Source: Yoonia ponticola (GTDB lineage: Bacteria; Pseudomonadota; Alphaproteobacteria; Rhodobacterales; Rhodobacteraceae). Taken from it: DNA of 64,000 nt. The DNA lies in assembly GCF_014199395.1 (NCBI RefSeq), contig NZ_JACIJM010000006.1, positions 1 to 64,000 of the forward strand. Direction: 5' to 3'. Positions 1 through 64,000 of the stretch are shown here, piece after piece. Made by a program: the position numbers and the translations under genes. The notes under the pieces are model-generated. The model ran no database searches. It was not told the origin of the DNA and saw nothing but the letters and a program-made list of their open reading frames with translations. How positions within the stretch are numbered: position 1 is the stretch's first letter; the number at the start of each line of letters is the position of its first letter.

Positions 1-2
1 AG

Positions 3-95
3 CACACGAACAACGGCATGCTGTCACCGGTTGACTATGAAATGAAACAGCAGAAAATGAACAAGGCAGGCGTCTAGGAAGTTAGGGGCACCTCA
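3..95 (+). mobile_element. 3' remnant of an IS3-family insertion sequence
   Basis: The window opens inside a reading frame that ends at a TAG at 75-77. Its last 24 residues include the string NNGMLSPVDYE, which matches the extreme C terminus of IS3-family OrfB transposases. The 18 bases after the stop run to ...CCTCA at 95. Read on the other strand this gives a TGAGGTGCCCC start, fitting the TG...CA terminal rule of IS3 elements, so 95 is my best estimate of the element's right end. The rest of the element lies outside the window, so I cannot say whether it is intact. It truncates the phosphorylase-like gene on its right. Confidence 0.6.
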
Positions 96-97
96 TT

Positions 98-580
98 GAG
101 CTTGGTAGCCTCTTAGTTTCCGACCCAACTTGGGAGCATCAATCAGGTAAATGGAAGGGTGACGAATTTAAACTGTCACACTACCAAGAACCGTTGCAAA
201 ACAATGTGAGAACGATACTTAGTCAAATTATTTCGGAAGAACCGAGTTGTGCTAGCCTAAGAGATGGATTAGCTGGGCTGAATGGTGCTATGGAAACAGC
301 AGTAGCAATCATGCCCACAGTGTCAGGTTCTGCAGTTATCGCCTCCAATACCAAGGTAGACGAAATCAAGGAGCAGCATCGAAAAGTTGGAGGTCTTGAT
401 ATGGAGGTTTATGGTCTCTACCGAGCCGCCGCTCTGCACGCAGATAACGTGAGTTGCTTTGCTGCAAAAACTGTCGTTGATCTCGCAAACGAAGATAAAG
501 GAGATGACCTTCACCATTCTGGCGCTGTATTTTCCGCACGCTTTGTAGCTAAAGCAATACCGCGAATTCTTCGTGGTTAG
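98..580 (+). pseudogene. 5'-truncated nucleoside phosphorylase/nucleosidase-like gene
   Basis: The open frame runs from the IS boundary (last upstream in-frame stop at 83-85) to a TAG at 578-580. An internal TTG at 194 could start a 128-residue product, but recognisable protein sequence continues upstream of it (SLLVSDPTWEH), so the gene has lost its 5' end. The C-terminal part contains SGSAVIAS, then KVGGLDMEVYGLYRAA, then AKTVVDLANEDKGDD. These are typical of the purine/uridine phosphorylase superfamily (MTA/SAH nucleosidase-like), with the ME pair in the ribose-binding position and the D of VVDLA in the base-binding position. It is probably nonfunctional. Base composition looks more AT-rich than the core genes further right, which would suit acquired DNA. 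Confidence 0.6.
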
Positions 581-741
581 TTTTGAGGCAAGAAGCCCGA
601 AGATCTATCGATGGAATTGATGGCCCTTTTTCAAACCAGCGTACGGGTCTGCTAGCGTCTGCAGCGAAGCTTTCTTGGTATAACGACCGGCAAACGATCT
701 CTTCATAGGCATGGAATCTAGTCTGCGAACCGCTTTGGGTT

Positions 742-1200
742 TTATTGATCTATCCGAACAGCGTTGCTAAACATGTTGCCTGGCCTCTCGTAGGGCTTAT
801 CTTCGCGCTTACTAACGTCCCCACCGATATTCTCTACCCAGCCAAAGAACATGTGCGCATCGCCATAAACTGGCAACGTACTCACTATGGTTTCGTTTGC
901 AAAACGCCACATAGTCTTCAAAAAGCAATGCAATCTAAACGGATGCGCGGCGAGGTTTCGCCCTTTGCGTTCCAGAGCGTCAATGATTATCACATTCTGG
1001 TTCCCGTGATCAAAACGGAGATGATCGCACGTGGTCGCAACTTTCATGGCCTCTTTTAAAGCGTCCCGACCAAAATGATCACGCAAACCGGCTACTGTCA
1101 AAATACCATGCTCGGTTATCCATAGTTCTTGTGATGAAATCCAAGCAATGTTTGCAAGCTGATTATGAATTTTCAGTTGGTATGATTTTGTTTCTCTCAC
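742..1200 (-). CDS. hypothetical protein, 152 aa, second gene of a truncated pair
   Basis: It starts at a GTG at 1200 that overlaps the stop of the upstream frame by 4 bp (GTGA), a classic translational-coupling arrangement and the main reason to believe it. The protein has no signal peptide or membrane segment. It is mixed in composition with several aromatic residues (WISSQELWITEHG near residues 20-32, HMFFGWVENIGGD near residues 116-128). I do not recognise the family. The plus-strand frame at 745-1059 is its shadow. The gene sits in the IS-bounded patch and ends about 160 bp from the phosphorylase fragment in a tail-to-tail layout, so the two are not one transcript. Confidence 0.45.
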   Translation of the reverse strand: MRETKSYQLKIHNQLANIAWISSQELWITEHGILTVAGLRDHFGRDALKEAMKVATTCDHLRFDHGNQNVIIIDALERKGRNLAAHPFRLHCFLKTMWRFANETIVSTLPVYGDAHMFFGWVENIGGDVSKREDKPYERPGNMFSNAVRIDQ

Positions 1201-1421
1201 GGTCTTTCTCCTAGCTTGTCATAATAAATATGCTGAGCATTTTGTATGGTCATATCTTCGGTAATTCTTAGACAAGCCAACCAATCGTTGGGCGTCCACT
1301 TGGTGTAGTTGATAGCAGCTTCATAGAGCGTATCTGGTCGTTCTGAGTGTTGCACCTTGAACTGGTCCCTCCACTGTTCGTAAAAATGCCGCTGATCACT
1401 TGTCAGGTCGGCTAAGAGGTC
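1197..1421 (-). pseudogene. 3' fragment of an unknown gene, cut by the IS at 1422
   Basis: An uninterrupted frame of 74 codons runs from the IS edge at 1421 to a TGA at 1197-1199. It looks protein-like (HFYEQWRDQFKVQHSE, then INYTKWTPNDWLACLR) and overlaps the next gene by 4 bp, so it is best read as the C terminus of the first gene of a two-gene operon. The rest was lost when the IS or an IS-mediated deletion arrived. I do not recognise the family. No start codon is left upstream, so it is unlikely to be expressed as a native product. Confidence 0.45.
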
Positions 1422-1481
1422 TGAGCTGCTGCCGGTTTCGTGGACACCGAGATAAGGTGTTTATGAGATTGGAGATCAGCG

Positions 1482-1754
1482 ATGACGAGAAGAGTTTACA
1501 GCTGAGAATATAAACGCGAGGCGGCACAGCTTGTGACGGCTCGCGGAGTGAGTGTCGCACAAGCGGCCAAAGATCTGGATGTGCATGCAACCGTGCTGCG
1601 CCGATGGGTGCGTGAGTTTGGATCAAACGGGCCAAACGCCTTCCCAGGCAACGGTCAGCTGAAACCAGATGACGAAGAGCTTCGCAGCCTGAGACGTGAG
1701 GTCGCAAAGCTGAAAGCGGAGCGTGACATATTAAAAAAGGCCGCCGCCCGCTGA
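1482..1754 (+). pseudogene. IS3 OrfA (transposase subunit A), interrupted
   Basis: ATG at 1482 begins MTRRVYS, then a TGA at 1503-1505 interrupts the frame where relatives have Arg (one C-to-T change would explain it). After the stop the frame continues with EYKREAAQL and a helix-turn-helix (VAQAAKDLDVHATVLRRWV), then a leucine-zipper-like stretch ending ERDILKKAAA. The true C terminus, TFARDHL followed by TAATG, is displaced into another frame by the palindromic insertion at 1753-1785. The A-rich run at 1731-1737 resembles the slippery site that many IS3 elements use to make the OrfAB fusion. Two lesions make a functional OrfA unlikely. Confidence 0.75.
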
Positions 1755-1785
1755 CCGGCAGCACATGCTTGCATGTGTGAGAGGG
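1753..1785 (+). repeat. Palindromic mini-insertion, copy A, inside the 3' end of OrfA
   Basis: The segment reads GACCGGCAGCACATGC-TT-GCATGTGTGAGAGGG, with a perfect 7-bp stem (1762-1768 with 1771-1777) and a 2-nt loop. Removing about 37 bp here would restore a normal OrfA C terminus (KKAAA joined to TFARDHL) and the TAATG overlap with OrfB, so it looks like an insertion into the IS. A near-identical sequence lies at 2823-2856 in the other IS, in the same orientation relative to transposase transcription. Confidence 0.7.
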
Positions 1786-1808
1786 ACCTTCGCCAGGGAC
1801 CATCTGTA

Positions 1809-2666
1809 ATGTTCGGGTTTGTTGCGAAGCACCGAGGGGTTTGGCCAGTGAGTTGGATGTGTGATGCGCTCGGTGTGTCACGAAGTGGGTTCCATGCGTG
1901 GCTGACGAGACCGCGCAGCGCCCGTGCGTTGCAAGACGAACTGCTTGGCGCCGCTATCAGGGCGAGCTTCGTGCGATCTGATCGGACCTATGGCGCGCGC
2001 CGCGTTTGGCATGACGTCCTTGCTGAGGGCTTTGAATGTGGTCTGCATGGCATTGAACGGTTGATGCAAATGAATGCCCTCAGGGCGCGTCCGCGCCGCC
2101 GTCAGCTCCCAAAGGATGTGGGCGAGCGATCCAGTATTGCGCCAAACGTGCTTGAACGTGAGTTCAAAGCAGAGGGCCCAAACCAAAAATGGGTCGCCGA
2201 CTTCACTTATATCTGGACCGCCGAAGGTTGGCTTTACGTTGCTGTGGTCATTGATCTGTTCTCGCGTCGCATCGTCGGCTGGTCGATGAAAGATGCCATG
2301 ACAGGGCAGATGGTTACTGATGCCCTGATGATGGCGATCTGGCGCAGAGGGCGACCAAAGGAACTGCTGCATCACTCGGATCAGGGTAGCCAATATACCA
2401 GTGAACCGTTCCAGAGGCTAATGGCGGACAATGGCGTCACCTGCTCGATGAGCCGGTCGGGCAATGTCTGGGACAACGCTGCAGCGGAAAGCTTCTTCTC
2501 ATCGCTCAAAATCGAACGTGTGAAGCGCAAAGTCTACCGGACCCGTGATCAAGCCCGTGCGGATGTGTTCGATTACATCGAGCGTTTCTACAATCCGACA
2601 CGTCGTCACTCGACCATAGGATATTTAAGCCCTATGCAATACGAGGAGAGAGCGATGAAAGCTTAA
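1809..2666 (+). CDS. IS3-family transposase OrfB (DDE integrase core)
   Basis: I chose ATG 1809, where the ancestral TAATG junction with OrfA lies. An upstream in-frame ATG at 1773 falls inside the palindromic insertion. The 285-residue protein has the N-terminal HTH_21-type region (GFVAKHRGVWPVSWMCDALG), then the integrase core with the three acidic residues in ADFTYI, HSDQGSQYTS and NAAAESFFSSLK, and the IS3 signature ending FYNPTRRHSTIGYLSPMQYE. The catalytic set looks complete, but in IS3 elements activity needs the OrfAB frameshift fusion, and OrfA is broken here. The protein by itself may be made but is unlikely to transpose the element. Confidence 0.85.
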   Translation: MFGFVAKHRGVWPVSWMCDALGVSRSGFHAWLTRPRSARALQDELLGAAIRASFVRSDRTYGARRVWHDVLAEGFECGLHGIERLMQMNALRARPRRRQLPKDVGERSSIAPNVLEREFKAEGPNQKWVADFTYIWTAEGWLYVAVVIDLFSRRIVGWSMKDAMTGQMVTDALMMAIWRRGRPKELLHHSDQGSQYTSEPFQRLMADNGVTCSMSRSGNVWDNAAAESFFSSLKIERVKRKVYRTRDQARADVFDYIERFYNPTRRHSTIGYLSPMQYEERAMKA

Positions 2667-2696
2667 GTTGCCGTCCACGAAACCAGCAGCAGCTCA

Positions 2697-3136
2697 CAGA
2701 TACAAAAACCCACGCCGAACAGGGATATAGGTGATGTCACTGCACCAAACATGGTTCGGCCGCGTGATTGGTCGCTTCCGGAGCAGGTATGGATAAATGC
2801 GGTGCTGAGGGTGCTTCTTGCCCCCTCTCACACATGCAGAGCATGTGTTGCCGGTCTATGGGTATTCGGGCTCTTGTAGATGGCCTGTAACCCCATCAAA
2901 CTCAGCAGCCGCCGCACGCGGTGGCGGCCTGCATGGAACCCATTTCTGGGCAAGTAGGCTGTGATCTGTCGGCTTCCGAAGAACGGGTATTTTGTGAACA
3001 CGCGGTCGATCTCATTCATCAGTTCCAACGTCTCTGCGTTCACGCCCACTGGGGCATAATACAGGGATGACCGGCTGATCTTCAGCAGCTTACACTGCCT
3101 GGTCAAACTCATGTCCGTGCAATCCCGATTGATCAT
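2697..3136 (-). pseudogene. IS3 OrfB transposase fragment, disrupted by a palindromic insertion
   Basis: From ATG 3136 the frame gives MINRDCTDMSLTRQCKLLK, SRSSLYYAP and FFGSRQITAYL, typical of the N terminus of IS3 OrfB. After YKSPNT it runs into the palindrome at 2823-2856 and stops. Past the insertion, in another frame, the transposase resumes as KKHPQHRIYPYLLR and VWCSDITYIPVRRGFLYL, which includes the first catalytic Asp of the DDE triad. The sequence is then cut at the junction with the other IS, where a TGA is formed. The second and third catalytic residues are absent. Confidence 0.8.
2823..2856 (-). repeat. Palindromic mini-insertion, copy B, inside OrfB of the second IS
   Basis: Read on the minus strand it is GACCGGCAACACATGC-TCT-GCATGTGTGAGAGGG, with a perfect 8-bp stem (2830-2837 with 2841-2848). 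It differs from copy A by one substitution and one loop base. Transposase sequence resumes on the far side in a shifted frame, so it is an insertion and not part of the IS. It has the same orientation relative to the host transposase as copy A. Confidence 0.7.
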
Positions 3137-3170
3137 TGTTTTCGTTCAGACGGGCTCATCGCCTCTCGGG

Positions 3171-3469
3171 TCATTGCTGCGCAATACCCTGTCGGTAATA
3201 CATCAGCCCTTGTGACAAAAAATCATTTTCCACCGCCACCTTGCCGATCTTCGCGTGCAGTTCTTTGACTTCGGCTTCGTTATCCTCAGCCTTCCTGACT
3301 TTGTCGGAAAAAACACCCGTCAGGCCATCAATTGCCTGCCGCTTCCACGTCGTCACCTGCGTTGGATGCACTTTGTGCTTGTAATCTCTTGCGCCGTCTT
3401 GTCTCCACGAAGCGCCTCAAGCGCTACCGTGGCCTTAAACTTATCTGAAAAACTGCGTCTCTTCGTCAT
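3171..3469 (-). pseudogene. IS3 OrfA of the truncated element, frameshifted
   Basis: ATG 3469 starts MTKRRSFSDKFKATVALEAL, the usual N terminus of a large OrfA subfamily. The frame breaks near 3390-3400, where relatives have an Ala-Lys-His-type segment, and continues one frame over as VHPTQVTTWKRQAIDGL to the stop at 3171. A small deletion explains the break. The remaining helix-turn-helix is thus split over two frames and the gene is not expected to work. Confidence 0.75.
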
Positions 3470-3535
3470 TTCTGTATCCTGTCTTCAAGGTTGGATACAT
3501 CTTAGCACGCTGCCCAAATTTGCAGGACCACTTCA

Positions 3536-3832
3536 CTCTACGTCCACCGTTTTCATGTTCCTCACACTTTTTGACTAATCTGGCCGTAAACGCGGTCTAG
3601 TGACATTCACGAATTCTCATCCAATTCGACAATTGATACACCATTGTGTCACATTGTCGTCCATGTTACCAAAACGTCATTGTTGGCGCGTATCCGTTTG
3701 GTTGTCGTTGCATATTTTGCCATTCAATCGGTTGACAGATGCGTACGGTGGCGACGACGATGGCACGGTAAGCTAACAAGTTCAGCGATGGCCGGGGAGG
3801 GTCATTCTTAATAAAGCGGGGGGAGGAGCTGT
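3536..3832 (+). promoter_or_regulatory. Upstream region of the TRAP transporter operon
   Basis: This gap of 297 bp between the IS end and the first TRAP gene contains no credible gene. A TTGACA sits at 3732-3737 but no good -10 box follows at the usual distance. The strong purine-rich ribosome binding site (GGGGGGAGGAG) lies just before ATG 3833. No operator is recognised. IS material ends only about 300 bp upstream, so part of the native control region may have been replaced. Confidence 0.3.
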
Positions 3833-4432
3833 ATGTCAGTCCTGTTTGGGTTATTGTGGCCGTTGGAGCGCATCAACGCGACTTTGCTTGCTATCGGCAA
3901 AGTCATCGCGATTGCAGCGCTCGCCATCATGGTGTGTTTAATCCTAGGTCAAGTTTTCTTTCGTTACATACTCAATGACGCGCCCAATTGGACCGAAGAA
4001 GCCGCGCGTTTTGGCATGCTTTGGATGGCTGGATTGATGGCGCCTTTGGCCTATCGCATGGGCGGTTTTGTCGGGATCGACATGCTTGAACGCGCATTGC
4101 CGCGTGCGCTCTCTGGTCTGTTATCTTTAATCCTAATGTGTCTGACGATGTGGGTTCTGTTCATTGCTTGGGAACGCGGACTTAATAATCACCTCGACAC
4201 GATTTCTGGGAAAGGCTGTTCAGCGTCGTTGCGCTGGCCTTTCGGCATCGAGATCGGGAAATGTGGTGCTAAATTTCAGAACAGGTTTCAATACGCATCG
4301 CTTTGGGTCGGGGTAAATCTGCTTATCTTGGTGAACTTCGAACTTATCATTCGCCAACTTATCATGCTGGCCGGGCAAGGCGACCGTCTGTCGCGCCTGA
4401 CTGCGGACGAAGATATTGCAGGAGCTTCATAA
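3833..4432 (+). CDS. dctQ: TRAP transporter small permease (DctQ family)
   Basis: This 199-residue membrane protein has four hydrophobic segments in the DctQ pattern: residues about 20-45, 65-80, 85-110 and 150-175. The family hallmark FFRYILNDAPNWTEEAARF lies near residues 43-61. In TRAP transporters the small subunit pairs with the large permease to import organic acids or related solutes, driven by a sodium gradient and fed by a periplasmic receptor. A cysteine-containing loop (SGKGCSASL, then GKCGAKFQ, residues about 124-147) precedes the last helix. The gene has a strong Shine-Dalgarno sequence, and its stop overlaps the next start by one base (TAATG). The substrate cannot be told from sequence. 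Confidence 0.85.
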   Translation: MSVLFGLLWPLERINATLLAIGKVIAIAALAIMVCLILGQVFFRYILNDAPNWTEEAARFGMLWMAGLMAPLAYRMGGFVGIDMLERALPRALSGLLSLILMCLTMWVLFIAWERGLNNHLDTISGKGCSASLRWPFGIEIGKCGAKFQNRFQYASLWVGVNLLILVNFELIIRQLIMLAGQGDRLSRLTADEDIAGAS

Positions 4433-5970
4433 TGCTGCTTTGGTTCCTTCCTTTATTTCTCGTTCTCATCATGGTCGGCTTGCCGGTCGTATTTGCATTG
4501 CTGGTTTCGCCCTTCGCGTTAATCATGCTCGAAGGCGACACCCGCAATGTCGTCGCGGGGTTGTACCGTAACTTCTACAACGGAATGGATAGTTTTCCGT
4601 TAATGGCGCTCCCGTTTTTTATGCTTGCTGGCGAGGTCATGAACCGCGGCGGGATCACTGTTCGACTGGTCGAGTTTTCCCAAGCATTCATGGGGCATAT
4701 GCGCGGTGGTCTCGCTCACGTGAACATCCTGTCCTCAATCTTATTCGCAGGCCTGTCTGGGTCTGCGGTCGCTGATACCTCGGCGCTGGGATCAACGCTG
4801 ATCCCTGCGATGGAAAAAAACGGCTATAGCCGCAAGTTTGCCGCCGCGATCACGGCTGCGTCGTCGGTTATTGGGCCGATCATTCCGCCGTCCGGCATCA
4901 TGATTATTTACGCCTACATCATGGGCGAAAGCGTGGCAGCGCTGTTCCTTGCCGGTATCGTTCCCGGCATTTTGGTTGGGGTCGGATTGATGATCATGGT
5001 TCGTCTGATGGCTGACCGCTATGACCTGCCCAAGGCCGAACGGATCGTCCAAAAAGACCAAACCATGACGCCACTTGAGGCTTGGGTCAGTTTTTTCCTT
5101 ATTCGTGTTAACATCGCGGGATTGCTCTACGCGATTTCAGGTCTCGTCACTCAGTTTATCCCACAACAAGTGAACGGCTGGTTAATTTTTCTCATCGGTC
5201 TGCCGATTGCACATGCCATCGCGACTGCGACCAAAGCGCGTGTGAGCCATGATTTTCGTATCGTCTGCAAAAAAGCCATCGCGCCGCTGCAAACGCCGAT
5301 CATCATTCTTGGCGGGATCCTCGTTGGGGTATTCACACCAACCGAAGCCTCTGCGGTTGCGGTCGCCTATGCGCTGATCGTCAGCTTCTTTGTTTTGCGG
5401 TCGATGAACGGTAAAGACCTGATCGAAGTCCTTGCAAAGTCAGCGCTTTCCACCTCGGCGGTCTTGCTTCTCGTAGGGGCGGCTGTGGCCTTTAAAACGG
5501 TCGTCAGCCTATCCTATGCGCCGCAAATCCTGTCTGATTACATCCTGTCACTGTCCGAAAACCCGCTGATCTTGCTGTTTCTGATTAACATCCTGTTATT
5601 CATTGTCGGCATGTTCCTCGATGCTGGGCCCGCGATCATTATCCTTGGGCCGATCTTGGGCCCGATTTTTGTCGACCTCGGTGTTCACCCCGTCCATTTC
5701 GCGATCATTATGTCAGTTAATCTGACCGTCGGGTTGGCGACGCCGCCTATGGGGCTTGTGTTATTCGTGGCTTCGACAGTGTCCGGCGAAAAGGTTGAAA
5801 CCATCGCCAAAGCAATCTTGCCATTTCTTGCGGTCGAAGTTCTCGTGATTTTCCTCATCACATATATTCCGGCGATTTCGATGACCGTGCCGTATCTTTC
5901 TGGCTTTTTGGGTTGCGGCCCAGAGGTCGGTTTCTCTGCGTGTATCAGCCCTGTGCCGGTACCAAACTGA
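4432..5970 (+). CDS. dctM: TRAP transporter large permease (DctM family)
   Basis: I chose ATG 4432, one base into the dctQ stop. The longer in-frame start at 4303 lies inside dctQ and adds hydrophilic sequence. The 512-residue product is highly hydrophobic with about a dozen transmembrane spans. It carries DctM signatures: FPLMALPFFMLAGEVMNRG (residues about 52-70), LSGSAVADTSALGS and the AASSVIGPIIPPSGIMI loop. The second half holds GVFTPTEASAVAVAYAL and NLTVGLATPPMGLVLFV. It forms the ion-coupled transport channel. The C-terminal tail after the last helix (GCGPEVGFSACISPVP) is longer than usual for the family. A 22-bp gap separates it from dctP. Confidence 0.88.
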   Translation: MLLWFLPLFLVLIMVGLPVVFALLVSPFALIMLEGDTRNVVAGLYRNFYNGMDSFPLMALPFFMLAGEVMNRGGITVRLVEFSQAFMGHMRGGLAHVNILSSILFAGLSGSAVADTSALGSTLIPAMEKNGYSRKFAAAITAASSVIGPIIPPSGIMIIYAYIMGESVAALFLAGIVPGILVGVGLMIMVRLMADRYDLPKAERIVQKDQTMTPLEAWVSFFLIRVNIAGLLYAISGLVTQFIPQQVNGWLIFLIGLPIAHAIATATKARVSHDFRIVCKKAIAPLQTPIIILGGILVGVFTPTEASAVAVAYALIVSFFVLRSMNGKDLIEVLAKSALSTSAVLLLVGAAVAFKTVVSLSYAPQILSDYILSLSENPLILLFLINILLFIVGMFLDAGPAIIILGPILGPIFVDLGVHPVHFAIIMSVNLTVGLATPPMGLVLFVASTVSGEKVETIAKAILPFLAVEVLVIFLITYIPAISMTVPYLSGFLGCGPEVGFSACISPVPVPN

Positions 5971-5992
5971 CAGCATCTATAGGGAGAATAAA

Positions 5993-7057
5993 ATGCTGAA
6001 AACTCTATCAAAGGTCGCTGCGACCGCCGCGTTTCTAACTGCGCCACTTGCAGCGTGGGCGGACGGGCATCAAGAATTCACTATCCGCGCGACTGCCAAC
6101 TCAAATGAGAACGACGAAGACTACGACGGACTGGTTGTCTTTAAAAACTACGTCGAATCCGCGTCGAATGGCCGTATCGGGGTCGAGCTGTTTATCGGCA
6201 CGCAGCTCTGTTCCGGCGGGGCTGAGTGCCTCGAAGGTGTGGCCGAAGGTTCGATTGATGTGTTCGTGACCACATCAGGTGGTGCCGCTGGTATCATGCC
6301 TTTCGTTCAAGTTCTTGACCTGCCTTATCTGATGTCTGACGACCGCGTGGCAGAGGCCGTTTTGACTGGCGATTTCACACGCACGATGCGCGACATGGGG
6401 CTTGAGGCCACTGACGGCGCATTGCGTCTGATGACCATTGGTAACACGGGTGGCTGGCGCAACTTTGCCAACACCCAACGCCGTGTCACTGGCCCAGCTG
6501 ACATGGAAGGCCTGAAAATTCGGACCGTTGTCGCTGATCTGCCGCAGGAACTGGTGCGTGCGATGGGCGCTTCCCCGACACCGATCCCATGGCCCGAGCT
6601 TTTTACATCGTTCCAAACCGGTGTCGTTGAAGGGTCCAAAAACGGTATCACTGATATCATGAGCATGAAGTTCCCTGATGCAGGGCTTCAGTACCTCACA
6701 CTCGACGGTCACGCCTACATGGGCGCGTTGTGGTACATGAACAATGAAAACTTCCTTGGCATGCCAGAAGACATGCGCCGTGTTGTTGTTGATGGGTTCT
6801 CCCAATTGCAGCAAGCGACATTTGCTTCGCCAAAGCGCAAGTCGATTGAGGCTTATCAAGCCTTTGTTGAAGGTGGCGGCGACTTGTATGTGCCATCACC
6901 AGAAGAAAAAGCAGCTTTCGCTGAGGCTGCCACCCCAGTTCAAGGTTGGTTCCGCGAAAACGTAGACGGGGGTGATCAAGTCCTCGACGCGTTGATCGCA
7001 GCTGTTGAAGTGGCCGAATCCGACCTTGCAGCAGAATACGCAAGCGACCTGAATTAA
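5993..7057 (+). CDS. dctP: TRAP transporter solute-binding protein (DctP family)
   Basis: A Sec signal peptide (MLKTLSKVAATAAFLTAPLAAWA, residues about 1-23) precedes a mature periplasmic receptor of about 330 residues. DctP features include the GxxAxG-type motif around LCSGGAECLEGVAEGSIDV, the loop IGNTGGWRNFANTQRRV, and LKIRTV with the arginine that normally salt-bridges a substrate carboxylate. SFQTGVVEGSKNG, a family-conserved stretch, follows. It delivers substrate to the DctQM permease encoded immediately upstream. The receptor is the last gene here, whereas in many TRAP operons it is first. A rho-independent terminator follows. The ligand is unknown. Confidence 0.87.
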   Translation: MLKTLSKVAATAAFLTAPLAAWADGHQEFTIRATANSNENDEDYDGLVVFKNYVESASNGRIGVELFIGTQLCSGGAECLEGVAEGSIDVFVTTSGGAAGIMPFVQVLDLPYLMSDDRVAEAVLTGDFTRTMRDMGLEATDGALRLMTIGNTGGWRNFANTQRRVTGPADMEGLKIRTVVADLPQELVRAMGASPTPIPWPELFTSFQTGVVEGSKNGITDIMSMKFPDAGLQYLTLDGHAYMGALWYMNNENFLGMPEDMRRVVVDGFSQLQQATFASPKRKSIEAYQAFVEGGGDLYVPSPEEKAAFAEAATPVQGWFRENVDGGDQVLDALIAAVEVAESDLAAEYASDLN

Positions 7058-7078
7058 ACGTTAATACGCAACGACAAA

Positions 7079-7107
7079 GGGCCGCCCATCGCGGGCGGCC
7101 CTTTTTT
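7079..7107 (+). terminator. Rho-independent terminator of the TRAP operon
   Basis: A perfect 9-bp stem, GGGCCGCCC with GGGCGGCCC, has a 5-nt loop and is followed by six T residues. It lies 22 bp after the dctP stop. Confidence 0.92.
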
Positions 7108-7173
7108 CATGGGTAATCTTGTCGATCTTGCACTGCTCAGCTACGGTTCGACCAACAAAAAACGGAGAACATC

Positions 7174-7560
7174 ATGCGTGGCGCAGGCGGCAGCGACGGC
7201 GGCGAATTTAACTTCGTCATTGGGCTCGTGATGATGGTGGCGGGCGGGTATCTACTACTTAGCAACATCGTAATTCGCCCTAATTTTGGTATGGGAACAC
7301 GGGCTTTTGGGCTTGGTGGCGTAGACGTCACGACGGGTATGATCCTTATTCCGTTCATGTTCGGCATCGCAATGGTGTTCTATAATGGGCGCAGTAAAAT
7401 CGGTTGGGCACTCGCAGTCGGTGCGATCATTGCGCTAATCGCTGGGGTGATTTCGAACCTCACGCTGCAATTTACACGCCTCAGCGCGTTCGACCTACTG
7501 GTCATCCTTGTGCTGCTTTTTGGGGGCGTTGGCCTGTTTTTGCGGTCGTTGCGCGGATAA
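7174..7560 (+). CDS. Small integral membrane protein of unknown function
   Basis: The start at 7174 is supported by a GGAG seven bases upstream. The 128-residue protein opens with a Gly-rich segment (RGAGGSDGGEF) and has about four hydrophobic helices (residues about 14-33, 55-71, 76-97 and 104-124), ending in a short basic tail. No enzyme motif is visible, and I do not recognise a named family with confidence. It stands alone behind the TRAP terminator and upstream of the H-type lectin gene, with gaps large enough for separate promoters. Confidence 0.6.
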   Translation: MRGAGGSDGGEFNFVIGLVMMVAGGYLLLSNIVIRPNFGMGTRAFGLGGVDVTTGMILIPFMFGIAMVFYNGRSKIGWALAVGAIIALIAGVISNLTLQFTRLSAFDLLVILVLLFGGVGLFLRSLRG

Positions 7561-7687
7561 CCAAAGTGCTGTGGTTAAACCGATGACGCATAATGATCCC
7601 AACTGTGCGTAAAACCTACCCAAAGTTTGTTTTCATTTTGTTAATCGTTCATAGTGTATACGTTACTGAAGCGGGATTTGAGCACGA

Positions 7688-8035
7688 ATGAAACGATTGG
7701 ATAGCCACGCTATTGGTGTGGATCACGGCGACTTAATATTATTTTCGGACTTTGAAGACGACGGTGAAATGTGGAAAGGCGAGGGCCCACGCGCTGCACG
7801 TCGCACGGTAACCTTTTCTGAACGTTTCGCAGATATGCCTGTTATTTCGTTGCAGATGTCGATGGTCGACATGTCGAATGATGCCTACATTCGCGCCGAT
7901 TTACAGCCGGACGGCATAACCGAGACCGGCTTTGATATTGTTTTTAAGACGTGGGGCGATAGTCGCATCGCGCGTATTCGGGTCGCTTGGCAGGCGATTG
8001 GATCACTGCCAAGCGACGATTCTTGGGAGCTATGA
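7688..8035 (+). CDS. H-type lectin domain protein
   Basis: The whole 115-residue protein matches the H-type lectin fold (known from discoidin/Helix agglutinin-like proteins and common in Rhodobacterales). It has GDLILFSDFEDDGEMWKGEG at the start, then FADMPVISLQMSMVDMSNDA, and GFDIVFKTWGDSRIARIRV with the conserved aromatic near the C terminus. There is no signal peptide, so the bacterial protein is likely cytosolic or phage-derived in origin; its ligand is unknown. It converges with prs, the two stops being only one base apart. Confidence 0.75.
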   Translation: MKRLDSHAIGVDHGDLILFSDFEDDGEMWKGEGPRAARRTVTFSERFADMPVISLQMSMVDMSNDAYIRADLQPDGITETGFDIVFKTWGDSRIARIRVAWQAIGSLPSDDSWEL

Positions 8036-8036
8036 T

Positions 8037-9050
8037 TTAGCTCGAATACATGCCTTCGTAGATCGGGCCGAGCGTCTCGTGGTCGAACAGCGACGACACC
8101 GAGGTGCCGTTGGACGTGTTCAGGATCGCTTGGGCGAACATTGGTGCGGTTGGTACGATGCGGATTTTGTCGGTCGCCAAAACTGGTTTTGTCGCTTCAA
8201 TCGTGTCGGTGATCACAAGGTGTTTCATCACAGATGCATTTACGCGTTCGATGGCGGGACCGGACAAAACGCCGTGCGTAATATAGGCGTGAACCTCTTT
8301 TGCGCCATGCTCAAGCAGCACCTCGGCAGCTTTACACAGTGTACCTGCGGTATCGACGATATCGTCGACGATCAGACAAGTGCGGTCTTTAACGTCACCA
8401 ATCACAGTCATTTCTGCAACTTCGCCAGGCTTGCCACGCCGTTTATCAACGATAGACAACGGTGCGCCGATCCGCTGGGCCAGATCACGGGCACGCGCCA
8501 CGCCACCGACGTCAGGGGACACAACCATGATCTCGTCCATCTGGTTCTTAAAGTTGTGCTTCACATCAAGCGCGAAAATCGGCGACGCATAAAGGTTATC
8601 GACTGGAATATCGAAAAATCCCTGGATCTGTGTCGCATGAAGATCAAGCGTGAGAATGCGTTCAACGCCAGCTTCGACGATCATATTCGCGACCAGTTTC
8701 GCCGTGATTGGCGTCCGCGCTTTGGACCGGCGATCCTGACGGGCGTAACCAAAATACGGGATGACAGCGGTAATGCGCGCGGCAGACGATCTGCGTAAAG
8801 CATCCGCAATAATCAACAATTCCATAAGGTTATCGTTTGCAGGATTCGACGTCGGCTGGATAATGAACATATCCTCACCGCGGACGTTTTCGAACACTTC
8901 GACGAAAATTTCGCCATCATTGAACCGCTCGACACGGGCGTCAACGAGACCCACTTTGCGTCCGCGATGCATCGACATCCGTCGTGCGACACGTTCGGCC
9001 AACGGCGTATTGGCATTTCCTGAGATCAGTTTGGGTTCGGTGGGCGTCAT
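8037..9050 (-). CDS. prs: Ribose-phosphate pyrophosphokinase
   Basis: Converts ribose 5-phosphate and ATP to PRPP, the precursor of purines, pyrimidines, histidine and NAD. The 337-residue length and start ([14 protein letters not shown]) are normal for alphaproteobacterial Prs. Visible motifs are [16 protein letters not shown] (43-58), the ATP-contact [12 protein letters not shown] (102-113), [15 protein letters not shown] (133-147) and the PRPP loop [10 protein letters not shown] (228-237). It appears to be a single-gene unit on the minus strand. Its supply of PRPP links it functionally to purE, purK, purA and pyrG elsewhere in the window. Confidence 0.96.
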
Positions 9051-9161
9051 CTGGCGCGGTCCTTTGGCAGAAGGTCTGTTGAAAGTAACAGAATCGTGGC
9101 GTTGACACCGCTTAGCACGCCGTTACGGTCTCGCAAACATCATGCGCGTCCGGAGACCAAA

Positions 9162-9758
9162 ATGGCCCATATAGATTACTACTTTGCCACGATTTCGCCC
9201 TTTACCTACCTGTGCGGCACACGCCCCGAGCAGATCGCAAAGGCGCATGGTGCAACCCTGACGTACAAGCCGTTGGATATTATGCAGTTATTTGGCCGGA
9301 CAGGGGGCGTCCCCCCCAAAGATCGGCATCCGAACCGTCAAGAGTATCGGCTGCAAGATATGCGGCGCAGGGCTGCGATGACCGGACAGCCGATGAATTT
9401 GAAGCCAGCGTTCTGGCCGACAAACGGTGCGCCTGCGTCATTTGCGATTATTGCAGCACAAACAGCGGGCGGCGATGTGGCCAAATTGGTCGCGAACATC
9501 ACCAAAGCATGCTGGGCCGACGACAAAGATATCGCGCAAGACGAGGTGATCCGTGCTTGTTTAGTCGAGGCCGGTTTTGACGCGGATCTGGCCGACAAAA
9601 ACATGCTGACAAGCGCTGAAACCTTCGGCGCAAACCTCGAAGAGGGTATCAATGCGGGCGTCTTTGGCGCGCCATTCTTTGTTACAGATGATGGCGAACG
9701 CTTTTGGGGTGAAGACCGCTTGGCCGATCTTGATGCGCATCTCGCGGGCAAGATTTAA
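9162..9758 (+). CDS. DsbA-family oxidoreductase / 2-hydroxychromene-2-carboxylate isomerase-like
   Basis: I chose ATG 9162 (MAHIDYYFATISPFTYL), since the family starts with this beta strand. Upstream codons from GTG 9096 are not protein-like. The 198-residue protein has a thioredoxin fold with helical insertion. Ser at about position 12 replaces the CxxC motif, as in the kappa-class glutathione transferase-like HCCA isomerases. The C-terminal GVFGAPFFVTDDGERFWGEDRL contains the conserved cis-Pro and the WGxDR signature. It probably works on a glutathione-linked aromatic or aldehyde substrate, but the exact reaction cannot be assigned. A GC-rich palindrome follows at 9769. Confidence 0.8.
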   Translation: MAHIDYYFATISPFTYLCGTRPEQIAKAHGATLTYKPLDIMQLFGRTGGVPPKDRHPNRQEYRLQDMRRRAAMTGQPMNLKPAFWPTNGAPASFAIIAAQTAGGDVAKLVANITKACWADDKDIAQDEVIRACLVEAGFDADLADKNMLTSAETFGANLEEGINAGVFGAPFFVTDDGERFWGEDRLADLDAHLAGKI

Positions 9759-9768
9759 GGTAAGCGCG

Positions 9769-9786
9769 GCGGGGGCCAGCCCCCGC
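9769..9786. terminator. GC-rich palindrome between convergent genes
   Basis: A perfect GCGGGGGC-CA-GCCCCCGC inverted repeat lies between the stops of the DsbA-like gene (+) and the threonine aldolase gene (-). The related palindrome at 33799-33816 shares the GGGGGC core. It could act in both directions as a terminator, although no T run follows closely. Confidence 0.5.
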
Positions 9787-9821
9787 ACCCCCGGAGTTGT
9801 TCTGGCGAAATGAAGTTGAGG

Positions 9822-10868
9822 TTAACCGTTGATGATGTTGAGAAAATTCTCGACATCCTCAGCGGTTGCAGACCAGTCTGTCACAAGCCTTGCGGTTAAT
9901 ATCGCGTCTAAATCGCCAGCCTGTGGATCACCATCAATGACGTAGTAGTTCGCGCCAGCATTCAGCAAACGTTGGTGAAGGTGACGCGGGAAGCGTGCGA
10001 AAATAATGTTGGCTTCGGGTTTTTCGACGAAAGTAACAGCAATGTTTGTCACAAGTCCCTGAGCGAGTTGTGCACATCGCGCATTCGCTTCGGTCGCCAT
10101 GGAAAGCCAAAGGTTATCAGTCAGATAAGCCTGCATTTGTGCGGACAAATACCGGTGTTTAGAAAAGAGATGACCGCCGCGTTTGCGCCGTAGCTGAAAT
10201 TCCCATGCCTTTTCAGGATCAAAAATCACGCAGGCTTCGACGCCCATGAGACCGTTTTTCGTACCGCCAAAGCTGACCGCGTCGATGCCGGATTTCCATG
10301 TCATCTCGGCAGGAGTGCAATTGAGCGTGGCAAGCGCGTTGGCAAATCGCGCACCGTCCATATGGACCTTGCTTCCGAATTCGCGGGCGATCTTGGTTAA
10401 TGCGCGGAGTTCGTCCAAGGTGTGAACAGTGCCCATTTCGGTGACTTGGCTGATCGAAACGGGACCGTGTTGTGGGCCGTGCACGCCGCGATTTCCTTCG
10501 TTCTGCATTGAGATGCGCAATGCCTCTGGCGTCATTTTCGCGTTTTCAGCAGGCACCAATGTCAGCTTCGCATTTGTGTAGAATTCTGGCGCGTTACATT
10601 CGTCTTCGTGAATGTGTGCCATGGGCGAGCAGAATATCGTGTCCCATGGATTTGTAAGCGTCGCCAGTAGGATAGCGTTCGCTGCTGTACCCGTCCCGAC
10701 CAGAAAAACGGCGGCATCTGGGGCTTCGAATAGCTCGCGGATTTGCGCCGTTACGATGTCCATTTCTGCATCCGCGCCGTAACCTGATCGGTATCCGTTG
10801 TTCGCGTTAACCAACGCCTCTAACACCTTTGGATGGGTCGGCCCGGAGTTGTCGGATGCAAAGAACAT
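9822..10868 (-). CDS. Threonine aldolase-family PLP enzyme
   Basis: I chose ATG 10868, which overlaps the stop of the upstream gene by one base (TGATG); the longer start at 10901 would run into that gene. The 348-residue protein is a fold-type I PLP enzyme of the beta-eliminating lyase/L-threonine aldolase family. It starts with MFFASDNSGPTHPKVLEAL, has HIHEDECNAPEF for cofactor stacking, HMDGARFANAL with the Asp that contacts the pyridine nitrogen, and the probable Schiff-base Lys204 in FGGTKNG. It likely cleaves L-threonine or allo-threonine to glycine and acetaldehyde. It is translationally coupled to the YcgN-like gene and ribF. Confidence 0.85.
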   Translation of the reverse strand: MFFASDNSGPTHPKVLEALVNANNGYRSGYGADAEMDIVTAQIRELFEAPDAAVFLVGTGTAANAILLATLTNPWDTIFCSPMAHIHEDECNAPEFYTNAKLTLVPAENAKMTPEALRISMQNEGNRGVHGPQHGPVSISQVTEMGTVHTLDELRALTKIAREFGSKVHMDGARFANALATLNCTPAEMTWKSGIDAVSFGGTKNGLMGVEACVIFDPEKAWEFQLRRKRGGHLFSKHRYLSAQMQAYLTDNLWLSMATEANARCAQLAQGLVTNIAVTFVEKPEANIIFARFPRHLHQRLLNAGANYYVIDGDPQAGDLDAILTARLVTDWSATAEDVENFLNIING

Positions 10869-11335
10869 CAGGTCGGTTCCTCTATGATGTAGTCTTCCCA
10901 ATCGTCTTCGTGAATTTCAAATTCGGGAATTGTGCGCCCCTGCATGGTCACGCCAGCCTCGTGGATCGCGGTGTTGTTTCCGGCGATCAAGGGATGCCAA
11001 TCGTAAAGTTTGCGCCCCTCGTAAAGCAGGCGATAACCGCAGGTGCTAGGCAGCCAATAAAGGTTATCTTCTAATGTCTTAGGTGTCAAAACGATGCATT
11101 CAGGCACAAACTGGTGACGGATGGGATATTGACTACACAGACAAGTTTCGTTGTCGAGCAGGCGGCAGGCAACGCGGGTTAATGCGACTTCACCGGTGTC
11201 TTCGTCTTCGAGTTTGTTAAGACAGCATTTACCACATCCATCGCAGACGGCTTCCCATTCTGCTTTGTTCATTTTTGACAGTTTTTTGGTTTCCCAAAAC
11301 CGGTCAGCAAGACCTTCGCGAGGAATATCAGACAT
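10868..11335 (-). CDS. ycgN: YcgN-type cysteine cluster protein
   Basis: At 155 residues it fits the UPF0260/YcgN family. The conserved cysteines appear as CDGCGKCC (residues about 31-38), CRLLDNETCLCSQY (about 57-70), PEC (about 79) and CGYRL (about 99). The pattern belongs to the YkgJ-type CxxCxxCC proteins and may bind zinc or an Fe-S cluster; the biochemical role is unknown. It overlaps the end of ribF by 8 bp and the threonine aldolase start by 1 bp, so the three genes read as one operon. Confidence 0.87.
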   Translation of the reverse strand: MSDIPREGLADRFWETKKLSKMNKAEWEAVCDGCGKCCLNKLEDEDTGEVALTRVACRLLDNETCLCSQYPIRHQFVPECIVLTPKTLEDNLYWLPSTCGYRLLYEGRKLYDWHPLIAGNNTAIHEAGVTMQGRTIPEFEIHEDDWEDYIIEEPT

Positions 11336-12266
11336 TGGTTAATATCTCGCGCGCGGTCACACAATCCGCGTCCATTTGAGTGATAAGGGCATCAAGTCCA
11401 TCGAATTTCAACTCTGGCCGCAGATAGTCGATCAATGCGAGGGAAATCGTTGAACCGTATAAATCCCCTTTGAAATCAAAGAGAAACGTTTCGCAATTCG
11501 GGATGTTTTCGCCAAACATCGGGCGGACACCAATTGACGCAGCGCCATGATAGCTGCCTTTGTGCGGTCCATTCAGAACGTCGGCTTTAACGGCGTAAAC
11601 CCCGAATTTGGGCTGGTGCAACCCGCTGATCGACATGTTCGCTGTTGGATACCCAAGCTCGCGACCGCGCTGTTCGCCACGTATCACAACACCTTCGATC
11701 TCGTGCCAATGACCCAGCATCGCGGCGGCATCGCGCGGGCGTCCATCGGTCAGCGCAGTGCGGATCGCTGTGGATGATACCGCCTCGGTGCCGATTGATT
11801 TCATCGGCGCAATGGTAACGCCAAACCCCATCTCAGCGCCGAACGTCTGAAGGTCTGTAATGGTGCCGAGGCGACCGCTGCCAAAGCAGAAATCACTGCC
11901 GACAACGATGTGTTTCAGGCCAAGCCGATCGACGATAATCTGCTGCGTAAATTCGCGCGGACTGAGGGCGGCGAGGGCAGCATTGAACGGCACTTCGTAG
12001 AGCTTATCAACCCCAAGCGCGTCCAGACAATGCGCCTTTGCATCCGCGTTCATGAGGCGGAAGGGGTTGTCATCCTTAGAGAAATAGCTGCGCGGATGCG
12101 GCTCGAATGTCATTACTCCTAGCGGCGCATTCACGGCTTTTGCGGCCTCGCGCGTCAGGTCAATAACCGACTGGTGCCCGAGATGGACGCCGTCGAAATT
12201 TCCTATCGCCGCAGCAGCGCCGCGGTCGTCTGGATCGATGAATAATGTGTCACGAATAATGCGCAT
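11328..12266 (-). CDS. ribF: Bifunctional riboflavin kinase / FAD synthetase
   Basis: RibF phosphorylates riboflavin to FMN and adenylates FMN to FAD. I chose ATG 12266 (MRIIRDTLFIDPDDRG); the longer frame to 12365 overlaps the MaoC gene and is not family-like. The 312-residue protein has the N-terminal nucleotidyltransferase domain with IGNFDGVHLGHQ (21-31) and FGSGRLGTITDL. Its C-terminal flavokinase domain contains ELGYPTANM, with the conserved PTAN, and KFGVYAV. It is the first gene of a coupled set with ycgN and the threonine aldolase gene. Many flavoenzymes in the window (trxB, gor, the amine oxidase) depend on its products. No FMN riboswitch is visible upstream. Confidence 0.93.
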   Translation of the reverse strand: MRIIRDTLFIDPDDRGAAAAIGNFDGVHLGHQSVIDLTREAAKAVNAPLGVMTFEPHPRSYFSKDDNPFRLMNADAKAHCLDALGVDKLYEVPFNAALAALSPREFTQQIIVDRLGLKHIVVGSDFCFGSGRLGTITDLQTFGAEMGFGVTIAPMKSIGTEAVSSTAIRTALTDGRPRDAAAMLGHWHEIEGVVIRGEQRGRELGYPTANMSISGLHQPKFGVYAVKADVLNGPHKGSYHGAASIGVRPMFGENIPNCETFLFDFKGDLYGSTISLALIDYLRPELKFDGLDALITQMDADCVTAREILTNV

Positions 12267-12303
12267 GGCCGTGCGTACCCCGCTGTGAAACGGGGCGCAA
12301 GGT

Positions 12304-12747
12304 TCAGTCGAATTTGCGCGACGGTGCCAGCACAGTTGCCTCGCCGACCAAGACCTTTTTGCCATTCACGATGCAACGGGTTTCCATTTTAACACGCCGT
12401 TTTGAATGGTCGATTTCGACCACCTCAACCTCTGCCAGAACCATGTCGTCGGGACGTACAGGAGCCAAGAATTTAAGGCTTTGCCCAAGGTAAACTGTGC
12501 CGTGACCGGGTAGCTGTTCGCCAATAACCGCTGAAATCAGGCCCGCGGTCAGCATCCCATGCGCAATGCGACCACCAAAAATGGTGTCGTGGGCGTAGTC
12601 ATCGTCAAGGTGGACAGGGTTCCGGTCGGTCGAAATTTCTGCAAACATCTCGATGTCACGGTCGGTCACTTGCTTGCGCAGCGACCGGACCATGCCGATT
12701 TCGATGTCTTCGATACAGATTGTTCCGCGCGGTGCATTGTCCAACAT
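12304..12747 (-). CDS. MaoC-family (R)-specific enoyl-CoA hydratase-like protein
   Basis: This 147-residue single hot-dog domain matches the MaoC dehydratase family. The active-site stretch STDRNPVHLDDDYAHDT (residues about 39-55) carries Asp41 and His46 in the D-x4-H arrangement, followed by GGRIAHGMLTAGL. Such proteins hydrate trans-2-enoyl-CoA to (R)-3-hydroxyacyl-CoA, for beta-oxidation or polyhydroxyalkanoate supply. The exact substrate is not visible. It ends 37 bp before ribF on the same strand and may be cotranscribed with it. Confidence 0.82.
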   Translation of the reverse strand: MLDNAPRGTICIEDIEIGMVRSLRKQVTDRDIEMFAEISTDRNPVHLDDDYAHDTIFGGRIAHGMLTAGLISAVIGEQLPGHGTVYLGQSLKFLAPVRPDDMVLAEVEVVEIDHSKRRVKMETRCIVNGKKVLVGEATVLAPSRKFD

Positions 12748-12836
12748 TTTGCGTCCTTGAGGTAATAAAAGACCGACACATGGGTGTCGTTTGTAATTTT
12801 ATTACTTCGCGAGTGCAGAAAAATCAACCGTTACTT

Positions 12837-13712
12837 TTAGCGTAGGTGTCCGATGCTGTAGGTCGCCGTTGTCTTTTCGGATTCCAGATAATCGGCCAAG
12901 GCTTGTGGGTCCGGTTGCGGGTCTGTTTTGGTTTCTGCCGCTGCTAAGCCGCCAGTGATGAACAGTGTATCGAGGTCTTCTTGCTGGCCGCCAAGGACGT
13001 CGGTGCGAATCCCGTCACCGATGCAGATGATATCACAATCAGCCGCAGATTTTCCTAACGCCGCGAGTCGTCGTTTCGCGAGATCGTAAATTGGTGGATG
13101 TGGCTTGCCGAAGTACAGGCTTTCGCCGCCCATATCGGTGTATAGTTCGGCGAGCGCACCAGCGCACCATTCCCGAATTTCACCACGGTCCACGATGATA
13201 TCGGGGTTGGCGCAGAGCAGTTTCAGACCCTTTTGCTTTGCATATAAAAATTGTGGGCGGTTCACGTCGGGATCGGCCATCGTGTCGAACGGGCCGCAGC
13301 ACACAATGCCTTCGGCCTCTTCGAGCGGAACCTTTGTGATCTCAATCGGATTTTCGAGGAGAGACAAGGGCTTGAAGAAATCATCGTCGCGCGGCGTCTC
13401 GCCCATGAACCAGACTTTGGAGCCGACAATACCTTGGAACATCGCTGATCTGGCAGAGTCGCCGGACGTCGCAATCGCGTCCCACGCATCCTCTGGAATG
13501 CCGAAATCTAGTATCTGGTGCGCAACCGAATCCCATGGGCGCGGGGAGTTCGTGACGAGGATCACAATGCCGCCGCGGGCGCGGTAATCTTGCATGGCTT
13601 TGACCGCTGCCGGATGTGCGTCGATGCCGTTATGCATGCAGCCCCACAGGTCCACAAAGGCGGCGTCATAGCGATCAGAAATCTCGGAAAAAGTGGTGAT
13701 AATCTGGGTCAT
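12837..13712 (-). CDS. HAD-family (class IIA) hydrolase, TIGR01459-like
   Basis: I chose ATG 13712 (MTQIITTFSEISDRYDAAF). The 291-residue protein has HAD motif I as FVDLWGCMHNG (nucleophile Asp21). Trp stands where most HADs have the second Asp, which I recall as the norm in this subfamily. Motif II is VILVTNSPRPW, and the C-terminal GKPHPPIYDLA and ICIGDGIRTDVLGGQQ provide motifs III and IV. It resembles NagD-type sugar or nucleotide phosphatases. The physiological substrate is unknown. It stands alone between MaoC and the pyrophosphatase gene. Confidence 0.85.
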   Translation of the reverse strand: MTQIITTFSEISDRYDAAFVDLWGCMHNGIDAHPAAVKAMQDYRARGGIVILVTNSPRPWDSVAHQILDFGIPEDAWDAIATSGDSARSAMFQGIVGSKVWFMGETPRDDDFFKPLSLLENPIEITKVPLEEAEGIVCCGPFDTMADPDVNRPQFLYAKQKGLKLLCANPDIIVDRGEIREWCAGALAELYTDMGGESLYFGKPHPPIYDLAKRRLAALGKSAADCDIICIGDGIRTDVLGGQQEDLDTLFITGGLAAAETKTDPQPDPQALADYLESEKTTATYSIGHLR

Positions 13713-13802
13713 GTTTAACCTTTGTGAATAGGACGTTAAGGCAAAAGCCGTGTGTGATTGACGTACACTAGGCGTGCACAGAGCGTACACTGAAATTTCG
13801 GC

Positions 13803-13834
13803 AAAAAAGAAGGGGCACAGTTAAGCACCCCTTC
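13803..13834 (-). terminator. Rho-independent terminator of the pyrophosphatase gene
   Basis: Read on the minus strand, a GAAGGGG/CCCCTTC stem with a 12-nt loop is followed by six T residues. It begins 24 bp after the stop at 13858. Confidence 0.85.
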
Positions 13835-13857
13835 ATAATTTCAGTCTAAACCGTAAT

Positions 13858-14778
13858 TTAGGAGGTTTTTAGATTTGGAATGATCTGCTTTTTGCGGCTC
13901 ATTACGCCTGGCAGAACAACGGTGTCGCCTGTGACGGTCGCGCCGAATGACGCCTGCGCCACTGTTTTGGACAACGCGTTCGGGATCATCATCGTGGCTT
14001 CTTCATTCAAGATGTCCACAACGAAGAGCAGCACTTGATCAACGCCGTCTTCTTTTGCGACGTCTGTCATGGACGCCATGATGCTTTCTTTGCGGTCCAG
14101 AATAATCTTGGGCGCGGTGGTTTCCAACACGGAGACGCGGAATTTTGTGTCGCCAACGGCGTATTCTTTGCTGTCCATGCGCAGCAGTTCAGCGTCAGAG
14201 AATTCTGATACGTCTGATTTTGCTTCGAACATGTCCGATGCGTAGGCCGATAGGTCCACGCCCAGATCAGCGGCCAGTTTTTCGGCCAGTGCTTTGTCGA
14301 CAGGCGTGGTCGTTGGGGACCGGAATTCCAAGGTGTCAGAGAGGATGCAAGATAGCATCAGGCCTTTGACGGCTTCTGGCATGTGGGCTTCGTGGCCAGC
14401 CATCAGGTCGTGCATGATCGTCGCGGTGCAGGCCAGCGGCCGGATCGTGATATCGATTGGGCCCGCTGTTTCCAAGCCGCCCACCAACTTGTGGTGGTCG
14501 ATGATCGCGGTGACGTTTGCGCCGTTGATATTGCTTGGCAATTCCGAAGGGTTGTTCGTGTCTACGATCACGCAATCTTGGCCGTCGGCGACGTCGCTGA
14601 TGATCTCTGGTTGGGCAAAACCCCAACGTTTGGCGACAAACGCGGCTTCGGTGTTGGGCGTGCCAAGCAACACGGCTTTGGCGTCGGTGCCTGTGTGGTT
14701 CATGAACCACTCCCAGATAAGGGCAGAGCCGAGGGAATCAGTGTCTGGCGCTTTGTGGCCGAAAACGAGCGTTGTCAT
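13858..14778 (-). CDS. ppaC: Manganese-dependent inorganic pyrophosphatase (family II)
   Basis: Hydrolyses pyrophosphate to phosphate in the cytosol, pulling biosynthetic reactions forward. The 306-residue protein belongs to the DHH superfamily. Motifs are VFGHKAPDTDS (5-15) with the first His and Asp ligands, IVDTNNPSE, the diagnostic IIDHHKLVGG (DHH), and a C-terminal DHHA2 domain with SRKKQIIP near the end. It is a single gene with its own terminator. Family II enzymes are mostly Mn-activated and unrelated to the common family I Ppa. Confidence 0.94.
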   Translation of the reverse strand: MTTLVFGHKAPDTDSLGSALIWEWFMNHTGTDAKAVLLGTPNTEAAFVAKRWGFAQPEIISDVADGQDCVIVDTNNPSELPSNINGANVTAIIDHHKLVGGLETAGPIDITIRPLACTATIMHDLMAGHEAHMPEAVKGLMLSCILSDTLEFRSPTTTPVDKALAEKLAADLGVDLSAYASDMFEAKSDVSEFSDAELLRMDSKEYAVGDTKFRVSVLETTAPKIILDRKESIMASMTDVAKEDGVDQVLLFVVDILNEEATMMIPNALSKTVAQASFGATVTGDTVVLPGVMSRKKQIIPNLKTS

Positions 14779-15007
14779 GTGTCAAAGACCTATATTAATT
14801 GGTGTTTGGCCGCCTTATAGCAGGCAGCGGGCCTTTGTCACGTGGGCAAAATGGCTGGCGGGTATGTGTCTGTCGTGTAGGCGTCTGGCTGCGTGGCGCG
14901 CGATCTTGGCTCTCAAATCCGTCTCACAACATGCCTTTCATTATATAGACTTTCCCCGCTGTCATGTGGGAAACATAACGGATTGTTGTGAAAAGGCGCA
15001 GTTGCGG

Positions 15008-15694
15008 ATGGCGAAGCAGGACCAGTTTAGCCGAGAGGCGGATTTATACGCGCCGGTGAAGGCATATTTGACCCGCCAAGGTTATGCCGTGAAGGGCGAA
15101 GTCGGGGCGGCTGATATTGTTGCGACCCGCGCTGACGAAGATCCGGTGATTGTTGAGCTAAAGCTGGGGTTTTCGTTAAGCCTTTTCCATCAGGGTATCG
15201 CGCGATTGACCGTCACTGATCTGGTCTATGTGGCTGTGCCTTTAAAGGCGGGTAAACCGTTTCAGCGGGCGTTAAAGGACAATGTGAAACTGGCAAGACG
15301 TATCGGTTTAGGGGTGATGACAGTGCGCCCACGCGACGGGCATGTCGAGGTTCATGCCGATCCGGCCCCTTACATGCCGCGCAAATCCAAGAAGAAGAAA
15401 ACCCAATTGCTGCGGGCGTTTGACCGCTTAAAAGGCGACCCAAATGAAGGCGGATCAACGCGGCACGGGCTTGTAACCGGCTATCGTCAGGATGCGTTAA
15501 GATGTGCGCGTTTCCTTGCGGTGCACGGCCCAAGCGCAGGCGCAAAGGTCAAGGAATGGGCCGAGGTGCCGCAGGCCACCACGATCATGCGCAACGACCA
15601 TTACGGCTGGTTCGAAAAGGTCAGTCGTGGCGTCTATGCGTTAACCGAGGTGGGCAGCAAGGGGTTGGCGGATTATGGTGATCTTGACGCTTAA
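15008..15694 (+). CDS. DUF2161 protein with a PD-(D/E)XK nuclease-like core
   Basis: I chose ATG 15008 (MAKQDQFSREADLYAPVKAYL); the much longer open frame from 14294 is an antisense shadow of the pyrophosphatase gene. The 228-residue protein has a nuclease-like pattern: Glu31, Asp36 in GAADIVATR, then Glu50 and Lys52 in VIVELKLGFS. A basic linker (RKSKKKK, residues about 126-132) and a C-terminal winged-helix-like part ending WFEKVSRGVYALTEVG follow. The fold suggests a DNA-acting nuclease, but I know of no described function for this family. It converges with the DUF6500-type gene, overlapping by 4 bp. Confidence 0.78.
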   Translation: MAKQDQFSREADLYAPVKAYLTRQGYAVKGEVGAADIVATRADEDPVIVELKLGFSLSLFHQGIARLTVTDLVYVAVPLKAGKPFQRALKDNVKLARRIGLGVMTVRPRDGHVEVHADPAPYMPRKSKKKKTQLLRAFDRLKGDPNEGGSTRHGLVTGYRQDALRCARFLAVHGPSAGAKVKEWAEVPQATTIMRNDHYGWFEKVSRGVYALTEVGSKGLADYGDLDA

Positions 15695-15909
15695 AGCCCG
15701 GCTTGGATCATGTCGCGGATTTTCACGGCTTTTACAAAGTGGTCCAGTTTATGGGTTTTGATCCACCATTCGGCGGCCTCCATCAATAGCTCTGGGTCAT
15801 TGTTCTTGTTCGCGAAAAAGGCGTAGAATGACAGACCGACAGTCTCGCCTTTCTTGGCGATTTTGTCGTTACAAATGGCAATGGCTTTGTCGCGCAGGCT
15901 TTGCCTCAT
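15691..15909 (-). CDS. Small conserved protein, DUF6500-type
   Basis: I chose ATG 15909, which overlaps the stop of the TraB-like gene by 4 bp (ATGA). The 72-residue protein is soluble and charged (MRQSLRDKAIAICNDKIAKK) with an aromatic middle (GLSFYAFFANKN), then AAEWWIKTHKLDHFVKA, and looks all-helical. The assignment to DUF6500 rests on resemblance and is moderate. It is cotranscribed with the TraB-like protein, so the two may act together. Confidence 0.65.
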   Translation of the reverse strand: MRQSLRDKAIAICNDKIAKKGETVGLSFYAFFANKNNDPELLMEAAEWWIKTHKLDHFVKAVKIRDMIQAGL

Positions 15910-16904
15910 GGTCGCGTGACCTGCCGTTCCAGTGCCCATCCTTCGGATTTTAGCAGTTCAATCACGCCCAATTCACCCGGCAAATGCGCCGCGCCCACGG
16001 CGATGACGATATTGTCGTGGGTTGTCGCGGCGTCCGTGATGACCGGCAACCAATTCAGGTTGCGTTGGTCCAACAACAACTCTTGAGTTTCCAACATCTG
16101 CGCGGCGGCGTCTTCCTCTGACATGCCCGTCAATTCGCGGGAGGCGATTTGGCTTACTTCCCAAACGCGGGCGACTTGTTCAGAGAAGTAGGCATCTAAC
16201 ATGGCGACGAACAGGGATTGCTGATCAGCCGCGTCGATCAGGCCAAGTTGCAGTAGCTCGATTTGTTCTTGCTGCGTCCCTTCTGTCATAATGTTGATCA
16301 GCGTTTCCCAGCTTTCGAGGGCTTGCAGGGGGACGCCCGACGCTTCTGCATCTGCGATCAACATGTGATCTAACCCGCGTTTTCCGCTAGCAATTTCAGC
16401 CATAGCGCAAGCAGGTGCGGCGAGCATCAGAGACAAATACCACGGTTGAAATTTCGCGACAAAGAATGACGGCAGGCCGCGATCAGTGGCGGCTTGTTCG
16501 ACCTTGGCCCAGGTTTCTGGCGTTAACAATTCGGGCAGGGTGGGGCCATCATTGATCAAATAGAGGTCCGGATTGTTGATAAACGCCTCTTGCATCGCGG
16601 CTTCTTCTGCGCCGGTGGCTTCGACCATCATCAAATCGGCGTTTGTGATTGCGGGTGTCATGCGGGCGCGTATCGCGTCGAGGCGCGCGTCATAGACGTG
16701 CATTGTGCCAACGATGGTTAACGTCGTGTCGCCTTTGGTCGCGGTCCAGATCAGGCCCGTGTTGTTCGGGGTCGCCGCAACGGCGCCAGCGATTTCAATG
16801 CGTTGCGCCTCTGCCAATTGGTTCAGATAGCTTTCGCCAGAACATAGGGCAAAGGCGGGCAGGGCGGTGAGGCTAACAAATACGGTGAGGGCTGCGCGAA
16901 ACAT
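15906..16904 (-). CDS. TraB/GumN-family protein, exported
   Basis: The 332-residue protein begins with a signal peptide (MFRAALTVFVSLTALPAFA, residues 1-19). The TraB/PrgY/GumN core is present: TIVGTMHVYDARLDAI contains the GxxH-type motif, and a second one, AVGAAHLPGELGVIELL, lies near the C terminus. The fold is related to Tiki proteases, with two metal-binding GX2H motifs. A periplasmic peptidase-like role is possible but unproven. It is coupled to the downstream DUF6500-type gene and is transcribed away from groES. Confidence 0.83.
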   Translation of the reverse strand: MFRAALTVFVSLTALPAFALCSGESYLNQLAEAQRIEIAGAVAATPNNTGLIWTATKGDTTLTIVGTMHVYDARLDAIRARMTPAITNADLMMVEATGAEEAAMQEAFINNPDLYLINDGPTLPELLTPETWAKVEQAATDRGLPSFFVAKFQPWYLSLMLAAPACAMAEIASGKRGLDHMLIADAEASGVPLQALESWETLINIMTEGTQQEQIELLQLGLIDAADQQSLFVAMLDAYFSEQVARVWEVSQIASRELTGMSEEDAAAQMLETQELLLDQRNLNWLPVITDAATTHDNIVIAVGAAHLPGELGVIELLKSEGWALERQVTRP

Positions 16905-17003
16905 AAGCGTCCTTTTGGGGAACCAATTTTACGAAAATGTAACCTGTCTGGCCTAGGGTTCCAAAGGGAATTTACCGTCCTTCAAAAAATCCAATTCGGT
17001 GTG

Positions 17004-17066
17004 TTGACACACAGTAGTGCCCTGCCTACCTATGCATCGTTAGCACTCGTCGAGCATGAGTGATAA
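17004..17066 (+). promoter_or_regulatory. groESL promoter and CIRCE operator
   Basis: A TTGACA -35 box (17004-17009) and a TACCTA -10-like box (17027-17032) are 17 bp apart. They are followed directly by a CIRCE element at 17040-17066: TTAGCACTC, 9-nt spacer, GAGTGATAA. One base differs from the consensus right arm (GAGTGCTAA). CIRCE is bound by the HrcA repressor, so groES-groEL should be HrcA-controlled. hrcA itself is not in the window. Confidence 0.9.
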
Positions 17067-17100
17067 CACCAGTTTTAACGCGAACAAGGAGAGTTCGGAG

Positions 17101-17388
17101 ATGGCATTTACACCACTGCATGACCGCGTGTTGGTTCGTCGTATCGAAGGCGACGAAAAAACTAAAGGCGGCCTGATCATTCCAGACGCTGCGAAAGAAA
17201 AGCCTTCTGAAGGCGAAATCGTATCTGCGGGTACGGGCGCACGTAAAGACAGCGGTGAGCTGATCGCAATGGACGTCAAAGCAGGCGACAAAGTTCTGTT
17301 CGGCAAATGGTCCGGCACAGAAGTTAAAGTCGACGGCGAAGACCTGTTGATCATGAAAGAAAGCGACATCCTCGGTATCATTACCTGA
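17101..17388 (+). CDS. groES: Co-chaperonin GroES
   Basis: The 95-residue length and start ([16 protein letters not shown]) are standard. The mobile loop that contacts GroEL lies in [20 protein letters not shown] (residues about 19-38). The C-terminal half has [20 protein letters not shown] and ILGII. It caps the GroEL ring during ATP-driven protein folding. AAGGAG before the ATG gives a strong ribosome binding site, and groEL follows 61 bp downstream. Confidence 0.98.
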
Positions 17389-17422
17389 TTTGGATGGGTG
17401 CCTTCGGGCATCACCGCTTTGA

Positions 17423-19096
<1,674 letters not shown>

Positions 19097-19181
19097 TCAC
19101 TTTCGACTTTGTCGGAAGTGATGCGGGTGATCGCGGTTTTTGAATAAAAGTCGCGAGACCCCACACCGCTCAATTAAAAAG

Positions 19182-19212
19182 AAGGGCGCTCCGATTGGGG
19201 CGCCCTTTTTCG
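19182..19212 (+). terminator. Rho-independent terminator after groEL
   Basis: An AAGGGCGC/GCGCCCTT stem with a 10-nt loop is followed by a run of T. The symmetry, with A residues on the left, may let it also serve the converging dienelactone hydrolase gene. Confidence 0.9.
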
Positions 19213-19227
19213 TTTATCTGCGGTGGT

Positions 19228-20115
19228 TTAGGTCAGGTGCGTATTGAACCAGCCGATGGTCCGTTCCCATGACAATTCCGCTTTTTCAGCGTCGTAACGC
19301 GGGGTGCTATCATTGTGGAAACCGTGGTTCGCGCCCTCATAGATATACGCCTCGTAGGTCTTGTCGTTGGCGTCCAAGGCCTCTTTGAATGCGGGCCAAC
19401 CTTCGTTAATGCGCTCGTCCAATTCACCGTATTGCATCAGCAGCGGGGCTTGGATTTTCGGCACATCCCCGACCGATGCTTGGCGACCATAATACGGCAC
19501 GCCGGCCCCCATCTCAGGGTAGGCCACGGCCAGCGCATTCACCACGCCACCGCCGTAACAGAAACCCACAGCACCGACTTTGCCAGTGCTGTCTTCACGT
19601 TCCAGCAGGTGCTCAAAGCCCGCGAAAAAGTCGTTCATCAACGCGGTGCCGTCGACCGTTTGTTGCAGATCGCGCCCGTCCGCATCATTGCCCGGATAAC
19701 CGCCAACAGAGGTCAGACCGTCAGGTGCCAGCGCCATAAAGCCAGCCTTGGCCACGCGCCGCGCGACGTCTTCGATATACGGATTCAAGCCGCGATTCTC
19801 GTGGATGACCAGCACGGCAGGCAACGGCCCTTCGACGCCAGCAGGACGCACAAGATAACCGCGCACGTCGCCAGTGCCGTTGGGTGACGGGTAAGTGATA
19901 TAGTCGGCCACGATGTCTTCGTCGTTGAACGACACTTGCTCTGCCATCGCGTAATTCGGGCTGAGCATGTTCAAAAGAGCCATCGCCGTGACGCCGCCAA
20001 CAGCGTAACGTCCTGCTTTATCTAGGAATTCACGCTTAGTGATTTTCCCATGTGCGTAAAAGTCGTACAAGTCTAACAGGCCTTGGTCAAAGTCCTTTGC
20101 CGTCATCCGGTTCAT
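19228..20115 (-). CDS. Dienelactone hydrolase-family protein
   Basis: This 295-residue alpha/beta hydrolase has the DLH triad: Cys186 in GFCYGGG, Asp233 in YGELDERIN and His264 in GANHGFHND, plus the Glu of IHENRG (about 106). The N-terminal 60 residues include a hydrophobic stretch (VGGVTAMALLNMLSPNYAMA) that looks like an export signal. There is no twin-arginine, though a KRE lies ahead of it. Family members hydrolyse dienelactones from chloroaromatic or catechol breakdown, or other small esters. No aromatic-degradation genes are nearby, so its substrate here is unknown. Confidence 0.82.
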   Translation of the reverse strand: MNRMTAKDFDQGLLDLYDFYAHGKITKREFLDKAGRYAVGGVTAMALLNMLSPNYAMAEQVSFNDEDIVADYITYPSPNGTGDVRGYLVRPAGVEGPLPAVLVIHENRGLNPYIEDVARRVAKAGFMALAPDGLTSVGGYPGNDADGRDLQQTVDGTALMNDFFAGFEHLLEREDSTGKVGAVGFCYGGGVVNALAVAYPEMGAGVPYYGRQASVGDVPKIQAPLLMQYGELDERINEGWPAFKEALDANDKTYEAYIYEGANHGFHNDSTPRYDAEKAELSWERTIGWFNTHLT

Positions 20116-20234
20116 CTGTGGTGCTCCCTTGAGTTGCGCTTCGCGTTCTGCGTGTGCGGAGTGTAGCGCGATTGTGTAACGGCGCTAGGCGTCTTGCGCT
20201 TGTTCTCTTGTCACGATTTCGACAGATAAGCGGC

Positions 20235-21071
20235 ATGAAGTTATTTATCCTCGTGACCCTAACGATGGTCGCCTTTGCAGCAAATTCAATCCTGAACCGC
20301 GTGGGCGTCGCGACCTACGGCATGGACCCGATGGGTTTCGCCGTGATCCGCACCTTAGCAGGGGCGGTGACGTTAACCATTCTAGTGGTGCTGCGCGGGA
20401 CAGGCGGCATGGCGCTGTGGAACCGCAAACGCGGGGCAGGGGCGGTCGCATTGGCGATCTACATGATCGGATTTTCGTGGTCGTATCTGACACTAGGCGC
20501 GGGGCTTGGCGCGTTAATCTTATTCGGCGTCCTACAAGTCGTAATGTTCGGCTGGGCCGTCATCGAAGGGCAGCGCATTGCACCAATCCGCTGGCTGGGC
20601 GCTGGCGTCGCGATGATTGGACTTGTGGTGTTGCTCTGGCCCGGCGGCGGTGCTGCTGTCCCATTCGCAGGGGCCATGGTGATGGCATTGGCAGGCGTCG
20701 CATGGGCAGCCTATACGTTGCTTGGACGCGGTGAACCGGACGCATTGGCCGCATCCGCTGGCAACTTTGTACTGTGTTTTCCGTTGGTTGTCGGATTATT
20801 GGCCATCGTGGATATGGGGTCGTTAACCATGTCAGGCGTTCTCGTTGCCGTCACGGCGGGGGCATTAACGTCCGGTTTAGGTTACGCGCTCTGGTATCGT
20901 TGCCTACCGCAATTGGCGACGGTCACGGCGGCCGTAGCGCAACTATCCGTGCCAGTGATCGCAGTGGCGGCAGGGGTGTTTTTGCTGGCAGAACCCGTGA
21001 CGCAACGTCTGCTGATCGCGGGTATATTAGTGCTGGGCGGCATCGCGATTTCGTTAAAACCGTCGCGTTAA
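20235..21071 (+). CDS. EamA/DMT-family exporter
   Basis: I chose ATG 20235 (MKLFILVTLTMVAFAANSIL). The 278-residue protein has about ten hydrophobic helices arranged as two EamA repeats; the second begins near VPFAGAMVMALAGVAWAAYTLL. Proteins of the drug/metabolite transporter superfamily export amino acids, metabolites or drugs. The substrate is not predictable. Its stop overlaps the stop of the Nudix gene on the other strand by 4 bp. Confidence 0.82.
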   Translation: MKLFILVTLTMVAFAANSILNRVGVATYGMDPMGFAVIRTLAGAVTLTILVVLRGTGGMALWNRKRGAGAVALAIYMIGFSWSYLTLGAGLGALILFGVLQVVMFGWAVIEGQRIAPIRWLGAGVAMIGLVVLLWPGGGAAVPFAGAMVMALAGVAWAAYTLLGRGEPDALAASAGNFVLCFPLVVGLLAIVDMGSLTMSGVLVAVTAGALTSGLGYALWYRCLPQLATVTAAVAQLSVPVIAVAAGVFLLAEPVTQRLLIAGILVLGGIAISLKPSR

Positions 21072-21514
21072 CGAATTATCGGTTCTAAGGGATCGTAATT
21101 AGGTGCATCCGCATCCTGCCATGCAACGGCGGCAAGGCTATCGGGCTTGACCTGCATCGCCGCCATTTCAGCGCGTGTCACCCATTTGCGATTGTCCACG
21201 ATACCTTCTGGATCTTGCCAGTTGTCGGTTAACGTCCCGCTGGCAAGCGTGCAGTGGAAATACACATCAACCTGATGATAGTCGCGGTCCACATCATTGA
21301 ACTCATTGACCAAACAGACGTCACCGATGTGGACGCGCAGGCCGGTTTCTTCCATGAGTTCACGGTGAAGATTATCCGGCAAGCTCGCGTGTGCATCAAC
21401 GCCGCCGCCGGGCGCGCACCAAAGATCATCGCGACCTCGCCACGCATTAACTAAAAGTAGACGATTCTCGTGCATAAGCACGGCACGAACAGCAAGACGA
21501 GGTGGCTTTGACAT
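21068..21514 (-). CDS. Nudix hydrolase
   Basis: The 148-residue protein carries a Nudix box: GGGVDAHASLPDNLHRELME with RELMEETGL at residues 51-59. The metal-binding RExxEE core is intact, but the first Glu of the consensus (GX5E) is Ala or Ser here, a common divergence. Nudix enzymes cleave nucleoside diphosphates linked to another moiety, such as oxidised nucleotides, ADP-ribose or capped molecules. The substrate is unknown. It converges with the EamA gene. Confidence 0.85.
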   Translation of the reverse strand: MSKPPRLAVRAVLMHENRLLLVNAWRGRDDLWCAPGGGVDAHASLPDNLHRELMEETGLRVHIGDVCLVNEFNDVDRDYHQVDVYFHCTLASGTLTDNWQDPEGIVDNRKWVTRAEMAAMQVKPDSLAAVAWQDADAPNYDPLEPIIR

Positions 21515-21596
21515 ACGTTAGATTTGGCGTTTTGTCGCTTATGACGCAAGGGCGTTATCGATTTGGACTACCAAAGCGCAAAGTGAATGCTAAATC

Positions 21597-22358
21597 ATGC
21601 GAATGAGAGTAGCATTGTTTTCCGCGATAGTTTTGATCGGTTGCGCACCGATTGCCCAAGGGCTCGTACACGCGGCCCCACGTTCGGCGCAGGAATGCGT
21701 TGTCCTGTTACATGGTTTGGCACGCAGCGAGGTGTCGCTGGCGCCGATGGCGGCTGTGCTCGAATCTGCGGGATACCAAGTTATCAATCGCGGGTATCCT
21801 TCCACTGAAGACCCGATCGAGGACTTGGTTCACAATCAAGTGCGTGACGATGTTGCTGCCTGCGGTAGCCGTCGGGTGAATTTTGTGACGCATTCGATGG
21901 GCGGCATCTTGGCTCGCGCGTGGTTAACCGAGAATAGACCCGAAAATATGGGGCGCGTTGTCATGCTCGCGCCGCCGAACCAAGGCTCTGAATTGGTTGA
22001 TGTTTTCGGAGATTTTGCGCCGTTTGAATGGATCCATGGCCCTGCTGGACTTCAGTTGGGGACCGAGGCGACATCTGTACCGAACCAACTGGACACTGTT
22101 CGCTATGAGATCGGAATTATTGCGGGCGATCAATCGCTGAACCCAGTCTATTCCGCGCTGATTGACGGCCCGGACGATGGCAAGGTTTCAGTCGAAAGTA
22201 CCCGTTTGGAAGAGATGGACGACCATATTGTTCTGCCGGTGACGCACACGTTTATGATGAACAATCCGCTGGTGATTGCTCAGGTGCAAGCTTTCCTAAG
22301 CACTGGACGTTTTGATCGCGAGCTTAGCTTTGGCGAAGTAGTGTTCGGGCTCGAATAG
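21597..22358 (+). CDS. Alpha/beta-hydrolase lipase/esterase, exported
   Basis: The 253-residue protein begins with an export signal; LIGC at residues 13-16 resembles a lipobox, so it may be a lipoprotein, although cleavage after VHA (24-26) is an alternative. The oxyanion region is LLHGLARS (38-44), and the nucleophile is Ser100 in VTHSMGG. The acid and His probably lie in [13 protein letters not shown] and [11 protein letters not shown]. It resembles the EstA/lipase class 2 proteins acting on esters in the periplasm or outer leaflet. Two hairpins separate it from the converging purK. Confidence 0.8.
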
Positions 22359-22360
22359 CG

Positions 22361-22402
22361 CGATTTTTCACGAAAAATCGTACAAATTTTCTGGAAAATT
22401 TG
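22361..22402. terminator. Tandem hairpins between lipase and purK
   Basis: Two perfect inverted repeats lie side by side: CGATTTTTCACGAAAAATCG (22361-22380) and CAAATTTTC-TG-GAAAATTTG (22383-22402). They sit between converging stops, so they probably terminate both genes. The first recurs identically at 36365-36384, and the second is similar to 33818-33837. Confidence 0.65.
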
Positions 22403-22419
22403 ACGCCTAGCCTTGAAGA

Positions 22420-23490
22420 CTACGCATTACCCGTAATTCGGTTAATATGTCCCATCTTACGGCCCGCTTTTACGTCAGCTTTACCATAAAGATGGATCGC
22501 CGCATTGGTTTTGGCGGCCTCTGGCACGCGGTCCATATCGTCACCAATCAAGTTTTCCATCACAACGTTGCTATGCCGCGACCCATCACCCAAAGGCCAG
22601 CCTGCAACCGCCCGAATATGCTGTTCAAACTGGTCAATCACGCAGCCATTTTGCGTCCAATGTCCTGAATTATGCACACGAGGCGCAATCTCATTCACGA
22701 TAAGTCCTTGTGGCGTCACGAATAATTCGACGCCCATCACGCCAACATAGTCGAGCGCATTCAATATTCGCGCAGCCAGCAGAACCGCGTCTGTGCGCTG
22801 ACTGGGCGTCAATGTCGCAGGCACAGTTGTCGTGCTGAGAATGCCATCAACGTGGACATTTTCGCCGGGATCGTAACAGGCCACAGCGCCGTCTGGATTT
22901 CGGGCGGCGATGATCGAAATCTCGATCTTGAAGTCGACAAATCCTTCAAGGATCGCAGCGGCACCAGCCATATCGGCCAGCGCACTATCTGCTTGATCTG
23001 GCGTCATAATCCGAGCCTGACCTTTGCCATCGTAACCCATGGTGCGGGTCTTTAGGATCGCAGGCGTGCCGATGGTTTTGATCGCTTCAGCAAGGTCGTC
23101 AGCATTTTCAACATTCGCAAAAGGCGCAGTTTGCAGCCCGAGATCTCGCAGAAATGTCTTTTCAACCAGACGGTCTTGGCTGGTCGCCAAAGCTTGTCTG
23201 CCAGGGTGCAGCGGCTTGAGCGTTTCAAGAAGGTCCAGCGCAGATGTTGGAATGTTTTCAAACTCGTAGGTGATCACATCAACGGCGTTGGCGAACGCAG
23301 TAAGGGCGTCTTGGTCGTCGTAGCCCGCCGTCGTCACCGTATGCGCGACGTCCATCGCGGGTGGGTTTGCGCCCGGTTCGAAGATGTGGGTTTTCAGGCC
23401 CAAACGGGATGCCGCGATGCTTAACATACGGCCCAATTGTCCGCCGCCAAGAATTCCGATGGTCGCGCCGACGGGCAGAGGATTAGACAT
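22420..23490 (-). CDS. purK: N5-carboxyaminoimidazole ribonucleotide synthase
   Basis: PurK carboxylates AIR with ATP and bicarbonate; PurE then rearranges the product. I chose ATG 23490 ([22 protein letters not shown]); an in-frame ATG 12 bases upstream is also possible. Both overlap the end of purE. The 356-residue ATP-grasp enzyme has the N-terminal [13 protein letters not shown] loop, [24 protein letters not shown] and, near the C terminus, [14 protein letters not shown]. The purE-purK pair forms a coupled two-gene operon. Confidence 0.95.
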
Positions 23491-23971
23491 CAGTTGGTTC
23501 ATCCGCGATCGAGGCGCTTAAATCGCTGCGCCATTTATTAAGTTTTTCAGCTAATTCAGGGTCTTGCAGCGCAAGAATGCCTGCCGCCATCAGCCCCGCG
23601 TTACACGCACCTGCGGCACCAATCGCCATGGTCGCAACGGGAAAGCCGCGTGGCATTTGCAGAATCGAATATAGGCTATCAACGCCAGATAACGCTTTGG
23701 TTTGCACAGGCACGCCGATCACGGGCACGCGCGTTTTTGACGCCATCATGCCGGGCAAATGCGCAGCACCACCGGCACCTGCGATAATCACCTGTAAACC
23801 ACGATCTACCGCGCCTTTACCATAATCCCACAGCCGATCAGGCGTGCGGTGCGCAGATACGATTTTCTTTTCATAGGGAATGCCAAGCGCGTCGAGAATA
23901 TCCGCCGCCTCTTTCATCGTGGGCCAATCAGATTGGCTACCCATAATAATGCCGACGGAAATTTCAGTCAT
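23483..23971 (-). CDS. purE: N5-carboxyaminoimidazole ribonucleotide mutase
   Basis: Class I PurE moves the carboxyl group of N5-CAIR to C4, giving CAIR in purine synthesis. The 162-residue size is standard. Signatures are [19 protein letters not shown] near the start, [14 protein letters not shown] and [17 protein letters not shown]. Its 3' end overlaps purK by 8 bp. Confidence 0.96.
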
Positions 23972-24031
23972 GTGCGTCTCGCTGCCTGTGGAAGCGGCAA
24001 TATAGCCGCGCTCGCCACGCGTGCAATGCGC

Positions 24032-24250
24032 TTATGCGATGATATCGGGGATCAAACGGTCATCAAGTTCGGCAATCGCATCTTTTAGCGACAATTTTTG
24101 TCGTTTGAGACGCTGAAGCGTTAACATGTCTGGCGCACCACGTTCGTGAAGCGCATGGATGGCGTCGTCGAGATCGCGGTGTTCTTGCTTGAGAACTGCG
24201 AGTTTCACGCGCAGAACATCGGCTTCGTCCATCTTAGCAGAGCTATTCAT
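24032..24250 (-). CDS. YdcH-family (DUF465) small coiled-coil protein
   Basis: I chose ATG 24250 (MNSSAKMDEADVLRVKLAVL); a longer frame upstream lacks family likeness. The 72-residue product is a helical hairpin with EHRDLDDAIHALHERG and the conserved LKRQKLSLKDAIAEL, diagnostic for DUF465/YdcH. The function is unknown; these are small cytosolic proteins widespread in Proteobacteria. It follows purE by 61 bp in the reverse direction of hsp20. Confidence 0.82.
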   Translation of the reverse strand: MNSSAKMDEADVLRVKLAVLKQEHRDLDDAIHALHERGAPDMLTLQRLKRQKLSLKDAIAELDDRLIPDIIA

Positions 24251-24445
24251 GCGTTTTCCTTTGTCGCGCGGCCGAGTGGTGCAGCGCCCACAGGTTTTTA
24301 TAAGGCGTGATGACCGAAACACCTAGCATTTCCTTTATTATCAACGGACTTGCAAGCGCCGCCCCGAGATACCATATTTTATACAATGGGTTGCCGTTAT
24401 CGGGACCCGCAACAGACGGTCGCTTGAAACGTAAGGACGTGTCGT

Positions 24446-24859
24446 ATGACAAAATTAACTTTGGGAACGCACCCGTTCCTGTTGGGATTTGAGCAGCTTG
24501 AACGGCTGGTCGAACGCACCGCGAAAAGCGGAAATGAAGGCTATCCCCCTTATAACATTGAACAAACGTCGGATTGTTCCTACCGGATAACACTGGCCGT
24601 TGCCGGATTCGGTGACGATGATTTGGCGATTACGGTCGAAGATAATGCACTGGTGATCCGTGGACGGCAGTCCGAAGATCAAGAAAACCGCATCTTTTTG
24701 CATCGTGGGATCGCCGCGCGGCAGTTCCAGCGGAACTTTGTTCTCGCGGACGGCGTTGATGTAGGTGAGGCCGTGATGGAAAATGGCTTGCTGCACGTCG
24801 ATTTAACACGCTCCGCGCCTGAGCAGATCGTCAAAAATATTTCAATTCGGAAGGGATAA
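24446..24859 (+). CDS. Small heat-shock protein, Hsp20/alpha-crystallin family
   Basis: The 137-residue holdase has the alpha-crystallin domain from about residue 40 (YNIEQTSDCSYRITLAVAGF) through RIFLHRGIAARQFQRNFVLA to MENGLLHVDL. It binds unfolding proteins without ATP. A CTTG at 24349-24352 with CCATATTT about 17 bp on resembles an RpoH-type promoter, but this is weak. The roughly 70-nt leader ends with a TAAGGA ribosome binding site. DUF1150 follows 4 bp after its stop, a pairing common in alphaproteobacteria. Confidence 0.88.
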   Translation: MTKLTLGTHPFLLGFEQLERLVERTAKSGNEGYPPYNIEQTSDCSYRITLAVAGFGDDDLAITVEDNALVIRGRQSEDQENRIFLHRGIAARQFQRNFVLADGVDVGEAVMENGLLHVDLTRSAPEQIVKNISIRKG

Positions 24860-24863
24860 CGCC

Positions 24864-25088
24864 ATGAACGACAAGTATATGTTCGCAAAACGCGACAAAC
24901 ACATCGTTTACCTCAAAGAGGTTGCGGCGGATGACGTGCCCGACGGTATTGATCTGGATGACCATAACCAAGGCCCTGTTTTTGCGATTCACGATGCAGA
25001 TGGCGCGCAACTAGCTGTCGCCGCCAACCGTCAAATCGCGATTCATCTGGCCCAAGCAAATGATTTGGTGCCTGTGACTTTGCACTAA
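24864..25088 (+). CDS. DUF1150-family protein
   Basis: This 74-residue soluble protein (YLKEVAADDVPDG, then PVFAIHDADGAQLAVAANR) matches DUF1150, a family characteristically encoded next to hsp20 in alphaproteobacteria. The spacing of 4 bp to hsp20 implies a shared transcript and probably a role in the same stress response. No catalytic motif is visible. A terminator follows. Confidence 0.85.
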   Translation: MNDKYMFAKRDKHIVYLKEVAADDVPDGIDLDDHNQGPVFAIHDADGAQLAVAANRQIAIHLAQANDLVPVTLH

Positions 25089-25113
25089 TATTTAGCTAAT
25101 TGGACAAAGAAAA

Positions 25114-25146
25114 AGCCCCGACGTCTTCAGACGCCGGGGCTTTTTT
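25114..25146 (+). terminator. Rho-independent terminator after hsp20-DUF1150
   Basis: A GC-rich stem (GCCCCGACGTC with GACGCCGGGGC) around a short TTCA loop is followed by six T residues. An A-rich left flank suggests it could also stop the converging sulfate-activation transcript. Confidence 0.92.
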
Positions 25147-25163
25147 GGGTCGTCAAAGGCGCA

Positions 25164-27239
25164 TTATCCTTTGATCAGGCCCATTGATTCCAACTTCAGG
25201 ATTACCTGATGCGCACAGTTATCGACTTCGACGCTTTCGGTTTCCAAGGAAAGCTCTGGATCAGTTGGAACGTCGTAGGGGTCTGAAATCCCTGTGAATT
25301 CTTTGATTTTGCCTTCACGAGCGAGCTTGTACAGACCTTTGCGATCCCGACGTTCACATTCCTCGATAGAGGTTGCGACGTGGACCTCAATGAAGGCACC
25401 GAATTGTTCGATATCTTCGCGAACAGCCCGACGGGTTGTTGCATATGGCGCAATTGGCGCACAGATCGCGATACCACCGTTTTTAGTGATCTCGGACGCA
25501 ACATAGCCGATGCGACGGATGTTCAGATCGCGATGCTCTTTCGAGAAACCCAATTCAGACGACAGGTTCTTCCGCACGATATCACCGTCAAGCAATGTGA
25601 CCGGACGCCCGCCCATTTCCATCAGTTTGACCATCAAGGCATTGGCAATAGTGGATTTTCCTGAGCCAGAGAAGCCAGTGAAGAACACGGTAAAGCCTTG
25701 CTGCGCCCGTGGAGGACGTGATTTGCGCAATTCTTCAACGACAGATGGGAACGAGAACCATTCCGGAATTTCGAGGCCTTCGGCCAAACGACGGCGCAAT
25801 TCTGTACCGGAAATATTAAGGACTGTGACGTTATCCTTGTCGGCAATCTCATCCGCAGGTTCGTATTGGGCGCGGTCTTGCACATAAACCATGTGCTTAA
25901 AGTCGACCATTTCGATGCCCATTTCTTCCTGATGCTCGCGGAACAGGTCTTGGGCGTCGTATGGACCGTAGAAATCGTCACCGGCAGAATTTTTGCCGGG
26001 GCCCGCGTGGTCGCGACCAACGATAAAGTGGGTGCAGCCGTGGTTCTTGCGGATCAGACCGTGCCAAACCGCCTCGCGTGGACCAGCCATACGCATCGCA
26101 AGGTTCAGCAGCGACATAGCGGTTGTAGACGCAGGGTATTGATCCAAAACCGCTTCGTAGCAACGCACGCGTGTAAAGTGGTCGATATCGCCCGGCTTTG
26201 TCAGGCCAACAACAGGGTGAATCAACAGGTTTGCTTGGGCTTCTTTTGCGGCGCGGAACGTCAGTTCTTGGTGGGCGCGGTGCAGCGGGTTACGTGTTTG
26301 GAACGCAACCACTTTACGCCAACCCATCTTGCGGAAATAGGCGCGCAATTCGTTAGGCGTATCGCGACGAGCGCGGAAATCATAGTGAACTGGCTGCTGG
26401 ATCCCAGTGACCGGACCGCCAAGGTAAACGTTACCCGCCTGATTATGCAGGTAATTCACCGAAGGGTGCGCACTATCGTCGGCACCAAACACTTTTTCGG
26501 CCTCTAGGGCTTTGTTCGGCGTCCATTTGTCGGTGACGGTCATGGTCGCGAGGATCACGCCCTCTTGGTCGCGCAGCGCGATGTCTTGGCCGACCTCAAT
26601 CGTATCGGCCTCTTTTTCGGACACGTCGAGCGTGATTGGCATCGGCCACAATGCACCGGATTCGAGACGCATGTTGTCGACAACACCGTCATAATCAGCT
26701 TCGGACATAAACCCTTTCAAAGGGTTAAAGCCGCCGTTCATCAGCAGTTCGAGGTCGCAAATTTGACGCGCTGTCAGGTCGTGCGACGTGAGGTCAGCAG
26801 CTTCCATTTTCAGCTTTTGCGCTGAATCGTAAGAGACATAAAGCTCGGGGATCGGTGCGAGAGTATCGGCCATAAAGTTTGTCCTATTTTTCAGAGGATT
26901 AAATCCGGATGTGGTGCCTGTCAGTTCGGCGTGGATTTTGTCGTATTCAGCGAATTTTCGTTTCAAAAACGTGTCGGTGAGGCGGTTCTTTTCGGACGCG
27001 CCACGGGTGGTGATCGCGTAGGCAACGCGCTTGCGTTTGTCGGTGTTGTCGCGTTCGGTGATTTTGATGAAACCCGCGTCGGTCGCGGCGCGCAGTTGCG
27101 CATTGAGCCGTCCCAGCGATATATCTAATGCTGAGGCAAGTGCGCGTTGTGATGCCTCGGGCGCGACATCAAGCTGACGCAAAAGACGAAAGAGGTGATC
27201 CTCGTCTTCATCAGTTCGGATGTGTGGCGGCAACGGCAT
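25164..27239 (-). CDS. MarR-type winged helix fused to ATP sulfurylase / APS kinase
   Basis: One frame of 691 codons joins two proteins. Residues about 10-105 match the EPS-associated MarR-like regulators (LFRLLRQLDVAPEASQRALA, RLNAQLRAATDAGFIKI, RLTDTFLKRKFAEYDKIHAE). A short linker (LTGTTSGFNPLKNRTNF) leads to Met123, which begins MADTLAPIPELYVSY, the usual start of the bifunctional enzyme. An internal start at 26873 would give a normal 569-residue protein, and an AGGA lies upstream of it. ATP sulfurylase motifs are QTRNPLHRAH (314-323) and GRDHAGPG (408-415). APS kinase has the Walker A GFSGSGKST (522-530) and DGDIVRKNL. It activates sulfate to APS and PAPS. Fusion or overlapping products are both possible. 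Confidence 0.85.
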   Translation of the reverse strand: MPLPPHIRTDEDEDHLFRLLRQLDVAPEASQRALASALDISLGRLNAQLRAATDAGFIKITERDNTDKRKRVAYAITTRGASEKNRLTDTFLKRKFAEYDKIHAELTGTTSGFNPLKNRTNFMADTLAPIPELYVSYDSAQKLKMEAADLTSHDLTARQICDLELLMNGGFNPLKGFMSEADYDGVVDNMRLESGALWPMPITLDVSEKEADTIEVGQDIALRDQEGVILATMTVTDKWTPNKALEAEKVFGADDSAHPSVNYLHNQAGNVYLGGPVTGIQQPVHYDFRARRDTPNELRAYFRKMGWRKVVAFQTRNPLHRAHQELTFRAAKEAQANLLIHPVVGLTKPGDIDHFTRVRCYEAVLDQYPASTTAMSLLNLAMRMAGPREAVWHGLIRKNHGCTHFIVGRDHAGPGKNSAGDDFYGPYDAQDLFREHQEEMGIEMVDFKHMVYVQDRAQYEPADEIADKDNVTVLNISGTELRRRLAEGLEIPEWFSFPSVVEELRKSRPPRAQQGFTVFFTGFSGSGKSTIANALMVKLMEMGGRPVTLLDGDIVRKNLSSELGFSKEHRDLNIRRIGYVASEITKNGGIAICAPIAPYATTRRAVREDIEQFGAFIEVHVATSIEECERRDRKGLYKLAREGKIKEFTGISDPYDVPTDPELSLETESVEVDNCAHQVILKLESMGLIKG

Positions 27240-27257
27240 ACTAACGACTCAATATTT

Positions 27258-27303
27258 GTTCACGAATGAACGTATGTCACAAAAAGTATGTTCACGATAG
27301 AAC
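27258..27303 (-). promoter_or_regulatory. Twin palindromic operators upstream of the MarR-sulfurylase gene
   Basis: Two near-identical inverted repeats of the form GTTC-ACGANN-GAAC lie at 27258-27271 and 27290-27303. The second extends to TGTTCACGATAGAACA. Their centres are 32 bp apart, about three helical turns, and they lie 20-65 bp before the start codon, overlapping the likely promoter. They are the natural candidate binding sites for the winged-helix domain encoded directly downstream. Confidence 0.6.
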
Positions 27304-27496
27304 AAACATCTCAACAGATCACTTATCCTTGCGAAAGGTTAAGGTGTTGTTCATGTGCAACGACAATGTGGCGGTTTTGAGGATTTAGCTGAAATCGTCG
27401 CCCTAAGGGCGGGGCAGGGGCCAGACCAACGTTGGCCCGCTGCATGTTCATGATTTGGTAAGACCCATCACTTAAGGTGGTCAGATCGCGGTAGGT

Positions 27497-28444
27497 TTAA
27501 GCGTCGTCCATCTCAGCAATGAATTTTTCCGCATCCAGCGCCGCCATGCAACCCATTCCTGCGGATGTCACGGCCTGACGGTAGATGTGATCCGTCAGAT
27601 CGCCCGCCGCAAACACACCTGGAATAGCAGTGCGCGTTGATCCTGCTTCGACAGCCACATAGCCGCCGCTGTGCAGTTCCAACTGGTCTTTTACCAATTC
27701 GGACGCAGGCGCGTGACCGATCGCAATGAACACGCCTTTGGCTGGTATTTCGGTGATTTCGCCAGTTTTCGTATGCCGCACGCGCACAGCTTCAACGCCT
27801 AGCGGGCTCTCGGTGCCGGTGACTTCGTCAATTTCATGGAACCAAAGCGTCTCGATCTTCGGGTTCTTCATCAATCGGTTGATCAAGATTTTCTCAGCAC
27901 GTAGTTCGTCACGGCGATGGATCAGCGTCACTTTGGACGCAAAATTGGTTAAGAACAGCGCCTCTTCAACGGCAGTATTGCCGCCGCCAACAACCACAAT
28001 CTCTTGACCGCGATAGAAGAAACCGTCGCAGGTCGCACAGGCGGAAACGCCGAAACCTTTGAACTTTTCTTCAGACGGAAGGCCGAGCCATTTTGCCCGC
28101 GCACCGGTACACAAAATCACGGCGTCAGCGGTAAAAACCGCGCCGCTGTCAGCAGTTGCGGTGAACGGTCGTTTCGACAAATCAAGCGACGTGATGATGT
28201 CGCCAACAATTTCACAGCCCATTTCGCGAGCATGCGCTTCCATGCGGACCATCAGGTCCGGGCCTTGGACTTGGGTGTCGCCCGGCCAGTTTTCGACCTC
28301 AGTCGTCGTGGTTAACTGGCCACCGGGTTCGATCCCCTGCACGAGGATGGGTTCGAGCATGGCGCGCGCGGCGTAAACGCCCGCAGTGTAGCCGGACGGG
28401 CCGGAGCCGATGATCAGAACTTTGGTGTGGCGGGTCTCGGACAT
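27497..28444 (-). CDS. trxB: Thioredoxin reductase
   Basis: Reduces thioredoxin with NADPH through FAD and a redox disulfide. I chose ATG 28444 (MSETRHTKVLIIGSGPSGYT); the longer frame to 28558 is not family-like. The 315-residue protein shows the FAD loop GSGPSG (13-18), the redox-active CATC (Cys136, Cys139), the NADPH loop GGGNTAVEEA and the C-terminal FAD motif GVFAAGDLTD. It is transcribed divergently from the Lrp-type regulator, with 199 bp between starts. I recall this neighbourhood as common in Rhodobacterales, suggesting regulatory linkage. Confidence 0.95.
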   Translation of the reverse strand: MSETRHTKVLIIGSGPSGYTAGVYAARAMLEPILVQGIEPGGQLTTTTEVENWPGDTQVQGPDLMVRMEAHAREMGCEIVGDIITSLDLSKRPFTATADSGAVFTADAVILCTGARAKWLGLPSEEKFKGFGVSACATCDGFFYRGQEIVVVGGGNTAVEEALFLTNFASKVTLIHRRDELRAEKILINRLMKNPKIETLWFHEIDEVTGTESPLGVEAVRVRHTKTGEITEIPAKGVFIAIGHAPASELVKDQLELHSGGYVAVEAGSTRTAIPGVFAAGDLTDHIYRQAVTSAGMGCMAALDAEKFIAEMDDA

Positions 28445-28643
28445 GGGGCAACCTTTCAAGGATTCGTTGATACGATATAGGCGTGCGGGCGGCGCGATAA
28501 AAGGCCGCGACTGCACAACTTTATAGCGGATGGATCGTGTCGTTGCCTGATAGAGCACGACATTTTATTTTAAGGCGGTGAAACAATGTTGCGCAATTCC
28601 GCCGTCTGACGTAGGAATCAGAAATACTTCAAAGGGGTTTGGA

Positions 28644-29144
28644 ATGCCGGGTCAAAAACTAGACGATATCGATCGGATGATTCTGGCTGAACTTCAGGCG
28701 GACGGTCGCATGACCAATGTGGAACTGGCGAAACGCGTCGGTATTTCCGCGCCGCCATGCCTGCGCCGCGTGCGCACCCTAGAAGAATCAGGCTTTATTC
28801 GTGGTTATCACGCAGACGTCGATCCGCGCGAGTTGGGCTTTGAAGTCCAAGTGTTCGCGATGGTCGGACTGGTCAGCCAAGCCGAAGTTGACCTGTCCGC
28901 GTTCGAAGACAAATGCCAAAGCTGGCCGCTGGTCCGCGAATGCCACATGCTGAATGGCGAAGTCGATTTTGTCCTGAAATGCGTCGCACCAGATTTACGC
29001 TCGTTCCAGCGTTTTCTGACCGAAGAATTGACCAGCGCGCCCAACGTGGCGTCGGTCAAAACCTCGTTGGTCATTCGCGGCGCAAAAGACGAACCGGGCG
29101 TGCCGTTTGACGTGTTAGAAGCACGGTTGGCGCAAGAAGCTTAA
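28644..29144 (+). CDS. Lrp/AsnC-family transcriptional regulator
   Basis: I chose ATG 28644 (MPGQKLDDIDRMILAELQAD). The 166-residue protein has an N-terminal helix-turn-helix (VELAKRVGISAPPCLRRVRTLEE, about residues 28-50) and a RAM/AsnC ligand domain (VQVFAMVGLV and GEVDFVLKCVAPD). Such regulators often sense amino acids and control neighbouring genes and themselves. It is divergent from trxB and converges with the Hint-domain gene, overlapping by 4 bp. Its ligand is unknown. Confidence 0.88.
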   Translation: MPGQKLDDIDRMILAELQADGRMTNVELAKRVGISAPPCLRRVRTLEESGFIRGYHADVDPRELGFEVQVFAMVGLVSQAEVDLSAFEDKCQSWPLVRECHMLNGEVDFVLKCVAPDLRSFQRFLTEELTSAPNVASVKTSLVIRGAKDEPGVPFDVLEARLAQEA

Positions 29145-29938
29145 GCCACCGCAAACAAATCAAGATCACGCAGATTGAGGCGCGGACGTAGCAGGTCTTC
29201 GAAATCTGCTAGATTATTTTTGTGCGGAAACAGTGACATAAACAACAACTGCATGTCTGACCGCATTTGTACGATATGCGGCAGGCCGGGGTGCAACGTC
29301 TCGATCTCGATACCGTTCACGTTGATCTGCTCGTGATTGTCGAACCCAAGTTGATAGCAATGCACAGGTGCAATCGGGCGCAGCTCGATGATGCTCGACC
29401 CGTCGATATAGTCGCGGGCAGGGACAAAGGCGGAATCGCTTCCGGTCAAGGTTTTGACGCCTGGGGCTTTGTGCAGGATGCGGGCTGACGGGCCGAGCAC
29501 CAGATCAAGTCCGGGACGCCCATAGCCTAGCGCGTCGGACGTGAGCCGCGTCATCGTGCCCATCTCGGGCCGTTTGTTACGCGCACCGGGCACAATTGTC
29601 ATGCTGCCACGCCATTTTAGCGTTTGGAATCCGTTGCTTGATGTCTTGACCCGATCACCCGGATATAGGTCTTCGACCGCAGATGGGCCTTTTTCAGTCT
29701 GCACAATCGCGCCGCGCCCGATCGCCGCAAAGCAATCTTCGAACACAGACGTCGCCGGAGCGAGCCGCGTGAATTCTTCAATGTCATAAGAAGGTGTCAG
29801 ATGGGCGACTTCATATTTCCGCATGAGAGGCTTCACACGGGGCAGTCGCCCATCTTGACTAGCGATCTGACCCGAATGGGCCAGAGAGGTATAAGTATCC
29901 GCCGCGAGGCCTGCGACGGCTTGGTGGGTCTTACGCAT
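29141..29938 (-). CDS. Hint-domain (Hedgehog/intein-type) protein
   Basis: The 265-residue protein has a Hint domain starting near residue 68 (EDCFAAIGRGAIVQTEKGPSAVEDL); DLYPGDRVKTSSNG is the typical beta turn. The catalytic position is Cys in EDCFAAI, and later segments VLGPSARILHKAPG and PARDYIDGSSIIELRP match the Hint_2-type family of Rhodobacterales. Classical Hint domains self-process, but a full protein-splicing or cholesterol-transfer set is not evident here. No signal peptide or repeat domain is present. The role is unknown. Confidence 0.75.
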   Translation of the reverse strand: MRKTHQAVAGLAADTYTSLAHSGQIASQDGRLPRVKPLMRKYEVAHLTPSYDIEEFTRLAPATSVFEDCFAAIGRGAIVQTEKGPSAVEDLYPGDRVKTSSNGFQTLKWRGSMTIVPGARNKRPEMGTMTRLTSDALGYGRPGLDLVLGPSARILHKAPGVKTLTGSDSAFVPARDYIDGSSIIELRPIAPVHCYQLGFDNHEQINVNGIEIETLHPGLPHIVQMRSDMQLLFMSLFPHKNNLADFEDLLRPRLNLRDLDLFAVA

Positions 29939-30185
29939 GTGTTCACCCTTTCAGGTTCTTCACACATCTGTCGGCCCCACCGACAACATCTGAGGAGAGT
30001 TGTAATTTCGTTGTCCTGAATGTGGCAAATTATGGCGACCACTGTCAAAATTTTTCTTATTTGGTGATGAACCAGCCGTTAATCATTAACTGCAATGCAG
30101 GATTGTCGCTGAAGTGTGCACAAGTTTGCCATATTTGACCAAACTTAAGACGCCATTGGATGGGGAATCGTGTCCAAAACACGAA

Positions 30186-30239
30186 TCAACCGCGCAGCTT
30201 GGGACTACGCGGTTGACAGACCGACCCTTGGGAAGTCGG
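30186..30239 (-). terminator. Tandem hairpins downstream of a small ORF
   Basis: A perfect 9-bp repeat, TCAACCGCG with CGCGGTTGA and a 13-nt loop (30186-30216), lies next to CCGAC-N9-GTCGG (30221-30239). Read on the minus strand, the larger stem is followed by a T-rich TTCGTGTTTT, so it probably terminates the 61-residue gene at 30265. The rest of the gap 29939-30264 shows nothing else recognisable; a structured RNA is an alternative. Confidence 0.45.
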
Positions 30240-30264
30240 GGGGAGGGAGAGGGAATGCGGGCCG

Positions 30265-30450
30265 TTAGGCCGAAATGTCCATGGACAGGAATGCCGGCAT
30301 CGGCGGCAGGGTAATCTTGTTCTGACGTGTGTCAGTTTCGAGGCGACGTGCGATCATTGCTTGACGGCGCAATCCGCGTGCCCACGGCATATTTGTTTCA
30401 CAGTCGTTTGCTGCGGTTTTTGTTTCTGCGATCCAGCGTGCTTTTGCCAT
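30265..30450 (-). CDS. Small basic conserved-looking protein, 61 aa
   Basis: I chose the second ATG (30450), eight bases after a GGAG; the first ATG at 30456 is too close to it. The product begins MAKARWIAETKTAANDCETN and continues MPWARGLRRQAMIARR, a pattern I associate with small hypothetical proteins of Rhodobacterales (a helix, a conserved MPWxRG, then an Arg-rich stretch). It is soluble and basic in the middle. The 272-bp gap upstream leaves room for a promoter of its own. Confidence 0.5.
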   Translation of the reverse strand: MAKARWIAETKTAANDCETNMPWARGLRRQAMIARRLETDTRQNKITLPPMPAFLSMDISA

Positions 30451-30728
30451 TGTCATATCTCCGGTTCGACCTGTGTTTCGTGCAACGTTTGATTGTTGCT
30501 CTTCTGAGAACAGTTTGTCCTAGGATGCAGGCAAGAATTTGACGGTTTTTCAAAAACTTTTGCATCCAATGAGATCAGACTAACGGGACTTGGTTAATTA
30601 AGTCCCAAGACGTGAAGTATCTTAAATATAAGGGTGAAATTTCCAATCAGCGGACAATCGGCGGTAAATTCAACGGATTGTTTCGCAAAATGCGGCATGA
30701 ACCGGGCGCGATATCGCCCCAATGTTGC

Positions 30729-31490
30729 CTAAGTCGGGCAGCTGATTGCCGCAATCAGACGACCATAATCGGCTTCTTTGCGGTGACAGGTCCGGCGATA
30801 GCTATAGAATCGGGCTTCATCTGCATATGTGCAGTGCCGCGTCCACGCAGCTGCACCGATCCCATGCCCCCGCAGACGCATCAAACCAAAAGCGGGCAGG
30901 TCGAATTGCATCTTATCGCCCGCACCTTGGGCAAAGAAACGGGCGTACAGCGGGTCTTCGGCGAGGAACGTGTCGAAAAACTCTGGTCCGACCTCGTAGG
31001 CCGCTTGGCTGATCGACGGCCCGATCACCGCGTTGATGTTCGCGCGGTCCGCACCAATCGCTTCCATCGCGCTGATCGTCGCCTCTAGCACGCCATTCAA
31101 CGCACCAGTCCAGCCCGCGTGTGCGGCGCCCACAACCTTGGCCACGGGATCAGCGAACAGCACTGGCTGGCAGTCTGCCGTCAGGATCGACAACGCGAGG
31201 CCCGGAACATTTGTCACCAACGCATCTGCTTTGGGTTTGTCTGGCGTTGCTTCGGTCACGGTCACGACGTCTGCTGAATGGATCTGATGCACGCCCATCA
31301 AGTGGTCCGGTGCGACCCCCATCGCGGTCGCCACGCGCGTCCGATTATGGGCGACGATCTCGTGCTGGTCAGAGCTGCCAAAGCCGCAGTTCAACCCCGC
31401 ATAGACCCCCGCCGACGCGCCACCTTTGCGGGTGAAAAACCCGTGTGGGACCCCGTCCAGCAGGTCGTCGGTGATGATCTCAAGCGTCAT
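30729..31490 (-). CDS. pgeF: Peptidoglycan editing factor / multicopper-type purine nucleosidase (YfiH family)
   Basis: I chose ATG 31490 (MTLEIITDDLLDGVPHGFF). The 253-residue protein shows the zinc-binding set of the YfiH/LACC1 family: His71 in VHQIHSADV, Cys107 in LTADCQPVLFAD and His124 in AAHAGWTGAL, and ends CTYADEARFYSYRR. Family members remove mis-incorporated residues from peptidoglycan precursors and also act on purine nucleosides. It is the last gene of the lgt-midA-pgeF operon and overlaps midA by 11 bp. Confidence 0.88.
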   Translation of the reverse strand: MTLEIITDDLLDGVPHGFFTRKGGASAGVYAGLNCGFGSSDQHEIVAHNRTRVATAMGVAPDHLMGVHQIHSADVVTVTEATPDKPKADALVTNVPGLALSILTADCQPVLFADPVAKVVGAAHAGWTGALNGVLEATISAMEAIGADRANINAVIGPSISQAAYEVGPEFFDTFLAEDPLYARFFAQGAGDKMQFDLPAFGLMRLRGHGIGAAAWTRHCTYADEARFYSYRRTCHRKEADYGRLIAAISCPT

Positions 31491-32544
31491 GAATAAACCC
31501 CGGCAGTGGCGGGCTGTCTTTTGGATGCAGCCCGATAACTTTGAATAGTTCACCCATTTCTGCGGGGTGGGTCAAGCGTCGGTGCGCGGCAATGTGCTGA
31601 TCCAACGCGTCACCGCTGAGTTTTTGAGCAAGCATTTGGGCGCGATTGGCAATCCCGAGCCGTTCCAGAAACATCCCTTGGGTGGTCAGGCGGGTAAAGG
31701 CTGCGGGGGCGGCGGCAGTGGAAATCGCTTCGAAATCAACATGCGCGGTCAAATCGGCCAGTCCGGGGGCGGCAAGCGGATCAGCCACCGCATGCCCCGT
31801 CAGCGCCTGAAACGTATCGCCAAGACTACGCCAGTCGCCGTAATCAATAATGAGCGCCGCACCGCCATGTTCACCAATCCGCTGGCCGATTTGGGCAGTG
31901 ATACCAGACAATGCCGGACAGACTTCGACAATATCACCCGATTTTGTGTCGTCCAAACGATGCTCTAACGCGTCGATCGGGGCAGGGGCCGACAGTCCAA
32001 GCGTCAGCTTATCGTCCTGCAACCCGATCATATGTTCGCGCCACCCAGCCGCATCGCGTGTGAACTGGCGGATTGGCAGCGCGTCGAAAAATTCGTTCGC
32101 CACTATATACAAGGGCGCGTCGGGCAGGCTGCTGACCTCGTCGTGCCACGTGGCGTCCGGCACCGCTTCGGCTTGTTTGGCACGCAAAAGCGGCGACGCC
32201 TCGATAAAATGCACCTGCATCGCGGCATGAAACCCCGGCACAGCTTTGGTCGCGCGCAACAGATCAGCCATCAGTGTCCCGCGACCGGGCCCAATCTCGG
32301 CTAACTTAAAGGCGGCAGGCTGCCCTTGATCGATCCACGCTTGGGCCAAACACAGACCCAACAACTCGCCAAACATCTGAGAAATCTCAGGCGCGGTGAT
32401 GAAATCACCAGTCGTGCCGAACGGGTCGCGGGTCGCGTAATACCCATGCTGCGGATGCAATAAGCACTCGGCCATATAGTCGGACAGGGCGATTGGACCA
32501 GTCTTGGCAATCCGCGACTTGAGAAGATCACCAAGGGCGGTCAT
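31480..32544 (-). CDS. MidA/NDUFAF7-family SAM-dependent methyltransferase
   Basis: I chose ATG 32544, which overlaps the lgt stop by 4 bp (ATGA). The 354-residue protein matches DUF185/NDUFAF7: HPQHGYYATRDPFGTTGDF, ITAPEISQMFGELLGL, and a SAM-binding loop LAEIGPGRGTLMADLLR (residues about 88-104). IVANEFFDALPIRQF, typical of the family, follows. The mitochondrial homologue methylates an arginine in complex I; the bacterial target is unproven. It is sandwiched between lgt and pgeF in a tightly coupled operon. Confidence 0.9.
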   Translation of the reverse strand: MTALGDLLKSRIAKTGPIALSDYMAECLLHPQHGYYATRDPFGTTGDFITAPEISQMFGELLGLCLAQAWIDQGQPAAFKLAEIGPGRGTLMADLLRATKAVPGFHAAMQVHFIEASPLLRAKQAEAVPDATWHDEVSSLPDAPLYIVANEFFDALPIRQFTRDAAGWREHMIGLQDDKLTLGLSAPAPIDALEHRLDDTKSGDIVEVCPALSGITAQIGQRIGEHGGAALIIDYGDWRSLGDTFQALTGHAVADPLAAPGLADLTAHVDFEAISTAAAPAAFTRLTTQGMFLERLGIANRAQMLAQKLSGDALDQHIAAHRRLTHPAEMGELFKVIGLHPKDSPPLPGFIHDA

Positions 32545-33425
32545 GTGCGACGAGCGGCAATAACAACGACGGTTAACCCGATGATAATCATCGGCAACGA
32601 TAGGGTCTGACCCATCGTCACACCCCATCCATCAATATGAAACGCAAGGCCCAGCGGATTGCCAGCCGTCACAAACTGGGCATCCGGCTGGCGGACAAAT
32701 TCAATGATAAACCGCGCAATGCCATATCCGGCAAAGAACAGCCCAGTGATCATCCAAGGCCGCTTTAGCGCACCATAGCCAAACACAAGCGTCATCAGGA
32801 TCGCACCAAGAACAAGGCCCTCTAGACCCGCTTCATACAGTTGCGACGGATGACGCCCGCATAATTCCGTCGTAGTCGCACAGCTTTGCGCAGCCTCACC
32901 CGGAAAGGCGACAGCCCACGGCAAATCAGTCGGACGGCCCCAGAGTTCTGCGTTGATGAAATTTGCAATACGCACCAGCAAAATCGCAGGGGTGGCAGCC
33001 ACAGCAATGATGTCCGCCAGCGACGAATAAGGAATATTATTGCGATAGCTGAACAGCCAGACGCCAATAATCACGCCGATAAAGCCGCCATGAAACGACA
33101 TGCCGCCCGTCCAAATCATCGGTATCTCAATCGGGTTCGCGAGAAAACGGGCCGGATTGTAAAACAGCACATAGCCCAATCGACCGCCGCCAATGACACC
33201 CACAACAACATAGGTCAGCAAATCTTCGAGCTGCTTGTGGGCCATCGGGGCCACGCCACCGCGCCACAAATGCGGGCGGCGCAGGGCGGCCGCAACGACC
33301 TGCCAGCCAATGGCAATGCCGACGATATAGCCCATCGCATACCAGCGCAGGGCCAGCTCAAAACCAAAAAGAGTGACCGAAAAAATCTCGGGCGAAATCG
33401 GGGGGAATGGGATCGGATTATTCAT
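32541..33425 (-). CDS. lgt: Prolipoprotein diacylglyceryl transferase
   Basis: Transfers a diacylglyceryl group from phosphatidylglycerol to the lipobox cysteine of prolipoproteins in the inner membrane. The 294-residue protein has about seven transmembrane helices. Key sequences are the essential His region WTGGMSFHGGFIGV, the Lgt signature FINAELWGRPTDLPWAV with conserved Arg and Asp, and HPSQLYEAGLEG. It is the first gene of the operon with midA and pgeF. Confidence 0.95.
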   Translation of the reverse strand: MNNPIPFPPISPEIFSVTLFGFELALRWYAMGYIVGIAIGWQVVAAALRRPHLWRGGVAPMAHKQLEDLLTYVVVGVIGGGRLGYVLFYNPARFLANPIEIPMIWTGGMSFHGGFIGVIIGVWLFSYRNNIPYSSLADIIAVAATPAILLVRIANFINAELWGRPTDLPWAVAFPGEAAQSCATTTELCGRHPSQLYEAGLEGLVLGAILMTLVFGYGALKRPWMITGLFFAGYGIARFIIEFVRQPDAQFVTAGNPLGLAFHIDGWGVTMGQTLSLPMIIIGLTVVVIAARRT

Positions 33426-33518
33426 GCGTTTATGTCCTATCGGACCGCGACAAAGTCAACCTTGCGCAACATTGATCGGCCCCCCATATAAAGGGTAACA
33501 AATAGCGGAGCCTGAGCC

Positions 33519-33758
33519 ATGCAATCCAAGAACAAAATCCTCGATGACCTGTCCCAATTGATGACAAACGCCATGGGCGTGGCACAAGGGGCCAAAGACG
33601 AGGCGGGAAATGCGGTCAGTTCCATGATGGACCGCTGGCTCGCTGATCGCGACTTTGTGACCCGCGAAGAATTCGACGCAGTGCGCGCCATGGCGCAAAA
33701 AGCCCGCGAAGAAAACGAAGCCCTCGCAGCACGCATCGCGGCACTTGAGGCGAAGTAG
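33519..33758 (+). CDS. UbiK-type accessory factor (YqiC/BMFP family)
   Basis: This 79-residue protein has an amphipathic start (MQSKNKILDDLSQLMTNAMG), a middle with VSSMMDRWLADRDFVTREEF, and a C-terminal coiled coil (KAREENEALAARIAALEAK). That is the domain order of the UbiK/BMFP family. UbiK helps late steps of ubiquinone synthesis by linking Ubi proteins to lipids. It lies opposite lgt with 93 bp between starts. Confidence 0.85.
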   Translation: MQSKNKILDDLSQLMTNAMGVAQGAKDEAGNAVSSMMDRWLADRDFVTREEFDAVRAMAQKAREENEALAARIAALEAK

Positions 33759-33798
33759 GGTCTCCCTGCTTCTTTGACTTTTTCTATATCCCGGGGGC

Positions 33799-33837
33799 GA
33801 GGGGGCTGGCCCCCTCCCGAATTTTCTAGAAAATTCG
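33799..33837. terminator. Twin palindromes between convergent genes
   Basis: GAGGGGGC-TG-GCCCCCTC (33799-33816) is followed by CGAATTTTCTAGAAAATTCG (33818-33837). They lie between the stops of the UbiK-type gene (+) and the M42 peptidase gene (-). The first resembles the palindrome at 9769 and the second that at 22383, so this looks like a composite of two recurring terminator-like elements. The preceding CTTCTTTGACTTTTTC also recurs, inverted, near 56290. Confidence 0.6.
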
Positions 33838-33853
33838 CCTCCGGAATGAGCCA

Positions 33854-34885
33854 TTAAAACTCCGACAAATACGCGACGAGAATATCCAGCGCGGCCTGTA
33901 GATCGCCCTTTTCGATCATCTCGGTCACCGTGTGGATATAACGTGTGCCCACAACAATCCCGACAGCCCGCGCACCGGCGGCGGCTTGCTGTGCGGCGGC
34001 ACCGTCTTGGCCACCAGCCGCAAGCATCGTGCGTTGGAACGGAATGCCCTTGGCGATCGCCAGCGCCTCGATGTCCTTGACCAGACCGCGATCCGCGATG
34101 AACGAACTGTCGCGCACGTGCAGCCCAAACCCTTGGCCCTGCGTCGTGGTCGCGTCCTTTTCAGGAATGCCCGGCGTGTCACAGGCCAGCGTCGTATCCA
34201 CGCCAATGCCGATGTCAGGCTGCACTGCAAAGGCTGCGGTTTTCCCGCCGCGCAATCCGACTTCTTCCTGACAAGTGAACACAACATGCAGCTCGGCACC
34301 GCGCCCCTTGTCACCAAGCGCACGCATCGCCTCGATCCCCAGCCAGCAGGCAATGCGGTTATCCAGCGCCTTTGACACGATCTTGTCGCCGATCTCGATG
34401 AACGGCTCTTCCATGACGACAAAATCGCCGACCTTGATCACATCATGCGCCTTTTTGCCCATGCCCAGATCCACAAAGAAGTCACCCAATTCCGGCACTT
34501 TCTTACGATCCTCAGGCGAGGCAATATGCACAGGCTTGCCACCGGGGTTCATCACGCCAAGGTAATCGCCATCATCGGTGCACACACGCACACGGCGCGA
34601 GAACAAATTGCGCGGATCAAAGCCCCCGACGGGGTTCAAATACAGATAGCCGTCTTTGCTGATGTGACTGACAAGAAAGCCGATTTCGTCCATGTGACAG
34701 AGCAGCATAATCTTGGTCGGATTTTCGCCAGCCCCGCTGCGTTTGCACAGCAGCGACCCCATCGCGTCAGTTTTCACCTCGTCAAACAGCCCATCAATTT
34801 CGGCTGTGATCAGATCACGCACACGGTGCTCATTGCCAGGCACGCCGGGGGTTTCACATAGGGTTTTCAGCAGGTCGAGGTTCAT
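33854..34885 (-). CDS. M42-family metallo-aminopeptidase
   Basis: I chose ATG 34885 (MNLDLLKTLCETPGVPGNEH); the frame upstream to 35173 is not family-like. The 343-residue protein has M42 metal ligands: His64 in LLCHMDEIGF, Asp in ALDNRIACWLG, Glu-Glu in TCQEEVGLRGG, and the Asp of GVDTTLACDTPG, with a final His in RYIHTVTEMI. M42 enzymes are dodecameric, Zn- or Co-dependent aminopeptidases that digest peptides in the cytosol. The exact specificity is unknown. It converges with the UbiK-type gene. Confidence 0.88.
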   Translation of the reverse strand: MNLDLLKTLCETPGVPGNEHRVRDLITAEIDGLFDEVKTDAMGSLLCKRSGAGENPTKIMLLCHMDEIGFLVSHISKDGYLYLNPVGGFDPRNLFSRRVRVCTDDGDYLGVMNPGGKPVHIASPEDRKKVPELGDFFVDLGMGKKAHDVIKVGDFVVMEEPFIEIGDKIVSKALDNRIACWLGIEAMRALGDKGRGAELHVVFTCQEEVGLRGGKTAAFAVQPDIGIGVDTTLACDTPGIPEKDATTTQGQGFGLHVRDSSFIADRGLVKDIEALAIAKGIPFQRTMLAAGGQDGAAAQQAAAGARAVGIVVGTRYIHTVTEMIEKGDLQAALDILVAYLSEF

Positions 34886-34981
34886 CAGAGGCTCCGTATC
34901 AATGTTGCGATAAATGTGATGGGCGGGGGTGGCAAAGGCAAGCCGCTTATCGGTAAACACTTTGACAAAACGAAAGTGTGT

Positions 34982-35647
34982 ATGATGACCCAAGCTGATA
35001 TTTTCGCCCCCTATGCCGACATGGCGCAAGACCTGTTGCCGCATGCCTGTGACAAGGCAGATGACGGGTCGCATGACATGGCACATATCGCGCGGGTCTG
35101 GGCAAATGCGCAGAAAATTCATGCGGTTGAGGGCGGCAATGGGCGCGTTCTCTGTGCTGCCGTCATCTTGCACGATTGCATTTCCCTTGAAAAAGATGCG
35201 GACGACAGATCACAAGGATCGCGATTGGCGGCGGACAAGGCTCAAGGCGTTTTAACCACGCTGGGCTGGACGGCTGATGACATCGCCGCCGTTGCTCATG
35301 CGATCACAGCACATAGCTTTTCCGCGAATGTGACGCCAACAACGCTTGAAGCGCAAATCTTGCAAGATGCGGACAGGCTCGATGCGATTGGGTTGGTTGG
35401 TGTGGCGCGGTGTTTTTATGTGGCGGGGCGCATGGGCTCGGGCCTGTACGATCCGGCTGATCCGCAGGCGCAGCATCGTGCGTTGGACGACAAAAGCTTT
35501 GCAATCGACCATTTCGAGACCAAACTACTGACGCTCGCAGAGGGTTTCCAGACCCAAGCGGGAAGAGATATGGCGCAAACGCGACATCAGGCGCTTTTGG
35601 CGTTTCGGGACGGTTTCTTTGACGAGATCGGTGTCGCGGCGCGTTAA
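34982..35647 (+). CDS. HD-domain phosphohydrolase
   Basis: I chose ATG 34982 (MMTQADIFAPYADMAQ); the frame from 34916 adds a Gly-rich sequence that is not family-like. The 221-residue protein has HD-domain features: SHDMAHIARVW (first His), AAVILHDCISLEKD (the HD pair) and a downstream Asp in ILQDADRLDAIGLVG. It resembles the YedJ-type HD proteins, which dephosphorylate nucleotides or nucleotide-like phosphates with a metal ion. The substrate is unknown. It is divergent from the M42 peptidase gene. Confidence 0.83.
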   Translation: MMTQADIFAPYADMAQDLLPHACDKADDGSHDMAHIARVWANAQKIHAVEGGNGRVLCAAVILHDCISLEKDADDRSQGSRLAADKAQGVLTTLGWTADDIAAVAHAITAHSFSANVTPTTLEAQILQDADRLDAIGLVGVARCFYVAGRMGSGLYDPADPQAQHRALDDKSFAIDHFETKLLTLAEGFQTQAGRDMAQTRHQALLAFRDGFFDEIGVAAR

Positions 35648-35843
35648 CCTTTTGAAAAATACAGAGTTCTCCACAGTTTTCTGCGGCGCATTTCTACTTA
35701 TCCCCAAGAAACGACTTTACAGGTAAGGACTTGTAAAGCACCATATGTCGTAGGGTCAGATAACAATAATACTGATCCTAGAGCAGTCACATAGCGGTTG
35801 GGTCGCTGCCACGTCCCGCTGCCAGACAGGCGAGGCGCGACAC

Positions 35844-36347
35844 ATGGCACTTTCAGAGCACTACCTTGAAACGGATGATCTGCATCCGATTGATTTGGTC
35901 GAATATGTCGCCGAACACCATGATTGGCAGTTTGACCGCATCCACGACGACCAGATTGCAATGTCGGTCGACGCGCAGTGGCGGACCTACGCGATCACCG
36001 TGGCGTGGAACGCAGAAGACGAAACGCTGCGTCTGATCTGCACCTACGAGATGGAGCCGCCAGCCAAGCGGGTGCCTGCGCTTTACGAAGCGTTAAACAC
36101 GATTAACGATATGTGCTGGGCCGGATCGTTCTCTTGGTGGGGCGATGAACAGATGATGGTTTACCGCTACGGCCTTGTTTTGGCTGGCGATCAGGCGCCG
36201 TCAGCGGAACAGGTAGACACCATGATCGGTGCGGCCATCGCCAGTTGCGAACGGTTTTACCCAGCGATCCAATTGGTGACATGGGCCGAACGTAGCCCCA
36301 AAGACGCCGTGCAAATCGCGATCGCGGAAACCTACGGGCGGGCCTGA
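35844..36347 (+). CDS. YbjN-domain protein
   Basis: This 167-residue protein matches YbjN (sensory-transduction-like) proteins: MALSEHYLETDDLHPIDLVE, WQFDRIHDDQIAMSVDAQW, and a conserved PALYEALNTINDMCWAGSFS region. The fold resembles type III secretion chaperones, and E. coli YbjN affects motility and stress responses. There are no catalytic motifs. It stands alone; the recurring palindrome at 36365 separates it from the convergent aminotransferase gene. The 196-bp gap upstream shows nothing recognised. Confidence 0.83.
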   Translation: MALSEHYLETDDLHPIDLVEYVAEHHDWQFDRIHDDQIAMSVDAQWRTYAITVAWNAEDETLRLICTYEMEPPAKRVPALYEALNTINDMCWAGSFSWWGDEQMMVYRYGLVLAGDQAPSAEQVDTMIGAAIASCERFYPAIQLVTWAERSPKDAVQIAIAETYGRA

Positions 36348-36364
36348 ACACCCGCGCCGCAGTT

Positions 36365-36384
36365 CGATTTTTCACGAAAAATCG
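36365..36384. terminator. Recurrent palindrome between convergent genes
   Basis: CGATTTTTCACGAAAAATCG is identical to 22361-22380. The 8-bp stem with T-rich and A-rich arms can form terminator-like RNA in both directions between the YbjN gene and the aminotransferase gene. Confidence 0.65.
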
Positions 36385-36389
36385 CGGCC

Positions 36390-37568
36390 TTACGCCGCCG
36401 CTTTGGCCGTGGCATGGGTCACGGCAGCAATCAACACCTCTGCCACCGCGTCGCATTCCATTAAGGTTAACCGCGCAGGCAAACGCACATCGCAAGCGAT
36501 CATCAGCATCGCGCGGGTCATCGGCAAATCAGGTGTTTCACCTAAGAAATTCCAGTTCCAAAACGCCCGTGCATTATCCGCTGAGCGGCCAAAAATCTGA
36601 ACATTCAGACCCGCAACCTTCGTGCTCGCCTGAAACGCCTCCACCTGCGCTTCGGTCATGTTAACCATATTAAACTGGATGGAATCCGGCGCGCGGACTT
36701 CTGCGTCCAATGGAGCAGGCACTTGCAAATGCGGATGGCCATTCAGCAAGCCCGCCACATGATCGTGATTACGTCGTCCATCCCTAACCCGTTGATCCAG
36801 CGCAGCTAATTGCGGGCGGATCAAAGCAGCGGACAACGTATTCAGGCGTAAATTATACAACGGCAACTGGTTCTGCCAGGTTTCAAACGGCGTGTGCAAA
36901 ACAGGGTGCTTGCGCCAATTATGTTCATACGCGCCCGACATAATAATCGCTTTCGCGACCAATTCGGCGTCATCAGTAACCATGATTCCGCCTTCACCGG
37001 CGTTCAACATCTTATAGGATTGAAAACTGAAACAGCCGATCTTGCCAATCGTCCCGATATTCCGTCCATGCCACGTTGTCCCCAGACTATGCGCCGCGTC
37101 CTCGATCACAGGCGTGCCAGCGGCATCACACAGCGCCATAATCGCGTCCATATCAGACGTATGACCGCGCATATGGCTGATGATCACAGCATCAACGCTG
37201 GGTAGTTTGGCTGCGAAATCATCTATATTTATTCGGTAGTTATCGCCACATTCGCACAACACAGGCACGCAATCCGCATGGACAACAGACGATGGCACGG
37301 CGGCAAAGGTAAACGCGGGGATCAAAACACGCGCGTCACGCGGCAGGCCAAGCGCCTTGAGCGACAAAAACAGCGCCGCCGAACATGACGACACCGCCAA
37401 CGCGTAGGTGCTGCCCAACTTTGCCGCGAACTCTGCTTCCAATAATGCCACCGGAGATTGCTCGGAAGTATAGCGAAATAAATCGCCCGTCTCGAGAATG
37501 CGCGTGACCTCGGCCATCGCGGCGGCGGGGATCGGTTCAGCTTGGGTCAGATTTGGCAGGACTGTCAT
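36390..37568 (-). CDS. DegT/DnrJ/EryC1/StrS-family PLP aminotransferase
   Basis: This 392-residue fold-type I PLP enzyme has the Schiff-base Lys186 in SFQSYKMLNAGEGG, the Asp of VIEDAAHSLG and the substrate-pocket SSCSAALFLSLKALG. Relatives transfer amino groups to keto sugars or cyclitols. No other sugar-nucleotide or polysaccharide genes are near, so its usual role is not supported by context. The adjacent amine cluster raises the alternative that it acts on an amino compound there, but it is separated from that cluster by 72 bp and may be independent. Confidence 0.8.
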   Translation of the reverse strand: MTVLPNLTQAEPIPAAAMAEVTRILETGDLFRYTSEQSPVALLEAEFAAKLGSTYALAVSSCSAALFLSLKALGLPRDARVLIPAFTFAAVPSSVVHADCVPVLCECGDNYRINIDDFAAKLPSVDAVIISHMRGHTSDMDAIMALCDAAGTPVIEDAAHSLGTTWHGRNIGTIGKIGCFSFQSYKMLNAGEGGIMVTDDAELVAKAIIMSGAYEHNWRKHPVLHTPFETWQNQLPLYNLRLNTLSAALIRPQLAALDQRVRDGRRNHDHVAGLLNGHPHLQVPAPLDAEVRAPDSIQFNMVNMTEAQVEAFQASTKVAGLNVQIFGRSADNARAFWNWNFLGETPDLPMTRAMLMIACDVRLPARLTLMECDAVAEVLIAAVTHATAKAAA

Positions 37569-37640
37569 GATTTCACCTTTTCCGAATGTATATTTCGGAA
37601 ATTGCTAACATGTCAGCCATGTCATTTCTATGACTGTGAT

Positions 37641-38948
37641 CTACAATCCGAATTTTTCGCGCAAAATGTTCCAAGTCAGAAACAACTGCAGTAATGGCCG
37701 ACCCAATGCTGGACCGCCAGGAAATGCGGGGGCGGGCAGGGCGGATAACGTGTCGAAACGCGCGGCTTGGCCCGCGATCGCCTCTGCCATGACCTTGCCG
37801 CAAAGCCCCGACAGTGCCACGCCATGCCCCGTAAATCCGCCCGCTGACAGGGTGTTTTTGTCGATGCGTTGCACCGCCGGCAAGCCGGTCATCGTCACCC
37901 CCAACGTACCGCCCCACGCATAGTCGATTTTGACGTTTTCCAGTGTCGGAAACAGAGCAGTAAATCGCGGGCGCAGCATCGCGCCAATATCATCTGGAAA
38001 CGCAATGCTTGCACTCGCACGACCGCCAAACAGCAGACGGTTATCCTCGGACATACGGTAGTAATTGACGAAATATTTGCTATCTTCGACAGCTATATCT
38101 TTTTTGAGTATGTTATTTTGATCTTCATTCAAAGGGGCGGTTGCACAGATAAAACTATTAATTGGCATGATCGTCGCGGCGACCTTGCGTTCTAACCCCG
38201 CGATATATCCGTTTGTCGCTATGATCAGATGGTCCGCTTTGATCTGTCCTTTGCTGGTGCGCAGCGTTACTTTTGCACCCTTGTCGATGTGGTGCACGGC
38301 GCTGTTTTCATAGATCACAGCGCCCGCATTTTCCGCCGCTTTGGCCAGCCTCAGCGCATAGCGCAGCGGGTGAATATGCGCACCGCCCCAGTCAATCGTG
38401 CCGCCGTCATACAGGGGCGACGCGACCACATCGGCAAAGTCATCGCGACCGTAGGTTTTGATCTGATCGTAGCCGTAAGTGTCCTGCAAAAAGCGCGCGT
38501 CGTCATGATGTGCAGCGCGTTCTTTTGCCGAATAACAGCCGTGCGCAATGCCCGATTTATACTGTGCGTCAGGCGAAAATGCGGCGCAATTATCGGCGAC
38601 ATCCGTTTTCGCCTCTTGCGTCAAATTCCAAAGGTCGCGGGCAACACCGGCACCCAACTTCTTGGTTAACAGCCGTTGCGGCGCGTTATAACCCGATGCG
38701 ACTTGGCCGCCGTTCCGCCCCGACGCACCAAAGCCCGCGCGATGCGCTTCTAGCACAATCACAGATAGACCTTTGGCGGCCAACACCCGCGCAGCAGTCA
38801 GCCCAGTATATCCCGCGCCAATGATGCAAACATCAGCCGATTGCTCGCCACGCAAATTAGGTCGCAATGGCGGCGGATCAACCGTCGCGGCATACCAAGA
38901 CGCCGGAAATTCCCCCTGACGGTCGTTGCGCGTCAGTGGGCTTGTCAT
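37641..38948 (-). CDS. FAD-dependent amine oxidoreductase, PuuB-like
   Basis: I chose ATG 38948, overlapping the stop of the upstream synthetase by 4 bp (ATGA). The 435-residue DAO-family flavoprotein starts with ASWYAATVDPPPLRPNLRGE, has the FAD Rossmann loop CIIGAGYTGLTAAR (41-54) and the family block FGASGRNGGQVASGY. It ends in YAWGGTLGVTMTGLPAVQR and AGGFTGHGVALS. The best-known relative is gamma-glutamylputrescine oxidase. Coupling to glutamine synthetase-like genes supports oxidation of a gamma-glutamylated amine to its aldehyde. The matching aldehyde dehydrogenase is not in the window. Confidence 0.82.
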   Translation of the reverse strand: MTSPLTRNDRQGEFPASWYAATVDPPPLRPNLRGEQSADVCIIGAGYTGLTAARVLAAKGLSVIVLEAHRAGFGASGRNGGQVASGYNAPQRLLTKKLGAGVARDLWNLTQEAKTDVADNCAAFSPDAQYKSGIAHGCYSAKERAAHHDDARFLQDTYGYDQIKTYGRDDFADVVASPLYDGGTIDWGGAHIHPLRYALRLAKAAENAGAVIYENSAVHHIDKGAKVTLRTSKGQIKADHLIIATNGYIAGLERKVAATIMPINSFICATAPLNEDQNNILKKDIAVEDSKYFVNYYRMSEDNRLLFGGRASASIAFPDDIGAMLRPRFTALFPTLENVKIDYAWGGTLGVTMTGLPAVQRIDKNTLSAGGFTGHGVALSGLCGKVMAEAIAGQAARFDTLSALPAPAFPGGPALGRPLLQLFLTWNILREKFGL

Positions 38949-40297
38949 ACGTTCAGCAACAAATGCTCGCGTTCCCAAGGGCTGATAACCTGCAGAAATT
39001 CGTTATATTCCGTGCGCTTAACAATGGAATACACACGAGAAAAGTCATGCCCCATGATGTCGTGAATGTCAGTTGCTTCGTCGAACAGGTCCAACGCGGC
39101 ATACAGCCCTTGAGGAATGTCATCTTCGCCATCATATGCGTCGCCCGCGTAAATCTCGCCCGGCTTGGTGGCGTTCATCATCCCTAAATACCCGCAAGCC
39201 AACGATGCTGCGATGCACAAGTAAGGGTTGCAATCCATACCTGCCAGACGGTTTTCAACGCGTCGCGCAGCAGGGTCCGACAGTGGTACACGAATGCCGG
39301 TCGTGCGGTTATCGCGTCCCCATTCAAGGTTAATTGGCGCGGCATGATCCCGGACATAACGCCGATAACTATTCACGTAGGGGGCCATCACGGCGATGAC
39401 ATTCGGCAGGTTCTGTTGAAGACCACCGATAAAATGCATGAATTCGGGCGTCTCGCTGCCGTCGTCGGCGGTAAAGATGTTTTTACCATTTTCGTCTAAC
39501 ACCGAATGATGAATATGCATGGCACTGCCCGGTTCACCTTCGATCGGTTTGGCCATGAATGTGGCGAAACAATCGTGCTTTAGTGCGGCTTCCTTTATCA
39601 GCCGTTTAAAGAAGAAAACCTCGTCGGCCAGCTTCACCGGATCGCCGTGCAAAAGGTTAATTTCTAGCTGACCAGCACCGCCCTCTTGGGTAATGCCGTC
39701 GATCTCGAAACCTTGAATTTCAGCGTATTCGTAAATGTCGTCGATCACCGGACCAAAGTCGTCGACGGCGGTCATCGAATAGGCTTGCCGCCCAGCGACG
39801 GGACGACCCGTCCGTCCCATCATAGGCTCAATTTTCATCGCGGGATCAGTGTTCCGCGCGACCAAAAAGAACTCCATCTCGGGTGCGACAACAGGCGTCC
39901 AACCTTGTTCTTTGTATTTAGCAAGGACGTGTTTCAAAACGTTGCGCGGCGAGAAACCAATGGGTTCGCCGTTGGTGCGATACGCGTCGTGAATGACCTG
40001 CAACGTGCCATCTGTTGTCCACGGCGCAGCTGTCGCTGTACTCAAATCTGGGCGCAGGAACATGTCTGGCTCTGTAAAACCTGTAGGGCCAGCAGCCTCG
40101 CCCCAATCACCTGTAATCGTTTGGAAAAATATCGATTCGGGCAGGTGAAAATATTCTTGCTTTTCCCATTTTGCCGCCGGCACAGCCTTGCCGCGTGCGA
40201 TGCCGGGCAGGTCACCAATGACACATTCGACCTCGTCCAGTCGGTTCTGTTCAAGATAGGTTTTTGCGGCGTCAGGAAGCGCGTCAATCCAGCTCAT
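38945..40297 (-). CDS. Glutamine synthetase-family ligase (PuuA-like gamma-glutamylamine synthetase)
   Basis: This 450-residue GS homologue has the N-terminal beta-grasp (VECVIGDLPGIARGKAVPAA) and ATP-binding catalytic blocks: EMEFFLVAR, EGGAGQLEINLLHGDP, GSAMHIHHSVLDENGK and RRVENRLAGMDCNPYL. It lacks the C-terminal adenylylation motif of GlnA, so it is not the main nitrogen-assimilating enzyme. PuuA-like enzymes join glutamate to putrescine or another amine. It is coupled to the oxidase downstream and the amidotransferase upstream (4-bp ATGA overlaps). Confidence 0.86.
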   Translation of the reverse strand: MSWIDALPDAAKTYLEQNRLDEVECVIGDLPGIARGKAVPAAKWEKQEYFHLPESIFFQTITGDWGEAAGPTGFTEPDMFLRPDLSTATAAPWTTDGTLQVIHDAYRTNGEPIGFSPRNVLKHVLAKYKEQGWTPVVAPEMEFFLVARNTDPAMKIEPMMGRTGRPVAGRQAYSMTAVDDFGPVIDDIYEYAEIQGFEIDGITQEGGAGQLEINLLHGDPVKLADEVFFFKRLIKEAALKHDCFATFMAKPIEGEPGSAMHIHHSVLDENGKNIFTADDGSETPEFMHFIGGLQQNLPNVIAVMAPYVNSYRRYVRDHAAPINLEWGRDNRTTGIRVPLSDPAARRVENRLAGMDCNPYLCIAASLACGYLGMMNATKPGEIYAGDAYDGEDDIPQGLYAALDLFDEATDIHDIMGHDFSRVYSIVKRTEYNEFLQVISPWEREHLLLNV

Positions 40298-40977
40298 GCG
40301 ATGGACCTTTCTTTAAAAAATGTGCCGATTTGGCGCGCCAGCACGTCAGAATGAACCGGTGCGTTGACCGACGCACGCGCCGCGTCCAGCAATGTGTCAG
40401 GCACATTGCCGGGGCCGCGATGCGTCGCGAGGCCTGTAATAAATGCGCCGTCAAATTCTGGATGTGCTTGCACGGTGAATGCTTTTTTACCGTAGATCAG
40501 CGCAGCATTTTCGCAAAAATCATTGCGGCCTACGACGGTCGCACCTTCGGGTAACGTCACCACTTGATCTTGGTGCCAGGCGTTCAAGTGCACGGTTTCG
40601 CCTTGCCAGTCATAGGTTTGACGGCCCACGGCCCAGCCGTTTTTGAACTTTTCAACCTTACCGCCCAAGGCTTGCGCGATGATCTGATGGCCAAAGCAAA
40701 TCCCGACCAACGGTAGGTCCGCGGCGTAGATATCGCGGACCAAATCTTCGAGCGGCGCGATGAACGCATGGTCCTCGTAAGCGCCGTGTTTCGAGCCGGT
40801 GATTAACCAACCGTCCGCCGCGTCAGGCCCGCTTGGGAACTGCATGTCGACGACACTATATTTAGCAAATTCAAAGTCTTGCCCTTGCAGCAGGGTGACG
40901 AATAAATCTGCGTAATTGCCTGCCTCCCCTAAGATTTCCTTAGGGGAATGTCCCGCCTGTAGGATGCCGATTTTCAT
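40294..40977 (-). CDS. Class I glutamine amidotransferase-like protein
   Basis: I chose ATG 40977 (MKIGILQAGHSPKEILGEAG). The 227-residue GMP synthase-type GATase has the nucleophile Cys in LVGICFGHQIIAQALGG (about 98-114) and the catalytic His in TVQAHPEFDG. A GATase domain without a synthase partner suggests gamma-glutamyl hydrolysis, analogous to PuuD but of a different family. It lies between two GS-like genes and overlaps the first by 4 bp, which places it in gamma-glutamylamine metabolism. Confidence 0.83.
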   Translation of the reverse strand: MKIGILQAGHSPKEILGEAGNYADLFVTLLQGQDFEFAKYSVVDMQFPSGPDAADGWLITGSKHGAYEDHAFIAPLEDLVRDIYAADLPLVGICFGHQIIAQALGGKVEKFKNGWAVGRQTYDWQGETVHLNAWHQDQVVTLPEGATVVGRNDFCENAALIYGKKAFTVQAHPEFDGAFITGLATHRGPGNVPDTLLDAARASVNAPVHSDVLARQIGTFFKERSIA

Positions 40978-41052
40978 GGTGTGCCTGTGGGTTGTGTTGC
41001 GCATATCGTAGTCGGCGAAAATGGGCACGGCAAGAGGCCGCACCCATTCAGG

Positions 41053-42384
41053 TCAAACGGTATCGAGGTAAAGATCGAGCTGCTCTTCAGGGGTCAATTC
41101 GTTAAAGTTTAGCATTTCTTGCCGTTTGGTCAGCACGAAATTATCAACCAACATCGGATCAAAAATCCGGCGTGCAATCGCGCTTTTGTCGAAGGCTTCG
41201 ATCGCCTCGGCCCATGTACCGGGGACCTGCGGCAGGTCTTGGTCATAGGCGTTCCCGGTGATTGGCGGTCCCGGTTTCAGCTTGTCTTCGATCCCGATCA
41301 GGGCAGAGCCAAGAACGGCGGCGAGGAACAAATAAGGGTTAACATCGCCACCCGCGACACGGTGTTCAACGCGCCGTGCTTTCAGGCTACCACCGGGCAC
41401 GCGGATCGACGCGGTGCGGTTTTCGTAGGCCCAGCAAATGCCAGTCGGCGCATGCGAATTTGGCACAAGACGTTCGTAGGAATTGCCGTGAGGCGCGAAA
41501 ATCAGCGCCAAATCGGGGATACCCTTCAAACAACCAGCGATGGCGTTGTGCAGCAGTTCTGTGCCTTCAAACGTGTCGTTGGCCATCATGTTATTGCCCG
41601 CATCATCGATGATCGAGAAATGCGTATGTAGCCCGTTGCCTGCGTAATCTTCGTAAGGTTTCGCCATAAAACTGGCGGCCATGCCGTGGTTCCGCGCTAA
41701 TCCACGGACTAGCATCTTGAACAGCCATGCATCGTCAGCGGCCTTGAGCGCGTCTGGGACATGTTCGAGGTTAACCTCGAATTGGCCAGTGCCCGCTTCG
41801 GAAATCGCGGCCTCGGCGGGGATATCCATCAATTCGCAAGCGTCATAAAGATCGTTAAAGAATGCGTCAAAAGCATCCAAAGCCCGCAAGCTAAGGATTT
41901 CCGCACCGGGACGACGTTTCCCAGATTGCGGCGAACGTGGTTGCCTGATCTCGCGACCACTGTCGTCGATCAGGTAAAATTCCATCTCGGTCGCGGCAAC
42001 TGGGGTCAATCCTAGCGCCTTGTAGCGGGCGACGACATTGGCCAAGGCATGACGCGGATCACCCGCATAGGGTGTGCCATCTTCAGAATGCATCCAGACA
42101 GGGATCAGCGCAGAAGGGGCGGACAACCAAGGAATCGGCACATAGCCGCGCTCTGTTGGCAGCAGCAATCCATCAGGATCGCCGGTCTCGAACACCATTG
42201 GGCTATCGTCGATATCTTCGCCCCAAATATCGAGGTTCATCACGGATAGCGGAAAGCGCGTGCCTTCGGTTTCCAACTTTTCGGCAAAGCGGCGCGGGAC
42301 GCGCTTGCCGCGGGCTTGACCGTTTAGATCTGCGGCACCGCAGCGGACGTTTCTAACTTCGGGGTGATCGTGAAGCCAACTCAT
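41053..42384 (-). CDS. Second glutamine synthetase-family ligase
   Basis: I chose ATG 42384 (MSWLHDHPEVRNVRCGAADL). The 443-residue GS homologue carries EMEFYLIDDSGREIR, SEAGTGQFEVNLEHVPDAL, GNGLHTHFSIIDDAGN and RRVEHRVAGGDVNPYLF. It is clearly paralogous to the first ligase but divergent, so it probably ligates glutamate to a different amine or serves the same pathway at another step. It precedes the GATase by 75 bp on the same strand. Confidence 0.86.
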   Translation of the reverse strand: MSWLHDHPEVRNVRCGAADLNGQARGKRVPRRFAEKLETEGTRFPLSVMNLDIWGEDIDDSPMVFETGDPDGLLLPTERGYVPIPWLSAPSALIPVWMHSEDGTPYAGDPRHALANVVARYKALGLTPVAATEMEFYLIDDSGREIRQPRSPQSGKRRPGAEILSLRALDAFDAFFNDLYDACELMDIPAEAAISEAGTGQFEVNLEHVPDALKAADDAWLFKMLVRGLARNHGMAASFMAKPYEDYAGNGLHTHFSIIDDAGNNMMANDTFEGTELLHNAIAGCLKGIPDLALIFAPHGNSYERLVPNSHAPTGICWAYENRTASIRVPGGSLKARRVEHRVAGGDVNPYLFLAAVLGSALIGIEDKLKPGPPITGNAYDQDLPQVPGTWAEAIEAFDKSAIARRIFDPMLVDNFVLTKRQEMLNFNELTPEEQLDLYLDTV

Positions 42385-42490
42385 TTTGTGTTCTGGTCCT
42401 TGGCCCAAATTGGGTGGTTATGACCTTGTTTTACTGGACTTCGGATGTCTAAGCCAGTGGGAAACAGCGGCCGATATTTTGGTCGTAAGT

Positions 42491-43297
42491 TTAGCGAATA
42501 ATCTGTGGTCGAATGCGCAACCGCTTGCGGTTCGCAGATGGTAAATGGCGATTCAAACGGGCGTTAATCAGGCCGAAAATTCCAATCACACAGAGCGTCA
42601 TCAAAATGAAATACCCCGCCAAAATCGGATAGGGAATGAACGGGTTGAATGTCTTGTCAGCAAAATAGCTGGCGTAATACAGGGCGTCGCCGCGCTGTTG
42701 AAACGCTGGGAAACCCGCGAAGAACACAAGCGTCGTGGCGTGGAAAAGAAAGATCGCCTCATTGGTGTAGGCGGGCCACGCGAGGCGCAGCATCGTCGGC
42801 CAAATCACACGCTTAAAACGCGGCCAACCTGTCATGCCATAGGCGTCGGCGGCTTCGGTGTCGCCTTTAGGGATCGACTGTAACGCACCGTAGAAAATCT
42901 CGGCGGTATAGGCCGAAGTATTCAGCACAAGGACCACCAACGCGCCGAATGTGGCCGAGGTGAGAGGGCTGAAAATAGGGTAAACGCCTTTGAGCGACAG
43001 GAACAAAAAGTAGGCGAAAAAGAATTGAATAAACAGCGGTGAACCACGGAAAACAAAGATGAACCATTCGGCAGGCTTGCGGGCGTAGGGGCTAGGATTT
43101 GCCTTGCCCATGGCCACCAGCGTCGCGATGCAGAACCCGATCAGCAGCGCCAAAACGCCGAAATAGATGTTCCAGATCATGCCAGAGCCGATCAGCGTGA
43201 ATTGCTGACAAAGCGTAAAATCGCTGCGTGGTAACAGGCGTTCGCCGTAACCAATTGACCGGAACGCGTAGGTGGCGATGGTTTCATAACAGGTCAT
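42491..43297 (-). CDS. Amino acid-type ABC transporter permease (HisM-like)
   Basis: The 268-residue inner-membrane permease has about five helices and the binding-protein-dependent transport EAA loop EAADAYGMTGWPRFKRVIWP. An N-terminal periplasmic stretch holds RLLPRSDFTLCQQFTLIG. It starts at ATG 43297, overlapping the HisQ-like gene stop by 4 bp. With the partner permease it forms the membrane channel of a polar amino acid-type importer. The adjacent gamma-glutamylation genes suggest an amine, polyamine or amino acid as substrate. Confidence 0.88.
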   Translation of the reverse strand: MTCYETIATYAFRSIGYGERLLPRSDFTLCQQFTLIGSGMIWNIYFGVLALLIGFCIATLVAMGKANPSPYARKPAEWFIFVFRGSPLFIQFFFAYFLFLSLKGVYPIFSPLTSATFGALVVLVLNTSAYTAEIFYGALQSIPKGDTEAADAYGMTGWPRFKRVIWPTMLRLAWPAYTNEAIFLFHATTLVFFAGFPAFQQRGDALYYASYFADKTFNPFIPYPILAGYFILMTLCVIGIFGLINARLNRHLPSANRKRLRIRPQIIR

Positions 43298-44130
43298 ACG
43301 GCGGCCTTGCGTTGGGCTTCACCAGCGGCGGTGGCTTGGCCGCGCGTCAATTTAACCATGATCCGGTCTAGGACGACTTCGGATACTTTGGTGAAGCACA
43401 GATAGAAAACCAGCAACGCGCCAAAGTACCACATGCGCCAATCTGCGTGCGGGTAATCGGTAAAGTTCGGTGTTTTCGAGCCACCCATTTCGCGGGCCCA
43501 ATAGACGATATCTTCGACGCCAAGCAGGAACAAAAGCGGGGTCGCTTTGATCAGGACCATCCACAAGTTCGACAGGCCGGGCAGGGCGTAAACCCACATC
43601 TGCGGCACAACGATGCGCCAGAAGGATTGACGGTGTGTCATCCCGTAAGCTTCGGCAGTTTCGATCTGGGCATGAGGTACGGCGCGCATCGCACCGAATA
43701 AAACGTTCGCCGCGAACGCGCCAAAAACGATGGCAAAGGTTAACACGGCGAGGGAAAACCCGTATACTTCGTGCATCCATTGCGGGTCATTGCCAAGCGG
43801 TAGTTTGGCGGCCTGACAGACGACAAAATCGCTGCCTTGGCGGATCGGTTGGTCCCAGTCGGGGCATTTGATCTTGTGCCGGACGTATTCAATCGCCTGA
43901 TCTAAGGCGATGACAAAGAACAAGAAAAACACGATGTCGGGGATGCCGCGCACAATCGCCATGTAGGCTTTGCCGATCCAGCGCAGCGGGGCCAGATTGC
44001 TACGCGCCGCAGTCGCACCACCAAAGCCGAATGCCAGCGCGATAGGGGCCGTAATGGCGAGCAAGGTTAACACGGTTCCAAACGCCCAATACATGTTCAT
44101 GTGCTTGCCTGTGGTCAGGTAGCAGGACAA
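43294..44130 (-). CDS. Amino acid-type ABC transporter permease (HisQ-like)
   Basis: The listed start is a TTG at 44130 (278 residues); ATG 44100 is another option. The frame stays open and protein-like upstream to the stop of the binding-protein gene (LIPTARLGYPIFDYCTDP, then SLEGLTW) without ATG, GTG or TTG, so the true N terminus is uncertain. The protein has about five helices, the EAA loop ETAEAYGMTHRQSFWRIVVP and the cysteine-containing periplasmic insertion CPDWDQPIRQG. It is coupled to the HisM-like gene. Confidence 0.85.
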   Translation of the reverse strand: MSCYLTTGKHMNMYWAFGTVLTLLAITAPIALAFGFGGATAARSNLAPLRWIGKAYMAIVRGIPDIVFFLFFVIALDQAIEYVRHKIKCPDWDQPIRQGSDFVVCQAAKLPLGNDPQWMHEVYGFSLAVLTFAIVFGAFAANVLFGAMRAVPHAQIETAEAYGMTHRQSFWRIVVPQMWVYALPGLSNLWMVLIKATPLLFLLGVEDIVYWAREMGGSKTPNFTDYPHADWRMWYFGALLVFYLCFTKVSEVVLDRIMVKLTRGQATAAGEAQRKAAV

Positions 44131-44271
44131 CCATGTGAGGCCCTCTAGCGAGGCGGGATCGGTGCAATAGTCAAAAATGGGGTAGCCCAGACGTGCGGTT
44201 GGAATGAGTTGTTTTGGCGAAATGAAGACTGGCGTTGCGCCCCGATGCGGGACCGAGGCGCAAGAATTAGC

Positions 44272-44988
44272 TTATTCGAAAGTGGCGCCGATTTCCCACT
44301 TTTCGATCAAAGCGTTCAGCGAACCGTCCGCTTTCATGGATTGCACGGCTGCAGTCAGCGTGTCGCGCAGGTCTGTATCGCTTTTGCGGACACCAGCGGC
44401 CACGCCGCCACCCAGAAGCACTTCACCGATGATGCTGAGGTCAGCTTCGGAATCTGCGACTGGCTGCAAGAAGGATGCGTCGGCCAGAACCGCGTCAGCT
44501 TCGCCATTTTTGACGGCTGCGACAGTTTCTTCTGGTGTTGCGAATTCCAACAATGTGGCACCCATTTCAGCGACATGTGCTGCTTGGATTGTGCCAGTTT
44601 GTGCGGCAATCACAGCGGATGCGAGGTCGATGTCAGCGGATGCGCCAAGGAAAGATGACGGATCAGGCTGGGAATAGTTTTCGGAGAAATCGATGACTTC
44701 TTCGCGTTCTTCCGTGATCGACATGCCTGCGATGATGACGTCGTAGTTGCCGGAAACGAGGTTCGGGATAATGCTGTCCCACTCGTTTGTGACCCATTCG
44801 CAGGTCAGTTCGGCGCGTGCGCACAGCTCGTCGCCAACTTCGCGTTCAAAGCCGTCTACTTCGCCTGCGTCATTGATGAAGTTCCACGGAGGGTAGGCGC
44901 CTTCGGTGCCGAGACGCGTGACGTCTTGGGCCATTGCCATTGTCGAGACGAGCGATGCAATCGCTGTTGTCAGGATCAGATTTTTCAT
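44272..44988 (-). CDS. Periplasmic solute-binding protein of the amino acid-type ABC importer
   Basis: I chose ATG 44988 (MKNLILTTAIASLVSTMAMA, signal peptide of about 20 residues). The 238-residue family 3 binding protein has RLGTEGAYPPWNFINDAGEV near the start of the mature part, then FEREVGDELCARAEL and ITEEREEVIDFSENY. It captures a polar amino acid or related amine for the HisQM-like permease. It lies between the ATPase gene (28 bp) and the HisQ-like gene. The ligand cannot be read from the sequence. Confidence 0.9.
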   Translation of the reverse strand: MKNLILTTAIASLVSTMAMAQDVTRLGTEGAYPPWNFINDAGEVDGFEREVGDELCARAELTCEWVTNEWDSIIPNLVSGNYDVIIAGMSITEEREEVIDFSENYSQPDPSSFLGASADIDLASAVIAAQTGTIQAAHVAEMGATLLEFATPEETVAAVKNGEADAVLADASFLQPVADSEADLSIIGEVLLGGGVAAGVRKSDTDLRDTLTAAVQSMKADGSLNALIEKWEIGATFE

Positions 44989-45016
44989 CAGATTTCTCCC
45001 AATTGATGAGTTGATT

Positions 45017-45829
45017 TTAGTGTTGGGTCGCAGAGAGAAATCCCTGCAACCGTTCCGTTTGCGGATTCTTGAAAAGCGTTTCTGGGTCGCCTTGTTCTTC
45101 GATGCGACCTTGGTGCAAAAACACGACATGGTCACTGACGTCGGCGGCCATGCGCATGTCGTGGGTCACGATCAGCATGGTCCGGCCTTCGGCTGCTAAG
45201 TCTTTGATCACTTTGACCACTTCTTGTTCAAGTTCGGGATCAAGAGCAGAGGTCGGTTCGTCAAATAGCAGCGCTTTTGGTTCCATGCAAAGCGCGCGCG
45301 CGATGGCAGCGCGTTGTTGTTGGCCACCGGATAGCTGCGCTGGATAGACATCGCATTTGTCGCCGATCCCGACTTTGGTCAGGTATTCGCGGGCTTTTTG
45401 CTCGACTTCGGCTTTGCTGCGGCCCAGCACGGTGACGGGGGCTTCCATCACGTTTTGCAGGATCGTCATATGCGCCCAGAGATTGAACTGCTGAAACACC
45501 ATCGACAGATTTGTCCGGATGCGGATGATTTGTTTCTGGTCGGCGGGGCGGCGGTTGTGCCCTTCGCCTTTCCATGTGACGGGTTCGCCGCAGAACAGGA
45601 CCTCGCCGGATTGGCTATCCTCAAGCAGGTTTGCGCAGCGCAGCAAGGTTGATTTGCCAGAGCCGGAAGAACCGATCAGCGACACCACATGCCCAGCAGG
45701 GGCCGCGATATCGACGCCTTTGATCACTTCGAGTGAGCCGTAGGATTTATGCAAATCACGGATTTCAATTACGTTTTCGGTTGTCACGGATACGTGGCCT
45801 TCTTTGCTTTGCAGATCAATAGGCCGCAT
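45017..45829 (-). CDS. Amino acid-type ABC transporter ATPase (HisP-like)
   Basis: The 270-residue ATPase has Walker A GSSGSGKST, the signature LSGGQQQRAAIARAL, Walker B ALLFDEPTSALD and the switch His in LIVTHDM. The frame opens at ATG 45829, but a GAAGG ahead of a GTG at 45787 (MTTENVIEIRDLHKSYG) makes that a reasonable alternative start. It powers the importer encoded downstream. The gene order ATPase-receptor-permease-permease-ligase-amidotransferase-ligase-oxidase suggests a single catabolic unit. Confidence 0.9.
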   Translation of the reverse strand: MRPIDLQSKEGHVSVTTENVIEIRDLHKSYGSLEVIKGVDIAAPAGHVVSLIGSSGSGKSTLLRCANLLEDSQSGEVLFCGEPVTWKGEGHNRRPADQKQIIRIRTNLSMVFQQFNLWAHMTILQNVMEAPVTVLGRSKAEVEQKAREYLTKVGIGDKCDVYPAQLSGGQQQRAAIARALCMEPKALLFDEPTSALDPELEQEVVKVIKDLAAEGRTMLIVTHDMRMAADVSDHVVFLHQGRIEEQGDPETLFKNPQTERLQGFLSATQH

Positions 45830-45874
45830 TTTTTGGGATTCGGCAATGCGTGACTTTGCGGTGCAACCTGTGAT

Positions 45875-46315
45875 TTATTCCGACGCGGTCACAGCGATGC
45901 GTGCGGCGTTGCTATCTTGGTCGGTGACGCCAAGCATCGGGGCGACCATCCGCATCAGGCTGTTTTCCTCGGCGTCGCGTTCCCCGTCGGCCAGCACGAT
46001 TTCCCACATGGCGGAAATTACAGCGCGGCGATCCTCGTAGGCGACCGAGTCTTTGATCGCGCGGGTAAAGCGCACGGTGTCGGGGGCCTCTGTTTCCAAG
46101 GTTTCGCAATCGCTACGCAATGCCGTTGTTTCCGCGTCAGACAACCCGTAGCGTTTCGACAAAATCCGGTCGATGCGCTGCACTTCGACGTCTTGATAAT
46201 CCCCATCGGCGCGGGCGAGCCGTACAAGGAGCGCACCCAAAGCCAAGCGAGCGTCAACATCAGGAAGCGGGGCGGGGTCTGTGGCCAACAGGCCTTTGAG
46301 AAAATCTGCAAACAT
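45875..46315 (-). CDS. TerB-like (tellurite-resistance family) helical protein
   Basis: I chose ATG 46315 (MFADFLKGLLATDPAPLPDV). The 146-residue protein is all-helical with the two acidic TerB-type repeats ADGDYQDVEVQRIDRIL and LADGERDAEENSLMRMV, the region that binds metal in TerB. Despite the family name there is no other ter gene nearby, so a role in tellurite resistance is not supported. It stands alone upstream of the ABC cluster on the same strand. Confidence 0.8.
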   Translation of the reverse strand: MFADFLKGLLATDPAPLPDVDARLALGALLVRLARADGDYQDVEVQRIDRILSKRYGLSDAETTALRSDCETLETEAPDTVRFTRAIKDSVAYEDRRAVISAMWEIVLADGERDAEENSLMRMVAPMLGVTDQDSNAARIAVTASE

Positions 46316-46420
46316 GATCTGGATATAGGGCCGCAAGGTTGGAATGAAAAGTCGGATGTTTCGCACGCGAAACGTATTATGTACAGCGTGCGGTGATATT
46401 TTGTTAATATTTACAAAGTG

Positions 46421-47200
46421 TTACTCAAGGTTTGCGAAGCGCGTAGAAAGCCATTTTCCTTCGTCTTCAAGGCCGAAAGGTGGGTTAATCACGAACATAC
46501 CTGACCCCACCATGCGGTGTCCGATGCGGGCGGGGGGGAAGCTGACTTCGTGGCTGAACGCGTCGGGGTGGTTGCGTTTCAGGTCATTAACCATCGGGAC
46601 ATGCGGTCCATCCGTCAGGATCGGATACCAAAGAGCGATCACGCCAACGGGCCATTTGCGGTTCAACTTGCGGATCGTGTCGGGAATGGTTTCGTAGTCA
46701 GTTTTGATCTCGAACGACGGATCAATCAGCAACAGACCGCGCCGTGGATCGGGCGGGCATTGCGACAAGGCCATTTCCCAGCCGTCGCGTTGCTGACAGA
46801 TCGCAGAGTGCGGTTTCATGTTCTGCTGCAGGTGGCCGAATTCCTGCGGGTGCAATTCGCTGAGGAACAACGGATCGGACGGGCGCAGCACGTGTGCGGC
46901 CACCATCGGCGAGCCGGGGTACGCGTTGCGACCGTGTTCGGCGGTTACTTTGTCCAAGGCCTGCGCGTAAGGATGATTGGCGTGGAACCATTTGCGCGCA
47001 ATCGCGATACCCTGCGCCGCTTCGCCTGTTTTTGTGGCCATTTCGTCGGTCGTATCATACAGCCCGCGGCCTGCGTGGCTTTCCATATAGGTTAACGGCT
47101 TGTCCTTGCGCGTCATGTATTCCAGCATCCACGCCAACAATGCGTGTTTGTGCACATCGGCCATATTGCCAGCGTGATAAGCGTGTTGGTATGACAGCAT
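46421..47200 (-). CDS. rlmJ: 23S rRNA (adenine-2030-N6)-methyltransferase
   Basis: The 259-residue protein methylates A2030 in the large ribosomal subunit RNA using SAM. Family signs are the start MLSYQHAYHAGNMADVHKHA, YMESHAGRGLYDT, the YPGSPMVAAHVLRPSDPL loop and the catalytic DPSFE (family DPPYE or DPSYE) within LLLIDPSFEIKTDY. It is transcribed divergently from the MipA-like gene, with 87 bp between starts. Confidence 0.92.
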   Translation of the reverse strand: MLSYQHAYHAGNMADVHKHALLAWMLEYMTRKDKPLTYMESHAGRGLYDTTDEMATKTGEAAQGIAIARKWFHANHPYAQALDKVTAEHGRNAYPGSPMVAAHVLRPSDPLFLSELHPQEFGHLQQNMKPHSAICQQRDGWEMALSQCPPDPRRGLLLIDPSFEIKTDYETIPDTIRKLNRKWPVGVIALWYPILTDGPHVPMVNDLKRNHPDAFSHEVSFPPARIGHRMVGSGMFVINPPFGLEDEGKWLSTRFANLE

Positions 47201-47287
47201 TGGCGTCTCCTTGGGTTGCGCTATGTCCTATGGGACAGGGCGTGTCGCGCCAAGGTTAATCGGGCCTACAGGCCGAAAGGAAATGTA

Positions 47288-48025
47288 ATGAAGTGTGTTT
47301 TGATAGCTGGACTATGTGTTTTCGCCAGCGGGGCGAGCGTGAGTGCCGAAGTGCTGAGCTTTGATTTGGGTTTAGGTGTGCAGTCCACGCCGGGGTATTT
47401 CGGTGATGACGACGTTGAAAGCGGCGCGACTGGATCGTTTGCGCTGGACCGATTGGTACTGGGTGGGCTGACGATTGGTGGCGGTGATCCAAACGGTTTC
47501 GGGTTCAAAGGCGCATTTCGTGCGATTAGCGAACGCTCTGCTGATGACCATGCGGAACTGGCTGGATTGACTGACGTTGATGCGGCCGTCGAAGTCGGCG
47601 CAGGTCTGACATTTACCGCGTTGCCGGATGGGGTTTCCACGACGCTGGGTAACTACGTCTTTGCCGAAGTCCGCTACGGCGTTGTCGGCCACGAAAGCTA
47701 TGTCGCAGAGATCGGAACGGACGTGATTTACAAGCCGTCGACAGAGTGGGAATTCCGCGCTGGACCGCGTTTGTTTGCGGGTGATGACGATTACGCGGCG
47801 ACGTATTTCAGCGATACACGTGTCGGCTACGAAGCGGACGGCGGGCTGCTGTCGCGCGGTTTTCAGGCCAGCGCAGGTTACGATTTTAGCGATGATTGGG
47901 GGGTGCTGGGCACGGTGCGCTACGACCAGTTCACGAATGACGCGGCCGATAGCCCGATTGTGCAAAACGGGTCAGAGGATCAGGTATCGATGAGCCTGAT
48001 CGTGACCCGGGCAATTTCGTTTTAA
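47288..48025 (+). CDS. MipA/OmpV-like outer membrane protein
   Basis: I chose ATG 47288 (MKCVLIAGLCVFASGASVSA, signal peptide). The 245-residue protein consists of alternating beta-strand segments, such as DLGLGVQSTPGYFGDDD, VSTTLGNYVFAEVRYGVVG and EFRAGPRLFAGDDDYAATYF. It ends in Phe, as outer membrane beta-barrels do (LIVTRAISF). This fits the MipA/OmpV family, scaffolding proteins linked to murein or to osmotic response. The family call is moderate. It converges with pyrG. Confidence 0.72.
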   Translation: MKCVLIAGLCVFASGASVSAEVLSFDLGLGVQSTPGYFGDDDVESGATGSFALDRLVLGGLTIGGGDPNGFGFKGAFRAISERSADDHAELAGLTDVDAAVEVGAGLTFTALPDGVSTTLGNYVFAEVRYGVVGHESYVAEIGTDVIYKPSTEWEFRAGPRLFAGDDDYAATYFSDTRVGYEADGGLLSRGFQASAGYDFSDDWGVLGTVRYDQFTNDAADSPIVQNGSEDQVSMSLIVTRAISF

Positions 48026-48033
48026 GTCATCGT

Positions 48034-49677
48034 TTAGACAAGGCGGCTGTTTTCAACGGCCGCCTTGACGAACCCTTCGAACAGCGGATGCGGCGCGAAT
48101 GGTTTGGATTTCAGTTCCGGGTGGAATTGCACACCGATAAACCACGGGTGATCTTTCCATTCGACGATTTCTGGCAGCTTGCCATCAGGTGACATGCCAG
48201 AGAACGTCAGGCCGCATTCTTCGAGCTTTTCACGGTATTTTGTGTCCACCTCGTAACGGTGACGGTGGCGTTCTTCGATGTGCGTGGTGCCGTAAACTTC
48301 GGCAACTTTAGACCCATCGACCAGCGTCGCGTCATAAGCGCCGAGACGCATGGTGCCGCCTTTGTCGTCGCCTGTGCTGCGGGTCACGGCATGGTTGCCC
48401 TGAACCCATTCCTTGAGGTGGTAAACGACGGGCTCGAAGCGTTTTTTGCCCGCTTCGTGATCGAATTCCTCGGACCCTGCGTCTTTCATGCCAGCCACGT
48501 TACGCGCGGCCTCAACAACGGCCATTTGCATGCCAAGACAGATGCCAAGGTAGGGTACTTTGTTCTCGCGGGCATATTGCGCCGCTTTGATTTTGCCTTC
48601 GGTGCCGCGTTCGCCAAAACCGCCTGGCACGAGAATCGCATGGAAGCCTTGGAGGTAGGGGGCCGCGTCGCCTTTGTCGAAAACTTCGGCGTCGACCCAT
48701 TCGATTTTGACTTTGACACGGTTGGCCATGCCGCCGTGCGTTAGCGCCTCTGCGATGGATTTATAAGCGTCTTCGAGTTGCGTATATTTGCCGACGATCG
48801 CGATTTTCACGTTACCCTCGGGGTTGTGAATCCGGTCGTAGACGTCATGCCACACGTCGAGTTTCGGCATCGGGGCGGGCGAGATATCGAAGGCGTCCAG
48901 CACGGCCTGATCGAGACCCTGCTCGTGGTAGGCTAATGGCGCCTCGTAGATGGATTTCAGGTCGTAGGCAGGTACGACACAGTTTTTACGGACGTTACAG
49001 AACAGCGCGATCTTCTCAAGCTCGCGATCAGGGATCGGGTGCTCTGACCGGCAAACAAGCACGTCAGGTGCGATACCGATGGATTGCAGTTCTTTGACAG
49101 AGTGCTGCGTCGGTTTTGTTTTCAACTCGCCGGATGCTGCCAAATACGGCAGCAATGTCAGGTGCATAAAGATGCACTGACCGCGTGGTTTGTCGTGGGA
49201 AAACTGGCGGATCGCCTCAAAGAACGGCAGTCCTTCGATGTCGCCCACAGTGCCGCCGATTTCGCACAGCATAAAGTCAACTTCGTCGTCGCCGATGTGC
49301 AGGAAGTCTTTGATTTCGTTTGTGACATGCGGGACCACTTGGATCGTTTTGCCAAGGTAATCGCCGCGCCGCTCTTTTTCCAACACGGTGGAATAGATCC
49401 GGCCAGAGGACACAGAATCGGTATTGCGGGCATGAACGCCCGTAAAGCGTTCGTAGTGACCAAGGTCGAGATCGGTCTCAGCCCCATCATCGGTCACGAA
49501 CACTTCGCCATGTTCAAACGGCGACATCGTACCGGGATCGACGTTCAGGTAAGGATCAAGTTTGCGCAGACGGACCGAAAAGCCGCGTGCCTGTAGCAAT
49601 GCGCCTAGGGCTGCGGACGCAAGGCCCTTGCCCAACGACGACACAACACCACCAGTAATAAAGATATAACGCGCCAT
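48034..49677 (-). CDS. pyrG: CTP synthase
   Basis: Makes CTP from UTP, ATP and glutamine. The 547-residue protein has the N-terminal synthetase domain ([39 protein letters not shown]) and a C-terminal class I GATase domain. The latter has the Cys of [13 protein letters not shown] and His and Glu near [12 protein letters not shown]. It is downstream of secG by 176 bp on the same strand. Confidence 0.97.
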
Positions 49678-49853
49678 GCTTGGGCTGTCCCCCGTGAGTA
49701 TTTTCTAGGAATAGCGACCGTCAAAAATCGCATCATCACGGGATTTAAGAATACTCGGATTCGGCCCGCGCCCGCAACCCCCAGCACTGCTGTAATGCCG
49801 CATCTGACCCAAGATAATCCCGGGCCAGCGCGTTATGTAACAAAATCTGGTAG

Positions 49854-50219
49854 TTAGTTGCCTGACGGAACCAGCGGTGCTTCGCTAGATGACGATGGTG
49901 GCAACAGGCTTTCGCCCAGATCAGGTGTTGCGGCACCGTCAGTTGCGACTGGCACGTCAATCAGACGGTCCACAACCGATGCACCAGCGGATTGCTGTGC
50001 GGCTACGATGGTCAATGTGATGGATGTGGCGATAAACGCGGCTGCAAGAATCCAAGTAAACTTGCCCATGACTGTCGCGGGCGCACGGCTACCGGCGCTT
50101 CCGCCGCCACCACCGCCGCCGCCCATGCTACCCATACCGCCCTCAGAGCGTTGCATCAGCACCGCCCCAATCAGGGATAACGCCAAAATCAGGTGAATAA
50201 CGAGGATGACGTTTTCCAT
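49854..50219 (-). CDS. secG: Preprotein translocase subunit SecG
   Basis: The 121-residue protein has the SecG two-helix layout: VILVIHLILALSLIGAVLMQ at the start, with QRSEGGMGSMGG after it, then FTWILAAAFIATSITLTIVA. A long glycine run (residues about 30-42) joins them. It supports SecYE-driven protein export through the inner membrane. It is followed by pyrG, as in many Proteobacteria. Confidence 0.93.
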   Translation of the reverse strand: MENVILVIHLILALSLIGAVLMQRSEGGMGSMGGGGGGGGSAGSRAPATVMGKFTWILAAAFIATSITLTIVAAQQSAGASVVDRLIDVPVATDGAATPDLGESLLPPSSSSEAPLVPSGN

Positions 50220-50299
50220 AGTGGTATAGTGCCTACGATCAGAGTGGTTTGGGGGTATTTAGGGGTTTGGGGCGCGTCTCGCAAGGGCGGATTGCGTGG

Positions 50300-50695
50300 T
50301 CAGGTGTCTATATCGTCCACATCGGCCTGTCCGGACAGTTTGCGACGCACGATTGACCACGACAGCCCGATGGCCAAAACCAACGATAACACAAAAAGCG
50401 CGAGCCATGTGTTGAAGGTCGGATCAGCGAGATTGAGCCAGCCAAAGTCGAACAGCACCCAGATCAGCGTGCCTGCGACGGCCAAGATCAGCAGCATCCC
50501 AAAGACGCCAATCGAGCGCAATGACGCGCGCACGTAGATGATATAACCGATCAGCAAGACGAGGCTCGCAAGGATCGCCAGCGGCAGTTGGGTCTCATAA
50601 TTCGCCATGCCCCAGCGCACGAAATTCCATTGGGTAGGGTTATATGTCGCGGCCAGCAGTACAAAGGCAAAGCCCCAACGCAACAGAAAACCCAT
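50300..50695 (-). CDS. Small four-helix membrane protein, DUF6524-like
   Basis: The 131-residue protein has about four hydrophobic helices: MGFLLRWGFAFVLLAATY, LPLAILASLVLLIGYIIYV, VFGMLLILAVAGTLIWVLF and WLALFVLSLVLAIGLSWSIV. A motif YNPTQWNFVRW sits between the first two, and a short acidic tail follows. It resembles the DUF6524 family of Rhodobacterales. No function can be assigned. It may share a transcript with secG. Confidence 0.6.
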   Translation of the reverse strand: MGFLLRWGFAFVLLAATYNPTQWNFVRWGMANYETQLPLAILASLVLLIGYIIYVRASLRSIGVFGMLLILAVAGTLIWVLFDFGWLNLADPTFNTWLALFVLSLVLAIGLSWSIVRRKLSGQADVDDIDT

Positions 50696-50826
50696 GAAAT
50701 TCGTCCCTTACCCACTCATTTAGCGTCACATTGACCAGACCTGTGCGGTGGTGTCTAGAACTTTGCGGTTTCGCCGCCCCATCGGCATGGGTATAGGGGA
50801 AACGGGATTCCTAAAGGACAGATAAC

Positions 50827-52119
50827 ATGGCAAACGTAGTCGTCGTGGGCGCTCAATGGGGCGATGAAGGCAAAGGCAAGATCGTAGACTGGTTGTCCGA
50901 ACGGGCAGACGTGGTCGCGCGCTTTCAAGGCGGACATAACGCGGGCCACACATTGGTCGTCAGCGGTGAAGTTTATAAATTACACGCGCTGCCGTCTGGT
51001 GTTGTGCGCGGCGGCAAACTGTCAGTGATCGGCAACGGTGTTGTTCTTGATCCATGGCACTTGGTCAAAGAGATCGAAACAATTCGTGCGCAAGGCGTTG
51101 AAATCACGCCCGAAACGCTGATGATCGCGGAAAATACGCCGCTGATCCTGCCATTCCACGGTGAGTTGGATCGGGCGCGTGAAGGTCAGAATTCTGTTGC
51201 GAAAATCGGAACAACAGGGCGCGGTATCGGGCCGTGCTACGAAGATAAAGTTGGTCGTCGCGTGATCCGTGTGGCTGATCTGGCCGACGATGCGACGCTC
51301 GAATTGCGTGTTGATCGTGCTTTGGTCCACCATAATGCGCTGCGCAACGGGCTTGGCCTGACGCCAATCGACCGCGATGCGTTGCTGGCTGATCTTCGCG
51401 CGATTGCGCCATCTGTGCTGGAATACGCGGCACCGGTTTGGAAAGTGCTGAACGAAAAACGCAAAGCCGGTAAGCGGATTTTGTTCGAAGGGGCGCAGGG
51501 CGCGTTGCTGGACATTGATTTTGGCACATACCCGTTTGTAACGTCTTCCAACGTGATTGCGGGCCAAGCGGCTGCGGGTACAGGCATGGGACCGGGTGCG
51601 ATTGATTTCGTTCTGGGCATTGTCAAAGCCTACACAACACGCGTTGGCGAAGGTCCGTTCCCAACAGAGTTGGACGATGCTGACGGTCAGATGCTGGGTG
51701 AACGTGGCCACGAATTCGGCACCACAACAGGCCGGAAACGTCGTTGCGGTTGGTTCGATGCGGCCTTGGTGCGCCAGACCTGTATCACATCAGGTGTGAC
51801 CGGTATTGCATTGACAAAGCTCGATGTTTTGGACGGTTTTGAGACGCTCAAGATCTGTACCGGCTACGATCTGGACGGTGTTGTGTTGGATTATTTGCCA
51901 ACTGCAGCCGATCAACAGGCGCGTTGCGTTCCGGTTTACGAAGAAATGCCGGGCTGGTCAGAGACAACCGAAGGTGCGCGTAGCTGGGCCGATTTGCCAG
52001 CCGCTGCGATCAAATATGTGCGCCGCGTGGAAGAGCTGATCGGCTGTCCGGTTGCGATGTTGTCGACATCCCCCGAGCGCGAAGACACGATCCTCGTGAC
52101 GGATCCATTTGCTGACTAA
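50827..52119 (+). CDS. purA: Adenylosuccinate synthase
   Basis: Joins IMP and aspartate with GTP, the first committed step to AMP. The 430-residue protein shows [19 protein letters not shown] (catalytic Asp and P-loop), the GHNAGHTL segment, [14 protein letters not shown], and [13 protein letters not shown] with the arginines of the active site. GTP-specificity residues KLDVLDG are near the C terminus. DUF2842 follows by 9 bp. Confidence 0.97.
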
Positions 52120-52128
52120 AGGTGCGAC

Positions 52129-52344
52129 ATGGCGTTAAGTTATAAAGCCCGCAAACGTTGGGCGCTGGTTGTACTGGTGCTCGGCATACCGCTCTATATC
52201 GTGATGGCGGTGACGATCATGAACATGCTGGGGCGACCATCGTTGTGGGTCGAACTGGCGGTTTATGTGGGGCTAGGCGTGCTTTGGGCGTTTCCGTTGA
52301 AGGCGATTTTCAAGGGGATTGGCCAAGCTGACCCCGACGCCTGA
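52129..52344 (+). CDS. DUF2842-family membrane protein
   Basis: The 71-residue protein has two transmembrane helices (WALVVLVLGIPLYIVMAVTI and VELAVYVGLGVLWAFPLKAI) and matches DUF2842, found in alphaproteobacteria. The function is unknown. It follows purA closely and shares its transcript up to the terminator at 52416. Confidence 0.8.
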   Translation: MALSYKARKRWALVVLVLGIPLYIVMAVTIMNMLGRPSLWVELAVYVGLGVLWAFPLKAIFKGIGQADPDA

Positions 52345-52415
52345 GATAAAATCGCTTTGACGGCACGGTTTTACGCTGGAAATCTATCGTAACGATTTGA
52401 GATCAAATGCAAAAA

Positions 52416-52441
52416 GGGCCGCAGTTTCCTGCGGACCTTTT
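52416..52441 (+). terminator. Rho-independent terminator after purA-DUF2842
   Basis: GGCCGCAG and CTGCGGACC pair with one mismatch around a short TTTC loop, with A residues before and T residues after. It may also serve the convergent 694-residue gene. Confidence 0.75.
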
Positions 52442-52456
52442 GTTTATTGCGGTGGC

Positions 52457-54541
52457 TTATGCCGACCGTGCGTCTGGACGGAAGCGTGTCTGTTCAGACA
52501 CTTGGAACCGGCCATTGCGGACTTTACTGATGCGGCCCTGACGCAAAAGCGTCCCGAAAGAGCGCAGACCGTCCTCACGGCTGAATTCTTCGTCTGTGGT
52601 CAGCTGCACTTTTTTCATGATTTGCGGACGAGAGAAGTCTTCGACGCCTTCTACGAATGATGTGTAGGCTGCGGCTGCTTCGAGCAGGTCAGGCAATTCA
52701 GTGGCACCCATTTGTGCTGCGAATTGAGCGAAACCGCCAACCTCTGGCATTTCAACGGCTTGGGCTGCGACGCGGCGTGGTTGCACGTCTGGGCCTGTTG
52801 CTGCGTCATCTTCGTCAACGCGCTGGGATGCGACCAATTTGAGCGGTGCTGCGCGTGGACGTTCGGACCGGATGTTTTGGTCGTCTGGTGCAACTGCGCG
52901 GCGAGGGCGCACAACCTGATCCAAATCTTCGCGGAATGGTTCCTGCTTCATCGCGTCACCACCGGATTGATCGCCAAGCTGACGGGCTGCTTCGGTTGCT
53001 GCAACTGCAGCTTTGAGTTGGGCAATCGCGTTGCGGCGACGGCTGCCTGTTGGCTCGCTGAGCGCTTCGTCGGTTTGCGTCATGATGCGTGACATGGCCG
53101 CGTCATCTGTTGCTGGCAACATTTCGCGTCCAGCGCGCGCTGGTGCTTCGACAACTTCTGGCATCTCTACAGGCGCTTGGGCGACGTCTGGCATCTCAAT
53201 CGGTGCTTCGGCCACGTCTTCGACGATGATTTCCGCGACTTCTGGTTCGTCATCTTCGATGGAAACAACGTCTTCGGCGACGGCTGCGAGTTCACGCAGC
53301 AGGTCGTCTTCGTCGTCGTCGGACAGGTTGCCAGCAGGAATTGCTGCGGCAATGGCTGCGCGAATGTCGTCGTGTGTCGAGGTCTGCTTTGCAACTTCGT
53401 CTTCGACGACTTCGATGTCGGCTGCTGGTTCTTCAGCAACGTCTGCGATGATGTCTTCTGCGACGACGTCTGCCACGGTTACGTCTGTGATGGTGTCTTC
53501 TGCAACAACATCTTCAACTGGTGCTTCTGCGGTATCTTCGACGGTTGGTGCAACTTTTGACGTTACAGACTTCAAGGCTGCGGCCACACGTTTTGCGACA
53601 CCAGAGTCGTCTGTCTCTGATGGTTCTGCTGCGACGACTTCTGCTGGTTTGTCCTTGCGCAGACGCACGATGCGGGCGCGGACAATTGGTTTCGCCGGTT
53701 GAACAGGCTCGGCCTTTGTGGCCTCTTCTGGTTCGTCGATGTCGTTGAGGTCAGACGAGACATCTTCGTCAGCTTCTGCTGCGACTTCATTTGTGTCTGT
53801 TGGGTTGACCGCTTCGGCCTCGGCCTCGGGCTCGATTTCAGCTTCAACAGCTTCAATCTCTGGCGCGTCGATTTCTGGCTCGTTTACCAGTTCGGCTGCT
53901 GCGCTTGTCTCGTCAGTGGTGTCGGCCATAATGTCTTCGGCGGTGACGCTGACCTCAGGCTCAGAGGTCGCAGCCACATCGTCTGTTGCGGTTGCGTCCT
54001 CGTAGGTTTCTTCGACTGGTGCGGCTGGTTTGCCAACAACTGCACGGATGCGCTGCAATTTGGCTGCAACACTTTCCGCGTCGGGATGTTGTGGGGTCAC
54101 TGGGGTCGTGATTTCATCGACTACAGACGTCGCGTCGTCGTCTGCTTCCGGTGTTTCGCGGGATGCCATCAATGGTGCGGCTGGCATCAGTGAGGACGGC
54201 GAATCGCTGTTTTTTGGTGCTTCGGCCTTGGGGGGCATCGCGACAGAGTTTTCTGCGGCTGGTTTTTCAGCGGCGTCGTCTTCTGCCATGGTTGCACGCA
54301 GGCGGATGCCTTTGCCGTCCATCTTGGCCTCGACACGGCGCGAAATCTCGCGTTCCGCAATCTTGGCGAGCATTTCTGCGTCTGGCGCAGGTGGTTCCGC
54401 ACCAAAATACCGGTCTTCATGAGCCAAATCGCGGAAATATTCCGCAATTGCCTTCATGGAGTGAAAAGAATCGTCGAACCCTTCGAGGGTACACGAGAAG
54501 GTCCCATATGAGACGGTAAGAATCTTTGTTGATCCAGCCAT
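52457..54541 (-). CDS. Long acidic low-complexity protein of unknown function, 694 aa
   Basis: The N terminus is compact and conserved-looking (MAGSTKILTVSYGTFSCTLE, then FHSMKAIAEYFRDLAHEDRY, to about residue 85). Residues about 95-480 are Ala-, Glu-, Asp- and Val-rich with near-repeats (DVVAEDTITD, DVVAEDIIAD; APIEMPDVAQ, APVEMPEVVE). The C-terminal domain is folded-looking (FAQFAAQMGATELPDLLEAA, MKKVQLTTDEEFSREDGLRS and FGTLLRQGRI). The layout suggests a head and tail joined by a long flexible acidic linker. I do not recognise its function; the ends look Rhodobacterales-conserved. No signal peptide is seen. Confidence 0.7.
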   Translation of the reverse strand: MAGSTKILTVSYGTFSCTLEGFDDSFHSMKAIAEYFRDLAHEDRYFGAEPPAPDAEMLAKIAEREISRRVEAKMDGKGIRLRATMAEDDAAEKPAAENSVAMPPKAEAPKNSDSPSSLMPAAPLMASRETPEADDDATSVVDEITTPVTPQHPDAESVAAKLQRIRAVVGKPAAPVEETYEDATATDDVAATSEPEVSVTAEDIMADTTDETSAAAELVNEPEIDAPEIEAVEAEIEPEAEAEAVNPTDTNEVAAEADEDVSSDLNDIDEPEEATKAEPVQPAKPIVRARIVRLRKDKPAEVVAAEPSETDDSGVAKRVAAALKSVTSKVAPTVEDTAEAPVEDVVAEDTITDVTVADVVAEDIIADVAEEPAADIEVVEDEVAKQTSTHDDIRAAIAAAIPAGNLSDDDEDDLLRELAAVAEDVVSIEDDEPEVAEIIVEDVAEAPIEMPDVAQAPVEMPEVVEAPARAGREMLPATDDAAMSRIMTQTDEALSEPTGSRRRNAIAQLKAAVAATEAARQLGDQSGGDAMKQEPFREDLDQVVRPRRAVAPDDQNIRSERPRAAPLKLVASQRVDEDDAATGPDVQPRRVAAQAVEMPEVGGFAQFAAQMGATELPDLLEAAAAYTSFVEGVEDFSRPQIMKKVQLTTDEEFSREDGLRSFGTLLRQGRISKVRNGRFQVSEQTRFRPDARSA

Positions 54542-54682
54542 GATTTATGCTCGCTTTCTGCCATTCGCTTTGACAGTCTGTTTACCACCAATTGGTTCCC
54601 AATCCGGAACAACACCGCGGTTATTCCAGTATTATTTCGTGTCTGAAATATGGCAGGTTCATCCAAATAAGGCAAAACCCCC

Positions 54683-55345
54683 ATGACAGAGTTGATCGTT
54701 GACGTCACCGACCCGATCGCATTGATCGGTGGTGCACAGCTTAGCCCACAACACCTTAACATACTGCAAACACTGACCCAAACCTTTGTTGCGGCTGATA
54801 GTGGTGCGGATCATTTACTAGGTGCGGGGATCAGTCCGGCGGCTGTGATCGGTGATTTCGACAGTCTTTCAGACGACGCTAGATCAGCGTTTTCGCCACA
54901 ATTGCATCATGTGACAGAACAGGACACGACGGACCTTGAGAAGACTTTGAACCGCATTTCTGCGCCTGTGATCATTGGCGCAGGATTCTTGGGCGGGCGA
55001 TTGGACCATTCTTTCGCGGCGTTAAATGCGTTGGCGCGATCCGCAGGGATGCCGTTGATATTGTTGTCTGATACCGAATGCTGTTTCCGCGCGCCAAACA
55101 CGCCATGGCAGATTGACCTGCCCCAGGGCACACCTTTTGCGATACTGCCGCTGCACGATGTGGTGGCCAGCACGGCGGGATTGGTGTGGGATATGGACGA
55201 GATGGCGCTAAGTCCGATAGGTCGTGTCAGCTCGTCCAATATGACCGAGCAAGATCGCGTGACGGTGACGATTACAGGGGCTGCGATTGTGACGTTGCCA
55301 CTGGATCAACTGGCTGCCGCGATAGACGTTGTTCGCGTAGAATAA
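54683..55345 (+). CDS. Thiamine pyrophosphokinase
   Basis: Converts thiamine to thiamine diphosphate with ATP. The 220-residue protein has FVAADSGADHLLGAG, the catalytic VIGDFDSLSDDA, and TDLEKTL followed by GGRLDHSFAALNAL, all typical of TPK. It is transcribed alone and divergently from the 694-residue gene. Its last 74 bases overlap the end of the convergent DMT transporter gene, an unusually long convergent overlap. Confidence 0.88.
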   Translation: MTELIVDVTDPIALIGGAQLSPQHLNILQTLTQTFVAADSGADHLLGAGISPAAVIGDFDSLSDDARSAFSPQLHHVTEQDTTDLEKTLNRISAPVIIGAGFLGGRLDHSFAALNALARSAGMPLILLSDTECCFRAPNTPWQIDLPQGTPFAILPLHDVVASTAGLVWDMDEMALSPIGRVSSSNMTEQDRVTVTITGAAIVTLPLDQLAAAIDVVRVE

Positions 55346-56198
55346 TGTAAAGGCCCGCCCCGACGGTGATGCAAATTCCAAGTGCGGCAAGCCCGTTTGG
55401 CAGGTCTTTGAAGATCAGCCAGCCAATCGCGGTGCCGAATGGAATTTCGAGATATTGCATCGGCGCGAGCGTAGAGGCGGGCGCAAAGCGTAGGCTGCCT
55501 GTCATCATAAGGTGCGCAATCGTGCCGAGCACGCCAAGGGCCGCGAGCATCCAGATGTCTGCGGTGTCAGGCCATTGCACATTAAATCCGGGGGCATTGG
55601 GAAAGATGACCATAAGGGGGACCACGATCACCAGCGCTTGAAGCCCGCTGACCGCTTGCAGGTGCACCGCGTCGATGGACTTGGCGATCTGGCGGGTGAC
55701 GAGCATAAACAGGGCAAAGACGATAGCGACGCCAAGCGGGAGTAGCGCGGGCCAGCCGACGGCGACGAAGTTCGGTTGGATCACGAGGAGCGTGCCGAGA
55801 AAGCCAACGGCGCAGGCGTAAATCCGGTGTGGGCCGATTGCTTCGTGCAGGACGAAATGCCCAAGGATCAGCATGATGAACGGCATCACAAAGGCAATCG
55901 CTAACGCGTCGGCTAACGGTAGATACCACAGACTTGTGAACATCAGCGCGACGCCCGAGATGTGCAAGCAGGTCCGTAGCAAGATTTTCGGAAAGGTGCC
56001 TGCGGGCGTGCGCAATGTGCCGCCGGACAGCAACACAAGCGGCGTGAGCATCGCCGCTTGGATGCCGAACCGGACGCATATCAAGCCCATCAGGGCCACG
56101 GTATCGCCCAGCAGTTTTGCCATCGCATCGCCAAGCGGGGCGAGAATGCAAAAGCCGAGCATAAGAAGAATACCGAAAAAGGGGCGATCTTGGGTCAT
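55272..56198 (-). CDS. EamA/DMT-family exporter
   Basis: This 308-residue membrane protein has about ten helices in two EamA repeats (ILLMLGFCILAPLGDAMAKL at the start, AVGWPALLPLGVAIVFALFM in the second half). A hydrophilic C-terminal tail (LSRQPVDPVATSQSQPL) is encoded in the region overlapping the thiamine pyrophosphokinase gene. It exports an unknown metabolite. It is preceded by a gap containing a repeat-like segment at 56250-56310. Confidence 0.82.
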   Translation of the reverse strand: MTQDRPFFGILLMLGFCILAPLGDAMAKLLGDTVALMGLICVRFGIQAAMLTPLVLLSGGTLRTPAGTFPKILLRTCLHISGVALMFTSLWYLPLADALAIAFVMPFIMLILGHFVLHEAIGPHRIYACAVGFLGTLLVIQPNFVAVGWPALLPLGVAIVFALFMLVTRQIAKSIDAVHLQAVSGLQALVIVVPLMVIFPNAPGFNVQWPDTADIWMLAALGVLGTIAHLMMTGSLRFAPASTLAPMQYLEIPFGTAIGWLIFKDLPNGLAALGICITVGAGLYIILREQRLSRQPVDPVATSQSQPL

Positions 56199-56249
56199 TT
56201 TAGGATCTGGGTTGCGATGTTTGAGGGCGGCAATAGGCGATGGTTTGTG

Positions 56250-56310
56250 ATGAAAGTGCGGGAGCCTCCGGCGGGGATTTTGAAGAAGTCAAAGAAGCGA
56301 AAGAGGTGCG
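56250..56310 (-). repeat. Roseobacter-type intergenic repeat
   Basis: The gap between sdaA and the EamA gene holds GGAGCCTCCGGCGGGGAT followed by AAGTCAAAGAAGC. The second part reappears, inverted, in the 33760-33800 gap (CTTCTTTGACTTTTTC then TATCCCGG). In each case it lies downstream of a gene in the same relative orientation. It looks like a copy of a widespread intergenic repeat that follows genes in this order of bacteria. Confidence 0.4.
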
Positions 56311-56328
56311 TTTTTCATCTGAGGTTTG

Positions 56329-57702
56329 TTAGCAATTGGGTACGTTGACGGCGAGGCCACCGAGCGCTGTTTCTTTGTATTTTTCGCTCATGTCGACGCC
56401 TGTTTGTCGCATGGTTTCGATCGCGGCGTCGAGTGGCACGAGGTGGGTGCCATCGCCGCGTAGGGAAAGTGATGCTGCTGAGACAGCTTTGATTGCACCT
56501 AAGCCGTTGCGTTCGATGCAGGGGACTTGCACCAAGCCTCTGACCGGATCGCAGGTCATGCCAAGGTGGTGTTCAAGTGCGATTTCGGCGGCGTTTTCGA
56601 CTTGGGCGGGGGTGCCGCCAAGGGCAGCGCTTAGACCTGCAGCGGCCATGGCGGCGGCTGATCCGACCTCTGCTTGGCAACCGCATTCGGCCCCTGAGAT
56701 TGAGGCGTTGAACTTGATCAATCCGCCAATCGCGGCAGCCGTTAGCAGGAAGTCGGGGACCTTTTTGATTGTCGCACCCGGCACGTGGTCGAGGTAGTAG
56801 CGGATCGTCGCAGGCACCACGCCCGCAGCGCCGTTTGTGGGCGCCGTCACGACTTGACCGCCTGCCGCGTTTTCCTCGTTCACGGCCATCGCGTAGGTCG
56901 ACATCCAGTCGTTGATCGTGTGCGGTGCGGACAGGTTCATGCCGCGTTCAGCCTGTAGGGCATCGTGAATGCTCTTGGCGCGGCGTTTGACGTTCAAGCC
57001 GCCGGGAAGGATGCCGTCGGTGACGAGGCCGCGATCAATGCAGGCTGACATGACCTCCCAAATGCGGGTGAGGCCGCGGTCCAGATCGCTGTAACCCATG
57101 CGGCTGAGTTCGTTTGTACGCTTCATATCCGCGATGGATTTGCCGGATTTTTCCGCCATTTTAAGCATGTCGTTGGCTGTCGTGAACGGGAAGGGGACGG
57201 GCGCGCCTGTGTCGGAATCTTTGCCATCCGCCAATTCGGTATCGGTCAATACAAAGCCGCCGCCGATGGAGTAGTAGGTCTGGCTGATGATCACGTCGCC
57301 TTGGCTGTCGGTGCCGTGCAGTTTCAGCCCGTTGGTGTGACCGGACAACGGCGGGCCGTAGTCGAACAAGAGATCAGCGGTCGGATCAAAGCGCAGCGCG
57401 GGCAGGCCGTCGGGTCTGACGATGTGTTCGGATTGGATCAGGGTGTAGGCTGCATCGGCTTTGTCTTTGTCGTAATCATCCGCACGGAACCCTGCCAGCC
57501 CAAGGATCACAGCGCGGTCTGTGGCGTGGCCAACACCGGTAAAGGCGAGCGAGCCGTGCAGCGATGCTTTGACGCCGGCAATCGCGAAAGGCTGGGCGCG
57601 CAGGTGGTCTAGGAAACGCGCCGCTGCGACCATCGGGCCGATAGTGTGAGAGGATGACGGGCCGAGCCCGACTTTGAACATATCGAATACAGATAAAAAC
57701 AT
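56329..57702 (-). CDS. sdaA: L-serine ammonia-lyase (deaminase)
   Basis: Converts L-serine to pyruvate and ammonia with a 4Fe-4S cluster. I chose ATG 57702 ([20 protein letters not shown]), overlapping the glutathione transferase stop by one base. The 457-residue single-chain type has the serine-binding [10 protein letters not shown] near the start and cluster cysteines in [17 protein letters not shown] and [15 protein letters not shown]. The threonine aldolase-like enzyme and this protein both act on hydroxy amino acids but are not linked in the map. Confidence 0.95.
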
Positions 57703-58376
57703 TAGGTGGCGCTGCCTATTGGAGGATTGGGGAGGTGTGGATCGGAAAAAACTGTTGGGCCAAGACCTTCTAGAGCGCAAACGTCATGTACTTTGCGTTG
57801 CGTCTCAAAGGATTTGGCGAAGGCCATGAGGACTGGAAACTTGGACAAATCGAACCACGCTGCGTCGCCGCCGTAAAGTGCTGACCAACGTAGCATGGGG
57901 GCTAGGTAACAGGCCAGAACGGGGCATTGGACCGTGTCCCAACGATCATTCAACTGGGCGAAAAGCGTGGTTAATCGCTGCCGCGTTTGTCTGCGTAAGC
58001 CGTCAGGATCGGTTGGCATGTATTTCTCAGGATAGAATAACATCCGCAAGGCGGGATGCAGCGTATTCGAGAGCCACATCAGTTGCGATAACGCGGTGCC
58101 GCGCTGGGCATCGTGCGGGGCGGGAAACACGCGGCCAGGGCTACGATCCGCAAGCCAGAGCAGGATCGCCGCGGTCTCGTAAATCGGGCCGTTCGGGGTT
58201 TCCAGCGTTGGGATCAACCCGTTGGGATTGATGCGTAGGTAAGCGTCGGACTTTTGCGCCTGCTTGGCGCGGTTAACCAAGACCGCACGGCATGGCACAT
58301 CCATTTCCGCAAGCAAAAGCCGAACGCAAAGCGATGCATTATCAGGGGCGTAGTGCAGGGTCAGGTCTGGCGTCAT
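57702..58376 (-). CDS. Glutathione S-transferase family protein
   Basis: The 224-residue protein has the N-terminal thioredoxin-like domain (LTLHYAPDNASLCVRLLLAE, then RINPNGLIPTLETPNGPIYE with the cis-Pro and the ES/T-type glutathione-binding segment). The C-terminal domain is helical. It probably conjugates or reduces small electrophiles. Glutathione reductase lies about 1 kb away on the other strand. It is coupled to sdaA by a 1-bp overlap. Confidence 0.85.
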   Translation of the reverse strand: MTPDLTLHYAPDNASLCVRLLLAEMDVPCRAVLVNRAKQAQKSDAYLRINPNGLIPTLETPNGPIYETAAILLWLADRSPGRVFPAPHDAQRGTALSQLMWLSNTLHPALRMLFYPEKYMPTDPDGLRRQTRQRLTTLFAQLNDRWDTVQCPVLACYLAPMLRWSALYGGDAAWFDLSKFPVLMAFAKSFETQRKVHDVCALEGLGPTVFSDPHLPNPPIGSAT

Positions 58377-58541
58377 TCGGGGATGATAGCGAGCCTGTCG
58401 CGGAATGAAACCGCCGAAAACGACCCAATGGCGGGTCTATTCGGCCTCGGTTGTCGGTGTTGTGTTTTGAATTTTAACGTTTCCTCAATGCTTTTGGCAG
58501 CCTATACACCGATCAAACACATTCTCACCGGAGCCGCCCCA

Positions 58542-59321
58542 ATGTCGTCTGATCTTTCGCCCATCGACAAAGCCAAATTTGTGGCCGCTAAACGTGCGGC
58601 GCAATTCGTGACAAGTGGTATGAAGGTAGGGCTTGGGTCCGGTTCGACCGCTGCGTGGTTGGTCCAATGTTTGGGTGAACGGGTGCGCGTTGAAGGGTTG
58701 GCGATGACGGGCGTGCCGACGTCCCGCCGCACCGCGCAATTGGCCCGAGATGTCGGCATTCCTGTGATGTCTTTGGACGAGGCCAAGACATTAGACCTGT
58801 CGATTGACGGCGCGGATGAATTCAACGGCAAGTTGAACTTGATCAAAGGCGGCGGCGGTTCGTTGCTGCACGAAAAGATCGTGGCGACGGCGTCAGAGCG
58901 CATGATTGTCATCGCAGACGCATCCAAGCGGGTCGAAACGCTGGGCGCATTTCCACTACCGTTAGAGCTGATCTCGTTCGGTTGGCAGACGACCAAAGCA
59001 CTGGTCGAGGAAACTTTGATCGGGTTAGACGTGCTGGGTCGCACGGCGAGTTTGCGGATGAATGGGGACGCGCCATTTGCGACGGATGAGGGCAACTATA
59101 TCCTTGATCTGCACCTGCACAGGATCGGCGATCCACGGCAATTGTCCATGATTGTGAATCAGATACCGGGCGTTGTTGAGAACGGTTTGTTCATTGATAT
59201 TTGCGACGCGATTGTTGTGGGCTACGGCGATGGTCGGGTCGAGGTGACGGATATTAACGATGGATCAATCGAGGAAACGCGCTTTGATTTCGTTGAGCGC
59301 GACAATATTTTCGCTGATTAA
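58542..59321 (+). CDS. rpiA: Ribose-5-phosphate isomerase A
   Basis: Interconverts ribose 5-phosphate and ribulose 5-phosphate, the source of substrate for Prs. I chose ATG 58542 (MSSDLSPIDKAKFVAAKRAA); the 96-codon longer frame has no family likeness. The 259-residue protein shows KVGLGSGSTAAWLVQ, the catalytic SIDGADEFNGKLNLIKGGGG (Asp and Lys) and LLHEKIVA. A GGTTTAGCG/CGCTAAACC hairpin follows. The glutathione reductase gene starts 177 bp later. Confidence 0.95.
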   Translation: MSSDLSPIDKAKFVAAKRAAQFVTSGMKVGLGSGSTAAWLVQCLGERVRVEGLAMTGVPTSRRTAQLARDVGIPVMSLDEAKTLDLSIDGADEFNGKLNLIKGGGGSLLHEKIVATASERMIVIADASKRVETLGAFPLPLELISFGWQTTKALVEETLIGLDVLGRTASLRMNGDAPFATDEGNYILDLHLHRIGDPRQLSMIVNQIPGVVENGLFIDICDAIVVGYGDGRVEVTDINDGSIEETRFDFVERDNIFAD

Positions 59322-59335
59322 TCATGAACGCAATG

Positions 59336-59358
59336 GGTTTAGCGGGATGCGCTAAACC
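59336..59358 (+). terminator. Hairpin after rpiA
   Basis: GGTTTAGCG pairs perfectly with CGCTAAACC around a 5-nt loop. Only a weak T-rich tail (TGTTGTT) follows, so termination is probable but not certain. Confidence 0.5.
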
Positions 59359-59498
59359 TGTTGTTAACGTGTATGCTGCACTGTCGGCGCGACCTCACAC
59401 GCGCGAACGTGACAAAGGTTACACGGACGAGGCGTTGTAGTCTGGCTGCGACACACTTAGTTTATCGCTGAATTATGAATATATGTGAGGACTTGAAG

Positions 59499-60857
59499 AT
59501 GGCTTTTGATTTTGACTTGTTTGTCATCGGCGGCGGCTCTGGTGGTGTGCGTGCTGGTCGGGTTGCGGCCCAGAACGGTGCAAAAGTCGCTCTGGCCGAA
59601 GAGTTCCGCATGGGTGGCACCTGTGTGATCCGTGGCTGTGTTCCAAAGAAATTGATGGTCTTTGCGTCCCAGTTTTCTGCGGCATTTGTTGATGCAAAAG
59701 AATACGGCTGGGATGTCGGTGTGAAGCCGACGTTTGGCTGGATGGGTTTTCGGACGAAATTGCACGCTGAGTTAGAGCGCCTTGAAGGCATCTACCGCAA
59801 GTTGTTGGACAACAACGATGTGACGATTTTCGATAGCCGTGCCGTTGTGAAAGACGCCCACACTGTTGTGCTGAATGATGGTAAAGAAATCACCGCCAAG
59901 ACGATCTTGGTCGCTGTTGGTGGCCGTCCGGTTGTGCCTGACTTTGAAGGGTCAGAGCATGCGATCACGTCGAACGATATCTTCTTGCTGGACGAGATGC
60001 CGAACAAGATTTTGATTGTTGGCGGCGGTTATATTGCGTCCGAATTTGCCGGTATTCTGAATGGGTTGGGCGTCCATGTGACCCAAGCCTACCGTGGCGA
60101 GCAGATTTTGCGCGGCTTTGACAACGAGGCGCGTGAATTGATTGCGTCCGGTATGGTTGAAAAAGGCGTGAATTTGCAGCTGAACACGGATGTCGCCAAG
60201 ATTGATAAAGTGGGGGAAGCGTTTGCTGTGACGTTCAAGGACGGTGCAGTGCATACGTTTGATCAAGTGATGTATGCGACGGGACGTCGTCCGAATACAG
60301 ACGGCATGGGCCTAGAAGACGTCGGCGTTGCGCTGGGCAAAAGCGGGCAGATCGTCGTGGACGAATATAGTGCGACTGCTGTGCCGTCGATTTATGCTGT
60401 GGGCGATGTGACCGATCGGGTGCAACTGACGCCTGTGGCGATCCGCGAAGGCATGGCGTTTGTCGAAACTGTAATCAAAGGCAATCCAACGCCTGTGGAC
60501 CACGACTTGATCCCGTCTGCGGTGTTCACGCAGCCGGAATTTGGCACGATTGGCCTGTCCGAAGAAGACGCCGCCAAGCAAGAAGCCATCGAAGTTTATG
60601 CGACGACGTTCAAACCGATGAACCATTCCTTTGCCGGTCGCGATGATCGTGTGATGATGAAATTGGTCGTATCAAAAGCCACGCGCAAAGTGCTTGGTGT
60701 GCATATTGTCGCAGATGGGGCGGGCGAAATGATCCAAATGGTCGGAATCGCCGTGAAAATGGGTGCAACCAAAGAAGAATTCGACCGCACTGTTGCAGTT
60801 CACCCTACAATGTCCGAAGAACTCGTGACGATGAAAGAACCTGTCCGCACGACTTGA
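59499..60857 (+). CDS. gor: Glutathione-disulfide reductase
   Basis: Reduces glutathione disulfide with NADPH. I chose ATG 59499 (MAFDFDLFVIGGGSGGVRAG), preceded by GAGGAC. The 452-residue protein has the FAD loop, the redox disulfide GGTCVIRGCVPKK (Cys42, Cys47), the NADPH domain VGGGYIASEFAGIL, YAVGDVTDRVQLTPVA and the C-terminal catalytic His-Glu HPTMSEE. It supports the glutathione transferase-type proteins in the window. It is followed by hflK. Confidence 0.95.
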   Translation: MAFDFDLFVIGGGSGGVRAGRVAAQNGAKVALAEEFRMGGTCVIRGCVPKKLMVFASQFSAAFVDAKEYGWDVGVKPTFGWMGFRTKLHAELERLEGIYRKLLDNNDVTIFDSRAVVKDAHTVVLNDGKEITAKTILVAVGGRPVVPDFEGSEHAITSNDIFLLDEMPNKILIVGGGYIASEFAGILNGLGVHVTQAYRGEQILRGFDNEARELIASGMVEKGVNLQLNTDVAKIDKVGEAFAVTFKDGAVHTFDQVMYATGRRPNTDGMGLEDVGVALGKSGQIVVDEYSATAVPSIYAVGDVTDRVQLTPVAIREGMAFVETVIKGNPTPVDHDLIPSAVFTQPEFGTIGLSEEDAAKQEAIEVYATTFKPMNHSFAGRDDRVMMKLVVSKATRKVLGVHIVADGAGEMIQMVGIAVKMGATKEEFDRTVAVHPTMSEELVTMKEPVRTT

Positions 60858-60926
60858 TTTCGGAGGTTCGGTCTACACATATAATACGACAGCCCGGATG
60901 ATGCGGGCGGCAGAATGGGAAGCACA

Positions 60927-62093
60927 ATGGCAGGGAATAACGGTGGCCCTTGGGGCGGCGGTGGAAATAACGGCTCAAATGACGGCGGCGATGACAAGCG
61001 CGGCAGCAATAATGGTGGGCGACGTCCCGGCAATGATGGGCCGCAAATCCCTGAGATTGACGAGTTGATGAACAAAGGTCGCGAACAGTTGCGCGTCTTG
61101 ATGGGCGGCGGCGGTAATGGCGGTCGGAACAACGGGACTGGCGGTGGCAGCGGTGGACCGCAGATCACACGCGGTATGGTTGGACTGGGTGTCTTGGTCG
61201 CGGCTGTCGCATGGGTTGCGGCGTCCGCGTACACCGTCAAACCCGAGGAGCAATCTGTTGAACTGATGCTTGGTAAGTATTCATCAACAGGCGGTCCTGG
61301 TCTGAACTTTGCGCCTTGGCCGATTGTGACCAAGGAAATCCTTGCTGTTACATCCGAGCGTAACATTGATATCGGTGTGAACCGCACTGGGTCCGAAGCA
61401 GGGCTGATGTTGACTGGTGACGAAAACATCGTGGACATCGATTTCCAAGTTGTTTGGAACATCACTGATCCGCAGAAGTATCTGTTTAACCTCGCAAACC
61501 CGCCTCAGACTATCGAAGCGGTTTCTGAATCGGCGATGCGCGAAATTATTTCGCAGTCCGATCTGGCTCCGATCCTGAACAGGGACCGTGGTGCAATTGC
61601 TGACCGTCTGCGCGATGCGATTCAATCGACAATGGATAGCTACGATTCTGGTGTGAACATCGTGCGTGTTAACTTTGATAAGGCCGACCCGCCTGTTGAA
61701 GTTATTGCGTCATTCCGGTCGGTACAGGATGCCGAGCAGGAACGTGACCGGCTACAAAACATTGCGGATGCCTATGCAAACCAAGTGGTTGCGGGCGCAC
61801 GTGGTGAAGCTGCACAGTTGATCGAACAATCCGAAGCCTATCGGTCACAAGTTGTGAACGAAGCGCAGGGTGAGGCGTCACGTTTCACTGCCGTTTTGGC
61901 CGAATATGAAAAGGCCCCAGAGGTGACGCGCAAGCGTCTGTATCTGGAAACCATGGAGCAAGTCCTTGGTGGCGTTGACATTATTCTGCTCGACGAGGGT
62001 GCGGGTGCTAATGGCAACGGCCAAGGTGTTGTCCCGTATCTGTCCTTGAATGAATTGCGCCGCAACACGACCACCGATGGAGGGTCCAACTGA
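60927..62093 (+). CDS. hflK: FtsH protease regulator HflK
   Basis: HflK with HflC forms a membrane complex that modulates the FtsH protease. I chose ATG 60927 (MAGNNGGPWGGGGNNGSNDG), preceded by GGGAAG; ATG 60915 is an alternative. The 388-residue protein opens with a Gly/Asn-rich cytosolic tail, one transmembrane helix (GLGVLVAAVAWVAASAYTV), then an SPFH domain (EEQSVELMLGKYSSTGGPGL, QVVWNITDPQKYLFNLANP). Its stop overlaps the hflC start (TGATG). Confidence 0.94.
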   Translation: MAGNNGGPWGGGGNNGSNDGGDDKRGSNNGGRRPGNDGPQIPEIDELMNKGREQLRVLMGGGGNGGRNNGTGGGSGGPQITRGMVGLGVLVAAVAWVAASAYTVKPEEQSVELMLGKYSSTGGPGLNFAPWPIVTKEILAVTSERNIDIGVNRTGSEAGLMLTGDENIVDIDFQVVWNITDPQKYLFNLANPPQTIEAVSESAMREIISQSDLAPILNRDRGAIADRLRDAIQSTMDSYDSGVNIVRVNFDKADPPVEVIASFRSVQDAEQERDRLQNIADAYANQVVAGARGEAAQLIEQSEAYRSQVVNEAQGEASRFTAVLAEYEKAPEVTRKRLYLETMEQVLGGVDIILLDEGAGANGNGQGVVPYLSLNELRRNTTTDGGSN

Positions 62094-62971
62094 TGAATAA
62101 GTCAGCATTTCTTTTGCCAGCCGTTGCGGTTGTTGTCGTTGGGCTATTGTCGTCGGTATTCATCGTAGATGAACGCCAAAAGGCGCTTGTTCTGCAATTT
62201 GGTCAGATCGTTCGGGTGAAAGAAGATCCCGGTCTCAGCTTTAAATTACCGTTGATTCAAGAGGTTGTGCGCTACGATGACCGTATCCTCAGCCGTGATT
62301 TTGAACCGCTAGAAGTCACGCCGTCTGATGATCGTCGTTTGATTGTTGATGCGTTTGCCCGTTACCGGATCGCAGATGTGGAACGGTTCCGCCAAGCTGT
62401 CGGTGACGGCGGCGAAGAGGCCGCGGCGCGGCGTCTTGATTCGATTTTGCGTGCCGAAACACGTGAAGTTTTGGGGTCTGTATCGTCCAACGACATTCTG
62501 TCCGTTGATCGTGCTGCCCTGATGCTGCGTATTCGTAATCAAGCGATTGCAGAAGCCAATGCGCTAGGTTTGCAAGTGGTCGACGTGCGGTTGAAGCGGA
62601 CAGATTTGCCGCCAGAAAACCTCGCCGCGACTTACGAGCGGATGAAAGCAGAGCGCGAACGCGAAGCGGCTGACGAGATCGCACGTGGTAACGAGGCAGC
62701 CCAGCGGGTGCGTGCGGGTGCTGACAGGACAGTTGTGGAATTGGTATCTGATGCGACGCGTCAGTCCGAAATCACACGCGGTGAAGCAGATGCCGAACGC
62801 AACGCGATCTTTGCCGAAAGCTTTGGTTCTGATCCGGAATTCTTTGAATTCTACCGGTCAATGACAGCTTATTCGCGTGCGCTGACATCTGAGAATTCAA
62901 CGATGGTTTTGTCGCCTGACAATGAGTTCTTTAACTACCTGAAGTCTGACGAAGGCGCGTCTGCGAACTAA
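62093..62971 (+). CDS. hflC: FtsH protease regulator HflC
   Basis: The 292-residue partner of HflK has an N-terminal membrane anchor (FLLPAVAVVVVGLLSSVFIV) and an SPFH domain (DERQKALVLQFGQIVRVKED, then IVDAFARYRIADVERFRQAV). A long helical tail (ERMKAEREREAADEIARGNE) follows. It is coupled to hflK. A terminator separates it from the next genes. In many Rhodobacterales a DegP-like protease follows, as here. Confidence 0.94.
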   Translation: MNKSAFLLPAVAVVVVGLLSSVFIVDERQKALVLQFGQIVRVKEDPGLSFKLPLIQEVVRYDDRILSRDFEPLEVTPSDDRRLIVDAFARYRIADVERFRQAVGDGGEEAAARRLDSILRAETREVLGSVSSNDILSVDRAALMLRIRNQAIAEANALGLQVVDVRLKRTDLPPENLAATYERMKAEREREAADEIARGNEAAQRVRAGADRTVVELVSDATRQSEITRGEADAERNAIFAESFGSDPEFFEFYRSMTAYSRALTSENSTMVLSPDNEFFNYLKSDEGASAN

Positions 62972-62998
62972 GGTTTGCACGCAAGATATTTCTGGGGA

Positions 62999-63026
62999 AT
63001 GGCCGGCACATACGCCGGCCATTTTT
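62999..63026 (+). terminator. Rho-independent terminator after hflKC
   Basis: ATGGCCGGC and GCCGGCCAT form a perfect stem with a 6-nt loop, followed by five T residues. Confidence 0.88.
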
Positions 63027-63037
63027 CGTTTGTGGCG

Positions 63038-63283
63038 TTATAAGACGAGAAAATATCGTCCAATTCCATAGAGATAGAGTACCGTGAACATCACGTTAAT
63101 CCATTTGAGTTGAGGTTCTGTGCGCAGCCAGCCGCAGTAAATCCAAATAAGACAAAAGGGCAGGCTGAATAGCATGGCTCCTAGGTGCCAGCCTTGAATC
63201 ACGCAAATTGTACTGCAAAATCCAAGGACAAAGGCCACCCATTTCATTGGCTGCTCGAAGGCAGCGAACGACGTCAGCGTCAT
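63038..63283 (-). CDS. Small membrane protein, 81 aa
   Basis: I chose ATG 63283 (MTLTSFAAFEQPMKWVAFVL); the frame continues to 63337 but with a Pro/Arg-rich, less credible start, and an internal Met at residue 13 is also possible. The protein has about three helices (MKWVAFVLGFCSTICVIQGW, AMLFSLPFCLIWIYCGWL and INVMFTVLYLYGIGRYFLV). It might belong to DUF6552, but I am not sure. It is convergent with hflC. Confidence 0.5.
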   Translation of the reverse strand: MTLTSFAAFEQPMKWVAFVLGFCSTICVIQGWHLGAMLFSLPFCLIWIYCGWLRTEPQLKWINVMFTVLYLYGIGRYFLVL

Positions 63284-63559
63284 AGACAGGCTTTCAGGTA
63301 AACAGCGCCGTGGACCCGGCGGTCTGCTACGTCTCATATATCAGATTAGCCGCATTTTTCTACCGCGAATCCAATCGATGAATGATAATGATCGGGCAGG
63401 GCGTGGATCGTTTCCACATCACGCGGAAATGTGGAAAAATCACACTCCTGTGAGGCTAAACATTTGTGAATTGTGTTGTGTCTTTGCTGCCCTACATAGA
63501 GTGTTAGTGAAAAGGAATGTTCTATCGTTCCTGACGTCATGGATGAGAGGGAGAAACTC

Positions 63560-64000
63560 GTGACATCTAAAGCAATTGCACTCTCGCAGGAGCAATCCGC
63601 GGCCCGCAATATGGTCAAAGGATTGATGACGGCGTTAACTCTAGCAGGTGCATTGGCGGTGGCTCAAGCAACACCGCTGTTCGCCCAAGAACGCCCCGCG
63701 ACATTTGCCGATCTAGCCGAAACTGTGAGCCCGTCGGTGGTGAATATCACGACATCCACGGTTGTCGCAGGCCGCACAGGTCCGCAGGGCATCGTCCCGG
63801 AAGGGTCGCCGTTCGAGGACTTTTTCAACGATCTTGAGAATAATGATCGCGGCGAAGCACGCCGTTCATCAGCGCTGGGGTCCGGTTTTGTGATCTCTCC
63901 TGACGGTTATATCGTGACCAACAACCACGTGATTGAAGGTGCCGATGAGATCGAAATCGAATTCTTCCCCGGTGATGGTCAACCTAAGGAGCTGCTGGAG
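63560..64000 (+). CDS. Do-family serine protease (DegP/DegQ), N-terminal part
   Basis: The frame starts at GTG 63560 after GAGGGAGA and is cut by the window edge after 147 codons; ATG 63611 is an alternative start. A signal peptide (MVKGLMTALTLAGALAVAQA, then TPLFAQ) leads into FADLAETVSPSVVNITTS. The trypsin-like domain follows with ALGSGFVISPDGYIVTNNHV, which contains the catalytic His and continues IEGADEIEIEF. Catalytic Asp and Ser and the PDZ domains are beyond the window. It handles misfolded periplasmic proteins. Its place after hflKC fits a protein quality-control neighbourhood. Confidence 0.88.
   Translation, partial: MTSKAIALSQEQSAARNMVKGLMTALTLAGALAVAQATPLFAQERPATFADLAETVSPSVVNITTSTVVAGRTGPQGIVPEGSPFEDFFNDLENNDRGEARRSSALGSGFVISPDGYIVTNNHVIEGADEIEIEFFPGDGQPKELLE

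Follow-up and report, generated by a model that had tools for sequence, protein, structure and literature searches.

The hairpins described here belong to a large family of minute DNA hairpins, apparently not described before, which are mostly inserted in transposases of other mobile elements of Rhodobacteraceae-type bacteria and disrupt them. Mobility of the family is very likely. Its members are probably REP-like, very small non-autonomous mobile elements, presumably moved by an enzyme that acts in trans. The repeat unit, C-R-Y-TG(C/A)CCGGCA followed by a stem-loop and by GAGAGG(G), is about 36–45 nt in length; the constant 5' tag is C-R-Y-TGCCCGGCA and the constant 3' tag GAGAGG-G. Constant tags, a paired variable stem, clean insertion, reuse of the same bonds, a strong bias towards insertion sequences (IS) and decay of the host transposases are all demonstrated by comparison between sequences. 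Copies were recognized in the window, i.e., the whole stretch of 64,000 nt of Yoonia ponticola DNA that was analysed.

Hairpins of the window and structure of the family

Element 1 (1749..1785, + strand) is a 37-nt hairpin insert, CGCTGACCGGCA-GCACATGC-TT-GCATGTGT-GAGAGGG, the ends of which are set by five hairpin-free homologues (L145–L149) that are without the 37 nt. The tetranucleotide CGCC (1745..1748, +) lies immediately 5' of it, on the target side. Element 2 (2823..2860, − strand) is a 38-nt insert, CATAGACCGGCA-ACACATGC-TCT-GCATGTGT-GAGAGGG, with a slightly decayed 5' tag; its ends are set by three homologues (L142–L144) without the 38 nt. Element 3 (3161..3200, − strand) is decayed and of another stem subfamily (GGGTATTGC-GCA-GCAATGACCC); 39 nt of it are absent in the same three homologues. 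This third hairpin was not part of an earlier, sequence-only reading of the window.

Host IS 1 (1428..2692, + strand) is an IS3-family, ISAtu4-like element, with rough ends drawn from similar inverted end sequences and outer ends inferred. Its OrfA (1533..1748, +) is interrupted by element 1, located at the end of the gene, and its OrfB lies in an open frame (1785..2663, +) with HTH_21 and rve. Host IS 2 (2697..3476, − strand, rough extent) is a remnant of another IS3-type element, consists of pieces of OrfA and OrfB, and carries element 2 in OrfB and element 3 near the OrfA/OrfB junction. Host IS 1 was probably inserted into host IS 2, because OrfB of the latter stops at the end of the former. 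Further along the window (3833–5970, +) two frames resemble, by eye, the membrane subunits (small and large) of a TRAP transporter.

The sequence-only reading had reported two near-identical palindromes of about 34 bp in the transposases of two different IS3-type elements. The location was borne out. The arms are as reported, 1753–1768 with 1771–1785 on the + strand and 2841–2856 with 2823–2837 on the − strand, with zero mismatches, and neither arm matches elsewhere in the window without mismatch. The copies are real, but the true inserts are longer than 34 bp, 37 and 38 nt as judged from the hairpin-free homologues. The stem takes up only 7–8 nt of each arm, the rest being constant tag. The sequence regarded as constant belongs to one subfamily; across the family the stem varies and the flanks stay constant. 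The folding energies of elements 1 and 2 alone are unremarkable (z −0.43 and −1.62), and the case therefore rests on comparison.

Pairing of the stem was analysed in 27 distinct elements with 19-nt cores. Of the cells, 97.7% are paired; seven of the eight stem pairs vary on both sides; double changes occupy 33 cells vs 6.0 in shuffles. The covariation score is 0.551 vs 0.195 shuffled (0 of 500 shuffles as high), and covariation is abolished when the partner is slid by 1–3 columns. Covariation is weak within the exact type alone, i.e., the stem type of the window copies. The first stem pair is G-C in 11 elements, G-U in 9, A-U in 6 and other in 1; the second is C-G in 20. Stem subfamilies recur over sites and genomes, like replicating families. 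Reading of 42 of 49 model matches (20 regions) gave a stem that differs from copy to copy between constant flanks, hence the many matches per genome to the exact-type covariance model (5 to 46 in each of 17 genomes at a loose threshold, at which weak matches may be chance).

Under the strict exact-type pattern, the window's own genome has the two window copies only. The pattern is present in 11 of 394 genomes of the host family, with 13 copies (reversed control, 0). A scan of a genome collection yielded 84 exact-type stretches, the listed sources of which belong mostly to Rhodobacteraceae and closely related groups, apart from one member of Rhodobiaceae and a single gammaproteobacterial MAG. 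From 83 exact-type rows, 41 clusters and then 34 distinct sites were obtained, Azospirillum rows and repeated sites being left out. In a class-wide model search, 4 of 385 genomes have the exact type, and one of the four is from another family; a strict scan of viral contigs gave no exact-type match.

The wider family gave 169 distinct matches in 281 sequences (reversed control, 0), these sequences being loci largely selected for carrying such elements. The loose pattern TGCCCGGCAN{15,27}GAGAGGG has at least one match in 129 of the 394 family genomes, with a maximum of 30 per genome; its reversed control has single matches in 11 genomes, and four of 30 loose-pattern loci read were non-palindromic and counted as chance. 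With a slightly looser pattern, 12 matches were obtained in the window's genome (control, 0). One stem type has matches in 77 plasmid records, among which ten genera are named, presumably all Rhodobacterales. At least 120 stretches were returned by a wider-family scan of viral contigs, with a stem of at least 6 bp in 13 of the 82 matches read. The suggestion, made from the window alone, of a mobile miniature palindromic element is thereby supported: empty homologues show that the hairpin does not belong to the IS itself, and its copies are not limited to two, given the 84 exact-type stretches and the loose matches in 129 genomes.

Amplification of the hairpin inside larger repeats was also observed. 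In six Azospirillum loci and L097 (assigned by sequence) it is embedded in a different, larger repeat, the flanks of which are conserved on either side; L016, L017, L058, L076, L079, L087 and L097 share a related core, CCCGGCAGCACATGGC..GCCATGTGCGAGAGGG, which looks amplified within that repeat. L291 and L337–L339 (genome G377) have one stem type and share the flanks of a larger repeat, not IS-like in appearance, the hairpin again being amplified inside its host repeat.

Insertion, proposed mechanism and candidate movers

Of 136 distinct sites, 64 have an empty, ungapped homologue. A homologue was counted as empty when ungapped and at least 78% across the junction; a few of the poorest alignments may be due to chance. 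The target logo of the 64 empty sites is C-(A/G)-T-C|(G/A), weak at −4, with C left of the junction in 51 of 64. Target duplication was not found at any of the 64 empty/filled pairs. From these comparisons, insertion is clean, after C-R-T-C, and without target duplication. The logo is weak and alone cannot account for repeated use of the same bonds. Position +5 of the empty sites is A/T-rich (48 of 64) and is possibly part of the target. Inverted repeats first seen by eye had raised the idea of a hairpin as target; it was rejected, no helix-like excess of pairing being present over 136 sites and many offsets.

The closest filled/empty pairs are an IS3 of Phaeobacter inhibens with two inserts and two Leisingera IS3 genes without them, with identity at 527 of 582 and 503 of 582 aligned bases; the insert-free relatives are annotated as IS3 transposases. 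The base left of one Phaeobacter insert is C vs T in the empty site, and the base right of the other insert is G vs A. Where the empty site has A on the right, G is found in 11 of 18 filled copies; where it has G, a change is found in 4 of 34. This A→G bias of the right junction is a possible signature of the insertion chemistry, and simple strand transfer does not account for it. Pseudosulfitobacter plasmid records, among the matches listed, cover the whole query including the insert and give no new event. No excision or fresh insertion was seen.

Clean insertion after a short target, absence of duplication and a hairpin read by its structure are products of HUH single-strand enzymes. Such insertion features are attributed to these enzymes in PMC8266576. 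Since the features of the present inserts match those products, an HUH-like enzyme acting in trans is tentatively put forward as the most likely mover, though at less than even odds. The enzyme would recognize the tags and the hairpin as single-stranded DNA, would cut after the target tetranucleotide and at the GAGAGG(G) end, and would join the excised strand into a further site of this kind, in the manner of HUH (Y1-type) enzymes with REP sequences and IS200/IS605. A hairpin inside an IS would be copied passively when an intact relative moves the dead IS.

No mobilising gene was found. A RAYT/Y1 enzyme as the general mover is unsupported: Y1_Tnp (PF01797) is present in only 5 of 22 carrier genomes. 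Neither the window's own genome nor Citreicella C3M06, which has the most model matches (46) among the 17 genomes searched, contains it. A search by half-sites in 35 genomes for a larger autonomous parent yielded no lengthened, coding version of the unit, and such a parent was rejected. Of 20 regions at lone half-sites, 18 are the short unit with one half mutated; the lone half-site L169 ends at a contig end, and L176 is without a hairpin.

Insertion from RNA, i.e., reverse transcription of a tag-bearing structured RNA into a nicked C-R-T-C site, would fit the conservation of structure above stem sequence, the absence of target duplication and the variable right junction base, often G for A. 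It is considered quite unlikely. Against it, no source RNA gene was found, the nameable hosts of the exact type are ISs, MITEs or remnants, and Rfam gave 0 matches in five loci and two sub-threshold matches in four others, one of these overlapping the hairpin by a few bases.

Hosts, reuse of bonds and effect on the transposase

Context was sampled from the first locus of each of 30 loose-pattern genomes; removal of four non-palindromic cores left 26 copies, not chosen for their context. Of these, 18 adjoin a match to a transposase or IstB model. Five more are linked to an IS by kinship or by eye: L310 occupies an IS110 site also found in L086 and L044, L300 lies in IS3 and L298 in IS1182 (both by eye), and L301 and L309 are placed, by eye, close to an IS110 end. 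No IS can be named around the hairpin in L291, L294 and L297. All 12 pattern matches of the window's genome are in IS3 genes, the 11 outside the window being judged from translation. The hosts overall are IS3, IS5, IS21 (IstA and IstB), IS66, IS91, IS110, IS481 and IS1182, together with MITE-like repeats recognized by eye (L005, L095, L072, L082). These four repeats have, by eye, AGGACCC-type ends. An apparent RHS-repeat gene remnant (L011/L178, genome G055; by eye) is a rare host that is neither IS nor MITE. Two hairpin loci were compared with their annotation, and no feature is annotated there. The orientation relative to transcription shared by the two window copies, pointed out in the sequence-only reading, holds for those copies and not as a rule, both orientations relative to the host gene being observed elsewhere.

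The IS bias may reflect tolerance with hitchhiking, affinity for transposition intermediates, or directed silencing. It is unlikely that the hairpins, or the cell, hunt ISs through a property common to unrelated ISs (e.g., transposition intermediates), with an enzyme class new to such elements and a heritable IS brake in Rhodobacteraceae as the corollaries. Host-directed silencing, under which a cell system breaks ISs with hairpins and the copies are scars, is improbable. Its case is made by the 18 of 26 copies beside a transposase-model match with five more IS-linked, by the 12 IS3 matches of the window's genome, by one IS3 with four hairpins, and by the more frequent breakage of IS5 with a hairpin (both described below). 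It is countered by the recurrence of stem subfamilies across sites and genomes like replicating families and by L291, L294 and L297, which lie outside any nameable IS; a nuclease, a guide or a source locus did not come to light, and insertion into dispensable DNA with hitchhiking could equally yield the bias.

The same bond is used repeatedly. Two or more hits fall on 67 of the 136 sites, and two or more stems on 33; the 390 hits behind these sites include places counted more than once. At 19 of the 136 sites, which were listed, the stems differ in length or by at least 6 nt. On reading, 14 of the 19 have clearly different stems, and 5 differ only in the loop or in single bases. Up to three clearly different stems occur at one bond. 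For IS5, 50 rows were kept from 86 candidates, after removal of near-duplicates, of short stretches and of six loci that were unrelated or unclear; 20 of the 50 have a hairpin at GATC|TGG or variants. The hairpin-bearing copies are not one clade (p_AU 0.0003; quick tree, some long branches). Parsimony gives nine changes of hairpin state, at least five of them forced by starred branches.

An old insert inherited with its IS, with one hit per site and later alteration of the stem, either through paired mutation or through conversion among hairpins, is distinctly improbable. Related stems with shared loops at some sites (e.g., the GTA loop at FTDEQII), IS5 tag variants that mostly track IS subgroups (by eye) and the 5 of 19 listed sites at which the difference is confined to loop length or single bases are in keeping with inheritance; rejection of a single IS5 clade, three clearly different stems at one bond and close relatives annotated as IS3 transposases without the insert are contrary to it.

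Inserts of 37, 38 or 41 nt cause a frameshift. Among the IS5 rows, the frame is open across the stretch read in 3 of 20 with a hairpin vs 15 of 30 without, and end branches are longer with a hairpin (median 0.25 vs 0.17, one-sided p 0.015); a few rows of both kinds in these comparisons are anchored off the junction. One genome has six copies of an IS3 with four hairpins, 98.6–99.9% identical. Of the 12 coding polymorphisms among them, 11 are nonsynonymous and one is synonymous, and the copies therefore look, from their sequences, like dead passengers. Three of the six have, by eye, 3-bp duplications at the IS ends. This IS3 therefore moved after the hairpins had entered it, apparently with no selection on the protein, and was most likely carried in trans.

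The window's genome has four copies of another IS3 with a hairpin at one shared site. In the first flanking protein segment the pairwise dN is 0.007–0.035 vs dS 0.27–1.09, and the segment is 94–100% identical to the reference segment. These copies run counter to the picture of dead passengers unless insertion is recurrent; they are explained here as separate recent hits on intact lineages, the alternative being working, bypassed genes. At the FTDEQII site of L311, L313, L317 and L320, all of the window's genome, the insert brings GAGAGGGG to 2 bases before an ATG in the OrfA frame; this arrangement is Shine-Dalgarno-like and could restart OrfA.

That the inserts are harmless, with ribosome bypass or loss of the hairpin from RNA keeping the transposase working, is very improbable: the dN and dS of the four same-site copies and the occurrence of hairpin-bearing ISs as near-identical multicopy families would agree with it, but low dN between old lineages is equally expected from recent hits on intact ones, the inserts shift the frame, nonsynonymous changes prevail in the four-hairpin IS3, and IS5 with a hairpin is more often broken and has longer end branches.

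Comparison with known systems

REP-like hairpins are known; none was found described as living mainly in the transposase genes of eight IS families. No description of the present family was found in the literature searched, sequence strings included, most subscription journals lying outside that literature; the papers matched by sequence strings do not, to judge by title, concern bacterial repeats. If confirmed, the family would be a natural system for the study of target choice by gene-less elements, would add a way in which ISs become inactivated, and would mark dead ISs, which often go unnamed in annotation. The variable stem and constant tags define what the enzyme must read, and biochemical capture is therefore possible.

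The small dispersed repeats of cyanobacteria are tiny mobile repeats as well, a likeness of description. IS200/IS605 elements and their miniature derivatives have a short 5' target, no duplication and recognition through hairpins. For IS200/IS605, retention of a short target on the 5' side, no target duplication and hairpin recognition are described in PMC8266576. The present hairpins are similarly without target duplication and have a short conserved target, C-(A/G)-T-C, on the 5' side. Unlike IS200/IS605, they have one central hairpin instead of one per end and no gene, and Y1 (tnpA) is absent from the hairpin unit and from most carriers tested. Like MITEs, they are non-autonomous repeats, moved in trans on the favoured reading; unlike MITEs, they are without terminal inverted repeats of the usual length and without target duplication, and MITE-like repeats are among their hosts. 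A comparison with the palindromic elements that invade genes of Rickettsia, drawn in the sequence-only reading, applies to style only, because those are inserted in frame and translated, whereas the present inserts shift the reading frame.

GTAG REPs are described as 20–40 nt in length, with one hairpin, a short conserved unpaired tag and many stem families; they are thought to be non-autonomous and are served by RAYT (TnpA-REP) transposases (PMC3733652; PMC8266576). The present hairpins resemble the GTAG REP/REPtron system in the paired stem with constant tags and in size, about 36–45 nt. They differ in the absence of a 5' GTAG, in constant tags on both sides, in the presence of PF01797 in only 5 of 22 carriers and not in the window's genome, and in their location, mostly in IS transposase genes, whereas GTAG REPs are mainly extragenic.

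CGTC REPs, among them RPE-4 and RPE-6 of Rickettsia, are according to PMC3733652 small hairpins of Alphaproteobacteria with no known dedicated transposase. In that paper, association with transposase genes is regarded as only fortuitous, and its main text contains neither the word Rhodobacter nor the word Roseobacter. The present hairpins are likewise small, alphaproteobacterial and without a known dedicated transposase. In CGTC REPs, CGTC, TGTC or CCTC is part of the repeat, whereas C-R-T-C here is the target, is present in empty sites and is variable. CGTC REPs have a CCA-like tail and AT pairs at the foot of the stem; the tail here is GAGAGG(G), and a G-C or G-U foot is commonest. The behaviour is thus REP-like, but the tag, transposase and location are not those of GTAG REPs, and the tag and tail are not those of CGTC REPs; the family is therefore regarded as a REP-like variant, new in its tags and in its preference for ISs.
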